Shown in pieces: positions 1 to 43,997 of a DNA stretch of 43,997 bases. Position 1 is the first letter of the stretch; the number at the start of each line of letters is the position of its first letter. Both the position numbers and the translations under genes were made by a program. The DNA is from Aliihoeflea sp. 40Bstr573 (GTDB lineage Bacteria > Pseudomonadota > Alphaproteobacteria > Rhizobiales > Rhizobiaceae): assembly GCF_024105655.1 (NCBI RefSeq), contig NZ_JAAAMH010000023.1, positions 1 to 43,997 on the forward strand, written 5' to 3'. Below the pieces are notes generated by a model that worked only from the letters and a program-made list of their open reading frames with translations, searched no databases and was not told the DNA's origin.

Positions 1-119
1 TCGCCCAGCGCGTCGAGGTTGCGGACGGCGAGGTCCGGATCATGGGATCGAAGACCCGGCTGCTCCAGGCGCTCACCGGAAAAAACGGCGTAAACTCAGT
101 GCCCACTCAAGGACTGAAG
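1..119 (+). CDS. Serine recombinase, C-terminal tail (partial, 5' end outside window)
   Basis: An open frame enters from the window edge (codons in phase with position 3) and reads QRVEVADGEVRIMGSKTRLL, then GVNSVP and LKWR. This matches my memory of the last residues of large serine recombinases (resolvase plus zinc-ribbon type) in alphaproteobacteria, which commonly end with an RVEV..EVRIMGSK..LL stretch and a few residues encoded by the target tRNA gene. The frame has no stop before the tRNA: it continues through the 3' part of tRNA-Ser and stays open to 536, so the native stop probably lies in or beyond the attachment site. I end the feature at the tRNA. Only about 40 residues are visible, with no catalytic domain, so the family call comes from tail similarity and position only. 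Confidence 0.4.
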
Positions 120-209
120 TGGCGGAGGGAGTGGGATTCGAACCCACGGAGACATCGCTGCCTCGCCGGTTTTCAAGACCGGTGCCTTAAACCGCTCGGC
201 CATCCCTCC
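120..209 (-). tRNA. tRNA-Ser (anticodon UGA)
   Basis: The reverse complement folds as a class II tRNA of 90 nt including an encoded CCA. The acceptor stem pairs GGAGGGA with TCCCTCC, the discriminator is G, the D arm reads GCCGAGCGGTTTAAGGC, and the anticodon stem CCGGT/ACCGG encloses loop CTTGAAA, giving anticodon TGA. A long variable arm follows, and the T arm contains GGTTCGAATCC. It decodes UCA. The 3' end faces the left window edge, where an apparent recombinase reading frame abuts it, so this gene is the likely integration target of a mobile element. Confidence 0.97.
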
Positions 210-366
210 GCTGCCGCGCATCGCCGCGGCACGCGTTGGCATTTAGGTGATCCGGGCCGCGCCGGTCAACATCCCTTCGCTCACTTGCACTGCGCCGCGT
301 CGGCGCTATCTTCGCCACCGATCGGAATTGGCCGCAGCACACTTGCGGTCTTGCACAGAGGCGGGA

Positions 367-1338
367 ATGGCTGGCAGAGACAGGACGGACATCGACCACG
401 ACCTCTTGAAGAAGGTGGTCGATGGCATTGCTATCGAGATCGCCAATGCGACCGAATGGGGCAAGGCGGCAGATTATATTCCCGAGCTCGCCAAGGTCGA
501 CACCAAGCAGTTCGGCATTGCCGTGCTAACGCGTGACGAACAGATGATTTCCGGTGGCGCATCCGAGACGCAGTTTTCCATCCAGAGCATTTCCAAGGTC
601 TTTGCCCTGACGCTCGCGCTGAAGAAGCATGGCGACAAGGTCTGGACGCGTGTCGGCAAGGAGCCGTCGGGCGACCCCTACAATTCGATCGTCGACATGG
701 AGCGCCACAAGGGCATCCCGCGCAATCCGTTCATCAATGCCGGCGCTCTGGTCGTCGACGACATGCTGCTCGACGAGCGGACCGGCGACGATATTCCCGA
801 CACGGTGCGCGATTTCATCGCCGAGATGATCGGCGACGGCGGGATCGGCATCGATGAGGACGTGGTCGCCTCCGAACAAACCTCCGGCTACACAAACAAG
901 GCGCTCGCCAATCTGGCGAAATCGTTCGGCAATCTGCATCATGAGGTCGCCGACGTGATGCATATCTATGTGCGCCAATGTGCCGTCGCGCTCTCCTGCC
1001 AACAGCTCGCGCGCGCCGGGCGCTATCTGATGCTCGACCGTGAGGACATCGACGACAAGGTCTCGAAGGACGATGCGGAGCGCGCGCGGCGGGTCAACGC
1101 GATCATGCTGACCTGCGGCCAGTATGACGGATCGGGCGACTTCGCCTACCGCGTCGGCTTACCGGCGAAAAGCGGCGTCGGCGGCGGCATCCTCGCCATC
1201 GTGCCGAACACGGCGTCCATTGCGGTCTGGTCGCCCGGCCTTGACGACAACGGCAACTCGCTACTCGGCACATTGGCGCTGGAGCGCCTGTCGAAGCGCA
1301 TGGACTGGTCCATCTTCGGCGCCATCCGCCGCGTCTGA
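367..1338 (+). CDS. glsA: Glutaminase A
   Basis: Hydrolyses L-glutamine to glutamate and ammonia in the cytoplasm. The 323-residue protein has the usual length of the family, which adopts a serine beta-lactamase-like fold. The catalytic SxxK motif is visible as Ser74-Ile-Ser-Lys77 in the stretch FSIQSISKVF. Other family blocks follow, such as NPFINAGAL, EQTSGYTNKALA and, near the C-terminus, LPAKSGVGGGI. I chose ATG 367 because a purine-rich GAGGCGGGA lies just upstream and the frame before it lacks family similarity. A methyltransferase gene starts only 6 nt after the stop, so the two are probably co-transcribed. In some bacteria this enzyme helps acid resistance, but nothing here shows that role. 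Confidence 0.95.
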   Translation: MAGRDRTDIDHDLLKKVVDGIAIEIANATEWGKAADYIPELAKVDTKQFGIAVLTRDEQMISGGASETQFSIQSISKVFALTLALKKHGDKVWTRVGKEPSGDPYNSIVDMERHKGIPRNPFINAGALVVDDMLLDERTGDDIPDTVRDFIAEMIGDGGIGIDEDVVASEQTSGYTNKALANLAKSFGNLHHEVADVMHIYVRQCAVALSCQQLARAGRYLMLDREDIDDKVSKDDAERARRVNAIMLTCGQYDGSGDFAYRVGLPAKSGVGGGILAIVPNTASIAVWSPGLDDNGNSLLGTLALERLSKRMDWSIFGAIRRV

Positions 1339-1344
1339 TCGACA

Positions 1345-2100
1345 GTGTCGCTGATCTTCGACCACATAGCCGAGCTCAATTCGACCCGCCCCTGGGGCCG
1401 CGTTCTGGACGCCGGAACCGGCATCAATTCGCTGCGCTGGCTGCGCACCCTGCCCGCGGACGATCTGACTGCGGTCACGGGGGCCGATCTCATGGTCCGG
1501 CGCATGAGCGACGCGCTCGGCCCCTCGCCCGTGCATGAGCGCATCCTCACCGGCAACTGGGCCGATCCCGATTTCCTTGCCGGCGAGACCTTCGACACCG
1601 TGATTGCAGATTACCTGATCGGCGCGATGGACGGCTTCGCACCCTATTTTCAGGACGAGATGATCGCCCGGCTGCGCCAGCTCACCGCCGGCCGGCTCTA
1701 CCTCGTGGGACTCGAGCCATATGTTCTCGAAAAGCCCTCGACGCCCGCCGGCGACATCGTCTTCAGGATAGGTCGTCTGCGCGATACCTTCTTGCTCCTG
1801 TCGGGCCAGAAGCCCTATCGCGAGTTCCCGATGTCGTGGGTCGAGGCGCAGCTCGAACGGGCCGGTTTCGCAATCGTTTCGACGAAGCGCTTTGCGATCC
1901 GCTACCGCGCCCGCTTCGTCAACGCACAGCTCGACATGTGCGCCCACCGCCTGCACCTCGTCCCGGAAGATCTGCGCAGCGCGCTCTCCGCCCATGTCGA
2001 GGGCCTGCGCACCGAAGCCCTTGCGATGGAGGCCAGGCTGGGCGGCCTGCGTCACGGCTTCGACTACGTCATCGCTGCCGAACCCCGCACAAATTCGTGA
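1345..2100 (+). CDS. Class I SAM-dependent methyltransferase
   Basis: A 251-residue protein beginning with GTG. Motif I is visible as VLDAGTGINSLRWL around residues 20-33, followed by an acidic strand (TGADLM) and a motif-IV-like FDTVIADYLIGAMDGF, which together indicate a Rossmann-fold S-adenosylmethionine methyltransferase. The substrate cannot be deduced. It starts 6 nt after glsA and is followed after 97 nt by the photolyase block. That gap carries a candidate ECF-sigma promoter, so this gene probably belongs to the glsA transcript. Residues 110-190 are rich in Arg and Phe and have no motif I recognise. Confidence 0.75.
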   Translation: MSLIFDHIAELNSTRPWGRVLDAGTGINSLRWLRTLPADDLTAVTGADLMVRRMSDALGPSPVHERILTGNWADPDFLAGETFDTVIADYLIGAMDGFAPYFQDEMIARLRQLTAGRLYLVGLEPYVLEKPSTPAGDIVFRIGRLRDTFLLLSGQKPYREFPMSWVEAQLERAGFAIVSTKRFAIRYRARFVNAQLDMCAHRLHLVPEDLRSALSAHVEGLRTEALAMEARLGGLRHGFDYVIAAEPRTNS

Positions 2101-2120
2101 GTGCAAACGACGTCTTGCAC

Positions 2121-2149
2121 CGATCCGATCCGCGCCCACGCGCGTAAAC
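2121..2149 (+). promoter_or_regulatory. Candidate RpoE(ChrR-type) ECF promoter upstream of phrB
   Basis: CGATCC at 2121-2126 and TAAAC at 2145-2149 are separated by exactly 18 bp. The promoter recognised by R. sphaeroides RpoE is, as I recall, TGATCC-N18-TAAGA, so this differs at one -35 base and at the end of the -10. It lies 48 nt before the photolyase start. Short matches in GC-rich DNA can be chance; the similar element before the ChrR-like gene raises its interest. Confidence 0.35.
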
Positions 2150-2197
2150 AGGCCATTGATCGACCGGGACTTCGCACGGGACACGCTTTTTCGACCG

Positions 2198-3658
2198 ATG
2201 GCATCCAAAGACCACACTTCCGGCCGGCCCGCGCTCGTCCTCTTTCGCCACGATCTGCGGCTTGCCGACAACCGTGCGCTGCGCGCCGCCGTCGACAGCG
2301 GCCGGCCCGTCGTTCCGGTCTTCGTCTTCGACGAGATGAGCGAGGGGATGCGCAGGATCGGCGGCGCGCGGCGCTGGTGGCTGCACCATTCGCTGGAAGC
2401 GCTGGCCGCAGCGCTGGAAAAGGCCGGCGCGGATCTCATCTTGCGTGCCGGCCCGATGGCCGATGTTGCTGGCGACCTCGTGAAGGAGACCGGTGCCGAG
2501 GCCGTCTACTGGAACCGCCGTTACGATCCGCCCGCGATCGCCGCCGACAAGGAGATGAAATCCCGCCTCATCGAAAGCGGCATCGAGGCGCAAAGCTTCG
2601 AAGGCCATCTCCTGCATGAGCCGTGGCAGATCAAGACCAGGACCGGCGGCTTCTACAAAGTCTACACCCCCTTCTGGCGGGCGCTGGTCGCCGAGATCGA
2701 GCCCCGCGCGCCGGTCGCAAGACCCCGCGAGATCGCGCCGTTTTCAGGCGATCTGAAATCCGAAAAGCTGGCCGATTGGGGGCTCATGCCCGAAAAGCCC
2801 GACTGGTCAGGTGGCTTGCGAGACACCTGGAAACCCGGCGAGGACGGTGCCCACGAAGCGCTCGGCGCGTTCCTGTCCGGGCCGATCAAGGGCTACGGCG
2901 AAAACCGCGACCGGCCGGATTTCCATTCCACTTCGCGCCTGTCGCCCTATCTCGCCCATGGCGAGATCACGCCGTTCCAGATCTGGCATGCGCTGGAAAC
3001 GCGCAAGATCGATGCCGCGCCCGGCGACATCGAGAAGTTCCGCAAGGAGGTCGCCTGGCGCGAGTTCTCGTACCACCTCCTCTTTCACAATCCCGATCTC
3101 GGCGTGACCAACTTCAACCGGGACTTCGACGCCTTCGCCTGGAAGAAGGACGCGACCGCCCTTCGCGCCTGGCAGCACGGCCAGACCGGCTATCCGCTGG
3201 TCGATGCCGGCATGCGCCAATTGTGGCAGACGGGCTGGGTCCATAACCGCGTACGCATGGTCGTCGCATCCTTCCTGGTCAAGCATCTCCTTCAGGATTG
3301 GCGCGCCGGAGAGGCATGGTTCTGGGATACCCTGGTCGACGCCGATCCGGCCAGCAACACGGCAAGCTGGCAGTGGGTTGCCGGCTCCGGCGCCGATGCC
3401 GCGCCCTATTTCCGCGTCTTCAATCCGATGCTCCAGGGCGAGAAGTTCGACCCCGACGGCAAGTATGTCCGCCATTTCGTCACCGAGCTCTCGCAACTCG
3501 GCAATGGCGATCTGCAGGCGCCGTGGACGGCTTCGAAACACGCACTTTCAGCCGCTGGCGTGAAACTCGGCACTGATTATCCCGTACCTGTCGTCGACCA
3601 TTCCAAGGCCCGCGACCGGGCGCTCGAAGCCTATCAAGAGATGCGAGGGAATACATGA
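2198..3658 (+). CDS. phrB: Deoxyribodipyrimidine photo-lyase (class I)
   Basis: Uses blue light and reduced FAD to split cyclobutane pyrimidine dimers in DNA. The 486-residue protein has the photolyase N-terminal antenna domain (LVLFRHDLRLADNRALRAA, then ARRWWLHHSL) and the C-terminal FAD domain with the blocks RPDFHSTSRLSPYLAHGEI, TGYPLVDAGMRQLWQTGWVH, DADPASNTASWQWVAGSG and FRVFNPMLQGEKFDP, typical of class I CPD enzymes. ATG 2198 gives a normal N-terminus although its ribosome-binding site is weak. The stop overlaps the start of the next gene (ATGA), indicating translational coupling. It heads the phrB-FAD-DUF1365-cfa block, a gene set linked to the singlet-oxygen response in other bacteria. 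Confidence 0.96.
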   Translation: MASKDHTSGRPALVLFRHDLRLADNRALRAAVDSGRPVVPVFVFDEMSEGMRRIGGARRWWLHHSLEALAAALEKAGADLILRAGPMADVAGDLVKETGAEAVYWNRRYDPPAIAADKEMKSRLIESGIEAQSFEGHLLHEPWQIKTRTGGFYKVYTPFWRALVAEIEPRAPVARPREIAPFSGDLKSEKLADWGLMPEKPDWSGGLRDTWKPGEDGAHEALGAFLSGPIKGYGENRDRPDFHSTSRLSPYLAHGEITPFQIWHALETRKIDAAPGDIEKFRKEVAWREFSYHLLFHNPDLGVTNFNRDFDAFAWKKDATALRAWQHGQTGYPLVDAGMRQLWQTGWVHNRVRMVVASFLVKHLLQDWRAGEAWFWDTLVDADPASNTASWQWVAGSGADAAPYFRVFNPMLQGEKFDPDGKYVRHFVTELSQLGNGDLQAPWTASKHALSAAGVKLGTDYPVPVVDHSKARDRALEAYQEMRGNT

Positions 3659-4998
3659 ACATCGTTCCGATCAGCCGCACGGCGGACGGCCGCAGGAAGA
3701 TCGCCGTTGTCGGCTCCGGAATTTCGGGAGCGTCGGCGGCGTGGGCCTTGCGCGACGTCGCCGAGGTAACGCTGTTCGAGGCCGACGCCCGCCCCGGTGG
3801 TCACACGGCGACGGTCGACATCGACTATGATGGAACGCAAATCGCGGTCGATACCGGCTTCATCGTCTACAACGAGCACAACTACCCGGATCTCACCGCC
3901 CTCTTCGCGCATCTGGGCGTAGCCACGCATGAAAGCGACATGGGCTTTTCGCTCTCCCTCGACGGAGGCAGGCTCGAATGGAGCGGCCAGAGCTACGCAT
4001 CGATCTTCGCCCAGCGGCGCAATCTCTTCTCGCCGCGCTTCTTGAAGATGCTCGGCGAAATCCTGCGCTTCAACAAGCAGTGCGTCGCCGACCGGGACGG
4101 CGGCCGTCTCGCCGGCATGACGATTGGCGACTACCTCGTCGAGCGTCGCTTTTCGCCGGGCTTTCGCGACAACTACCTGATCCCGATGGCAGCCGCGATC
4201 TGGTCGACCCCGCGCATCAAGATGCTCGACTATCCGGCCGCGACCTTCGTCAATTTCTTTCAGAACCACCGCCTGATCCATCACGAGCGTCCGATGTGGC
4301 GCACGGTCACCGGCGGGGCCAGGACCTATCTCGACGAGCTGCTCGCTTCGCTTCAGGGCCGTGTCCGGCTCGCAAGCCCGGTCGAGACGATCATCCGCGA
4401 CGCTCTCGGCGTCACTGTCTGGACGAAGGACGCAGCGCCCGAGCGCTTCGACGCGATCGTCGTGGCGACCCATTCCGATCAGGCCTTGCGGCTCCTCGGC
4501 GATGCCTCGCCTCTTGAGCAGACCATCCTCGGTGATGTCCACTACCGCTCGAACCGCGTCATCCTCCATCGCGATCAAAGCCTGATGCCGCGGCGCCGCA
4601 TCGCATGGTCGGCCTGGAACTACCTGCGCGCCAGTGAAGCCGAGGAAGAGCGCGAGGTCTCGGTCACCTACTGGATGAACCGCCTGCAGGGCATCGATCC
4701 GGCCAGGCCGCTCTTCGTCTCGCTCAATCCCGCCGTCGATCCCGCGCCAGGAACGATCTTTGGCGAATGGGCCTATGAGCATCCCCAGTTCGACGCCCGC
4801 GCTCTTACCGCGCAGTCGCGTCTCGACGAAATCCAGGGCGTGCGCCACACTTGGTTCGCCGGCGCGTGGACGGGCTACGGCTTCCACGAGGATGGCCTGA
4901 GGTCCGGGCTCGACGCCGCTTTCGCGCTCGGGGCGACGGTTCCGTGGACACGCGGCAGCAAGGCGAGCGAGGCCGAGCTCCCGCTGGCCGCCGAATAG
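3655..4998 (+). CDS. NAD(P)/FAD-dependent oxidoreductase (amine-oxidase type)
   Basis: A 447-residue flavoprotein. The dinucleotide-binding motif GSGISG (residues 20-25) sits in IAVVGSGISGASAAWAL, followed by the FAD ribose-binding acid and FEADARPGGHT, and the C-terminal FAD motif is near TWFAGAWTGYGFHEDGL. It belongs to the flavin amine oxidase/desaturase-like superfamily of the COG2907 type. The true substrate is not known to me. It overlaps phrB by 4 nt (ATGA, with GAGGGA upstream as ribosome-binding site) and is followed after 9-36 nt by the DUF1365 gene. Homologues are repeatedly found with DUF1365 and cfa, which suggests a role in modifying unsaturated membrane fatty acids. That role is inference from context. 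Confidence 0.85.
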   Translation: MNIVPISRTADGRRKIAVVGSGISGASAAWALRDVAEVTLFEADARPGGHTATVDIDYDGTQIAVDTGFIVYNEHNYPDLTALFAHLGVATHESDMGFSLSLDGGRLEWSGQSYASIFAQRRNLFSPRFLKMLGEILRFNKQCVADRDGGRLAGMTIGDYLVERRFSPGFRDNYLIPMAAAIWSTPRIKMLDYPAATFVNFFQNHRLIHHERPMWRTVTGGARTYLDELLASLQGRVRLASPVETIIRDALGVTVWTKDAAPERFDAIVVATHSDQALRLLGDASPLEQTILGDVHYRSNRVILHRDQSLMPRRRIAWSAWNYLRASEAEEEREVSVTYWMNRLQGIDPARPLFVSLNPAVDPAPGTIFGEWAYEHPQFDARALTAQSRLDEIQGVRHTWFAGAWTGYGFHEDGLRSGLDAAFALGATVPWTRGSKASEAELPLAAE

Positions 4999-5034
4999 GC
5001 ACCGATCATGATCCGCAAGGAGCGCATCACCACC

Positions 5035-5856
5035 ATGGAAGCGAACGGCGCGGCGCCCACCGCTGCCGCCTCGCTCTATGCCGGCGAGGTGATGCACGCG
5101 CGCATGCGGCCTTTTTCGCACCGCTTCACCTACCGCGTCTTCTCGCTGCTCCTCGATCTCGACCGCCTGCCCGAAGCCGGCCGGCAGTCGGCGCTGTTTT
5201 CGGTCGACCGCCCGGGGCCCGTTTCCTTCCACCAGAAGGATCACACGAGGCGCGAGGGCGAAACGTTGCGCCAGATGGCCGACCGGCTTCTGGCCGATGC
5301 GGGTCTCGCCGAGCCGCCAACTCGCATCCTGCTACTCGCCTATCCGCGTATCCTCGGCTACGCCTTCAATCCCATCTCGATCTACTTCGCCTATGGCGCG
5401 GATGATGAACTGGTCGCCCTGATCTACGCCGTCCGAAACACTTTCGGCGAAAGCCACACCTATGTCGCGCTGGTCGAGGATGGAGAACTGACGCCGGCCG
5501 GCATCCGTCAGGAGCGGACCAAGGTCTTTCACGTCTCGCCCTTCATCGACATGGGCGCGCGCTATCATTTTCGCGTCCTGCCGCCCGGCAACGTCGTGCG
5601 CCTGCGCATTCACGAGACCGAGGCCGGCACGCCGCTCCTGTCGGCCACCTTCGCGGGCGAGCATCGCGAGCTGACGACTCGCGACCTTGCGCGCACCCTC
5701 TTGCGCACGCCCCTGATGACATGGAAAGTGATCGCGGGGATACATTACGAAGCGCTGAAGCTCTGGCTCAAGGGCGCGCGATTCCACAAGAGCCCGCCGC
5801 CGCCGAAACCGGCCAGTTTTCGGGACGCGGCAAAGGTTCTTACGGCCGGCGAATAG
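5035..5856 (+). CDS. DUF1365 family protein
   Basis: A 273-residue protein with the DUF1365 signature: SLYAGEVMHARMRPFSHRF near the N-terminus, then VFSLLLDLDRL, RILLLAYPRILGYAFNPISIYFAY and FHVSPFIDM. The family has no established biochemical role as far as I know. I prefer ATG 5035, which has AAGGAG about 12 nt upstream and gives a family-like N-terminus. ATG 5008, in frame, would add nine residues but has no ribosome-binding site. It lies between the FAD oxidoreductase and the cyclopropane synthase with short gaps, so it is almost certainly part of the same operon. By association it may assist lipid modification during photooxidative stress. Confidence 0.88.
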   Translation: MEANGAAPTAAASLYAGEVMHARMRPFSHRFTYRVFSLLLDLDRLPEAGRQSALFSVDRPGPVSFHQKDHTRREGETLRQMADRLLADAGLAEPPTRILLLAYPRILGYAFNPISIYFAYGADDELVALIYAVRNTFGESHTYVALVEDGELTPAGIRQERTKVFHVSPFIDMGARYHFRVLPPGNVVRLRIHETEAGTPLLSATFAGEHRELTTRDLARTLLRTPLMTWKVIAGIHYEALKLWLKGARFHKSPPPPKPASFRDAAKVLTAGE

Positions 5857-5881
5857 CTGGCGACGCAGTGAGGTGGAGGGC

Positions 5882-7135
5882 ATGGAAGACAGCGCTACGA
5901 TGCAGCAGATGGCCGGTGCGATGGTTCTGACGGACGCCAACTTCGCGCAGGCGACGCGCGGCCTGCCGGCGCGCGCGCGCATGGCGCTCAAGGTCGGCAT
6001 GTCGATGCCGCACGGCACGCTCACGGTCGAGCTTCCGGACGGCCGCGCCCTGAAGGTCGGCGGCAATGGCCCCGGCCCCGACGCCCATGTCCGGCTTAAC
6101 AACTGGAACCTCGTCGGCCGCGCCTTTTCCGGCGCGACGATCGGCGTTGCCGAATCCTATGTCGACGGCGACTGGGAAAGCGCCGACGTCACGTCCTTCC
6201 TCGAACTCTTCGTCGTCAACGAAGAGGCAGGTGAAGCCGTCGCAGGCGGTGCGAACTTCATGCTGACGCTCTTCCAGCGTCTGCGCCACTGGTTCCACCA
6301 GAACTCGAAGTCCGGTTCCAGGCGCAACATCTCCGCCCATTACGATCTCGGCAACGCCTTCTATCGTGAATGGCTCGACCCCTCGATGACCTATTCCTCG
6401 GCGCTCTACGCCTCCGGCGCCAACGACCTCGAGGGCGCACAGGCCGAAAAATACCGGGCGCTTGCCCGCGACACCGGCATCGGGCCGAACGACCATGTGC
6501 TGGAGATCGGCTGCGGCTGGGGCGGTTTTGCCGAATTCGCCGCCCGCGAGATTGGCTGCAAGGTCACCGGCCTGACGATCAGCCGCGAGCAGCACGACTT
6601 CGCCACCGCCCGCATTGCAAAGGCGGGACTCTCAGACCGCGTCCAGATCAAGTTCCAGGACTACCGCGACGAGGCCGGCCGCTACGACCGCATAGCCTCG
6701 ATCGAGATGTTCGAGGCGGTCGGCGAGAAATACTGGCCCGTCTTCTTCTCCAAGATGCGCGACTGCCTCAACCCCGGCGGCGCGGCCGGGCTTCAGATTA
6801 TCACCATCAAGGACGAGATTTTCCCGACCTACCGCGCTCGGCCCGATTTCATCCAGCGTTATGTCTTTCCGGGGGGCATGCTTCCCTCGCCAAAGATCCT
6901 GCGCGCCCTTGGCGCCGATCACGGCCTGAAACTGGCTGCCGAACGGGTCTTTCCCCAAGACTACGCCCGAACGCTCGCCGAATGGCGCGACCGTTTCCAC
7001 GCCTCCTGGCACAAGATCGTGCCGCTCGGCTTCGACGACCGCTTCAAGCGGCTCTGGGAGTTCTACCTGCACTATTGCGAAGCCGGCTTCCGCGCCGAAT
7101 ATATCGACGTCCGCCAGGTCATCTACCGGAACTGA
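5882..7135 (+). CDS. cfa: Cyclopropane-fatty-acyl-phospholipid synthase
   Basis: Transfers a methylene group from S-adenosylmethionine to cis double bonds of membrane phospholipid acyl chains. The 417-residue protein carries the SAM motif VLEIGCGWGGFAEFAA at about residues 205-220 and family blocks NISAHYDLGNAFYREWLDPSMTY's core (SAHYDLGN, YREWLD), GLTISREQ, SIEMFEAVGEKYW and FIQRYVFPGGMLPS. ATG 5882 follows GTGGAGGG closely; an in-frame GTG lies at 5873. It is the last gene of the photolyase-FAD-DUF1365 block and is followed by a GC-rich hairpin. A cfa homologue in an operon with DUF1365 and FAD-enzyme genes belongs to the RpoE-ChrR regulon of R. sphaeroides, so a stress role is plausible. 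Confidence 0.94.
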   Translation: MEDSATMQQMAGAMVLTDANFAQATRGLPARARMALKVGMSMPHGTLTVELPDGRALKVGGNGPGPDAHVRLNNWNLVGRAFSGATIGVAESYVDGDWESADVTSFLELFVVNEEAGEAVAGGANFMLTLFQRLRHWFHQNSKSGSRRNISAHYDLGNAFYREWLDPSMTYSSALYASGANDLEGAQAEKYRALARDTGIGPNDHVLEIGCGWGGFAEFAAREIGCKVTGLTISREQHDFATARIAKAGLSDRVQIKFQDYRDEAGRYDRIASIEMFEAVGEKYWPVFFSKMRDCLNPGGAAGLQIITIKDEIFPTYRARPDFIQRYVFPGGMLPSPKILRALGADHGLKLAAERVFPQDYARTLAEWRDRFHASWHKIVPLGFDDRFKRLWEFYLHYCEAGFRAEYIDVRQVIYRN

Positions 7136-7156
7136 CGTCCCGTTCACGCGCAGGAA

Positions 7157-7176
7157 GGGCGGCTGGATAGCCGCCC
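7157..7176. terminator. Hairpin between convergent cfa and cpdB genes
   Basis: A perfect 8-bp stem GGGCGGCT/AGCCGCCC with a 4-nt GGAT loop lies 21 nt after the cfa stop and 24 nt before the stop of the opposite gene. No T tract follows on either strand, so if it terminates transcription it is a weak or factor-assisted site. Confidence 0.5.
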
Positions 7177-7200
7177 CCGATACGTTTGATCCGAGCCGCT

Positions 7201-9177
7201 TTAGAGCGTGATGCGATATCGCGCGAACCCGTTCTCGCCCTCGCCTGCTTCCTCGATGGTCACGCCCTTGACGTCGGAAAGAAAGGCGCTTGCCTTCGGT
7301 CCGGTGTCGAACACCACCGTAGTGCCCTCCATGGGCGCGAACGACCAGTTTGCATCGGCGGCCGGGTTGATCGTGCCTTCCTCGACGATGTAGCGCACGA
7401 TCACGTCGCGGTTCGTGTCCGGCGCCTCGTAAACGACCTTGTCGGCCGCGATGTCGGGAAAGTTGCCGCCGCCGCCGGCGCGGTAATTGTTGGTGGCGAC
7501 GACGAAGCGTGCCTCCGGGTCGATCGGCTCGCCATCGAAGGAAAGGTCGATGATGCGGTTCGCATCCGCATTCACCGCCTCGCCGTCCTTGTCGTATTTG
7601 GCCGGCTGCGACAGGTCGATCTTGTAGGTCACCCCGTCGATCACGTCGAAATTGTAGGACGGGAAGTCCGGGTTGATCAGCGGCGCGTCGCTCACCCCCG
7701 CCTTGACCTGGTTGAACATGCCCGCCGACATTTCCAGCCATTCCTTCACCTGCGCGCCGGTGATGACGACCGCCTGCACCGTGTTGGGATAGAGATAAAG
7801 GTCCGCCACGTTGCGGATCGCCACGTCCCCGGCCGGAACGTCGGTGTAATAGTCCGGCCCGCCGCGCCCGCCCGCCTTGAAGGGCGCTGCCGCCGAAAGC
7901 ACAGGCAGGTCGGCATATTCCGTGGCCGAAAGCATGTCGGTAATGTACCAGATCTGCGCCTGGCTCACGACCTGCACCGACGGATCGTCGGCGACGAGCG
8001 CGAAATAGGAATGGAGCGGCGCCGAGGTCTGGCCGACCGGCGTGCGCACATATTCGATCGTGGCCTCGTGGTCTTCCTGGACGGCGGCTTCGACCTCTTC
8101 GTCGCTCTCGACGAGCGGCTTCACCTCGCGCTCCACGCGCTCGAAGATCGGCCGCGCTTCGGAAGTCGAGGCGACGACTTTCCAGGCTTCGCCGTCGCGC
8201 TCCAGCATCAGGTCGATGAGGCCAAGATGCGAGCCCCAGAACCCGCCCATCACCCCCGGCTTGCCGCCGATCAGCCCGGCCGAATTGTCGAGCCCTTCCG
8301 TTTCCTCGAAATCCGGGCCGGGGAAGACCAGATGGGCATGACCGGTGACGATCGCGTCGATCCCCTCGACGCCGGCGATCAGGATCGAGGCGTTTTCGAG
8401 GTTCTCGGCATATTCCGTCGGTCCCATGCCCGAATGCGAGAGCGCGATGACGATGTCGGCGCCCTCCTCGCGGATCTTCGGCACCCAGGCCTCTGCCGCC
8501 TTCACCATGTCGCGCGCCTCGACATTCCCGACGAGATGGCGCGAATCCCAGGTCATGATCTGTGGCGGCACGAACCCGATCAGCCCGACCTTGATCGGAT
8601 GCTCCTCGCCCGCGCCGTCGACCACCGTCTTGTCCAGGATGATGTAGGGCTCGACCAGCAGGTCGTCGTCGAGCGGGTCGTCTGCCAGCGTCCCCCTGGC
8701 GACGTTGGCGCAAACGAACGGGAAGTCGGCTCCGTCCAGCACCTTTTGCATGTATTCGAGCCCGTAATTGAACTCGTGATTGCCAAGCGTCGAGCAATCA
8801 TAGCCAAGCACGTTCATCGCCTTGATGATCGGATGCACGTCGCCATCGTTCATGCCCCGCTCATAGGCATAGTAGTCGCCCATCGGGTTGCCTTGCAGGA
8901 AGTCGCCATTGTCGACCAGCATCGAGTTGGTGGCCTCGGCGCGGATCTCATCGATGATCGTCGCGGTACGCGCAACGCCCATCGTGTCGTTCGGCCGGTC
9001 GCCATAATAGTCGTAAGGGAAAACGTGAACGTGGAGGTCGGTCGTCTCCATGATGCGCAGATGCGCCTGGTTGGCCTGCGCGCGCGCCGAGAACGGATGC
9101 AGCGCGATCAGCGCGCCGGCAGCGGCGGAGCCTGCAAGGAACGCGCGGCGCGACAGCGGATGAAGCGTGGCGGACAT
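7201..9177 (-). CDS. cpdB: 2',3'-cyclic-nucleotide 2'-phosphodiesterase/3'-nucleotidase, Tat-exported
   Basis: A periplasmic enzyme that hydrolyses 2',3'-cyclic nucleotides and 3'-nucleotides to nucleosides and phosphate, allowing scavenging of RNA breakdown products. The 658-residue protein starts with a twin-arginine signal ([18 protein letters not shown]...ARAQA). The metallophosphoesterase domain begins with [16 protein letters not shown], contains the metal-binding [14 protein letters not shown] and [14 protein letters not shown] with [10 protein letters not shown], and is followed by the 5'-nucleotidase C-terminal domain ([17 protein letters not shown]). ATG 9177 is supported by GGAGA five nt upstream; an in-frame ATG at 9189 overlaps that site. 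It stands alone, convergent with cfa. Confidence 0.93.
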
Positions 9178-9303
9178 GGGGATCTCCATCTGAAGGATTT
9201 TTCGGTGGACGAATGACGACGACGCCGCGATTTGAACGTCGCGAAGAGCGCTAGTCCAGCAGTTTTTGGTGACGCGTCGATGACGCGGCAGCCCGCCGTT
9301 GCG

Positions 9304-9780
9304 TCACGCCAGTTCCGGGTCGATGCCCATACTGGTCCGGTCGATCACCTCGCGCAGCGCGAAGGACGAGTTGATCTTGGTCACATGCGGCATCGCCGTC
9401 AGCCAGTCGCGGTGGATGCGCTCGTAGTCGGCGAGGTCCTTTGCCGCAATGCGCAGGATGTAGTCGTATTCGCCCGACATCAGATGGCACGAAAGCACGT
9501 TCGGGCAGCGCTTCACGGCGCTCTCGAAATCGGCGAGCGTCTTTTCGAACTGGCCGGAAAGCGAGATGTGGACGATGGCCGTCATCTTGTGGCCGAGCGC
9601 GGCGTTGGAAAGCCGCGCATGGTAGCCGCGCACGACGCCATTCTTCTCCAGAATGTCGAGCCTGCGCGAGCAGGCCGATTGCGACAGGCCGACCTTCTCG
9701 GCAAGGGCCGCGTTCGAAATTCGCCCCTCCGCCTGAAGCGTCTCCAAAATGGCGACATCCGTCTTGTCGAGCTGCATCAT
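9304..9780 (-). CDS. Lrp/AsnC family regulator (AldR-type)
   Basis: A 158-residue transcription factor with an N-terminal winged helix-turn-helix (LDKTDVAILETLQAEGRISN, VGLSQSACSRRLDILEKNGV) and a C-terminal RAM amino-acid-binding domain (VLSCHLMSGEYDYILRIAA, HVTKINSSFALREV). It is divergent from alanine dehydrogenase with 138 nt between start codons. In alphaproteobacteria and mycobacteria this arrangement marks an alanine-responsive activator of ald, so I infer control of ald and of itself. Two adjacent ATG codons (9780 and 9777) could serve as start. The length is standard for the family. Confidence 0.92.
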   Translation of the reverse strand: MMQLDKTDVAILETLQAEGRISNAALAEKVGLSQSACSRRLDILEKNGVVRGYHARLSNAALGHKMTAIVHISLSGQFEKTLADFESAVKRCPNVLSCHLMSGEYDYILRIAAKDLADYERIHRDWLTAMPHVTKINSSFALREVIDRTSMGIDPELA

Positions 9781-9809
9781 TCGCAGAATTCACCTATTTT
9801 CGCCCATCA

Positions 9810-9896
9810 CATGCAACAATACGCAATTCCAGCGTGAAACCGCAATCGTTGCTGCAAGCCCGTTCGACGCCTTGGGCACTAAAATCGCACGATAAT
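9810..9896. promoter_or_regulatory. Divergent lrp/ald control region with candidate operator
   Basis: The intergenic strip holds a perfect interrupted palindrome GCAA-TCG-TTGC at 9842-9852 and a nearby cluster of GCAA repeats (9813-9828, GCAACAATACGCAA). A GATAAT at 9891-9896 could serve as the ald -10 box. Lrp-family regulators often bind several phased degenerate sites, so these are candidates for operator half-sites. This is inference from position. Confidence 0.35.
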
Positions 9897-9918
9897 TCAG
9901 GGACAGAGGAAAACTTCC

Positions 9919-11034
9919 ATGCGCGTCGGTTGCCCGAAGGAAATCAAGAACCACGAATATCGCGTCGGGCTCACCCCCGGCTCGGTACGAGAATACATCG
10001 CCCATGGCCATGAGGTGATCGTGGAGACCGGCGCGGGCGCCGGAATTGGCGCCGACGACAACGCCTACCGCTCTGCCGGCGCGACCATCGCCAAGTCCGC
10101 CGCCGAGGTCTTCGCCAAGGCCGACATGATCGTGAAGGTGAAGGAACCGCAGCCGTCCGAATGGGTGCAGCTTCGTGAAGGCCAGATCCTCTACACCTAT
10201 CTCCACCTCGCGCCCGATCCGGAGCAGACCAAGGGCCTCCTCGAATCAGGCGTCACTGCCGTCGCCTATGAGACCGTGACGGACGATCGCGGCGGCCTGC
10301 CGCTCCTCGCACCGATGTCGGAAGTTGCCGGCCGCCTGTCGATCCAGGCCGGTGCGACGGCGCTGCAAAAGGCCAATGGCGGGCGCGGCGTGCTTCTGGG
10401 CGGCGTTCCCGGCGTGCTGCCGGGCAAGGTCACGGTCATCGGCGGTGGCGTCGTCGGCCTCCATGCGGCCAAGATGGCCGCTGGCCTTGGCGCGGATGTG
10501 ACGATCCTCGACCGCTCGCTGCCGCGCCTGCGCCAGCTCGACGACATCTTCAACGGCCGCGTCCACACCCGCTTCTCCACGGTCGAAGCGCTCGAGGAAG
10601 AATGCTTCTCGGCCGACATCGTCGTCGGCGCTGTCTTGATCCCCGGCGCCGCCGCGCCCAAGCTCGTCACCCGCGAGATGCTGTCGGGCATGAAGAAGGG
10701 CGCGGTCCTTGTCGACGTCGCGATCGACCAGGGCGGTTGCTTCGAGACCTCCCGCGCCACCACCCATGCCGAGCCGACCTACGAGGTCGACGGCATCATC
10801 CACTATTGCGTCGCCAACATGCCGGGTGCCGTGCCGGTCACTTCGGCCCACGCGCTCAACAATGCGACGCTGCACTACGGCCTTCAGCTCGCCGATCGCG
10901 GCCTTCAGGCCATTCTCGACGACAAGCACCTGCGCAACGGTCTCAACGTCCACAAGGGCCGCATTACCAATGCGCCGGTTGCCGAGGCGCTCGGCTACGA
11001 AATGGTCGACGTTCAAAAGGCGCTTGCCGCCTGA
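9919..11034 (+). CDS. ald: Alanine dehydrogenase
   Basis: Catalyses NAD-dependent reversible oxidative deamination of L-alanine to pyruvate and ammonia in the cytoplasm. The 371-residue protein matches family length. Visible blocks are [20 protein letters not shown] at the start, [13 protein letters not shown], the NAD-binding glycine motif [20 protein letters not shown] with a following Asp (TILDRS), and the block [23 protein letters not shown] 9919 is preceded by ACAGAGGA. A divergently transcribed Lrp-type gene is the likely regulator. Several hairpins, including a strong terminator, follow the stop codon. Confidence 0.96.
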
Positions 11035-11071
11035 TCCGGTTCGCTGCGGACCCTCCTCCCCCGCAGCGATG

Positions 11072-11113
11072 CATCGGACCGAAAACTGGTACCCGGTATT
11101 CGGCCATCCGATG
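11072..11113. repeat. Dispersed palindromic repeat, copy 1
   Basis: A 42-nt imperfect palindrome running from CATCGGACCGAAAACTGG to CCATCCGATG lies downstream of ald. It resembles the extragenic palindromes with CATCGGACCGAAAA cores that I know from Rhizobiales genomes, and it resembles a second copy at 34120-34169. A separate hairpin (CGCTGCGG at 11042-11049, CCGCAGCG at 11061-11068) lies just before it. Confidence 0.55.
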
Positions 11114-11119
11114 TCCTCG

Positions 11120-11150
11120 AAGCCCGCCGATCCCTGGATCGGCGGGCTTT
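11120..11150 (+). terminator. Rho-independent terminator after ald
   Basis: AGCCCGCCGATCC at 11121-11133 pairs with GGATCGGCGGGCT at 11136-11148, a 12-13 bp near-perfect stem with a very small loop, followed by TTTCGCTT. It ends the ald transcript and sits 12 nt before the stop of the opposite OmpA-like gene. Confidence 0.85.
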
Positions 11151-11161
11151 CGCTTGACCGG

Positions 11162-11734
11162 TTAACGGACGAATTCGTCGATCCGGCGGATCGTCACGCG
11201 GCGATTGCGCCAGTCTTCCAACGGGGTGTCGACCAGCAGGAAATCCTCGCCGTAGCCAACGGTCTCGAGAATTCGCGGCTGCACGCCGAACTCGTTGACC
11301 AGCACACGCTTCAAGGATTCGGCGCGTCGTTCGGACAGGATCTGGTTCGACCCGCGCGACCCCATCGCATCCGTGTGGCCTTCGATCAGGAAGCGCGCGC
11401 CGCGACGACGCCGGCCAAGCTGGTCGAACGCGGTCGCGATCTCGCGAACCTTGCCAAATTCCGAGCGAGGGATTTCGGCGGAGCCGAACGCGAAATTGAT
11501 AGCTTGAATGTCTATGGACGGCGCCTGCCGGCGAAGCTCCGGCCTGCGCCGGAATTCCTGGATCGTCACACGATCCTCGGGGCGAACGCGTCGGCGCGGT
11601 GCCGCATCGAGCTGGCGCATGATCTGGCCCGATGAGGGCCCGCCCCGATCCTGCGCAAAAGCGATTGATGGCAATGCGATTGCAGCGGAGGCGGTAGCTG
11701 CGGCTGCGCTGGCAAGGAAAACTCTGCGGTTCAT
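11162..11734 (-). CDS. OmpA-family envelope protein
   Basis: A 190-residue exported protein. The N-terminus MNRRVFLASAAAATASAA is a signal peptide with an RRxFL core resembling a twin-arginine signal, cleaved near IAFAQ. Residues about 75-185 form an OmpA-like peptidoglycan-binding domain: INFAFGSAEIP, FLIEGHTDAMGSRGSNQILSERRAESLKRVLV and VGYGEDFLL. No beta-barrel domain is present, so it is probably a periplasmic protein that binds the cell wall. ATG 11734 is chosen because AAGGAG lies 8 nt upstream and the signal peptide starts there. It is 110 nt downstream of the GNAT gene on the same strand and may be transcribed separately. Confidence 0.85.
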   Translation of the reverse strand: MNRRVFLASAAAATASAAIALPSIAFAQDRGGPSSGQIMRQLDAAPRRRVRPEDRVTIQEFRRRPELRRQAPSIDIQAINFAFGSAEIPRSEFGKVREIATAFDQLGRRRRGARFLIEGHTDAMGSRGSNQILSERRAESLKRVLVNEFGVQPRILETVGYGEDFLLVDTPLEDWRNRRVTIRRIDEFVR

Positions 11735-11844
11735 GGTTCGTCTCCTTCTCGTATGTCGATCAGGAGCGGAAATTGGCAGCGCAAGGGTGAAGCTCGCCTG
11801 AACGCGCTCGTTGGCAGACATTCAGCATCGTTAACGCAGGGGCA

Positions 11845-12366
11845 TTACACCCAGGGTTCGACGTCTTCCTCGTCGAAGCCGACCGGCACAAACCCCATGC
11901 GCTGGTAAAGCTGGAGCGCGCGCGGACTGTCCAGCGTGTTGGTGTGGATCGTCACCTTGGCGGGATCATGATCCCACGCAGCATGAATGCCCTCGGACAG
12001 GAAGAACTTGGCCAGCCCCCGGCCCTGAAACTCGGGCATCAGGCCGAAATAGAGGATCTCCGCCTGGTCGGGCTTCTGCGAAAGGTCGAGCTCGCAGAAC
12101 CCCGCCGGACATCCATCAACATAGAGCACCTCGATCTGCGCATTCGCCGAGCGGATGATGGCGGCTAGCTCGTCGTCCCGTGTCTCCCGGCGTAGCATCC
12201 AGTGATGCGGCTTGCCGACCTCGCGATAAAGATAGCGATAGAACGAGACCGGCATTTCGCGGGCCCGCATCAGCGCGACGCGCTGGCCGTGCGGCATGGC
12301 TATGCGTGCCGCCGGCCGCGCGTTCATTTCGAGATGGGTAATCCGGGCCTTCAGCCGCTCGGTCAC
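11845..12366 (-). CDS. GNAT family N-acetyltransferase
   Basis: A 173-residue protein with the GNAT fold: IEVLYVDGCPAGFCELDL as strands beta2-beta4, then the acetyl-CoA pyrophosphate loop in ILYFGLMPEFQGRGLAKFFL (Q/R-x-x-G-x-G/A), and the closing block VTIHTNTLDSPRALQLYQRMGF. The acceptor substrate is unknown. I place the start at GTG 12366, because the codon overlaps the sseA stop as GTGA, a coupled arrangement; upstream in-frame ATG codons lie inside sseA. It is the last gene of the cysK-alaX-sseA cluster, so it may act on a small thiol or amino acid, but that is only contextual. Confidence 0.85.
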   Translation of the reverse strand: MTERLKARITHLEMNARPAARIAMPHGQRVALMRAREMPVSFYRYLYREVGKPHHWMLRRETRDDELAAIIRSANAQIEVLYVDGCPAGFCELDLSQKPDQAEILYFGLMPEFQGRGLAKFFLSEGIHAAWDHDPAKVTIHTNTLDSPRALQLYQRMGFVPVGFDEEDVEPWV

Positions 12367-13202
12367 GATCCGGTTTCCACCGGCGTGTCCGATCGCCCGC
12401 CCCATTCGGTCCACGACCCGTCATAGAGCTTGTTGTCGGTATGCCCAACCGATTCGAGCGCCAGCGTGATGACGGCGGCCGTTACGCCCGACCCGCAGCT
12501 CGTTACGACCGGCTGGTCGAGATCGACGCCCTTGCTCCGAAGAAGATCGCGCAACTCGTTGACCGGAAGCAGCTTTCCCTCGCGAGAAAGGCCGGTGGCG
12601 GGTACGTTCACCGCGCCCGGCATATGTCCGCTGCGCACGCCCTTGCGCGGCTCGGGATCGGTTCCGGCAAAACGTCCTGCCGGCCGCGCATCGGCGATCT
12701 GGCCATTGCCGGCCAGCGCGCGCATGTCGTCCAGCCGCGCCACGCGCTCTTCGTCGAATCGGGTCTCGAAGAAGCTCGGCGCCACCTTCGTCGGCTCATC
12801 CGTCACCGGCCGGCCGTCCGCCTTCCAGCGATCGAAACCGCCATTCAGAACAACGACTTCCCGCGCTCCCATGATTCGAAACATCCACCAGACGCGCGGT
12901 GCCGAAAACATCCCCAGCCCGTCATAGACGACGATCGTGTCGTCTGCCGAAATCCCCATGGAACTGGCAAACTGGGCGAAGACGGCCGGCGACGGCAAGG
13001 TGTGGGGCAACTCGCTGTCGGGCTCGACGACGAGGTCCTGGTCGAAGAACACCGCGCCTGGAACATGGGCCGCGTCGTACTCCGCCTTGGCGTCGCGCTT
13101 TTGGGCCGGCAGATACCAGGAGGCGTCGACGATCGAGACGCCGGGCGTGCCGATCTTGCCTTCAAGCCAGTCGAAATCGACGACAAACGGGCTCGTTTCC
13201 AT
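12363..13202 (-). CDS. sseA: 3-mercaptopyruvate sulfurtransferase
   Basis: Transfers sulfur from 3-mercaptopyruvate, a cysteine transamination product, to thiol acceptors or cyanide. The 279-residue protein has two rhodanese domains. The active-site loop is Cys236-Gly-Ser-Gly-Val-Thr-Ala, the CGSGVTA form of mercaptopyruvate enzymes rather than the CRKGVT form of thiosulfate rhodaneses. Other family blocks are DASWYLPAQKRDA, HVPGAVFFDQD and RSGHMPGAVNVP. It starts 15 nt after alaX and overlaps the GNAT gene by 4 nt. The link to cysteine synthase upstream suggests a cysteine-sulfur unit. Confidence 0.94.
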   Translation of the reverse strand: METSPFVVDFDWLEGKIGTPGVSIVDASWYLPAQKRDAKAEYDAAHVPGAVFFDQDLVVEPDSELPHTLPSPAVFAQFASSMGISADDTIVVYDGLGMFSAPRVWWMFRIMGAREVVVLNGGFDRWKADGRPVTDEPTKVAPSFFETRFDEERVARLDDMRALAGNGQIADARPAGRFAGTDPEPRKGVRSGHMPGAVNVPATGLSREGKLLPVNELRDLLRSKGVDLDQPVVTSCGSGVTAAVITLALESVGHTDNKLYDGSWTEWGGRSDTPVETGS

Positions 13203-13217
13203 CAGTTTTCACCTCGT

Positions 13218-13955
13218 TTATGCCGGCAAAGGACCGAAACGGAGCCGGAATCGGCGGTTTTCGCGGCCTTTTTTCTCGATCTTTCCGACATGTATCTCGC
13301 CAATCTCACCGGTGGAACGCACATGCGTGCCGCCGCAGGGTTGGCTGTCGATAATGCCGTTTTCGCCGATGAGGACCAGCCGGATTCGGCCCGATCCGGT
13401 CGGCGGTCGAACGTTCTTCGACTTCACCAGTGAAGGGTTCGCCTCAAGCTCGTCCTCACTGATCCAGCGCGTCGAGACCGGATGGTCGGCGGCGATCAAC
13501 TCCTGCAGCCTGGCGGTCACCTCTTCCTTGGTGAAGCCCGCATCGGGCAAATCGAAATCGACGCGGCTGTCGTCTTCGGAGACAGCCGCGCCGGTGATCG
13601 GATAGGGGCAGATGACGGTGAGCAGGTGGCAAGCGGTGTGCATGCGCATCAGCTTTTGCCGCCGCTCCCAGTGTATCTGAAGCGTCACCGCCTCGCCCGG
13701 GCCGGGAACCGGCTGGCCGGGCGCCGGCAGGTGAATGATCTCGTCCTTGGTCTCGCCCGTTATGGTACCGGCAATGTCGATCGCCTCGCCATTGGCGCGG
13801 AAGATGCGACCGGTGTCGCCCGGCTGGCCGCCAGACGTTGCGTAAAAGACGGTCCGGTCGAGAAGAATGCCGCCGCGCTCGTTGACCCCGACGACTTTCG
13901 CCTCTGCTTCACACAGATAGGAGTCCTCGCGAAACAGCGCTTCCGTCTTCGCCAT
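13218..13955 (-). CDS. alaX: Alanyl-tRNA editing protein AlaX
   Basis: A free-standing editing domain that hydrolyses mischarged Ser-tRNA(Ala) (and Gly-tRNA(Ala) in some members). The 245-residue protein has all four metal ligands of the family: His106-x3-His110 (HTACH) and Cys207-x3-His211 (CGGTH). The N-terminal beta-barrel part contains LLDRTVFYATSGGQPGDTG, the characteristic GGQPxDxG region. The start overlaps the cysK stop by one base (TGATG), so translation is probably coupled. Pairing with cysteine synthase is notable since O-acetylserine and serine are the substrates of that branch. AlaX-II type is likely from length and the glycine-rich motif. Confidence 0.92.
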   Translation of the reverse strand: MAKTEALFREDSYLCEAEAKVVGVNERGGILLDRTVFYATSGGQPGDTGRIFRANGEAIDIAGTITGETKDEIIHLPAPGQPVPGPGEAVTLQIHWERRQKLMRMHTACHLLTVICPYPITGAAVSEDDSRVDFDLPDAGFTKEEVTARLQELIAADHPVSTRWISEDELEANPSLVKSKNVRPPTGSGRIRLVLIGENGIIDSQPCGGTHVRSTGEIGEIHVGKIEKKGRENRRFRLRFGPLPA

Positions 13956-14989
13956 CAGGCGACGTCCTCGAAGGGCACGGCGATCTTGCTCTCCTGTTCC
14001 ATCCACGCCGGCACCGGCAGTTCCTTGGTGCGCAGGAAATCGGGGTTGAACAGCTTCGACTGGTAGCGCGTGCCGTAATCGCACAAAATGGTCACGATCG
14101 TATGGCCCGGCCCCATTTCGCGCGCGAGATGGATCGCTCCGGCAATGTTGATGCCGGACGAGCCGCCGAGACACATCCCCTCCTCCTGCACCAGGTCGAA
14201 GACGATGGGCAACGCCTCATTGTCGGGGATCTGGAACGAGAAATCGGGCTGGAAGCCTTCGAGATTAGCCGTTATGCGCCCCTGCCCGATGCCCTCGGTG
14301 ATCGACGAGCCTTCCGACTTCAGTTCGCCATTGGTGTAATAGGAATGAAGCGCGGCGCCCAGCGGATCGGCCAGCGCAACCTTGACGCCGTTCGACTTCA
14401 TGCGCAGCCCCGCCGCGACGCCCGCGAGCGTGCCGCCCGTGCCGACCGCCGAAACGAACCCGTCCACCTTGCCGTCTGTCTGGTCCCAGATCTCAAAGGC
14501 CGTCGTCTCCATATGGCCGTCGCGATTGGCCACATTGTCGAACTGGTTCGCCCAGATGGCGCCGTTCGGCTCGGTCCTGGCAAGCTGCTCGGCGAGCCGG
14601 CCGGAAACCTTCACGTAGTTGTTCGGGTTCTTGTAGGGCACCGCCGGAACCTCGATCACTTCCGCGCCGAGGACGCGCAGCGCGTCCTTCTTCTCCTGGC
14701 TTTGGGTATCGGGAATGACGATGACCGTCCGATAGCCAAGCGCCTTGGCGACGACCGTCAGCCCGATGCCGGTATTGCCGGCCGTGCCTTCCACGATCGC
14801 GCCGCCTGGCCGCAGCAGCCCCTTCTTCTCCGCGTCGCGGATGATGAACAGCGCGGCGCGGTCCTTCACCGACTGCCCCGGATTCATGAACTCGGCCTTG
14901 CCCACAATGGTGCAGCCGGTTTCTTCCGACGCGCGCTTGAGCTTGATCAGCGGCGTATTGCCGATGACATCGATGACTGAACGGTCCAT
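13955..14989 (-). CDS. cysK: Cysteine synthase A
   Basis: Makes L-cysteine from O-acetylserine and sulfide with pyridoxal phosphate. The 344-residue protein opens with VIGNTPLIKLKRASEE. The cofactor lysine is Lys42 in NPGQSVKDRAA, followed by the substrate loop EGTAGNTGIGL and the phosphate-binding GTGGTLAG and LGGSSGINIAGAI blocks. It is about 20-30 residues longer than typical CysK because of a C-terminal extension (TKELPVPAWMEQESKIAVPFEDVA). It is the first gene of the cysK-alaX-sseA-GNAT operon. The substrate loop reads EGTAGNTGIG with Ala where CysK usually has Ser, a variation seen in related cysteine/cystathionine synthase-like enzymes, so the exact sulfur acceptor is not fully certain. 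Confidence 0.9.
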   Translation of the reverse strand: MDRSVIDVIGNTPLIKLKRASEETGCTIVGKAEFMNPGQSVKDRAALFIIRDAEKKGLLRPGGAIVEGTAGNTGIGLTVVAKALGYRTVIVIPDTQSQEKKDALRVLGAEVIEVPAVPYKNPNNYVKVSGRLAEQLARTEPNGAIWANQFDNVANRDGHMETTAFEIWDQTDGKVDGFVSAVGTGGTLAGVAAGLRMKSNGVKVALADPLGAALHSYYTNGELKSEGSSITEGIGQGRITANLEGFQPDFSFQIPDNEALPIVFDLVQEEGMCLGGSSGINIAGAIHLAREMGPGHTIVTILCDYGTRYQSKLFNPDFLRTKELPVPAWMEQESKIAVPFEDVA

Positions 14990-15111
14990 GATTGATCCTT
15001 AGAGATTGTGTCCGAGAAACTAGAAACCCTTCGGAAAGCTTTCAAGGATGGAATTTCGCGGTCTCGCCCCGGCGCGAAAAATCTGTTCGCCCCAATGGCG
15101 ACCCATTGAGG

Positions 15112-15140
15112 TGATCCGGATTGTGCTTAGGGCCGTATCT
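15112..15140 (+). promoter_or_regulatory. Candidate RpoE(ChrR-type) ECF promoter upstream of the chrR-like gene
   Basis: TGATCC at 15112-15117 is an exact match to the -35 box recognised by the R. sphaeroides singlet-oxygen sigma factor. Exactly 18 bp later comes TATCT at 15136-15140, which is only partly like the TAAGA -10 box. The start codon is 76 nt further on. Together with the same-spaced element at 2121-2149 it suggests shared control of the two loci. Confidence 0.4.
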
Positions 15141-15216
15141 CATGAAAACAAGCGGAAACCGCAATCTGGGGAGCCGGGAGCTGAATTGAACACGGGCAAC
15201 GCAGTCGGGGCATGAA

Positions 15217-15855
15217 ATGACGGCAGAGACCATCGACACGATCGACGCGCTGATGGCGCGTTATGCGGCTGGCACGCTGCCATATCCGGCCCATGTTCTG
15301 GTCCAGTCCCATCTGGAGATCGCCAACGCCAATCGCGACCTCGTCGCCGGCCTCGAGGAACTTGCAGCCGGCGCGCTCGACGCCGCCGAGCCACAGCCGA
15401 TGGCCGATCACGCGCAGCGCCTGTCGTCGATCTTCGGCAGCGCCCCGCCGGTCGAAGCGATCCGCCGCCCCTCCACCGGCATCTTCCCCGCGGCCCTGCG
15501 CGATTTTGTCGGCTTCGACGCCGACGATGTGCCATGGCGGACCAAGATGCCCGGCTTTCGCGAATACGACATGGATGTCGATGGCTGCCACGCGAGCCTT
15601 TTCTGGATCAGGCCGGGCCGCAAGATTCCCGCCCACACCCATGAAGGCCAGGAATTGACGCTCGTTCTGGACGGTGCCTTCACCGACATTTTCGGCCGCT
15701 ACGGGCGCGGAGACATTTCGGTCGCAAACGAAGCGGTGGACCATCGACCGATCGCCGAGAAGGAACGGCCCTGCATCGGCTTTGCCATCACCGACGCCCC
15801 GCTTCGCTTCACCGGCCCGCTGACCCAGCGCCTGACCGACATTCTGGGCGCATGA
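15217..15855 (+). CDS. ChrR-like cupin protein with degenerate anti-sigma zinc site
   Basis: A 212-residue protein collinear with ChrR, the zinc anti-sigma factor that holds RpoE until singlet oxygen appears. The C-terminal cupin keeps all four ligands at equivalent spacing: His140, His142, Glu146 (HTHEGQELTLVL) and His176 (EAVDHRPIAE), followed by the ChrR-like ITDAPLRF. The N-terminal anti-sigma region aligns (DALMARYAAGTL) and keeps His32. However, the CxxC cysteines are replaced by Ala36 and Asn39 (HLEIANANR), and the first His is Asp7. It therefore probably cannot bind zinc in that domain as ChrR does. No ECF sigma gene is adjacent. It starts 16 nt before an SDR gene. Either it binds a sigma factor without zinc, or it is a cupin enzyme or sensor of the same regulon. 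Confidence 0.85.
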   Translation: MTAETIDTIDALMARYAAGTLPYPAHVLVQSHLEIANANRDLVAGLEELAAGALDAAEPQPMADHAQRLSSIFGSAPPVEAIRRPSTGIFPAALRDFVGFDADDVPWRTKMPGFREYDMDVDGCHASLFWIRPGRKIPAHTHEGQELTLVLDGAFTDIFGRYGRGDISVANEAVDHRPIAEKERPCIGFAITDAPLRFTGPLTQRLTDILGA

Positions 15856-15871
15856 TTCCCCGGGACGCACG

Positions 15872-16708
15872 ATGAGCCTTTACCGCGCCCGACCCGAAGA
15901 CGGCGTCGCATGGATCACAGGCGCCTCCACCGGCATCGGCCGGCAGGTGGCGATCGACCTCGCACGCGCGGGCTACATTGTCGCCGCGACCGCGCGCGAC
16001 GACGACAAGCTCGAAGAAGTCGCCGAAGCCGCCATCAAGGCCGGCACCAGGGGTCGCATCGTGCCCATGGCATGCGACGTCAAGGACACCGCCGCCATGG
16101 AACGCACTGTCGACCGGATCGAGGGCGAACTCGGCCCGATCGTGCTCGCCATCTTCAATGCCGGCACCTATTCGCCCACGCTTGGCGAAAGGCTTGAGGT
16201 GGAGAACTTCCACGGCACCTTTACCGTCAACCTGTTCGGCGTCGTCAATGGACTGGTTCCGGTGAGCGATCGGATGCGCGAGCGCGGCCATGGCCAGATC
16301 GCGATCACTGGCTCGGTGACCGCCTATTTCGGTCTGCCTTCCGCCGCCGCCTACGGCGCGACGAAGGCAGCGCTGAACAGCATGGCGCGCAGCCTGAAGT
16401 ACGATTTCGACAAGCTGAACATCCGTATCCAGGTGTTCAACCCCGGCTTCGTCGACACGCCGCTGACGAAGAAGAACAAATTCGCGATGCCCGCACTGAT
16501 GAAAGTCGAGGACGCCGGCGCGCGCTATGTCGAGGGGCTGAAGACAGGCGGTTTCGAGGTCTCCTTCCCGCGTCGATTGTCCTATGTTCTCAAGGCGTTC
16601 GGCTACCTTCCGGATTCACTTTATTATCGTCTTGTCAGGCGGGTCACCGGCTGGGACGAGCGCCGCGTCGCTTCCGGCAAGGACAAGCGCCGCGTGGTCA
16701 GCCGGTAG
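15872..16708 (+). CDS. Short-chain dehydrogenase/reductase
   Basis: A 278-residue NAD(P)-dependent oxidoreductase. The cofactor motif TGxxxGIG is visible in WITGASTGIGRQVAIDLARAG (about residues 16-30), NAGTYSP corresponds to the NAG motif, the catalytic Ser lies in ITGSVTAYFG and the Tyr-x3-Lys in AAYGATKAALNSMARSL. The C-terminal part (SYVLKAFGYLPDSLYYRLVRRVTG) is hydrophobic and may contact membrane. It lies 16 nt after the ChrR-like gene and is likely co-transcribed. SDR genes accompany chrR, FAD-oxidoreductase, DUF1365 and cfa in the corresponding loci of other proteobacteria. Substrate unknown. Confidence 0.9.
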   Translation: MSLYRARPEDGVAWITGASTGIGRQVAIDLARAGYIVAATARDDDKLEEVAEAAIKAGTRGRIVPMACDVKDTAAMERTVDRIEGELGPIVLAIFNAGTYSPTLGERLEVENFHGTFTVNLFGVVNGLVPVSDRMRERGHGQIAITGSVTAYFGLPSAAAYGATKAALNSMARSLKYDFDKLNIRIQVFNPGFVDTPLTKKNKFAMPALMKVEDAGARYVEGLKTGGFEVSFPRRLSYVLKAFGYLPDSLYYRLVRRVTGWDERRVASGKDKRRVVSR

Positions 16709-18008
16709 CCTCGATCCGCGACCGCAGATCCCGCTGCGCGATCTCGTCGAGCGGAAAGTTCCACATCAGCGCGATGGCGCCAAGCTTCAGCGCGACCGGC
16801 ACCCACGCATAGATGATGGCAAGCGCTGTCAGCGCGCGCGCATCGTTGTCACCGCCGGCCGTAAACCCGAAGAACTGGAGGACCGGAAAGGCGAGCCCGA
16901 CGGCGAGCGCAAGCGACAGCTTGGTCACAAGGCTCCACGCCGCGAAGTAGAGCCCTGAACGCTGCTCGCCGGACGATGCCGTATCGACGTCGATCACGTC
17001 CGCCTGGATCGCCGCCGGCAAGGCGAGATCGAAGCCGAGCGTCAGCCCGGTTGCGACCGACAGGGCGGCGAATGCAGGCCAGTTGCCCTCCCCGATCAAG
17101 GGCGCGAAGGCGAAGACGACGCAGATGAAGAGCATGGCCACGCACCACGCGCGGTGCTTGCCGAGGCGCCGCGCCGCGGCCAGCGCCAGCGGCATGCCGG
17201 CGATGCCGGAGAGAAAATAGACGAAGAGCAGCGGCCCGCGCATCTCGGTCATCCCGAGCCTGTCGGAAACGAAATAGAGAAAGAGCGTGGCGGGAATGCC
17301 ATTGGCGAGCCCGTTGATGAGAAATGCCGCGATCAGCCGCAGGAACGGGCCGTTGCGCGCCATATGGCGCAGACCGCCGCGAAGGTTCAGCCGCGAGTGC
17401 GAGTGGTCGCGCGGTTCGGGCACGCGCCAGACGGTGAGCCCACCCAGCGCCACGAGCAGCACGGCGACGGCGATCCCCAGCACGGCAAGGCCCTGCAACC
17501 CCTCGGCGCTTTCCATGCCGATGGCGAAGGGCAGCGCGATGGCGAGTAGCGTGCCGGCAAGCGTGAACCCTTCGCGAAAGCCCGCCACCCGCGCGCGCTC
17601 GCGGTAGTCTCCCGCCATCTCCGCCCCCCACGAGGTCAATGGAATGATTGCCGCGGTATAGCCGATCGAAAGCATCGCTCCCCAGAAGACGAGATATCCC
17701 GGACCGGCACCTTCCGGCGGCCAGAACAGCATCAGAGCGGAAAGCGCCGCGATGGGCAGCGAGACGAGAAACGTCGCCCGCCGCCGTCCCATCTTCGCCC
17801 GCCACCGATCCGCCGCCCAGCCGATGAGCGGGTCGTTGACGGCGTCGAACAACCGCACGAGCAACAGCGCCGTACCGACGGCGGCGAGCGACAGGCCGAG
17901 CGTCTCGGAATAGAAGGTCGGAACGATGATGTAGAGAGGAAGCGTCAGCGCGGCCAGCGGGATCGCCGGCAGCGCGTAGAGGACGAGGCGGGTGGCCGGC
18001 AGGGACAT
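16698..18008 (-). CDS. MFS transporter (GPH/sugar-cation symporter-like)
   Basis: A 436-residue inner-membrane protein with about 12 predicted membrane segments. The N-terminal pattern PLAALTLPLYIIVPTFYSETLGLSL and the loop FDAVNDPLIGWAADRWRAKMGRRR are typical of the glycoside-pentoside-hexuronide group of the major facilitator superfamily. The substrate is not clear. Its stop overlaps the SDR stop by 11 nt in convergent orientation, with no terminator between them. MFS carriers of this kind occur beside the SDR/FAD/DUF1365/cfa genes in related loci, so it may move a lipid or lipid precursor, but this is inference. Confidence 0.88.
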   Translation of the reverse strand: MSLPATRLVLYALPAIPLAALTLPLYIIVPTFYSETLGLSLAAVGTALLLVRLFDAVNDPLIGWAADRWRAKMGRRRATFLVSLPIAALSALMLFWPPEGAGPGYLVFWGAMLSIGYTAAIIPLTSWGAEMAGDYRERARVAGFREGFTLAGTLLAIALPFAIGMESAEGLQGLAVLGIAVAVLLVALGGLTVWRVPEPRDHSHSRLNLRGGLRHMARNGPFLRLIAAFLINGLANGIPATLFLYFVSDRLGMTEMRGPLLFVYFLSGIAGMPLALAAARRLGKHRAWCVAMLFICVVFAFAPLIGEGNWPAFAALSVATGLTLGFDLALPAAIQADVIDVDTASSGEQRSGLYFAAWSLVTKLSLALAVGLAFPVLQFFGFTAGGDNDARALTALAIIYAWVPVALKLGAIALMWNFPLDEIAQRDLRSRIEATG

Positions 18009-18088
18009 TCAGGGCTTTCGCGAAATTCGTAACCGTTGATCTTTACGTCCGAAAGGCACAAGCGGTTTCAGCAAATGAGGTAGACGGC

Positions 18089-19096
18089 ATGGCGGCGAAA
18101 ACGAAATCGGCAGGAGGCAGGTGGCGCATGTGGCTGATCGGTGCGGCAGTGCTCGTCCTTGCGCTTTGCGCGATCGCCTATCTCGCCGGCCCGCGCGTTC
18201 CCGTCGACACCGCGATCCGGTTCGACCCGGCGGCAATCGGCGGCGACGTCGAGGCCTATGTCGATGCGCGCGAGCGCGACGTCCCGAACCTTCGCGATGG
18301 CGTCGGCAAGGAGATCGTCTGGGCGTTCCCGGCTTCGAAGGCCCGCACGCCACTCGCCATCGTTTATGTCCACGGTTTCTCCGCCTCCAGCGGCGAGATC
18401 CGGCCGGTGCCCGACGAGGTCGCAGCGCGGCTCGGTGCGAATCTCTTCTTCACCCGTCTGACCGGCCATGGCCAGGACGGCGGGGCGATGGCGACGGCGA
18501 GCGTCAATGACTGGGTCAACGACTATGCCGAGGCGATCGAGATCGGACGTCGGCTCGGCACGCGCGTCGTCGTCATGGCGACGTCCACCGGCGCCGGCCT
18601 TGCGACATGGGCGGCAACGCAGCCTGAGCTTTCTGAGGATGTCGCTGCGCTCGTCCTCGTCTCGCCAAACTACCGCGTCCGCGCAACGGGCTCCTCGCTT
18701 CTGACAGGTCCCTGGGGCGGCCAGATCGCGCGCCTTGCAAGCGGGCCGGAGCGGCAGTTCACCCCACGCAACGAGGCGCATGGCCGACTGTGGACCGCGC
18801 GTTATCCGACCGAAGCGATCCTGCCGATGGCCGCGCTGACGAAACTCGCGCGAAACGCGCCTGCCGAGGAGATCGGCATCCCTGCGCTCTTCATCTATTC
18901 GTCGACAGATCGCATCGTCGATGCCGAAGTAACGCGAGACATCGCCGCGCGCTGGGGCGCGCTGTCGGACAGCCTTCTGATCGAAAGCTCCGGTGATCCG
19001 CAGAACCACGTCATCGCCGGCGACGCGCTCTCGCCGCAGACCAACGAGCTGGTCATCGAGACCACCGTCAACTGGCTGCGCGAGAACGCCCTCTAG
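18089..19096 (+). CDS. Membrane-anchored alpha/beta hydrolase
   Basis: A 335-residue protein with an N-terminal membrane segment (MWLIGAAVLVLALCAIAYLAG, residues about 14-34) and a periplasmic alpha/beta-hydrolase domain. The oxyanion-hole region is IVYVHGFSASSGE, the nucleophile elbow MATSTGAGLA (Ser in an A-x-S-x-G variant), the acid probably Asp in YSSTDRIVD and the base His in PQNHVIAGD. It is probably an esterase or lipase-like enzyme. ATG 18089 has AATGAGG upstream. It is divergent from the first MFS gene and overlaps the stop of the second by 4 nt. Confidence 0.82.
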   Translation: MAAKTKSAGGRWRMWLIGAAVLVLALCAIAYLAGPRVPVDTAIRFDPAAIGGDVEAYVDARERDVPNLRDGVGKEIVWAFPASKARTPLAIVYVHGFSASSGEIRPVPDEVAARLGANLFFTRLTGHGQDGGAMATASVNDWVNDYAEAIEIGRRLGTRVVVMATSTGAGLATWAATQPELSEDVAALVLVSPNYRVRATGSSLLTGPWGGQIARLASGPERQFTPRNEAHGRLWTARYPTEAILPMAALTKLARNAPAEEIGIPALFIYSSTDRIVDAEVTRDIAARWGALSDSLLIESSGDPQNHVIAGDALSPQTNELVIETTVNWLRENAL

Positions 19097-20301
19097 GCTG
19101 TGGCCAGTTTCGCGCGTTCCGGCTTCGCGTCCCGAACGAACAGGAAGATGAATAGCGCGATCGCAAGCATCGCGGCGTAGAAGGCAAAGAGCGCAGCATA
19201 ACCCGCCTCCGGCTGGCCCTCGACAGCATTGGCCGAGACGATCGGCCCGGTCGCGAACTGCATGATGCCGACACCGCCGATGGAGAAGAAGTTGAGAAGG
19301 GTCACGCCGCGCCCCGTCAGATGCGTCGGCAGGAACGCGCGGCCATGCGCCATCAGGAGGCCGTAGGCCGCGCCCGTCACGCCGATCAGCACGAAGATGA
19401 TCGTCGTCTGGGCAATGCTCGTCACCGGATTGAGCGCGAGATAGACGATGACAGCGAGGCTGAGCGAATTGCCGACCATTGCCACCCATTTGCGCGTGCG
19501 GAACATCGTGTCGAGCGGCCCGTAGATGAACCCGCCGGCCACCATGGCAAGCGCCATGAAGAGCGTGACCTGCCCGATCATCAGCGCATCGGCGCCATAG
19601 ACGTCGGCGAGATAGGGACCGGCCCATAGACCGCGAATACCCGCAGCGGCGGCATAGTTGATCGCGGTAAGCGGGAAGAGCGCCCACAGGGCGCGAATCT
19701 TGAAGAGCTCCAGATAGCCGGAAAAACCGACGCCGGCGACCTGCCCCCCATCTCGGTGCGGATCGCGCAGGAAGATCATGATCGAGGCGGCAGTTAGCAG
19801 CGTGACGACGCCAAGCCCCATCATCACCGGACGCCAGCCAAATGCACCGGCGGCGCTTGCCAGCGGCGAGGCGCCGACGACATTGCCGAGCGAGCCGAAG
19901 GCGACGAGCCAGGATGTGAGGATTGCAAGCCGCGCGGTCGAATAGGTGTGCGCGAAGATGAAGACCGAGGCCATCAGCACCGGCGCGCAGCCGACGCCTA
20001 TCAGCGCCATCGCCGTGATCACCATCCAGGGTTGCGTGGCAAAGGCGAAGAGCAACGCACCGCCCCCGCCGCCGATAGCGAGCAGAACGGCAGCCGTCCG
20101 CTTGGGGCCATATTTGTCGAGGCACACGCCGACCACGAACTGCATCGCCGAAAACGATGCGAACCACGCACCTGACGCGAGCGACAGGTCGGTATTCGTT
20201 GCCCCCAGTTCCGAACCGAGGACCGGTGTGAGCACCGCCAGAAACGAGCGGTAGAATTGCGACAGCACATAGGCGATCGCAAGAGCGGCCAATCCAGCCA
20301 T
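19093..20301 (-). CDS. MFS transporter
   Basis: A 402-residue inner-membrane protein with about 12 membrane segments. The family signatures are CLDKYGPKRTAAVLL in the loop between helices 2 and 3 and a regular alternation of glycine-rich helices such as MALIGVGCAPVLMASVFI. The substrate is unknown. The start is ambiguous: ATG 20301 has GGGAA 8 nt upstream, while GTG 20337 would add 12 residues but has no clear ribosome-binding site. A perfect 12-bp inverted repeat (20306-20353) brackets this leader and would enclose GTG 20337 and cover the ribosome-binding site of ATG 20301. The gene is 80 nt downstream of the helicase gene on the same strand. Confidence 0.85.
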   Translation of the reverse strand: MAGLAALAIAYVLSQFYRSFLAVLTPVLGSELGATNTDLSLASGAWFASFSAMQFVVGVCLDKYGPKRTAAVLLAIGGGGGALLFAFATQPWMVITAMALIGVGCAPVLMASVFIFAHTYSTARLAILTSWLVAFGSLGNVVGASPLASAAGAFGWRPVMMGLGVVTLLTAASIMIFLRDPHRDGGQVAGVGFSGYLELFKIRALWALFPLTAINYAAAAGIRGLWAGPYLADVYGADALMIGQVTLFMALAMVAGGFIYGPLDTMFRTRKWVAMVGNSLSLAVIVYLALNPVTSIAQTTIIFVLIGVTGAAYGLLMAHGRAFLPTHLTGRGVTLLNFFSIGGVGIMQFATGPIVSANAVEGQPEAGYAALFAFYAAMLAIALFIFLFVRDAKPERAKLATA

Positions 20302-20305
20302 GAAG

Positions 20306-20353
20306 CGTTTCCCGTCGACTTTTATTGGTACGACCACCGGCCGACGGGAAACG
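20306..20353. promoter_or_regulatory. 12-bp perfect inverted repeat at the MFS translation start
   Basis: CGTTTCCCGTCG at 20306-20317 and CGACGGGAAACG at 20342-20353 are exact reverse complements, separated by 24 nt. In the minus-strand mRNA the second arm ends 4 nt before ATG 20301 and contains its GGGAA ribosome-binding site. No T tract follows, so a simple terminator is unlikely. It could be an RNA switch for translation or an operator bound by a dimeric repressor. Confidence 0.6.
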
Positions 20354-20381
20354 GATTAGTTGATTAACGCGTTAGGTGCAA

Positions 20382-21773
20382 TCAGGCAGCGCGGCGCGAG
20401 CCACCGCCATTGCTTGGGCCACGGCGCTTTGCGCGGAAGGGTCGCTTCTGACCTTCGGCGGGCTTGCCCGAACCGTGAGCGACACCTGGCTTGCGGCCTT
20501 GGCGCGGCTTTCCGTTGCTGTTGGCCGGACGGCGATTCTCGCGCTCCTCGGGCAGCGGCTCGGACTTGCGCTGCACCGGATCGGCCTGGCCGAGATGGTC
20601 CGCCGCGATCGGCAGCTTCATGCGGATGATCTTCTCGACCTGGCGCAGCTTGGAGCCCTCGGAAGGGTCGCACAGCGTTATCGCAATGCCGTCCGCGCCG
20701 TTGCGCCCTGTTCGGCCGATACGGTGAACATAGCTCTCCGCCTCGTCCGGCAGATCGAAATTCACCACATGGGTGATGTTCGGGACGTCGATACCGCGCG
20801 CGGCAATGTCGGTCGCAACGAGAATGCGGACCTCGCCGTCGCGGAAGCCGTTCAGCGCGCGCTGGCGGGCGTTCTGCGACTTGTTGCCGTGGATGACCGC
20901 AGCCTCGAATCCGTCGCGCACGAGATCGCGCGTGACGCGGTCAGCGCCGTGCTTGGTGCGCGCGAAGATGATGACGCGCGACATCGCCTCGTCCTTCAGC
21001 ATCGTCGACAGCACGTCGCGCTTCTGCTTCAGGCGGGCCATCACGACGCTCTGGTGGATTTCGGCCGCCGTCGTACCCTGCGGTGCGACTTCGACATGGA
21101 CCGGATCGCGCAGGATGCCGCGTGCGAGCTGCTCGATCTCGTTCGGCATCGTGGCCGAGAAGAGCGCCGTCTGGCGCTTGGGATGCGTCGCGCGGGCGAT
21201 CTTCTTGACGTCGTTGATGAAGCCCATGTCGAGCATGCGGTCGGCTTCGTCGAGCACGAGCCAGCGCGTCTCGGCGAGCACGATCTCGTTCTGGCGAACG
21301 AGGTCGGTCAGACGGCCCGGCGTGGCAACGAGAATGTCGACGCCCTGCGCCATGCGCTTGACCTGGCCACCGCGCGAGACCCCGCCCAGAACGAGGCTGG
21401 TCGAGATGTGGAGGCCCTTGGAGATGGCGCGGATCGTCTCTTCGATCTGAACGGCGAGTTCGCGCGTCGGCGCAAGGATCAGCGCGCGGCAGGTTTTCGG
21501 CTTGCGCTTGTCGCCAAGCGCGGCGATGTGCTTGAGGATCGGCAGCGCGAAGGCGGCCGTCTTGCCGGAGCCGGTCTGGGCGACGCCCAGGATGTCCTTG
21601 CCGGCGATCTGCGCCGGAATGGCCGCGACCTGAATCGGCTTGGGCTCCACGAAGCCGGCGCGGGCAGCGCTTTCGAGCAGCTTGCCGTCGATGCCGAGTG
21701 GGCCGAAACCGCTGTTCGCGGCGGTGGTCTGATTTTCAGTCGTCAAAGCAGTCTTCTTTCTGGCGCGCGGCAT
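20382..21773 (-). CDS. rhlE: DEAD-box ATP-dependent RNA helicase (RhlE-like)
   Basis: Unwinds RNA duplexes, with likely roles in ribosome assembly and cold adaptation. The 463-residue protein shows the full motif set: Q motif (GFVEPKPIQVAAIP), Walker A AQTGSGKT, PTRELAVQ, TPGRL, DEAD in LVLDEADRMLD, SAT in LFSATMP, ATDIAARGIDVP and HRIGRTGR. A basic, low-complexity tail of about 70 residues rich in Arg, Gly and Pro follows the core, as in RhlE proteins. The start is uncertain: ATG 21773 is taken, but a TTG 12 codons downstream has AGAAGA placed as a ribosome-binding site. The family assignment within DEAD-box proteins is by tail and size. Confidence 0.92.
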   Translation of the reverse strand: MPRARKKTALTTENQTTAANSGFGPLGIDGKLLESAARAGFVEPKPIQVAAIPAQIAGKDILGVAQTGSGKTAAFALPILKHIAALGDKRKPKTCRALILAPTRELAVQIEETIRAISKGLHISTSLVLGGVSRGGQVKRMAQGVDILVATPGRLTDLVRQNEIVLAETRWLVLDEADRMLDMGFINDVKKIARATHPKRQTALFSATMPNEIEQLARGILRDPVHVEVAPQGTTAAEIHQSVVMARLKQKRDVLSTMLKDEAMSRVIIFARTKHGADRVTRDLVRDGFEAAVIHGNKSQNARQRALNGFRDGEVRILVATDIAARGIDVPNITHVVNFDLPDEAESYVHRIGRTGRNGADGIAITLCDPSEGSKLRQVEKIIRMKLPIAADHLGQADPVQRKSEPLPEERENRRPANSNGKPRQGRKPGVAHGSGKPAEGQKRPFRAKRRGPSNGGGSRRAA

Positions 21774-21951
21774 TTGCCGGGCGCAAAAATCGATGCCGCA
21801 GGGCGCAACCTGCGTGCGATATGTCAAAATGGGATCGACAAGGCGGCGAACTCTGAAGCCCGCGCGGCTGCGCTGTCGTCGCCGCGATCATTCGCGGGCT
21901 TGCCTCGAAGATGATCCAAGGCAAAGACGCAACCAGTCCGTATTCGGGAAA

Positions 21952-21966
21952 GCCGGAAAGTCCGGC
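21952..21966 (-). terminator. Possible weak terminator downstream of ilvA
   Basis: GCCGGA/TCCGGC pair with a 3-nt loop and are followed by TTT on the minus strand, 72 nt after the ilvA stop. The 264-nt gap between ilvA and the helicase gene holds other small inverted repeats but no gene. Confidence 0.3.
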
Positions 21967-22037
21967 CCAAGCGCCTTGTCGGGCTCATATGGCCCTGTTC
22001 GCCTCCAAATGCAACTGAAACTTGCTGCGCTGCAAAA

Positions 22038-23291
22038 TCAGATGACGAGCCCGGCAATGGTCTCGTTGTCGGTGATGTCCTGGTAGGTCCATCCCGCCGC
22101 CTCGAACTTTTCCGCGAGCACGGCGAAGTTCGCCGGGTTCTTGGTCTCGATGCCGATCAGTACGGAACCGAAATTGCGCGCCGATTTCTTGAGGTATTCG
22201 AAGCGGGCGATGTCGTCCTCGGGGCCGAGCAGGTCGAGGAAGTCGCGCAGCGCGCCGGGGCGCTGGGGAAAGCGGAAGACGAAATACTTCTTCAGTCCCT
22301 CGAAGCGCAGCGCCCGCTCCTTGACGTCGGGCAGCCGCTCGAAATCGAAATTGCCGCCCGAGACGACGAGCACGATCGTCTTTCCGGCGATCTCGTCGGC
22401 CGGCAAATCCTTCAGCGCGTCGATCGCGAGCGCGCCAGCCGGCTCCAGCACCACGCCCTCGACATTCAGCATCTCGATGATCGTCGCGCAGACCCGGTTC
22501 TCGGGAATGCGCGTCACGTTGTCCGGCGAAAAATGCGACAGCGCCGCGAAATTCGCTTCGCCGATTTCCGCCACCGACGCCCCGTCGACGAAATTGTCGA
22601 CCTGCGGCAGCCGCACGCGCCGGTTCTCGGTCAGGCTGGAATGGAGGCTCGAAGCGCCCACCGGTTCGGCAAACAGGAACCGCGTGCCGGCATCGGCAAG
22701 ATAGCGCGTCACGCCGGCGGCAAGCCCGCCCCCGCCTACCGGCAGGACGATCAGGTCGGCGCGCGTGCCGGCAGGAAGCTGGGCCTCGATCTCCTGCGCG
22801 ACGCTCGCCTGCCCTTCGATGATGTCCTCATGGTCGAAAGGCGGCACCATCAGACCGCCGGTGTCGGCGGCGAAAGTCTGCGCGGCGCGATAGCAGGCGT
22901 CGAAATAATCGCCCGTCAGGCGGATCTCGACGAACTCGCCGCCGAACAGCCGCGTCTTGTCGATCTTCTGCTGCGGCGTCGTCACCGGCATGAAGATGAC
23001 GCCCCGCTTTTCGAGGTGACGACAGACATAGGCGAAACCCTGGGCGTGGTTGCCTGCCGAGGCGCAGACGAACACATCTGGCCCGGCGCCCGCTTCCAGA
23101 ACCTTGCGGAAGAAGTTGAACGCACCGCGGATCTTGTAGGAGCGCACCGGCGACAGGTCCTCCCGCTTCAGGAAGATGCGTGCGCCGGACTTCTTCGACA
23201 GATACGCGTTCTCCTGCAGTGGCGTCTCGGGAAAGAGCGCGCGCATGGCGCCGGCTGCCTGGCGGACGGAAGCTTTGAAGTCACTGTGCAA
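22038..23291 (-). CDS. ilvA: Threonine ammonia-lyase (biosynthetic type)
   Basis: Converts L-threonine to 2-oxobutanoate and ammonia, the first step of isoleucine synthesis, using pyridoxal phosphate. The 417-residue protein has the cofactor lysine Lys53 in PVRSYKIRGAFNFF, the substrate loop CASAGNHAQGFA and the phosphate-binding PVGGGGLAAGV. A C-terminal ACT-like regulatory domain of about 85 residues begins at FRFPQRPGALRDFLDLLG, so isoleucine feedback is likely. One ACT-like unit rather than two gives the shorter form. The start codon appears to be TTG 23291 with GAAGG about 11 nt upstream, giving a family-like N-terminus; the next ATG (23246) would remove the helix before FPETPLQ. Confidence 0.93.
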   Translation of the reverse strand: MHSDFKASVRQAAGAMRALFPETPLQENAYLSKKSGARIFLKREDLSPVRSYKIRGAFNFFRKVLEAGAGPDVFVCASAGNHAQGFAYVCRHLEKRGVIFMPVTTPQQKIDKTRLFGGEFVEIRLTGDYFDACYRAAQTFAADTGGLMVPPFDHEDIIEGQASVAQEIEAQLPAGTRADLIVLPVGGGGLAAGVTRYLADAGTRFLFAEPVGASSLHSSLTENRRVRLPQVDNFVDGASVAEIGEANFAALSHFSPDNVTRIPENRVCATIIEMLNVEGVVLEPAGALAIDALKDLPADEIAGKTIVLVVSGGNFDFERLPDVKERALRFEGLKKYFVFRFPQRPGALRDFLDLLGPEDDIARFEYLKKSARNFGSVLIGIETKNPANFAVLAEKFEAAGWTYQDITDNETIAGLVI

Positions 23292-23404
23292 GGGCTTTGG
23301 ACCTTCTCTCGGTCTTTGTCTGTTGGCGCGTCAGCCGCGCTATTGCATATTCGATGCGCGGAAGCCACTGTCGCGCCGCTTCAAGGGGTCAGGTCGGGGA
23401 AGAC

Positions 23405-24862
23405 GTGCAGTATCTCGCCATTCGCACCGCGATTCACATCGCGGCGATCTTCGCCATCTACCTGTCCCTGGCCATGTTCATCCCGGCCGGCGTGGATCTT
23501 TACTTCGGCAACGAGGATTGGCAGGTCTTCGCCTTTTCGGCGCTTTTGACCGGCGGGCTCGCGCTGGCCGTCGCTGCGGCGACGCAAGGGCGGCCACCGG
23601 TGCTTTCGGCACGTTTCGGCTTCTTCGTCGTCAACCTCCTTTGGCTGACGACCTGCGCCGTCGGCGCCATTCCCTTCCTGGCCTCCTCACTGGAAATCGG
23701 GCTGACCGATGCCGTGTTCGAATCGGTGTCGGGCATTACGACGACCGGCGGCACGGTGCTCGTCGGGCTCGATGCCATGCCGCCCGGCATCTTGATCTGG
23801 CGCTCGCTCCTGCAATGGATCGGCGGCCTTGGCGTCATCGCGCTCGGCCTTTTCGTGCTGCCGTTCCTGAATGTCGGCGGCGTTTCCTATTTCAAGATCG
23901 AATCCTCCGACATCTCGGACCGCCCCTTCGAGCGTTTCTCGACCTATACGACGAGCCTGATTGCCATCTATGTCGCGCTGACGGTCCTGTGCGCGATCTG
24001 CTACGCGGCCGCGGGCATGACCGGCTTCAACGCCATCAATCACGCGCTGACGACCATTTCGACCGCCGGCTTTTCCACGCATGACTCCTCGATGGCCTTC
24101 TACGAGGACAACCTGCCGGTCCTTTGGATCGCGACAGTCTTCATGTTCATCGGCGCACTGCCCTTCGCCATCGTCATCCTGCTTTTCACGCGTGGCCGCC
24201 TCGAAACGTTGCGTGATCCGCAGCTGCGCGTCTTCGCCAGCTATGTCCTGCTCTTCATCCTGGCGGTGACGATCTATGTGCGCCTGTCGAGCGACATCGC
24301 GTTCATCGATGCGCTCACCCATTCCGCCTTCAACTTCATGTCGATCATCACGACGACCGGTTACGCGAGCTCCGACTATACCGCCTGGGGTCCGTTCGCC
24401 TTCGCCTGCGCCTTCGTCGCCATGTTTCTCGGCGGCTGTTCAGGCTCGACCACCGGCGGCATCAAGGCCTACCGGTTCCTGATCCTGTTCGAGCTGGTCC
24501 TGAACGGCTTGCGACGCCTCGTCTATCCCAACACGGTGCAAAGCGTGCGCTACGGCAATCGCCCGGTCGACGACGCGATGCAGCGCGCCGTCGTGCTGTT
24601 CATCGCCGCCTTCTTCATTCTCTGGCTGATCATCACGATCCTGTTGTCGGCCACGGGGCTCGACTTCATGAGCGCCATGTCGGGCGCCCTGACGGCGCTG
24701 ACCAATGTCGGCCCAGGACTTGGCGACGTCATCGGCCCGGTCGGAAATTTCGCGGTGATACCGGACCCGGCGAAATGGATCATGGCCATCGCGATGCTCC
24801 TCGGCCGCCTCGAGATCCTTGCCGTTCTGGTGATCTTCACGCCGATCTTCTGGAACCGCTAG
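23405..24862 (+). CDS. trkH: Trk-type potassium uptake protein TrkH
   Basis: The membrane pore subunit of the Trk potassium transporter. The 485-residue protein has multiple membrane helices and the repeated selectivity-filter region: SVSGITTTGGTVLVGLDAMP, TTISTAGFSTHDSS, SIITTTGYASSDYTAWG and TALTNVGPGLGD, each with the conserved Gly. ILIWRSLLQWIGGLGVI and LGGCSGSTTGGIKAYRF are further TrkH signatures. The start is placed at GTG 23405, with GGGGAAG just upstream, giving the normal family N-terminus; the frame is open upstream but not family-like. No trkA is nearby. It converges on the adenine deaminase gene with a 4-nt overlap. Confidence 0.93.
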   Translation: MQYLAIRTAIHIAAIFAIYLSLAMFIPAGVDLYFGNEDWQVFAFSALLTGGLALAVAAATQGRPPVLSARFGFFVVNLLWLTTCAVGAIPFLASSLEIGLTDAVFESVSGITTTGGTVLVGLDAMPPGILIWRSLLQWIGGLGVIALGLFVLPFLNVGGVSYFKIESSDISDRPFERFSTYTTSLIAIYVALTVLCAICYAAAGMTGFNAINHALTTISTAGFSTHDSSMAFYEDNLPVLWIATVFMFIGALPFAIVILLFTRGRLETLRDPQLRVFASYVLLFILAVTIYVRLSSDIAFIDALTHSAFNFMSIITTTGYASSDYTAWGPFAFACAFVAMFLGGCSGSTTGGIKAYRFLILFELVLNGLRRLVYPNTVQSVRYGNRPVDDAMQRAVVLFIAAFFILWLIITILLSATGLDFMSAMSGALTALTNVGPGLGDVIGPVGNFAVIPDPAKWIMAIAMLLGRLEILAVLVIFTPIFWNR

Positions 24863-26679
24863 ACGAACAGATCCACCTTCTGGAACGTCCTGACGTCGAC
24901 CAGCCCCTGATCTGAAATCCGCAGTTCCGGAATGACCACCAGCGCCAGGAGCGAGTGCTGCATGTAGGCGTTGTTGAGGTCGCATCCGACGTCGCGCATC
25001 GCGGCCGTCAGCTTCGCGGCCTTTTGCGCGACGATTTCGGCCCGCTCGTCCGACATAAGCCCGGCGATCGGCAGTTCGACCAGCGCCAGTTCCCGTCCCT
25101 CCGAGATCAGCACCACGCCGCCGCCGACCTCGCCCAGCCTGTTGGCCGCCAGCGCCATGTCGGCCTTGTTGGTGCCAACGACGATCATGTGATGGCTGTC
25201 ATGCGCCACCGTCGAGGCCATGGCACAGGGCTTCTTGTAGCCGAAGCCCGAGACGAGCGCGTTGACGACGCCGCCTGTCGCCCGATGCCGCTCGACGACC
25301 GCGATCTGGCAGACGTCGTTCGCGCCATCCATCGCGACCAGGCCGTTTTCGATCGGCATGTCCATTTCGAGCGCGCGTGTCGGCGCCTGGTTCTCGATGA
25401 CGCCGATCACCCGCGCCCGGACCGAATTCGCGCCCTCTGGCGCCGCGATGTCGAAATCGGCTGCAGCGAGCTGCTTGCCCAGCTTCACCGTCTGCTTGGC
25501 CTTGGCCGGATAGGGATAGGGCTCGATCTCGGCGACCAGTTTGCCCTTCTCGGCAAGCAGCCTGCCATGCGCATAGACCTGGTCGATGGCGAGCGCGGCA
25601 AGGTCGGAGACGATCAGGAAGTCTGCGAGCCGCCCCGGTGCGATGGAACCGATCTCGCGCTCGATCTTGAAGTGCTGCGCCGTGTTGAGCGTCGCCATCT
25701 GGATGGCGGTGACGGGCTTCAATCCCTGCTCGATCGCATGACGGACCACGCGGTCCATATGGCCCTCCTCGACGAGCGTGCCCGAATGGCTGTCATCGGT
25801 GCACAGGATGAAATTGCGAGGGTCGAGCCCGGATTCGGTCACCGCCTTGACCTGTTCGGCTACGTCGTACCACGCCGAGCCGAGCCGCAGCATCGCGCGC
25901 ATGCCCTGCCGCACGCGGGCGATGGCGTCCTCGGCGCGGGTGCCTTCATGGTCGTCCTCCGGCCCACCGGCGACATAGCCGTGGAAGGCGGGGCCGAGGT
26001 CGGGCGAGGCATAGTGCCCGCCGACGGTGCGGCCGGCCTTCATCGTCTCGGCGATCTCGGCCACCATTTTGGGATCGTTCGCAGATACGCCCGGAAAGTT
26101 CATCACCTCGCCGAGCCCGATGATGTTGTCCCACCTCATCGCCTCGGCGACGTCCTTCTCGTCGAGCGTCGCACCGGGCGTCTCCAGCCCCGGCGCCGAA
26201 GGGACGCAGGACGGCATCTGGACATGGACGTTGACCGGCATGGCCAGCGCCTCGTCATGCATCAGCCGGACGCCGTCGAGGCCGAGCACGTTGGCGATCT
26301 CGTGCGGATCGATGAACATCGATGTCGTGCCATGCGGGATGACGGCGCGGCAGAACTCGGTGACCGTCACCATGCCGCTCTCGACATGCATGTGTGCGTC
26401 GCAAAGGCCGGGCACGAGGTAGCGCCCGCCGGCGTCGATCACCTGCGTTTCCGCGCCGATTGCGTGGCTCGCATCCGGCCCGCAATAGGCGAACCGCCCG
26501 CCGGCGATCGCAAGGTCGGTGCCCGCGATGATTTCGCCCGAATAAACGTTCACCCAGCGCCCGTTGCGGATGACGAGATCTGCCGGCCTACGCCCCGTCG
26601 CCACGTCGACAAGCGTGGCTGCCATCTCATGCCAAGGGGCTGGCTTGCGGCGCGGACGGGTGAATCGGGCTGACGTCAT
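24859..26679 (-). CDS. ade: Adenine deaminase
   Basis: Deaminates adenine to hypoxanthine and ammonia for purine salvage, using a binuclear metal centre of the amidohydrolase superfamily. The 606-residue protein has the metal-binding HxH-containing block GLCDAHMHVESGMVTVTEF, then VIPHGTTSMFIDPHEIANV, the block VGGHYASPDLG, ILCTDDSHSGTLVEEGHMDRV, and the Ade C-terminal domain (GFGYKKPCAMASTVAHDSHHMIVVG). ATG 26679 has GGAGA 9-10 nt upstream; a second in-frame ATG is at 26625. It lies downstream of the TAXI-TRAP permease gene on the same strand but a perfect inverted repeat separates them. Confidence 0.94.
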   Translation of the reverse strand: MTSARFTRPRRKPAPWHEMAATLVDVATGRRPADLVIRNGRWVNVYSGEIIAGTDLAIAGGRFAYCGPDASHAIGAETQVIDAGGRYLVPGLCDAHMHVESGMVTVTEFCRAVIPHGTTSMFIDPHEIANVLGLDGVRLMHDEALAMPVNVHVQMPSCVPSAPGLETPGATLDEKDVAEAMRWDNIIGLGEVMNFPGVSANDPKMVAEIAETMKAGRTVGGHYASPDLGPAFHGYVAGGPEDDHEGTRAEDAIARVRQGMRAMLRLGSAWYDVAEQVKAVTESGLDPRNFILCTDDSHSGTLVEEGHMDRVVRHAIEQGLKPVTAIQMATLNTAQHFKIEREIGSIAPGRLADFLIVSDLAALAIDQVYAHGRLLAEKGKLVAEIEPYPYPAKAKQTVKLGKQLAAADFDIAAPEGANSVRARVIGVIENQAPTRALEMDMPIENGLVAMDGANDVCQIAVVERHRATGGVVNALVSGFGYKKPCAMASTVAHDSHHMIVVGTNKADMALAANRLGEVGGGVVLISEGRELALVELPIAGLMSDERAEIVAQKAAKLTAAMRDVGCDLNNAYMQHSLLALVVIPELRISDQGLVDVRTFQKVDLFV

Positions 26680-26720
26680 CTCGGCTGAATCTCCATTTGA
26701 GCCGAATGTGCCAAGCCGCT

Positions 26721-26748
26721 GGACGGAAAGCCAGATCGCTTTCCGTCC
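26721..26748 (-). terminator. Perfect inverted repeat between TRAP permease and adenine deaminase
   Basis: GGACGGAAAGC (26721-26731) and GCTTTCCGTCC (26738-26748) form an 11-bp perfect stem with a 6-nt loop. It lies 22 nt after the permease stop and 41 nt before the ade start, both on the minus strand. There is no T tract, so it could be a terminator needing Rho, an mRNA-stabilising hairpin, or an operator for ade. Confidence 0.5.
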
Positions 26749-26770
26749 GATCACCCGAAAACTGTTTCGC

Positions 26771-28939
26771 CTAATCCGCCCCGCGCGCCAGCGTTCGCGG
26801 CTCCACCACCCGCTTCTGGTAGAGGAACAGCGCACCGCCGACGGCAAACCCGATCAGGTCCGACGCCCATCCGCCCTTGATCATGGCGAGCGCCCCGAAC
26901 ATCAGCAGGATGCGCAGCACGACGTTCAACGGCCCGAAGAACCAGCCGATCACCGCCGCCGACAGGAGATAGATACCGATCGTGGCCGTGACGAAGACGT
27001 GGAGGATGTCGAGCCATTCGCCCTGCATCAGCATCTCGGCCGAATAGAAGAACATGAACGGCACCACGAAGGCCGCAAGCCCGATCTTGAAGGCCTCGAC
27101 GGAGGTCTTCATCGGGTCCGACCGCGCGAGCGCCGCGCCCGCATATGCGGCCAGCGCCACCGGGGGTGTGATCGCCGACATCACCGCGTAATAGAAGATG
27201 AAGAAATGTGCGACCAGCGGCTGGATGCCGAGCTGGATCAGGCCCGGCGCAAGCACCGATGCCGCCACCGCATAGGCCGCCGTCGTCGGCATGCCCATGC
27301 CAAGGATGATCGAAACGCACATGGCGAAGAACAGCGCAATGAGCTGGTTCTGTTCGGCAAGGGCAAGAAGCACGGCCGAGAAGCGCGTGCCGACCCCCGT
27401 CAGCGCGATCACGCCGACGATGATGCCCGCCGCCGCGCAGACCGCCACGAGCTGCAGCGACATCTTGGCGGCCAGTTCGAAGGCATAGAGGATCGCCCGC
27501 GGCCCCATCTTGTTGGGCGTGAGCCACGAGACGACGGCCGCCGCGATCATCGCCAGCGTGCCGGCGCGGATGACCGAATATCCGGCGAACAGCGCGTAGA
27601 TGAGGATAACGATCGGGACGAACAGGTAGACCTGCCTCAGCAGCTTGCCGAACTGTGGCAGTTCCGACCGCGGCAGGCCCTTCATGCCCTTCTTGGTCGC
27701 CTCGAGATCGACCACGAAATAGACCGAGGCGAAATAGAGAATCGAGGGGATGATCGCCGCGATCACGATCTCGGTATACGGAATGCCCGTGATCTCGGCC
27801 ATGATGAATGCGCCGGCACCCATGATCGGCGGCATGATCTGACCGCCCGAGGAGGCGGCAGCTTCGACGGCTGCGGCCGTCTGCGGCCTGTAGCCGACCT
27901 TGCGCATAAGGGGGATCGTCAGCGAGCCGGTCGATACGACATTGCCTGCGGATGTGCCGTTGATCGTACCCATCAGGCCCGATGCAAAGACGGCAACCTT
28001 CGCCGGTCCGCCACGCGCCTGCCCGGCTGCTGCGAAGGCGAAATTGACAAAATATTCGCCCACCTTCGAGGCCTGGAGAAAGGCGGCGAATGTCACAAAC
28101 AGAATGATGTAAGTCGACGAGATGGCCGTCGTCGGCCCGAGGATGCCCTGGTCGGTGTAGACATAGGTGAAGAACCGCGAGACCGAATAGCCACGATGCT
28201 GCAGGAAGCCCGGCAGGAATGGCCCGACGAAACTGTAGAGGATGAAGACGCCGGCGATGATGACCAGTGCCAGTCCGGCGAGCCGCCGGGTCAGTTCCAG
28301 GATCAGGATAACGCCGGCGATCGACGCCCACATGTCGGCTGGCTGGGCCATGCCGGTACCGGCGCGAAGCCGCAGCGCGCCCGCATTGTAGATGATGTAG
28401 AGGCAGACCGCGCCGGCCGCGACCGCGAGCAGCACGTCCGCGAGGTTGATCCGGTCTTCGGCCGGATCGGCGAAGAACCAGCCGTGGACGACGGCGAGTA
28501 CCGTGCCGACAAGGAGGGGGATGCCGAATGTCTGGAACGCGAAGGCGGGCGGCGCGGCTTCACCCGTCGTCCACCAGCTGCCCCAGGCGACCAGCATGCA
28601 GAACATGCCGTAGAGGATGCCCGCAGCAGCACCGAAAAGGACGACCAGGGCGAGCGGGTTGCGCCTGAAAGGAGCAGCCTCCTTGGTAACGCCATGCGCG
28701 GAATAGAGCAGGAAACCGATGGCCAGACCGCCCGCGACATGGATTAGACGATAGGTCCAGGTCTCCAGCGGGTAGAGGTTCATCACCGCGATGTGGAAGA
28801 CGGTGTAGGCAATGCAGGCAGCAACCACCAGGCCGTGCATGGTTCCGCGGAATAGCCGCTGGTTGTAGCCCTGCGGCTCGATATCCACGCCTTCGGCGAG
28901 GTTGACCGCGTCTGGCGATGCCGTGTTCGTCTGCGTCAT
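26771..28939 (-). CDS. TRAP transporter, fused permease (TAXI type, DctQ-DctM fusion)
   Basis: The membrane component of a tripartite ATP-independent periplasmic transporter, in which the small four-helix subunit and the large DctM-like subunit are fused. The 722-residue protein has many hydrophobic helices and the DctM hallmarks GTINGTSAGNVVSTGSLTIPLM and GMGMPTTAAYAVAASVLAPGLIQLG with YAVMSAITPPVALAAYAGAALA. ATG 28939 is preceded by GGGAGGGG. It is 86 nt downstream of the TAXI binding-protein gene, and a hairpin with a T tract in that gap may lower permease expression relative to binding protein. The solute is not known. Confidence 0.93.
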   Translation of the reverse strand: MTQTNTASPDAVNLAEGVDIEPQGYNQRLFRGTMHGLVVAACIAYTVFHIAVMNLYPLETWTYRLIHVAGGLAIGFLLYSAHGVTKEAAPFRRNPLALVVLFGAAAGILYGMFCMLVAWGSWWTTGEAAPPAFAFQTFGIPLLVGTVLAVVHGWFFADPAEDRINLADVLLAVAAGAVCLYIIYNAGALRLRAGTGMAQPADMWASIAGVILILELTRRLAGLALVIIAGVFILYSFVGPFLPGFLQHRGYSVSRFFTYVYTDQGILGPTTAISSTYIILFVTFAAFLQASKVGEYFVNFAFAAAGQARGGPAKVAVFASGLMGTINGTSAGNVVSTGSLTIPLMRKVGYRPQTAAAVEAAASSGGQIMPPIMGAGAFIMAEITGIPYTEIVIAAIIPSILYFASVYFVVDLEATKKGMKGLPRSELPQFGKLLRQVYLFVPIVILIYALFAGYSVIRAGTLAMIAAAVVSWLTPNKMGPRAILYAFELAAKMSLQLVAVCAAAGIIVGVIALTGVGTRFSAVLLALAEQNQLIALFFAMCVSIILGMGMPTTAAYAVAASVLAPGLIQLGIQPLVAHFFIFYYAVMSAITPPVALAAYAGAALARSDPMKTSVEAFKIGLAAFVVPFMFFYSAEMLMQGEWLDILHVFVTATIGIYLLSAAVIGWFFGPLNVVLRILLMFGALAMIKGGWASDLIGFAVGGALFLYQKRVVEPRTLARGAD

Positions 28940-28972
28940 GATACCCCTCCCCGAGGACACCCGTCAGATGGC

Positions 28973-29006
28973 AAAAGCCCCGGCGGCGCGGGTGCGCAAC
29001 CGGGGC
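28973..29006 (-). terminator. Attenuator-like terminator between binding protein and permease
   Basis: On the minus strand GCCCCGG pairs with CCGGGGC (29000-29006 with 28977-28983), with an inner GCGC/GCGC stem in the 16-nt loop, followed by TTTT. It starts about 19 nt after the TAXI gene stop. A leaky terminator here would explain the need for excess binding protein over permease. Confidence 0.7.
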
Positions 29007-29025
29007 GTGAAAGGCGCGAAGGCGA

Positions 29026-30006
29026 TCAGTCCTTCAAGTTGTCGGGCACGGTGATGCCCTGTTCTTCCAGATACCGCACGGCGCCCGGATGATAGGGCAT
29101 GAAGGAGTTCTTGTCCCAGTTCTCCGTCAGCGTCTCGGCCGATGTGGCATGAATCTGCATCATGCGCTCGTTGTTCTCGAGAACGAGTTTGGTGATCTCG
29201 TACGCAAGGCTTTCGGGCATGTCCTTGTGGGCGATGGCGAAATTCCAGAGACCGACGGTGGGCTGATCGTAGTCGTGGCCTTGGTAGGTCCCGGAAGGAA
29301 TCGTGAAGGCCGCCATTTCGGGATGCGCCTCCAGGATCTGCGCAAGCTCTTCCTCGTTGAACCCAAACATCCTGACGTCGTTTTCGGCGGCGAGTTGGGC
29401 GAAGGCCGAGATCGGGACGCCGGCCGCGAACGCGAAGGCGTCGATCAGCCCGTCCTTCAACTGGCCGCCTGCATCGGAGGCGCCGGCAAAGGATACGTTG
29501 GCGTTGACGCCGAGCGTCTCCATGAAGCGCGGCCAGTAGGTGCCGGGCGTGCCGCCCGCCGGGCCGACGCCGACGCGCTTGCCATCGAGGTCGGACACGG
29601 ATTCGATGCCAGAATTGGCCAGAACAACCACCTGGAACGGCGTCTGGTACATCGGGAACAGGGCACGGATGTCTTTATGCTCAACGCCTGGCGCCAGTTC
29701 GCTCTCGCCATTCCACGCTTCGAGCGCCGGTCCCATCGTCACGAGGCCGATCTGATGATCGCCGGTCTGCACGAGCGTCACGTTCTGCACCGGGCCGCCT
29801 GTCACTTCGCCGGACGCGTTGATGCCGAGGTTTTCAGAGATGAAGCTCGCCATGCCGTTGCCATAGATGAAGTAGGTGCCACCCTGGCTTGCAGTGCCAA
29901 TCGTCAGATCGTTCGGCCAGTCGGCGCGATCGTCCTGTGCATAAGCGGCGGAGCCTGCGAATGCGACCGAAACGGCCAAAGCGATGGTACGTGTGAGTGT
30001 CAGCAT
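29026..30006 (-). CDS. TRAP transporter substrate-binding protein, TAXI family
   Basis: A periplasmic solute receptor of 326 residues. The N-terminal signal peptide MLTLTRTIALAVSVAFAGSAAYA is followed by the TAXI family pattern LTIGTASQGGTYFIYGNGMA, LVQTGDHQIGLVTMGPALEAW, LFPMYQTPFQVVVLANSGI and GKRVGVGPAGGTPGTYWP. ATG 30006 follows a purine-rich GGGAGGAAATC. It is the first gene of the transporter operon and is followed by the permease. The solute cannot be predicted from sequence; known TAXI proteins bind organic or amino acids. tRNA-Leu lies upstream on the same strand. Confidence 0.93.
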   Translation of the reverse strand: MLTLTRTIALAVSVAFAGSAAYAQDDRADWPNDLTIGTASQGGTYFIYGNGMASFISENLGINASGEVTGGPVQNVTLVQTGDHQIGLVTMGPALEAWNGESELAPGVEHKDIRALFPMYQTPFQVVVLANSGIESVSDLDGKRVGVGPAGGTPGTYWPRFMETLGVNANVSFAGASDAGGQLKDGLIDAFAFAAGVPISAFAQLAAENDVRMFGFNEEELAQILEAHPEMAAFTIPSGTYQGHDYDQPTVGLWNFAIAHKDMPESLAYEITKLVLENNERMMQIHATSAETLTENWDKNSFMPYHPGAVRYLEEQGITVPDNLKD

Positions 30007-30100
30007 GATTTCCTCCCTGATTTCCTTGTCGCTACGGTTGTAACGATTGAAACCCGGGCGGCAACCAATTTGGCCTAAGACTAAAGTCTAGGTTGGGAAA

Positions 30101-30185
30101 TGGTGCGGGCGGCGGGACTCGAACCCGCACGGCCATGGCCTCCGGATTTTAAGTCCGGTGTGTCTACCGGTTCCACCACGCCCGC
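30101..30185 (-). tRNA. tRNA-Leu (anticodon UAA)
   Basis: The reverse complement folds as an 85-nt class II tRNA with encoded CCA. The acceptor stem pairs GCGGGCG with CGCCCGC, the discriminator is A, the anticodon stem CCGGA/TCCGG encloses loop CTTAAAA giving anticodon TAA, a variable arm GGCCATGGCC-like follows, and the T arm has GGTTCGAGTCC. It decodes UUA, a rare codon in this GC-rich genome. There is no recombinase or att-like repeat beside it. Confidence 0.97.
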
Positions 30186-30292
30186 GCCGTCCGCTTCTTT
30201 CCTCCTTTGTTGGCACGCGTCAAGCGCCGGGCTTGCGACGGCAGGCCGGCTCGGTTATCGCCACGACAACGCGTTCGGCAGGAGGTTTGACG

Positions 30293-30460
30293 ATGACGAA
30301 GTTGATTGCGACCCTGATGACCTTGCTGGTGCTTGCCGGATGCGGCATCGGCACCCCCATGAGCGTCCAATCGCGGGCCGGCAAGACGGATGAGGTCCAT
30401 GCGACAGAGATGCGCGCCGCCTCGATCCGCCTGACCCAGCGCTCGCGCGGCGCGGACTGA
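30293..30460 (+). CDS. Small lipoprotein of unknown function
   Basis: A 55-residue protein with a clear lipoprotein signal: MTKLIATLMTLLVLAGCGIG has a charged start, a hydrophobic core and the lipobox LAGC with Cys17. The mature part is about 39 residues, hydrophilic and basic (SVQSRAGKTDEV, then RAASIRLTQRSRGAD), and shows no domain I recognise. A strong ribosome-binding site GGAGG lies 7 nt before ATG 30293, which makes it a convincing gene despite its size. It sits between tRNA-Leu and a convergent hydrolase gene. Similar tiny lipoproteins are common in Rhizobiales but have no known role. Confidence 0.75.
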   Translation: MTKLIATLMTLLVLAGCGIGTPMSVQSRAGKTDEVHATEMRAASIRLTQRSRGAD

Positions 30461-30521
30461 CGGCCCGGCCACGCTTGCTGCGAGATCCTCCTCGCGCCGA
30501 CCATCAATCGATGCGCCCGCC

Positions 30522-30538
30522 GAGCCGTTGAACGGCTC
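30522..30538. terminator. Small hairpin between convergent lipoprotein and hydrolase genes
   Basis: GAGCCGT and ACGGCTC form a perfect 7-bp stem with a TGA loop in the 129-nt convergent gap. No T tract follows, so termination activity is uncertain. Confidence 0.35.
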
Positions 30539-30589
30539 CTTGCCCCCGGCGCCCGGCCCCGCATTCCTGGCCACAAACACCGTCGGCAG

Positions 30590-31609
30590 TCACGCCCGTT
30601 TCGTTTCCCCGGAAGCGTCTCCGCTCGCAGCCGCTGGTGTGGACGACTGGAACGCGCGCGCGGCAATCCGGCGGATGAAGGCCACAACCTGGCCGGTCAC
30701 GACGTACTGCGGCATGTGCCCAACGCCCTCGGCAATTTCAAGATCGAGGTCGTCGATCTTGTCGCGCATCGAAAGCCCGTGCCGGCGGTAGTCGAGCACG
30801 CGGTCCTTGTCACCGAAAAGGATGCCGACCGGCAGCTCGATCTCGCCATAGCGCGTCTCGAAATCCGCCAGGTCGTGGCGCAGCGCGACGAGGTCGGTCG
30901 AGGTCGCATAGATGTGGCTCGGGCGCATCCCGGCGAGCGCGCCGCCCGCGACCGCGAAATCGATCGGCGGCTTTTGCGGGCCGAACACGAAGTCGAGCGT
31001 GCGCGGCGCGTTGCGCGCCGACATGGGCACCGCGACCGTGTTGGCGATCAGCCGGCGCAACACCGGATTGGGAATGTGCAGCGGCGCGAACTCCGGCGGC
31101 ACCTCGGAATAATGGTGCGTCAGCGGAGAGATCAGCGCCAGTCCGCTGATCTTGTCGGGATGGCGCAGCGCCGTGGCGAGCGCGATCGCACCGCCGAGCG
31201 AATGGCCGACGACAAGCGGCCGCTCGAGCTGCATCGCGTCGATCAGATGGGCAATGAAATCGGCCTGCTGCGAGAGGCGTCCGTCGCCGCGCGGGCGCGT
31301 GGAATAACCCGAGCCGGGTCGGTCGATCGCGATCAGCCGATAGTCGTCGCCGAAGGCCTCCATCAATGGCCGGCGCATGTGGTGGAGATGGCCGCCAAGG
31401 CCGTGGATCATCAGGATCGGCCGCCCCGCCCCGCTTTCCACGTAGTGAACGTCGTGTCCGTCGACGGTGATCCGCTGGCCCGCCGCCGGAACGAGCTTTT
31501 CGGCCTGGCGCGAAATGCGGCGCGTCACATGCATCAAATAGCCGGTCACCAGCAGCAGGATCGAAACGGCCGCCACGACCAGCCAGAACAATAGGGAAAC
31601 CAAACTCAT
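30590..31609 (-). CDS. Alpha/beta hydrolase with N-terminal membrane anchor
   Basis: A 339-residue protein starting with a membrane segment (MSLVSLLFWLVVAAVSILLLVTGYL) that would anchor it in the inner membrane, followed by a canonical alpha/beta-hydrolase domain. The oxyanion region is ILMIHGLGGHLHHM, the nucleophile Ser lies in VVGHSLGGAIALA, the acid probably in ILFGDKDRVLDY and the base His in AEGVGHMPQY. ATG 31609 has AGGAG 6 nt upstream. The C-terminus is a short low-complexity tail. Substrate unknown; esterase, lipase or epoxide-hydrolase activity are all possible. It lies downstream of wrbA on the same strand but a strong terminator separates them. Confidence 0.86.
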   Translation of the reverse strand: MSLVSLLFWLVVAAVSILLLVTGYLMHVTRRISRQAEKLVPAAGQRITVDGHDVHYVESGAGRPILMIHGLGGHLHHMRRPLMEAFGDDYRLIAIDRPGSGYSTRPRGDGRLSQQADFIAHLIDAMQLERPLVVGHSLGGAIALATALRHPDKISGLALISPLTHHYSEVPPEFAPLHIPNPVLRRLIANTVAVPMSARNAPRTLDFVFGPQKPPIDFAVAGGALAGMRPSHIYATSTDLVALRHDLADFETRYGEIELPVGILFGDKDRVLDYRRHGLSMRDKIDDLDLEIAEGVGHMPQYVVTGQVVAFIRRIAARAFQSSTPAAASGDASGETKRA

Positions 31610-31660
31610 GCGCCTCTCCTGGTCAGAGCCGCATTTAAGGCCCGCATGGCTCGACGGCAA

Positions 31661-31695
31661 AGAAAAAAGCAGGCGCCGCTCTCGCAACGCCTGCT
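31661..31695 (-). terminator. Rho-independent terminator after wrbA
   Basis: On the minus strand AGCAGGCG (31695-31688) pairs with CGCCTGCT (31675-31668) across a 12-nt loop and is followed by a run of six T. This is the clearest factor-independent terminator in the window and isolates wrbA from the hydrolase gene downstream. Confidence 0.92.
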
Positions 31696-31719
31696 TGCCG
31701 CAAATCGATGCCGGACAAG

Positions 31720-32319
31720 CTATCCGTGAAGCTTGATCGTAATCTCCGCAACGCGCTTGCCCTGGAACTTCGCGCCTTCCAGTTCCTGCGCGGACGGCTG
31801 GCGCGATCCGTCTGTATCGCTGGTCGTCGTCATGCCGTAGGGCGACCCGCCGCGCACGACGTCGTTGCCGGACTGACCCTGATAGGCATAGGACAACGGC
31901 ACGATGATCATGCCGTGATGCTGGAGGGAGACCTGCGCCGAGATGATCGCCATCTCCGCGCCGCCGTGCTGCGTGGCGGTCGACGACATGACCGAAGCCA
32001 CCTTGTTGACGAGGGCGCCTTTGGCCCAGAGCGGTCCGGTCTGATCGATGAAGTTCTTCATCTGCGCCGACATGGCGCCATAGCGGGTGGAGATGCCGAG
32101 GATGACGGCGTCGTAGTTTTCCAGTTCGAGCGGATCGGCGATTGGTGCGTCCTGGTCCAGCTTGTAGTGCGCAGCCTTCGCGACCTCGGTCGGCACGATT
32201 TCGGCAACCCGCTTGACGGTTACCTCGGCGCCCGCTTCGCGCGCGCCTTCGGCCGCTGACATGGCCATCTGTTCCATATGACCCCAGCTCGAATAGTAGA
32301 GAACCAGTACTTTCGCCAT
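31720..32319 (-). CDS. wrbA: NAD(P)H:quinone oxidoreductase WrbA
   Basis: A flavodoxin-fold FMN enzyme that reduces quinones by two electrons, limiting redox cycling. The 199-residue length is typical. Visible motifs are the FMN phosphate loop [12 protein letters not shown], the block [30 protein letters not shown], and [10 protein letters not shown] with the WrbA-specific insertion, then the glycine-rich [18 protein letters not shown] 32319 is preceded by GGAAGA. It is transcribed alone, divergent from the CinA-like gene, and ends at a strong terminator. Confidence 0.95.
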
Positions 32320-32476
32320 CGATCGATCTTCCTTTTGGGAGTGTTGCGAGCGGAAGACTAATGCGGCGCGTTCCTGCTGCAACCGTGCACAGGCAGCACG
32401 GACTGTTCACCGCAAAGACACGATTGCTGGAACGCCCGGTTCGCTCTACTTGATGGCGAAACGCATGGGGACCGAC

Positions 32477-33217
32477 ATGACCGAAATCATCACCGCCGCC
32501 ATGGTCGTCATCGGGGACGAGATCCTGTCGGGCCGCACCAAGGATCGCAATATCGGCCATCTGGCGGACGTTCTCACGGCGATCGGCATCGACCTGACGG
32601 AAGTGCGCATCGTCGCCGACGACGAAGCGGCGATCGTCGAGGCGGTCAATGCGCTTCGCGCCAGATACACCTATGTCTTCACCACCGGCGGCATCGGCCC
32701 GACGCATGACGACATCACCGCCGATGCCATCTCGGCCGCCTTTGCCGTGCCGTGCGGCTACGACGAGCGCGCATTCGCCATGCTCGAGGAGCATTATGCG
32801 GCGCGCGGCATGGAGTTCACCGAGGCGCGCAGGCGCATGGCGCGGATGCCGCAGGGCGCCACCCACATCGACAACCCGATCTCGATCGCACCGGGCTTCG
32901 TCATCGGCAACGTCCATGTCATGGCGGGCGTGCCGGCGATCTTCCAGGCGATGCTGGACAATGTCGTACCGACGCTGAAGGGCGGCACGAAGCTCCTGTC
33001 GGGCACGGTCCACTGCCCGCATGGCGAGGGCACGATCGGCGGCCCGCTGGGCGAGATCCAGAAGCGACATCCCGACACGATCATCGGCTCCTACCCCAAA
33101 TACCAGGACGGCGCCTTCTGGACCGAGCTCGTCGTGCGCTCGAGAGACCAGGCAAAGCTGGATGCGGCGCTGGCGGAAGTTCGCGCAATGGTCGAGGGCC
33201 TTTCAGCCAAAGCTTGA
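32477..33217 (+). CDS. CinA N-terminal domain protein (molybdopterin-binding-like)
   Basis: A 246-residue protein of the competence/damage-inducible CinA N-terminal family, which has a MoaB/MogA-like fold. The signature blocks are AAMVVIGDEILSGRTKDRNIG, VFTTGGIGPTHDDITADAISAAF and MAGVPAIFQAML. It lacks the C-terminal NMN amidohydrolase domain of full CinA; it is the stand-alone form common in Rhizobiales, sometimes annotated as a nicotinamide-nucleotide or molybdopterin-binding protein. ATG 32477 has GGGGAC 5 nt upstream; ATG 32465 is in frame. Its stop codon lies inside the FNR-type box that precedes the stress-protein gene. Confidence 0.88.
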   Translation: MTEIITAAMVVIGDEILSGRTKDRNIGHLADVLTAIGIDLTEVRIVADDEAAIVEAVNALRARYTYVFTTGGIGPTHDDITADAISAAFAVPCGYDERAFAMLEEHYAARGMEFTEARRRMARMPQGATHIDNPISIAPGFVIGNVHVMAGVPAIFQAMLDNVVPTLKGGTKLLSGTVHCPHGEGTIGGPLGEIQKRHPDTIIGSYPKYQDGAFWTELVVRSRDQAKLDAALAEVRAMVEGLSAKA

Positions 33218-33227
33218 TATCGATCAA
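33214..33227 (+). promoter_or_regulatory. FNR/FixK-type binding site (anaerobox)
   Basis: TTGAT-ATCG-ATCAA is a perfect match to the FNR/FnrL/FixK consensus TTGAT-N4-ATCAA. Its centre is 62 nt before the universal stress protein start, and it overlaps the stop codon of the preceding gene. Activation of the stress gene under low oxygen is the natural reading. No regulator of this family is encoded in the window. Confidence 0.8.
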
Positions 33228-33282
33228 GGCGTGGCGCATCATGAGTGGCCTGTCGGTTGAAATACAACCATGGGAGGCTTGG

Positions 33283-34119
33283 ATGAGCTACAAGACGATA
33301 CTCGCCGTTCTGCAGGACGAAGCCGACGCCCGTCGCGTTCTCGACTGCATCGCTCCGCTCGCCGAACGCTTCTCCGCCCACGTGATCGGCGTCCACGCCG
33401 AACCGCTCCCTGTCCCGTACGCGACGCCGATGGGCTTTCCAGACGCCGATTTCATGGTCACCAGCAGCGAGACCAACAAGGAACGCTCCGAAGCGATGCG
33501 TCGCATGTTCGATGACCAGATGTCGCGCTCGGGGGTTTCGGCCGAATGGCGCGCGCTGGAGAGCTTTTCGGGCGACAGCGCGATTTCCTCGCTGGAAAGC
33601 GCCCGCGCCGTCGACCTCATCGTCGTGCAGCAGCGCGATCCGTCATCCCACCTGTCCGGCACCAATGTCGACGCGCTGCTGCTTCAGACCGGCCGACCGG
33701 TGCTCTTCGTGCCTTACGCCATGCCCGTCAACACGCGCTTCGAAACGATCCTCGTCGGCTGGAACGGCACGCGCGAATCCACCCGTGCGGTCTTCGACGC
33801 CCTGCCCTTCCTCACGGCAGCTCGCCAGGTCGAGGTGTTCACCGTCGATCCGGACCGCTATGGCGGCCATGCATCGATGACGGCCGGCGGCCAGATCGCA
33901 GCGGCCCTGTCGCGCCATGGCGTCCGCGTCACCGTCCAGAGCCAGCACAAGTCGGAGCTGACCCATGGCGAGGCGATCCAGAACCGCGCCGTCGAACTCG
34001 GCGCCGATCTCCTCGTCACTGGCGCCTACAGCCAGTCGAAGCTGAAGGAATTCTTCTTCGGCGGCGTGACGAAGACAGTGCTGGATTCCATGCCTACGGC
34101 GACCTTCATGTCGCGTTGA
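33283..34119 (+). CDS. Universal stress protein, tandem Usp domains
   Basis: A 278-residue cytoplasmic protein made of two Usp domains. The first starts with MSYKTILAVLQDEADARRVL and ends near DALLLQTGRPVLFVP; the second starts with RFETILVGWNGTRESTRAVFDALPFL and ends with the nucleotide-binding-like LLVTGAYSQSKLKEFFFGGVTKTVL. The Gly-rich end fits an ATP-binding type. ATG 33283 has GGGAGG 5-8 nt upstream. A perfect FNR-type box lies upstream, so it is probably induced at low oxygen, as reported for stress proteins of this kind in several Rhizobiales. A palindromic repeat begins at its stop codon. Confidence 0.93.
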   Translation: MSYKTILAVLQDEADARRVLDCIAPLAERFSAHVIGVHAEPLPVPYATPMGFPDADFMVTSSETNKERSEAMRRMFDDQMSRSGVSAEWRALESFSGDSAISSLESARAVDLIVVQQRDPSSHLSGTNVDALLLQTGRPVLFVPYAMPVNTRFETILVGWNGTRESTRAVFDALPFLTAARQVEVFTVDPDRYGGHASMTAGGQIAAALSRHGVRVTVQSQHKSELTHGEAIQNRAVELGADLLVTGAYSQSKLKEFFFGGVTKTVLDSMPTATFMSR

Positions 34120-34169
34120 GGGCATCGAACCGAAAGATGCGTTCCGGTTTTCTGGTTCGTCCGATGCCC
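34120..34169. repeat. Dispersed palindromic repeat, copy 2
   Basis: A 50-nt imperfect palindrome with arms GGGCATCG (34120-34127) and CGATGCCC (34162-34169) and a conserved AACCGAAA...GGTTTTC interior. It begins directly after the stress-protein stop codon and can fold into a long hairpin, so it may also serve as a terminator between the convergent genes. It resembles the copy at 11072-11113. Confidence 0.55.
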
Positions 34170-34179
34170 GACATTGCCT

Positions 34180-35217
34180 TCAGAAGGCTTTGGACAGCCG
34201 CATGAGCGCAATGAAATGCGCGAAGGGCGAACCGGCATTCCAGGCGAGATAGCGCGGTTCCTCGCGGCCGTGGAACCGCCGCTTGAACGCGGCATGGCCG
34301 GCAAGGTTGAACACCTTGCGATTGACCGCGCCGGACCGATATAGCCGCTGCAGCATCGTGCGGAACGCCGCGCTCTCGGCAAAGCCGCTCGGCTCGACGT
34401 CGCAGAGCGGCGACAGGCCGAGCATCAGAACCTCTTTCCCCTCCGCCTTGAAGATGTCGGCGGCGCGCTTGGTCAGCCCGATCTCGGCATGGGACGTCGT
34501 GTCCGGCAGCTTGCGCTTGAAGGCGGTCAGATAGCCGATGACCGCGCCGTCACGGCAGATCGGGTCGAAATAGAGAAGGCAGCCGACGCGCCCGTCCGGC
34601 TCGATCAGAACGAAGCGACGCATCATCGGCCCCCCCGCCTCTGGCAGCGGTCGGTTGAGGAATTCCATCTCGCGTTTCTTCACGATGCGCGAGGCACGCC
34701 AGCGCTCCGAAAGGTCGCGGATCATCGCATCCGCGCCCTCCACTTCCTCCGCCTCGGCGAGGCGATAGCCTTTCTTTTCGAGCCAGCGTTCCGAATAGCG
34801 CACCGTTTCCTTGCGCTTGCCGGAAAAGTCGTAGGTCTGAAGGTCGAGCGCGCTGTCGATGCCCATCATGGCAACCTTGTAGCCGCGCCCGGCGAGATGC
34901 TGCGCCGTCGCGCGGCATATCTCCGCAAAGACCGGCGTCCTGGCCGCGTCCACGAAAGCGTCGAGCAGCCGCGCTCGGTCCTGCGTCGCGCAGACCGGAT
35001 CGCCGAGCGCGATCAGCGATCCCATCTTGGCCGAATGCGCGATATAGCCATGCGCGTCGCCAAAGTGGCAAAGGCCCTTTTGCACCGCCGCCGAATAGGC
35101 GAGCGAAAAATCGCCGTATCGCGACACGAGTTCCAGGCGCTCCGCTTCACTCAGCGGCGCTTCGGGCAGGTGGGCGAGCTTACGTTCGAGAAGGCGGTCG
35201 ATCAGCTTGCGGCTCAT
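34180..35217 (-). CDS. DUF2156 (phosphatidylglycerol lysyltransferase C-domain-like) protein
   Basis: A 345-residue protein that resembles the aminoacyl-transferase domain of MprF/LPG synthases, without the membrane flippase part. Visible blocks include YGDFSLAYSAAVQKGLCHFG, GSLIALGDPVCA, AMMGIDSALDLQTYDFSGKRKETVRYS, WRASRIVKKREMEFLNRPLP, CLLYFDPI and VFNLAGHAAFKRRFHGREEPRYLA. The family has a tandem GNAT-like fold and usually uses charged tRNA or acyl donors; the substrate here is unknown. ATG 35217 overlaps the methyltransferase stop by 4 nt, so the pair is translationally coupled. Transfer of an amino acid to a lipid is an inference from family similarity. Confidence 0.78.
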   Translation of the reverse strand: MSRKLIDRLLERKLAHLPEAPLSEAERLELVSRYGDFSLAYSAAVQKGLCHFGDAHGYIAHSAKMGSLIALGDPVCATQDRARLLDAFVDAARTPVFAEICRATAQHLAGRGYKVAMMGIDSALDLQTYDFSGKRKETVRYSERWLEKKGYRLAEAEEVEGADAMIRDLSERWRASRIVKKREMEFLNRPLPEAGGPMMRRFVLIEPDGRVGCLLYFDPICRDGAVIGYLTAFKRKLPDTTSHAEIGLTKRAADIFKAEGKEVLMLGLSPLCDVEPSGFAESAAFRTMLQRLYRSGAVNRKVFNLAGHAAFKRRFHGREEPRYLAWNAGSPFAHFIALMRLSKAF

Positions 35218-35894
35218 GCCGAAATCTCCGGTCTGACGAAGACGAGCGTGCGATAGAGCGCGGGGCCGATGCCGAACAGGCGGTGGTCGTGCAGCGCGAC
35301 CTGCCGGAACCCGAGCCGCTGAAGGGCGGGCCGGTAATCGTAGATCGGGTGTTGGGAGGCGAGCCCGAGCAACCAGAAGAAGCTGAGCCCGAATTTGAGA
35401 TAGAGCCAGGCAAGCGGGCCAAGCAGCCCCGAGGGCGGCGCCATGTCGGCGATCATCAGATGTCCGCCTGGCCGCACATAGGTCGCGGCCCTGGCCAGGA
35501 CGACCGGCATGTCGTCCGGCCCGAAGACATTGAAGAAGTAGTTTCCGCATACAGCATCGAAGAGCGGGTCGGGCGCGAGCGCCAGCGCGTCGCCGGCGAT
35601 CAGTTCCGCCTCCAGCCTCTTGCGCGCCATGCGCCGGCGCAGCCGGTCGATCATGCGTACGGAAAGGTCGATCGCCGTGACCTGTGCGCCCATGCGCGCC
35701 GCGGCCACCGCATCCTCACCCGAACCTGCTCCCAGATAGAGCACCCGGTCCCCGGGCTTGAGATGGTCGAGTTCTGCCAGCTTGGCGCGCCGGATCAGCC
35801 CGAAGGAATAAAGATTGGCCAGCATCTCGTAGATGCCCGCCACGGCGTCGTAATTGCGGCTCTTGACCTTCTTTTCGGCGATGGGTGGATGCAC
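35214..35894 (-). CDS. Class I SAM-dependent methyltransferase (lipid or ubiquinone-type)
   Basis: A 226-residue methyltransferase. SAM motif I is VLYLGAGSGEDAVAAARMGAQVTAIDLSVRM at about residues 50-80; FDAVCGNYFFNVF corresponds to motif IV and LARAATYVRPGGHLMIADMAPP to motif VI. The layout is that of small UbiE/PmtA-like enzymes, and the stretch LLGPLAWLYLKFGLSFFWLLGLASQH is strongly hydrophobic, fitting a membrane-associated substrate. The start is GTG 35894 with AAAGG 11 nt upstream. It overlaps the downstream DUF2156 gene by 4 nt. I infer that the two act in one pathway, perhaps on an amino lipid. Confidence 0.8.
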   Translation of the reverse strand: MHPPIAEKKVKSRNYDAVAGIYEMLANLYSFGLIRRAKLAELDHLKPGDRVLYLGAGSGEDAVAAARMGAQVTAIDLSVRMIDRLRRRMARKRLEAELIAGDALALAPDPLFDAVCGNYFFNVFGPDDMPVVLARAATYVRPGGHLMIADMAPPSGLLGPLAWLYLKFGLSFFWLLGLASQHPIYDYRPALQRLGFRQVALHDHRLFGIGPALYRTLVFVRPEISA

Positions 35895-36067
35895 GCGTGT
35901 GACTGCCTTTCGCGGGTCGCTATGGAGAGCCTTCTATCGCGGGCAGGTGAACTGGCACAACCGCCAGGCGCTTGTGCGGCAAAATGCTTGCCAAGTGTCG
36001 CTGAATACGTCTAATTCCGCGCGCATTCCGCCAATTTCCTGCCCCGCGCTCCGGAGTGCCTTGCAAA

Positions 36068-36565
36068 ATGTCCCTGCCCGAGAAAGCCTTTCCCGTTTCC
36101 TGGGATCAGTTCCATCGCGATTCCCGCGCGCTCGCCTGGCGCCTTTCCGGCATCAACGGCAACTGGCGCGCAATCGTGTGCATTACGCGCGGCGGTCTGG
36201 TGCCCGCCGCCGTCATCTCGCGCGAACTCGGCGTGCGCCTGATCGAGACGGTCTGCGTCGCCTCCTACCATGACTACACCGAGCAGGGCGAACTGAAGGT
36301 CCTGAAGGAGATCAACCCGGCGCTGCTCGAGCACGAAGGCAAGGACGTCCTCATCATCGACGACCTGACCGACACCGGCAAGACCGCCGCCATCGTGCGC
36401 GCGATGATGCCGAAGGCCCATTTCGCCACCATCTACGCCAAGCCGAAGGGCCGACCGCTCGTCGACACTTTCGTAACGGAAGTGTCGCAGGATACGTGGA
36501 TCTATTTCCCTTGGGATCTGGGGTTCACCTATCAAAAGCCGATCGCCGAAGGCCATCTCGGCTGA
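36068..36565 (+). CDS. gpt: Xanthine phosphoribosyltransferase (Gpt family)
   Basis: Salvages xanthine and guanine by transfer of phosphoribose from PRPP. The 165-residue protein has the PRPP-binding motif [13 protein letters not shown] (residues about 96-108), the N-terminal [18 protein letters not shown] and C-terminal base-recognition stretch [12 protein letters not shown]. These match xanthine-guanine phosphoribosyltransferase. ATG 36068 is taken, with GGAG 11 nt upstream; a GTG at 36056 is in frame. It is a single gene followed by a Nudix gene after 129 nt. Confidence 0.92.
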
Positions 36566-36681
36566 ACGAACCGAAAGCGAACCGAAACCGGTCGAAACTT
36601 GCGCGGAGCTTGCATTTTCGCGCAAGAACGCCCATTTTTATGCAATCCCCAAGGCAAAAAGGCTTTGAAACTCTCGACTTG

Positions 36682-36695
36682 AGGAGGATACTCCT
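36682..36695 (+). promoter_or_regulatory. Hairpin covering the Nudix gene ribosome-binding site
   Basis: AGGAG (36682-36686) pairs with CTCCT (36691-36695) across a GATA loop. The left arm is the ribosome-binding site of the TTG start at 36695 and the right arm ends on its first base. The stem is short, so it could be a translation thermosensor-like element or coincidence. Confidence 0.3.
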
Positions 36696-37222
36696 TGAGT
36701 TGGCAAACGAATCGGACTCGAAACATCACCATGTTCCTCACCCGCCAGACACGCGCGCATGTTGCCGAACGGCTTCGTCGGCTGATCGGCGGTTTGCCCT
36801 GCCGTACGCAAGTTGCCGCCCTGCCCTTTCGCAAGGGTGACGATGGCTATGAGGTGATGTTGATCACCAGCCGCGGGACAGGCCGCTGGGTCATTCCGAA
36901 GGGCTGGCCCGAGGGCGAGGAAGCGTTGTGGCATGCCGCAGCGCGCGAGGCGGACGAGGAGGCCGGCGTTGCTGGCGAGATCGCGCAGGATGCGCTTGGC
37001 CGCTTCTACTACGCCAAGCATTTGGCGCGCGGCCGCGAGTGGCGTTGCGAGGTTCTCGTCTACCCGCTCGAGGTCAAGGACGTGGCCGACAAGTGGCGTG
37101 AGAAGAAAAAACGCCGCCGGCGCTGGTTCCCCGCTCAGGATGCCGCACGCCTCGTCAACGAGCCGGACCTTGCCGAACTCATCGCCAGCTTCGGTACTCA
37201 TCCCCGAAAATCTGCCGCCTGA
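36695..37222 (+). CDS. Nudix hydrolase
   Basis: Hydrolyses a nucleoside-diphosphate-linked substrate, possibly a dinucleoside polyphosphate or inositol pyrophosphate (diphosphoinositol polyphosphate phosphohydrolase-like branch). The Nudix box Gx5Ex7REUxEExGU is fully present as GWPEGEEALWHAAAREADEEAGV (positions about 70-92). The downstream KWREKKKRRRRWFP is strikingly basic and typical of this rhizobial group. The TTG start at 36695 has a perfect GGAGG 7 nt upstream, whereas ATG 36731 gives the family-like N-terminus MFLTRQ but no ribosome-binding site. Either could be used. Substrate unknown. Confidence 0.86.
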   Translation: MSWQTNRTRNITMFLTRQTRAHVAERLRRLIGGLPCRTQVAALPFRKGDDGYEVMLITSRGTGRWVIPKGWPEGEEALWHAAAREADEEAGVAGEIAQDALGRFYYAKHLARGREWRCEVLVYPLEVKDVADKWREKKKRRRRWFPAQDAARLVNEPDLAELIASFGTHPRKSAA

Positions 37223-37299
37223 CGGTCGCATTTCTTCGTCATATGGGCTAGCCGGCTAACGGGGATCATTCCCGGCGCCGCAAGAGTTCTGGATTGACG

Positions 37300-38892
37300 A
37301 TGGCCGATACGACGATACGCAAGGAAACGCTCGACAAGGATCTGGACAAGCTCGTCCATGTCGAGGAAGCGACCACCGTAGTCGCGCGCGGCCTCGTCGC
37401 GCCCGGCCTGTCTCTGCTCTTCCTGGCGATGAGCGCGGTCTTTGCGGCACTGTATGTCTTTGACGAGCCGCGCGCGGTACTGATCGTCGTCGCCGCTGTC
37501 CTCGGTGGCTACATGGCGCTCAACATCGGCGCCAACGACGTCGCCAACAATGTCGGCCCCGCCGTCGGCGCCAAGGCGCTCACCATGGGCGGCGCGATCG
37601 CGATCGCCGCGATTTTCGAAAGCGCTGGCGCGCTCATTGGCGGCGGCGACGTCGTCAACACCATCTCGCGCGGCATCATCGACATTTCCTCGGTCGGCAG
37701 TCCCGAATTCTTCATTCGCGCCATGATGGCGGCGCTGATCTCGTCGGCGCTCTGGATCAACCTCGCCACCTGGATCGGCGCGCCCGTCTCGACGACACAT
37801 TCCGTCGTCGGCGGCGTCATGGGCGCCGGCATCGCGGCCGCCGGCATGTCCGCAGTCAACTGGCCGATGATGGGCGGCATTGCCGCAAGCTGGGTCATCT
37901 CGCCACTTCTCGGCGGCGCCGTCGCCGCCATGTTCCTCGCCTTCATCAAGGAAGCGATCATCTACCGCGAGGACAAGATCGCCGCGGCCCGCCGCTGGGT
38001 GCCGGTCCTCGTCGGCATCATGGCCGGCGCCTTCGCGACCTATCTGTCGACCAAGGGCCTCGGCCGTCTCGTCGACTTTTCCGGCCTTCACCTGATTCTG
38101 ATCGGCATCGGTTCGGCGATCCTCGCCTGGTTCTGGTCCCGCATTCACGTGCGCCGCCAGTCCGCAGGCATGGAAAACCGCAACCAGTCGCTGCGCAAGC
38201 TCTTCAACATCCCGCTGATCTGCTCGGCCGCCCTCCTCTCATTCGCCCACGGCGCAAATGACGTGGCGAATGCCGTCGGCCCGCTGGCTGCGATCGTCTA
38301 TACCGCTGAAGCAGGCGCGGTCGCCTCATCGGTCACCATTCCGCTTTGGGTCATGGTCATCGGCGCGTTCGGTATCTCGCTCGGTCTCATCCTCTTCGGC
38401 CCCAAGCTCATCCGCATGGTTGGCGAGCAGATCACCAAGCTCAACCCGATGCGCGCGTTCTGTGTCTCGCTGTCGGCTGCCATCACGGTCATCGTCGCCT
38501 CCTGGTTCGGCCTGCCGGTCAGTTCCACCCACATCGCCGTCGGCGCGGTCTTCGGCGTCGGCTTCTTCCGCGAATGGTACACCGCCAACTCGCCGCGTCG
38601 CCGCCGCTACATGGAGCGCAAGAACGCGCTTCACCGCGCCGCTCGCGGCCAGCTCGCCGAGGACCAGGCGAGCGAAGCCTCGAACCCCTTCAACGGCAAT
38701 GGCAATGGCAATGGCAGCGCCGATGCCGATCGCGACCTTGACGCCGCGCCGATCTCGACCGAGGAAGCCAAGCGCCGACGCCTTGTGCGCCGCGCCCACG
38801 TCTCGACCATCGTCGCCGCCTGGGTCACGACCGTCCCCGCCGCCGCGCTCCTGTCGGGTCTCATCTTCCTCGCCTTGAACGCGCTGGCGTGA
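37300..38892 (+). CDS. pit: Inorganic phosphate transporter, Pit family
   Basis: A low-affinity phosphate:proton/metal symporter in the inner membrane. The 530-residue protein has two homologous halves with the PiT signatures: GANDVANNVGPAVGAKAL and GAPVSTTHSVVGGVMGAG in the first, GANDVANAVGPLAAI and GLPVSSTHIAVGAVFGVG in the second. Between the second signature and the last membrane segment there is a cytoplasmic stretch with the repeat Asn-Gly-Asn-Gly-Asn-Gly (encoded by a hexanucleotide repeat). ATG 37300 is chosen; a TTG at 37294 is in frame. It carries an N-terminal cytoplasmic tail of about 35 residues. It is followed by the nrdJ control region. Confidence 0.93.
   Translation: MADTTIRKETLDKDLDKLVHVEEATTVVARGLVAPGLSLLFLAMSAVFAALYVFDEPRAVLIVVAAVLGGYMALNIGANDVANNVGPAVGAKALTMGGAIAIAAIFESAGALIGGGDVVNTISRGIIDISSVGSPEFFIRAMMAALISSALWINLATWIGAPVSTTHSVVGGVMGAGIAAAGMSAVNWPMMGGIAASWVISPLLGGAVAAMFLAFIKEAIIYREDKIAAARRWVPVLVGIMAGAFATYLSTKGLGRLVDFSGLHLILIGIGSAILAWFWSRIHVRRQSAGMENRNQSLRKLFNIPLICSAALLSFAHGANDVANAVGPLAAIVYTAEAGAVASSVTIPLWVMVIGAFGISLGLILFGPKLIRMVGEQITKLNPMRAFCVSLSAAITVIVASWFGLPVSSTHIAVGAVFGVGFFREWYTANSPRRRRYMERKNALHRAARGQLAEDQASEASNPFNGNGNGNGSADADRDLDAAPISTEEAKRRRLVRRAHVSTIVAAWVTTVPAAALLSGLIFLALNALA
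38695..38716 (+). repeat. Hexanucleotide microsatellite inside pit
   Basis: Three and two-thirds copies of GGCAAT encode alternating Gly and Asn in the hydrophilic region before the last helix. Because the unit is 6 bp, copy-number changes keep the frame, so length variation between strains would be tolerated. Confidence 0.7.
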
Positions 38893-38933
38893 ACCGGGAA
38901 AGCACAGCCAAGCACGGTTGACGCTTCTCCCCG

Positions 38934-38942
38934 TTATCCACA
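38934..38942 (+). promoter_or_regulatory. Perfect DnaA box
   Basis: TTATCCACA is the exact high-affinity DnaA consensus. It lies about 0.5 kb before nrdJ and 40 nt after pit. DnaA boxes control ribonucleotide reductase genes in E. coli, so a link between replication initiation and dNTP supply is plausible. A single 9-mer is expected by chance less than once in this window. Confidence 0.5.
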
Positions 38943-39185
38943 CCGGTCTCCACAATATCTAGCGGTCGGCTAACGATCGTAAACGATCCCTTGACGCTCC
39001 CGCCCGAGTCGCGTTGTTATGATCCCCATGCGCTCTTTTGAGTTGCAGCGAGGCGGGTTTCTTCGGGGTCGGGGCTTTCCTGTAGTTGGACGGATAGGGG
39101 TCGGAACGGTGCATCGAGGCGCCGCGCCGAGCTGACTTTGGCGTGCAAATTTTCTGCGTTCAGGGTTCGGAATTTTTGACCTTAA

Positions 39186-39201
39186 ACACTATATTTAGTG
39201 T
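39186..39201. promoter_or_regulatory. NrdR box
   Basis: ACACTATATTTAGTGT matches the NrdR consensus of an AC-rich/AT-rich palindrome and is extended by one base on each side (AACACTA/TAGTGTT). It lies about 250 nt before nrdJ. NrdR represses ribonucleotide reductase genes through dATP/ATP sensing. NrdR sites usually come in pairs about 31 bp apart; the second site here is unclear, with only the ACCCAA/TTGGGT repeat at the right distance. Confidence 0.8.
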
Positions 39202-39453
39202 TGCGGCACTAGAGTGACCCAAGATAGAGTTGGGTTCTGGTTTTCGGGATCGGGGCACGGGGCTGATCCCGCCGGTTCGCAAAGCGGGCATGAAGCCCGC
39301 GACGAGGATCGGCCAAGCGTAGGATTTTCAAGCGTTTTCGAGGGAACAGGCTTTGGCGCGCGCGGCGCCGGCCGGATGCGGAAATCGGGTTCTTGCGGCA
39401 ATCGCCCCGCGGCGGCGCAGAACCACAACATATAGACGATGGGACAACACACG

Positions 39454-42400
39454 ATGCGTATCGAACGTCGCTTCACCAAGCCCGGCCAGTCGGCCTATGC
39501 GGAAGTCGAGTTCCGCAAGGCGGTCAGCGAAATCAAGAACCCGGACGGCTCCATCGTGTTCCGCCTGGCCGACATCGACGTGCCGGCGCAGTTCTCCCAG
39601 GTCGCCAGCGACATCCTCGCGCAGAAATATTTCCGCAAGGCCGGCGTGCCCGCGCGGCTGAAGCGAGTCGAGGAAAATGACGTCCCGTCCTTCCTCTGGC
39701 GCTCCGTCGCCGACGAAGGCGCCCTCGCCGACCTTCCCGAATCCGAGCGGTACGGCTCCGAGACCGACGCCCGCCAGGTCTTCGACCGCCTCGCCGGCAC
39801 CTGGACCTATTGGGGCTGGAAGGGCGGCTATTTCGCCTCCGAGGAAGATGCCTCGGCCTTCCGCGACGAGCTCGCCTACATGCTCGCCACCCAGCGCGTC
39901 GCGCCGAATTCGCCGCAATGGTTCAACACCGGCCTGCACTGGGCCTACGGCATCGACGGCCCCGGCCAAGGTCACTATTACGTCGACCCCTTCACGGCCA
40001 AGCTGGTGAAGTCGAAGTCCTCCTACGAGCACCCGCAGCCGCATGCCTGCTTCATCCAGGGCGTCGAGGACGACCTCGTCAACGAGGGCGGCATCATGGA
40101 TCTGTGGGTCCGTGAGGCGCGCCTGTTCAAATACGGTTCGGGCACCGGCTCGAACTTCTCCTACCTGCGCGGCGAAGGCGAAAAGCTGTCGGGCGGCGGC
40201 CGCTCGTCTGGCCTGATGTCCTTCCTCAAGATCGGCGACCGCGCCGCCGGCGCCATCAAGTCGGGCGGCACCACCCGCCGCGCCGCCAAGATGGTCGTCG
40301 TCGACGTCGACCACCCGGACATCGAGGAATATATCGACTGGAAGGTGAAGGAGGAGCAGAAGGTCGCCTCGCTCGTCACCGGCTCCAAGATCGTCAAGCA
40401 GCATCTCGCGGCCATCATGAAGGCCTGCGTCAACTGCGAGGCGGACAATGGCGACTGCTACGATCCGGCGAAGAACCCAGCGCTGAAGCGCGAGATCAAG
40501 GCGGCGAAGAAGAACTTCGTGCCGGAGAACTACGTCAAGCGCGTCATCCAGTTCGCGCGCCAGGGCTACACCTCGATCGAGTTCAAGACCTACGACACGG
40601 ACTGGGATTCGGAGGCCTATCTCACCGTCTCGGGCCAGAACTCCAACAATTCCGTCTCCTTGAAGGACGACTTCCTGCGCGCGGTCGAGAATGACGGCGA
40701 CTGGAACCTGACCGCCCGCAAGGACGGCAAGGTGATGAAGACCTTGAAGGCGCGCGATCTTTGGGAAAAGATCGGCCACGCCGCCTGGGCGTCCGCCGAT
40801 CCGGGCCTGCACTTCAACTCCACGATGAACGACTGGCACACCTCGCCGGCCGCGGGCCCGATCCGCGCCTCGAATCCGTGCTCGGAATACATGTTCCTCG
40901 ACGACACGGCCTGCAACCTCGCCTCGATCAACCTCCTGCCGTACCGCAACCAGGACGGCTCGATCGACATCGCAGCTTACGAGCACACGGTGCGCCTGTG
41001 GACCATCGTCCTCGAAATTTCGGTGATGATGGCGCAGTTCCCGTCGAAGGAGATCGCGCGGCTGTCCTATGAATACCGCACGCTTGGCCTTGGCTATGCC
41101 AATATCGGCGGCCTCTTGATGACTGCCGGCATCCCATACGACTCAAAGGAAGGCCGCGCCATCGGCGGCGCGCTGACCGCGATCATGACGGGCGTCTCCT
41201 ACGCGACCTCTGCCGAGATGGCCGGCGAGCTCGGAACCTTCCCGGACTATCCGCGCAACGCCGACAACATGCTGCGCGTCATCCGCAACCACCGCCGCGC
41301 CGCCCATGGCAAGGTCGATGGCTATGAGGGCCTGTCGGTCAATCCGGTTCCGCTGGAAGCGGCCGATTGCCCGCATGCCGACCTGATCGACCACGCGCGC
41401 CTCGCCTGGGACAACGCGCTCGCGCTCGGCGAAAAGCATGGCTACCGCAACGCGCAGGTCTCCGTCATCGCGCCCACCGGCACGATCGGCCTCGTCATGG
41501 ATTGCGACACGACCGGCATCGAGCCCGATTTCGCGCTGGTCAAGTTCAAGAAGCTCGCCGGCGGCGGCTACTTCAAGATCATCAACCGCGCCGTGCCGGA
41601 AGCCCTGCGCACGCTCGGCTATTCGGAAAGCCAGATCGCCGAGATCGAGGCCTATGCGGTAGGCCACGGCAACCTGAACCAGGCGCCTGGCGTCAATCCC
41701 GGCTCGCTCAAGGCCAAGGGCTTCACCGACGAGAAGATCGCCGCGCTCAATGCCGCCACGGCACAGGCCTTCGACATCAAGTTCATCTTCAATCAGTGGA
41801 CGCTTGGCGCCGACTGGCTGAAGGAGACCTTCGGCTTCACCGACGATCAGCTTTCCGACTTCTCGTTCGAGCTCCTGCCCGCGCTCGGCTTCTCGAAGAA
41901 GGACATCGAGGCCGCGAACATCCATGTCTGCGGGGCGATGACGCTGGAAGGCGCACCCTTCCTCAAGGACGAGCACCTGCCCGTCTTCGATTGCGCCAAT
42001 CCCTGCGGCAAGATCGGCAAGCGCTACCTGTCGGTGGAAAGCCACATCCGCATGATGGCGGCCGCCCAGCCGTTCATTTCCGGCGCGATCTCCAAGACCA
42101 TCAACATGCCCAACGACGCGACGGTGGAGGACTGCAAGGAAGCCTACATGCTGTCGTGGAAGCTGGCGCTCAAGGCCAACGCGCTCTACCGCGACGGCTC
42201 CAAGCTCTCCCAGCCGCTCAACGCCTCGCTCCTGGCAGACGACGAGGACGACGCCGACGACCTGATCGAGGAGCTGGTCGCCGCCCCGACGGCGCAGCAG
42301 GCGCAGATCGTCACCGAGCGCATCGTCGAGAAGATCGTCGAGCGCGAAGTCCGCTCGCTGCGCGACAAGCTGCCGAACCGCCGCAAGGGCTACACCCAGA

Positions 42401-43224
42401 AGGCGGTCGTCGGCGGGCACAAGGTCTATCTGCGCACCGGCGAGTTCGACGATGGCCGCCTCGGCGAGATCTTCATCGACATGCACAAGGAAGGCGCCGC
42501 CTTCCGCGCGATGATGAATAACTTCGCCATCGCGATCTCGATCGGCCTGCAATATGGCGTGCCGCTGGAGGAATATGTGGAGGCATTCACCTTCACCAAG
42601 TTCGAGCCGGCCGGCATGGTCCAGGGCAACGACGCGATCAAGAACGCGACGTCGATCCTCGACTACGTCTTCCGCGAGCTGGCCGTCTCCTATCTGGCGC
42701 GCAACGACCTTGCCCATGTCGACCAGTCGGACTTTTCCAACACCGCGCTCGGCAAGGGCATCTCCGAAGGCAAGGCCACGCCGTTCTCGCGCGGCTTGAC
42801 CCGCGGCGCCTCCCCCCTGAAGGTCGTCTCCGGCTCGTCTGAGCCCAAGGGCGCGGCCGCGAGCACTGCCGCCCCTGCCCGTCCGGCAACGGCGTCCTAC
42901 GGCTCCAACGTCCGCTCGATCTCCTCGGGCAACACCGCCATCGCCCTCAAGACCGAAGGCGCCACCGCCTTCAAGCGCGACTATGAGGAACGCGCGGCCG
43001 AGCTCGCCGAGGAAATCGCCGAAGACACCGCCAGCACCCTCTTCACCGACGCCGCTGCGGACGAAGCCACCGAAGCCAAGGCCCTCGCCGCCCAACGCCG
43101 CGCCAAGTCCATCATGCAGGGCTACACCGGCAACATGTGCACCGAGTGCCAGAACTTCACGATGGTGCGGAACGGCACGTGCGAGAAGTGCGATACATGC
43201 GGGGCAACGAGCGGGTGCTCGTAA
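39454..43224 (+). CDS. nrdJ: Adenosylcobalamin-dependent ribonucleoside-diphosphate reductase (class II)
   Basis: Reduces ribonucleotides to deoxyribonucleotides with a radical from coenzyme B12, so it needs no oxygen and works in both conditions. The protein is 1256 residues from ATG 39454, which gives the family-typical [16 protein letters not shown] 39439 adds five residues. Blocks visible in order are [63 protein letters not shown] with the active-site cysteines, [13 protein letters not shown], and an internal TSCPD region. The last 35 residues form a zinc-ribbon MCTECQ...CEKCDTCG that carries the redox-active cysteines. No intein is present, and no class I nrd genes occur in the window. 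Confidence 0.97.
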
Positions 43225-43365
43225 GCTGATCGAGATTGTATTGTGTGCGCATGATATGATCTCGTCGGGGCCCTTTGGATGTGCCGTAGGTTGTGGAGGC
43301 CTCGAAAGAAGTTTTCACACCGAGTCCTGCGGGGATTGAGCCGCTTACGTACATTTTTACGACCG

Positions 43366-43401
43366 AAGGCCCGGGCGGGCTCCGATCTGCCTGGGCCTTT
43401 T
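43366..43401 (+). terminator. Rho-independent terminator after nrdJ
   Basis: AAGGCCCGGGC at 43366-43376 pairs with GCCTGGGCCTT at 43389-43399 (11 bp with one G-T pair) across a 12-nt loop and is followed by TTTT. It lies 142 nt after the nrdJ stop. The DNA between the stop and this hairpin holds no gene that I can see. Confidence 0.85.
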
Positions 43402-43457
43402 GATTCAGAACTGCATCCGGCGGGCAAAGCCGATGTCACTTGATGGAAGGCAGGTTG

Positions 43458-43928
43458 ATGGCGATCCTTGGTTTCAACCTTCAAAAGGGCGAGTTGCACT
43501 TCTGCATGATGAATGGAACGAGGGCCAATCCGCGCTACGTTGCGCATGACCGCCATCGGTTCGACGTCGACCAGACAAAGCCCGAAATGGCGAATTTCTT
43601 TAAGCAAACGTTTAACGAACTGATCGAAGCGCAGAAGCCTCGCGGACTTGCCTACCGCCTGTCGATGGACGGCAAGAAGGCCGACCAGATCGCGTACCTT
43701 ACGTTCCCATTCGGAATTCTATCGCTCGTCGCTTACGAACGAGGGCTGACCGCCGACCAGTCGACAATCCACACTTTCACAAAGAAAGCGCTAGCGCACC
43801 CGGGTGATAAGTTCACGGCCTGCGACGATCGCATCGCGAACCGTCCGACGGCTTGGCCGAACGCGAGCAAGCTAGGGTCAGGACTCATTGATCCAGAAGA
43901 TGAAGACTGCCGCGAAAGCGATTGCTGA
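43458..43928 (+). CDS. Conserved-looking protein of unknown function, C-terminus replaced by IS sequence
   Basis: About 139 native residues followed by about 17 encoded by the end of an insertion sequence. The start is ATG 43458, with GGAAGG upstream; TTG and ATG codons at 43440 and 43443 are in frame. The protein begins MAILGFNLQKGELHFCMMNG and contains ELIEAQKPRGLAYRLSMDGKKADQ and YLTFPFGILSLVAYERGL, a beta-strand-rich start and an alpha/beta middle that remind me of RuvC/RNase H-like small domains, but I do not recognise the family. Base composition is visibly less GC-rich than the neighbours. The last codons lie over the antisense transposase tail from about 43874, so the natural C-terminus is missing. 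Confidence 0.6.
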   Translation: MAILGFNLQKGELHFCMMNGTRANPRYVAHDRHRFDVDQTKPEMANFFKQTFNELIEAQKPRGLAYRLSMDGKKADQIAYLTFPFGILSLVAYERGLTADQSTIHTFTKKALAHPGDKFTACDDRIANRPTAWPNASKLGSGLIDPEDEDCRESDC

Positions 43929-43997
43929 CAAGAAGGTGTGAGCGCATCGTTCGTACCTTGTGTGGATGCGCCGCCAGTCCTTAAGGCGAGCGAACAT
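43874..43997 (-). mobile_element. IS5-family insertion sequence, right end (partial)
   Basis: The element enters from the right window edge and ends close to 43874, where CTAGGGTCAGGACTC marks a likely boundary: CTAG is the target motif of the IS427 group of the IS5 family, and the following sequence belongs to the element. The transposase stop codon (43878-43880, TGA on the minus strand) lies only a few bases inside this end, as usual for compact elements. The other end and the duplicated target are outside the window, so group and boundary are not confirmed. Confidence 0.6.
43878..43997 (-). CDS. IS5-family transposase, C-terminal fragment
   Basis: Only the last 39 residues are in the window, in a frame open to the edge. 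They read FARLKDWRRIHTRYERCAHT then FLSAIAFAAVFIFWI, the characteristic end of IS5/IS427-group DDE transposases, in which an LKDWRRIHTRYDRCAHTF motif follows the catalytic Glu helix. An internal ATG at 43997 is not the true start. The catalytic residues lie beyond the window. The gene faces left and overlaps the end of the truncated unknown gene on the other strand. Confidence 0.8.
   Translation of the reverse strand: MFARLKDWRRIHTRYERCAHTFLSAIAFAAVFIFWINES

Follow-up and report, generated by a model that had tools for sequence, protein, structure and literature searches.

The window, by which we mean the whole 43,997-nucleotide (44-kb) stretch of Aliihoeflea sp. 40Bstr573 DNA analyzed here, contains a gene for a ChrR-like protein that is preceded by a predicted ECF11-type promoter and followed on the same strand by a short-chain dehydrogenase (SDR) gene. 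It also carries a photolyase/furan-fatty-acid-type operon, which is of a type known from the ECF11 regulon (Table 1).

Table 1. Features of the chrR-like locus, the regulon-type operon and the ECF11-type sigma gene (window coordinates unless another reference is given).
Feature	Position	Strand	Remarks
Weaker ECF11-type site, CGATCC-N16-CGTA	2121..2146	+	one mismatch, exact spacing; read by eye, before photolyase
DNA photolyase	2198..3658	+	
FAD-dependent oxidoreductase	3655..4998	+	UfaD-like by position only
DUF1365 protein	5008..5856	+	UfaO-like by position
Cyclopropane-fatty-acid-synthase-type methyltransferase	5873..7135	+	UfaM-like by position only
ECF11-type promoter (predicted), TGATCC-N16-CGTA	15112..15137	+	79 bases between its end and the chrR-like ATG
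chrR-like gene, zinc-less	15217..15855	+	ATG start, 212 aa
Anti-sigma domain of the ChrR-like protein	residues ~8-75		N-terminal
Cupin domain of the ChrR-like protein	residues ~90-200		C-terminal
Short-chain dehydrogenase (SDR)	15872..16708	+	16 bases after the chrR-like stop
GPH/MFS transporter	16698..18008	-	convergent with SDR
ECF11-type sigma gene	genome contig 34, 90687-91259	-	best PDB match R. sphaeroides RpoE

The protein passed the cut-off of the NCBIfam model TIGR02451 (ChrR family anti-sigma-E factor; 139.9 bits vs 124.5, residues 10-204) and remained below that of the ChrR equivalog model NF051881 (106.6 vs 300 bits). Its closest PDB relatives were chains of Rhodobacter sphaeroides ChrR (2z2s_B, E = 6e-33; 2q1z_B, E = 2.5e-29), with an alignment that spans most of the protein. 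The metal ligands of R. sphaeroides ChrR, as given in PMC6852236, are H6, H31, C35 and C38 in the anti-sigma domain and H141, H143, E147 and H177 in the cupin. At the anti-sigma columns the protein holds D7, H32, A36 and N39, the first of which was assigned from the family alignment, as the HMMER alignment with the PDB ChrR does not reach it, and it does not match the ZAS motif H/C-x24/25-H-x3-C-x2-C. The cupin set is complete (H140, H142, E146, H176) and was retained in all 133 homologues aligned. The alignments thereby bear out the preliminary description, which had recognized a ChrR-like protein with an intact cupin site and three of four zinc ligands replaced, leaving His32. A CxxC motif at any position, including the shifted one that this description had allowed for, was absent from residues 1-90 of the protein and of all 74 members of the clade described below.

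An AlphaFold model computed from 11 sequences (mean pLDDT 73) comprised helices 8-18, 23-35 and 37-55 together with the cupin. Confidence was higher for the first two helices (block pLDDT mostly 80-89) than for helix 37-55 (67 and 47), and a helix at 65-74 fell mostly in a stretch below 50. Foldseek searches with this model placed ChrR chains at ranks 1-6 (E = 9e-15 to 1e-11, query TM 0.61-0.70, rmsd ~5 A), and the cupin half also resembled other cupins, KdgF and TM1459 among them, with scores far below those of ChrR.

To place the protein among its relatives, we assembled homologous loci from 150 listed places, aligning first 105 of these with 10 named loci (including Hoeflea, Aliihoeflea, Aquibium and a Rhizobium sp.; 115 in total) and later adding 20 stretches, of which 19 had a usable ChrR, then 11 loci, nine of them from elsewhere in the class, and then 30 more. 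A tree of 133 homologues, which included all 74 unlinked zinc-less sequences then collected, set these 74 on one side of a branch with an ultrafast bootstrap of 100, an SH-aLRT of 98 and recovery in 100% of 200 bootstrap trees. In every member the zinc site is missing and the cupin site retained, and the stretches examined contain no sigma gene. Because the same loss is common to the whole clade, the missing ligands are not the result of chance or annotation noise. The former cysteine columns most often hold serine (S36, 37/74) and asparagine (N39, 48/74), flanked by R40 (58/74), and H32 is kept in 68/74, giving a clade consensus at the lost site of roughly SHLEL-S-P-x-N-R.

The final count covered 175 homologues, of which 172 had a complete N-terminus (L154, L291 and L301 were dropped). 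With zinc state defined as a motif match within the first 60 residues rather than as measured metal, and with loci that mostly extend ~1.5 kb per side (8 kb at the named loci) and are sometimes cut by contig ends, Hx3Cx2C occurred with a sigma gene in the locus in 75/172 and without one in 4/172 (L121, at a contig end, L147, L151 and L153); homologues lacking the motif numbered 79/172 without and 14/172 with a sigma gene. Nine of the latter were represented in the tree, all outside the clade, and their distribution requires at least four changes. Zinc-ligand loss beside a sigma gene was seen in L158 and L241-L245 (G019, G101, G132, G160, G184, G246); L141, L276, L278, L279 and L282 (G099, G130, G225, G278, G293); L253 (G065); L299 (G238); and L140 (G275). 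In 9 of the 14 (three plus six), the ChrR frame begins inside the end of the sigma frame. Two genomes, G060 (L147) and G097 (L151), carry a zinc-less unlinked ChrR together with another ChrR whose zinc motif is complete; this second copy has no sigma gene in its stretch and a promoter motif ~196 bases upstream, and the zinc-less copy of G097 contains an in-frame TGA.

The genome under study (4.2 Mb, 69 contigs, 99.99% complete) encodes one ChrR without a sigma neighbour and one ECF11-type sigma factor without a ChrR neighbour. A tblastn search with ECF11-type queries returned no sigma gene in the window, in agreement with the earlier statement that no ECF sigma gene adjoins the chrR-like gene, and none of the 10 sigma-70 region-2 matches in the genome lies on the window's contig. 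The sigma factor on contig 34 matched R. sphaeroides RpoE best in the PDB (E = 7e-48), followed by SigK (9e-21); it is flanked by a convergent DUF1232 gene and a divergent IalB-type gene, with no ChrR adjacent. A canonical RpoE-ChrR pair elsewhere in the genome had been named, together with a deletion that leaves the regulon unaffected, as an outcome that would speak against the protein's proposed role. Our profile search returned no second ChrR above the TIGR02451 cut-off, and the genes at hand, on contig 16 (chrR-like) and contig 34 (sigma), do not form the single operon of a canonical pair. The only other TIGR02451 match, on contig 12, was rejected as a second ChrR, as it scored far under the cut-off (17.6 bits, E = 0.005) and adjoins a different sigma factor; at this site (~307700-309025; L003, 941-2259) the end of an ECF sigma gene overlaps a 259-aa frame that weakly resembles the anti-sigma half of ChrR.

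Next, we determined how ChrR-like proteins and ECF11 sigma factors are distributed in 297 genomes of the order, using thresholds of E <= 1e-10 for the former and E <= 1e-30 for the latter. A ChrR-like homologue was detected in 174 genomes and an ECF11 sigma in 172; counted as genomes rather than independent events, both were found in 170, neither in 121, only the homologue in 4 and only the sigma in 2. In both sigma-only genomes (G027, G165) a ChrR below the search threshold adjoins the sigma gene, and in three of the ChrR-only genomes (G003, G125, G201) a divergent sigma gene adjoins ChrR; the fourth (G267) has its ChrR match at one end of a contig of 3,373 bases. As 5/6 discordant genomes reflect threshold effects, the two genes co-occur almost without exception. 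All 64 genomes of the unlinked type that were searched encode an ECF11 sigma, on another contig or at a distance, with no ChrR adjacent. Across the class, 89/385 genomes matched the ChrR-like protein at E <= 1e-25. Among nine genomes with loci from outside the order, four (G416, G418, G519, G604) showed a zinc-less ChrR with no sigma gene adjacent and with a promoter motif, and the other five a zinc-type, sigma-adjacent ChrR without the motif, a pattern matched by the in-order loci L270 and L271.

We also inspected the surroundings of the 64 orphan sigma genes. A homologue of the IalB-type gene is divergent from the sigma gene in 62/64 genomes (L053-L082, L160-L163, L179-L208), a very conserved location with no evident operon partner. 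The flanking genes that were identified or viewed are of the IalB or DUF1232 type or resemble, by eye, quinone oxidoreductases or dipeptidases, and no anti-sigma factor was recognized among the identified flanking frames (downstream flanks were viewed at 11/64 loci). In a sigma tree built by a quick method with SH-aLRT support only, the 64 orphan sigmas grouped with a single otherwise-labelled row, G086, whose label proved wrong: the ChrR of this genome lacks the zinc site, carries the motif and is encoded on a different contig.

We then examined the predicted promoter. The consensus TGATCC-N16-CGTA derives from ChIP-Seq of an RpoE/ChrR-type sigma factor of Pseudomonas syringae (PMC5507510). 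The strict pattern TGATC(C/T)(A/G)...CGTA occurs within 250 bases of 66/74 clade genes (58 with a length of exactly 26 bases) and of 2/41 others (L147 and L151), against a background of 7 matches in 758,574 bases elsewhere in the clade loci. Of the background matches, those in L104 and L107 lie 299 and 308 bases before the chrR-like gene and that in L033 lies 1,052 bases before it; the other four, each a perfect ECF11-type site, are located ~8 kb downstream of the gene in L048 (at ~16074 on the minus strand), L049, L050 and L052, of which three are Hoeflea loci and one is from a relative. With the looser pattern TGATC(C/T)...CGTA and a limit of 300 bases, the motif preceded 72/79 zinc-less unlinked genes, leaving 7/79 without it; it preceded 0/62 zinc-type sigma-linked genes tested (13 more were outside the test), 0/8 zinc-less sigma-linked genes tested (6 more outside) and 2/4 zinc-type genes without sigma. 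No ECF11-type site was present within 300 bases of any of the 64 orphan sigma genes.

In the genome under study, the exact 26-base pattern with a purine (R) after TGATCY occurs twice, before the chrR-like gene and before rpoH (PRK07500, sigma-32), and in R. sphaeroides the ECF11 sigma directly targets rpoHII (PMC6852236). Without the R requirement four sites have a spacing of exactly 26 bases, and these are among the 15 sites that a looser pattern returned in this genome; open frames of >200 codons span 14/15, including the rpoH and chrR-like ones, so that this measure sorts nothing. The number of sites per genome was likewise discarded as evidence: nine genomes without the system (G069, G105, G136, G209, G265, G012, G020, G022, G025) carry 3-12 sites and 25 genomes with it carry 2-10. 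Since system-free genomes also have such sites, it is the position of the motif, not its count, that constitutes evidence.

The neighbouring genes are conserved as well. An SDR-like frame lies downstream of 59/74 clade genes and a divergent cysK upstream in 62/74 clade loci; the GPH/MFS transporter was found near 35/74, a figure to be read in light of the many stretches too short to show it. RSP_1087, which PMC5507510 matches to SDRs, belongs to the core regulon of R. sphaeroides. Among the 41 other ChrR loci, 37 contain a sigma gene and 23 a same-strand SDR-like frame. The presence of this frame at both clade and sigma-linked loci suggests that sigma and ChrR-SDR may formerly have been a single operon. 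Against this background, decay of a paralogue on its way to loss, which three missing zinc ligands and the interrupted G097 copy might indicate, is very improbable: the clade is large and well supported, its CysK and SDR neighbours, cupin site and promoter are conserved, and as the only ChrR above the cut-off in its genome the protein is no spare copy.

Further candidate target genes lie in the window itself. A phrB site of the same kind as that preceding the photolyase gene, also with one mismatch, is listed in PMC5507510. In the Hoeflea locus L048, a perfect site precedes a photolyase, an FAD oxidoreductase, a frame resembling DUF1365 (by eye) and a CFA-synthase-type gene, in the same order as at 2198-7135 of the window, and this row converges on the chrR-like/SDR genes. 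UfaD, UfaO and UfaM function in furan fatty acid synthesis in R. sphaeroides (PMC7380195). The corresponding labels in Table 1 were assigned by gene order and family, not by comparison with the R. sphaeroides proteins. We take UfaO to be a DUF1365 protein, and the window counterpart of RSP1090 is presumably the DUF1365 gene at 5008-5856. An equation of the ChrR-like protein itself with RSP1090, which R. sphaeroides requires for RpoE to be fully activated by singlet oxygen, was rejected, as RSP1090 is UfaO, a 250-aa fatty-acid enzyme, and the ChrR-like protein has no DUF1365 match.

A central question is whether the N-terminal domain still acts on a sigma factor. R. sphaeroides ChrR requires the anti-sigma zinc for sigma inhibition (PMC6852236), an argument against such activity here. 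Yet ~44% of class I anti-sigma domains have no zinc motif and groups of mixed composition exist (PMC7406223), so zinc loss alone does not exclude function. Mean pairwise identity of the anti-sigma domain was 0.418 in the clade vs 0.332 in 50 zinc-type ChrRs; for the region of helix 4, the sigma-2-binding helix of class I anti-sigma domains (PMC7406223), the values were 0.376 vs 0.216, and for the cupin 0.496 vs 0.453. Because the two groups differ in breadth, the ratio of anti-sigma to cupin identity is the fairer figure, and it was 0.84 in the clade vs 0.73 in the zinc-type group. The anti-sigma domain of the clade is thus conserved at least as well as that of zinc-bearing ChrRs.

We also compared evolutionary distances in the 43/64 genomes with usable CysK and SDR. 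Sigma and ChrR distances correlated at 0.747, with a partial correlation of 0.507 given CysK and SDR (0/2000 permutations). When the two halves of ChrR were considered separately, the partial correlation of sigma with the anti-sigma domain beyond the cupin was weak (0.198, 24/2000), and that with the cupin was 0.358. Distances of SDR also correlated with those of sigma (0.335), and the test is for this reason supportive only. On the sigma side, we take K38 of the R. sphaeroides protein to have a role in ChrR contact. The matching residue is lysine in 32/64 orphan sigmas vs 43/49 others, and asparagine in the genome under study; our literature search on sigma residues K38/M42 returned no papers. 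The sigma differences at positions 80, 82 and 87 (R. sphaeroides numbering) may concern promoter binding and were given no weight.

Two readings had been offered at the outset: that sigma is bound without zinc, or that the protein is a cupin sensor or enzyme acting on its own. In one form of the second, the protein would no longer bind sigma and would act as a sigma-dependent cupin effector, an enzyme or ligand binder working with the SDR, with the sigma factor controlled by other means. The ECF11-type promoter and the pairing with SDR are compatible with this, as are the loss of ligands that ChrR needs, the invariant cupin site, the likeness to KdgF and TM1459 and the closer tracking of sigma distances by the cupin half than by the anti-sigma half; co-occurrence with the sigma factor fits it too. 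However, it would leave the sigma with no ChrR beside it and no evident anti-sigma factor among the flanking genes identified or viewed; the anti-sigma domain, helix-4 region included, is conserved at or above the zinc-type level, and other lineages keep zinc-less ChrRs beside sigma. We consider this reading unlikely. Zinc-free sigma binding appears better supported, given a sigma factor in 64/64 genomes, the promoter, the domain conservation and the zinc-less ChrRs that adjoin a sigma gene.

Taken together, these observations lead us to favour, with a probability of roughly 0.6, a zinc-independent anti-sigma factor that would act on an unlinked sigma, with sensing by the cupin and sigma-controlled negative feedback. 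A soluble ChrR-family anti-sigma protein would hold the contig-34 ECF11 sigma without a zinc site, its helical bundle kept by packing and helix capping in place of Zn(His)2(Cys)2; that residues of the S36/N39/R40/H32 type provide the caps is a guess. The cupin, with its full set of metal ligands, would serve as the sensor, and photooxidative stress, presumably through singlet oxygen, would cause the protein to let go of the sigma or to be broken down. Once free, the sigma would transcribe rpoH, probably the photolyase/furan-fatty-acid-type operon, and the chrR-like/SDR operon from the promoter at 15112. With the anti-sigma factor induced and the sigma not, the expected outcome would be negative feedback. 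Weighing against this proposal are the zinc requirement of R. sphaeroides ChrR, the weak correlation of sigma with the anti-sigma domain, the variation at K38, the low model confidence in helices 37-55 and 65-74, the 7/79 genes that lack the motif, the uninformative motif counts per genome, and a co-occurrence that a sigma-dependent effector would also fit and that counts genomes rather than independent events.

Promoter placement also bears on a variant in which sigma is still bound and the sign or role of binding has changed, so that the protein would be a weak buffer or co-factor and another factor would keep the sigma off. With an ECF11-type site on the chrR-like gene and on 0/64 sigma genes, little of the protein may be present until the sigma becomes active. 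Basal transcription from other promoters may nevertheless suffice, and no other candidate was recognized near the sigma gene, which makes this variant improbable, more so than the cupin effector.

Our preferred reading, zinc-free inhibition of the unlinked sigma, can be set against several known systems. With ChrR-RpoE/sigma-E of R. sphaeroides (ECF11; 2q1z, 2z2s), the protein shares family, predicted fold and full cupin ligand set, and the genome likewise has an ECF11-type sigma, rpoH, a photolyase, an FAD/DUF1365/CFA-synthase operon and an SDR. In contrast to that system, the anti-sigma zinc site is missing, the sigma is encoded on another contig, and an ECF11-type site lies before the anti-sigma gene and none before the sigma gene. 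Absence of Hx3Cx2C is a feature shared with the class I anti-sigma domains of RseA (E. coli) and RskA (M. tuberculosis), which however belong to other groups, whereas the present protein is a ChrR that kept its cupin and lost the site. The 14 zinc-less sigma-adjacent ChrRs have similarly lost some or all zinc ligands and kept the cupin; unlike the clade, they adjoin a sigma gene, and the 8/14 tested have no separate motif. The RpoE/ChrR-like pair PSPTO_1043/1042 of P. syringae shares the consensus TGATCC-N16-CGTA and the phrB target, but its two genes are predicted to share a transcript, and a binding peak upstream of the sigma gene points to autoregulation (PMC5507510).

Zinc-less class I anti-sigma domains are already known and the ECF11-ChrR system is well studied; ECF sigmas without a linked anti-sigma factor have also been described (PMC3420878, PMC8999054). 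What appears to be new is a large clade of zinc-less ChrRs that are separated from their sigma and in which the anti-sigma gene carries the promoter: we found no prior description of a zinc-less, sigma-unlinked ChrR clade in the literature searched, and a mention in the key classification papers is possible. Tentatively, and at slightly less than even odds, we propose that a major lineage of the Alphaproteobacteria has rewired singlet-oxygen sensing, with a zinc-free, cupin-only sensor, a split pair, feedback through the anti-sigma factor only, and co-inheritance of partners that are no longer linked. The variant mode of singlet-oxygen sensing put forward in the preliminary description is, for this clade, an inference.

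These data bear on how ChrR senses singlet oxygen. In one account, the anti-sigma zinc finger has been argued to be the sensor, with the cupin needed in vivo and the full mechanism yet to be elucidated (PMC6432622). If the anti-sigma domain of the clade is indeed zinc-free, the zinc finger, whose reaction with singlet oxygen is fast in a model peptide of ChrR, would not be the sensor there, and the cupin alone would have to be. A clade that keeps the sigma, the regulon-type genes and the cupin but no zinc finger constitutes a natural experiment on the sensor question and supplies a naturally occurring zinc-free ChrR against which the zinc-dependent protein can be compared. Moreover, a split pair in which only one partner has a sigma-type promoter predicts a response whose shape would be unlike that of a joint operon.
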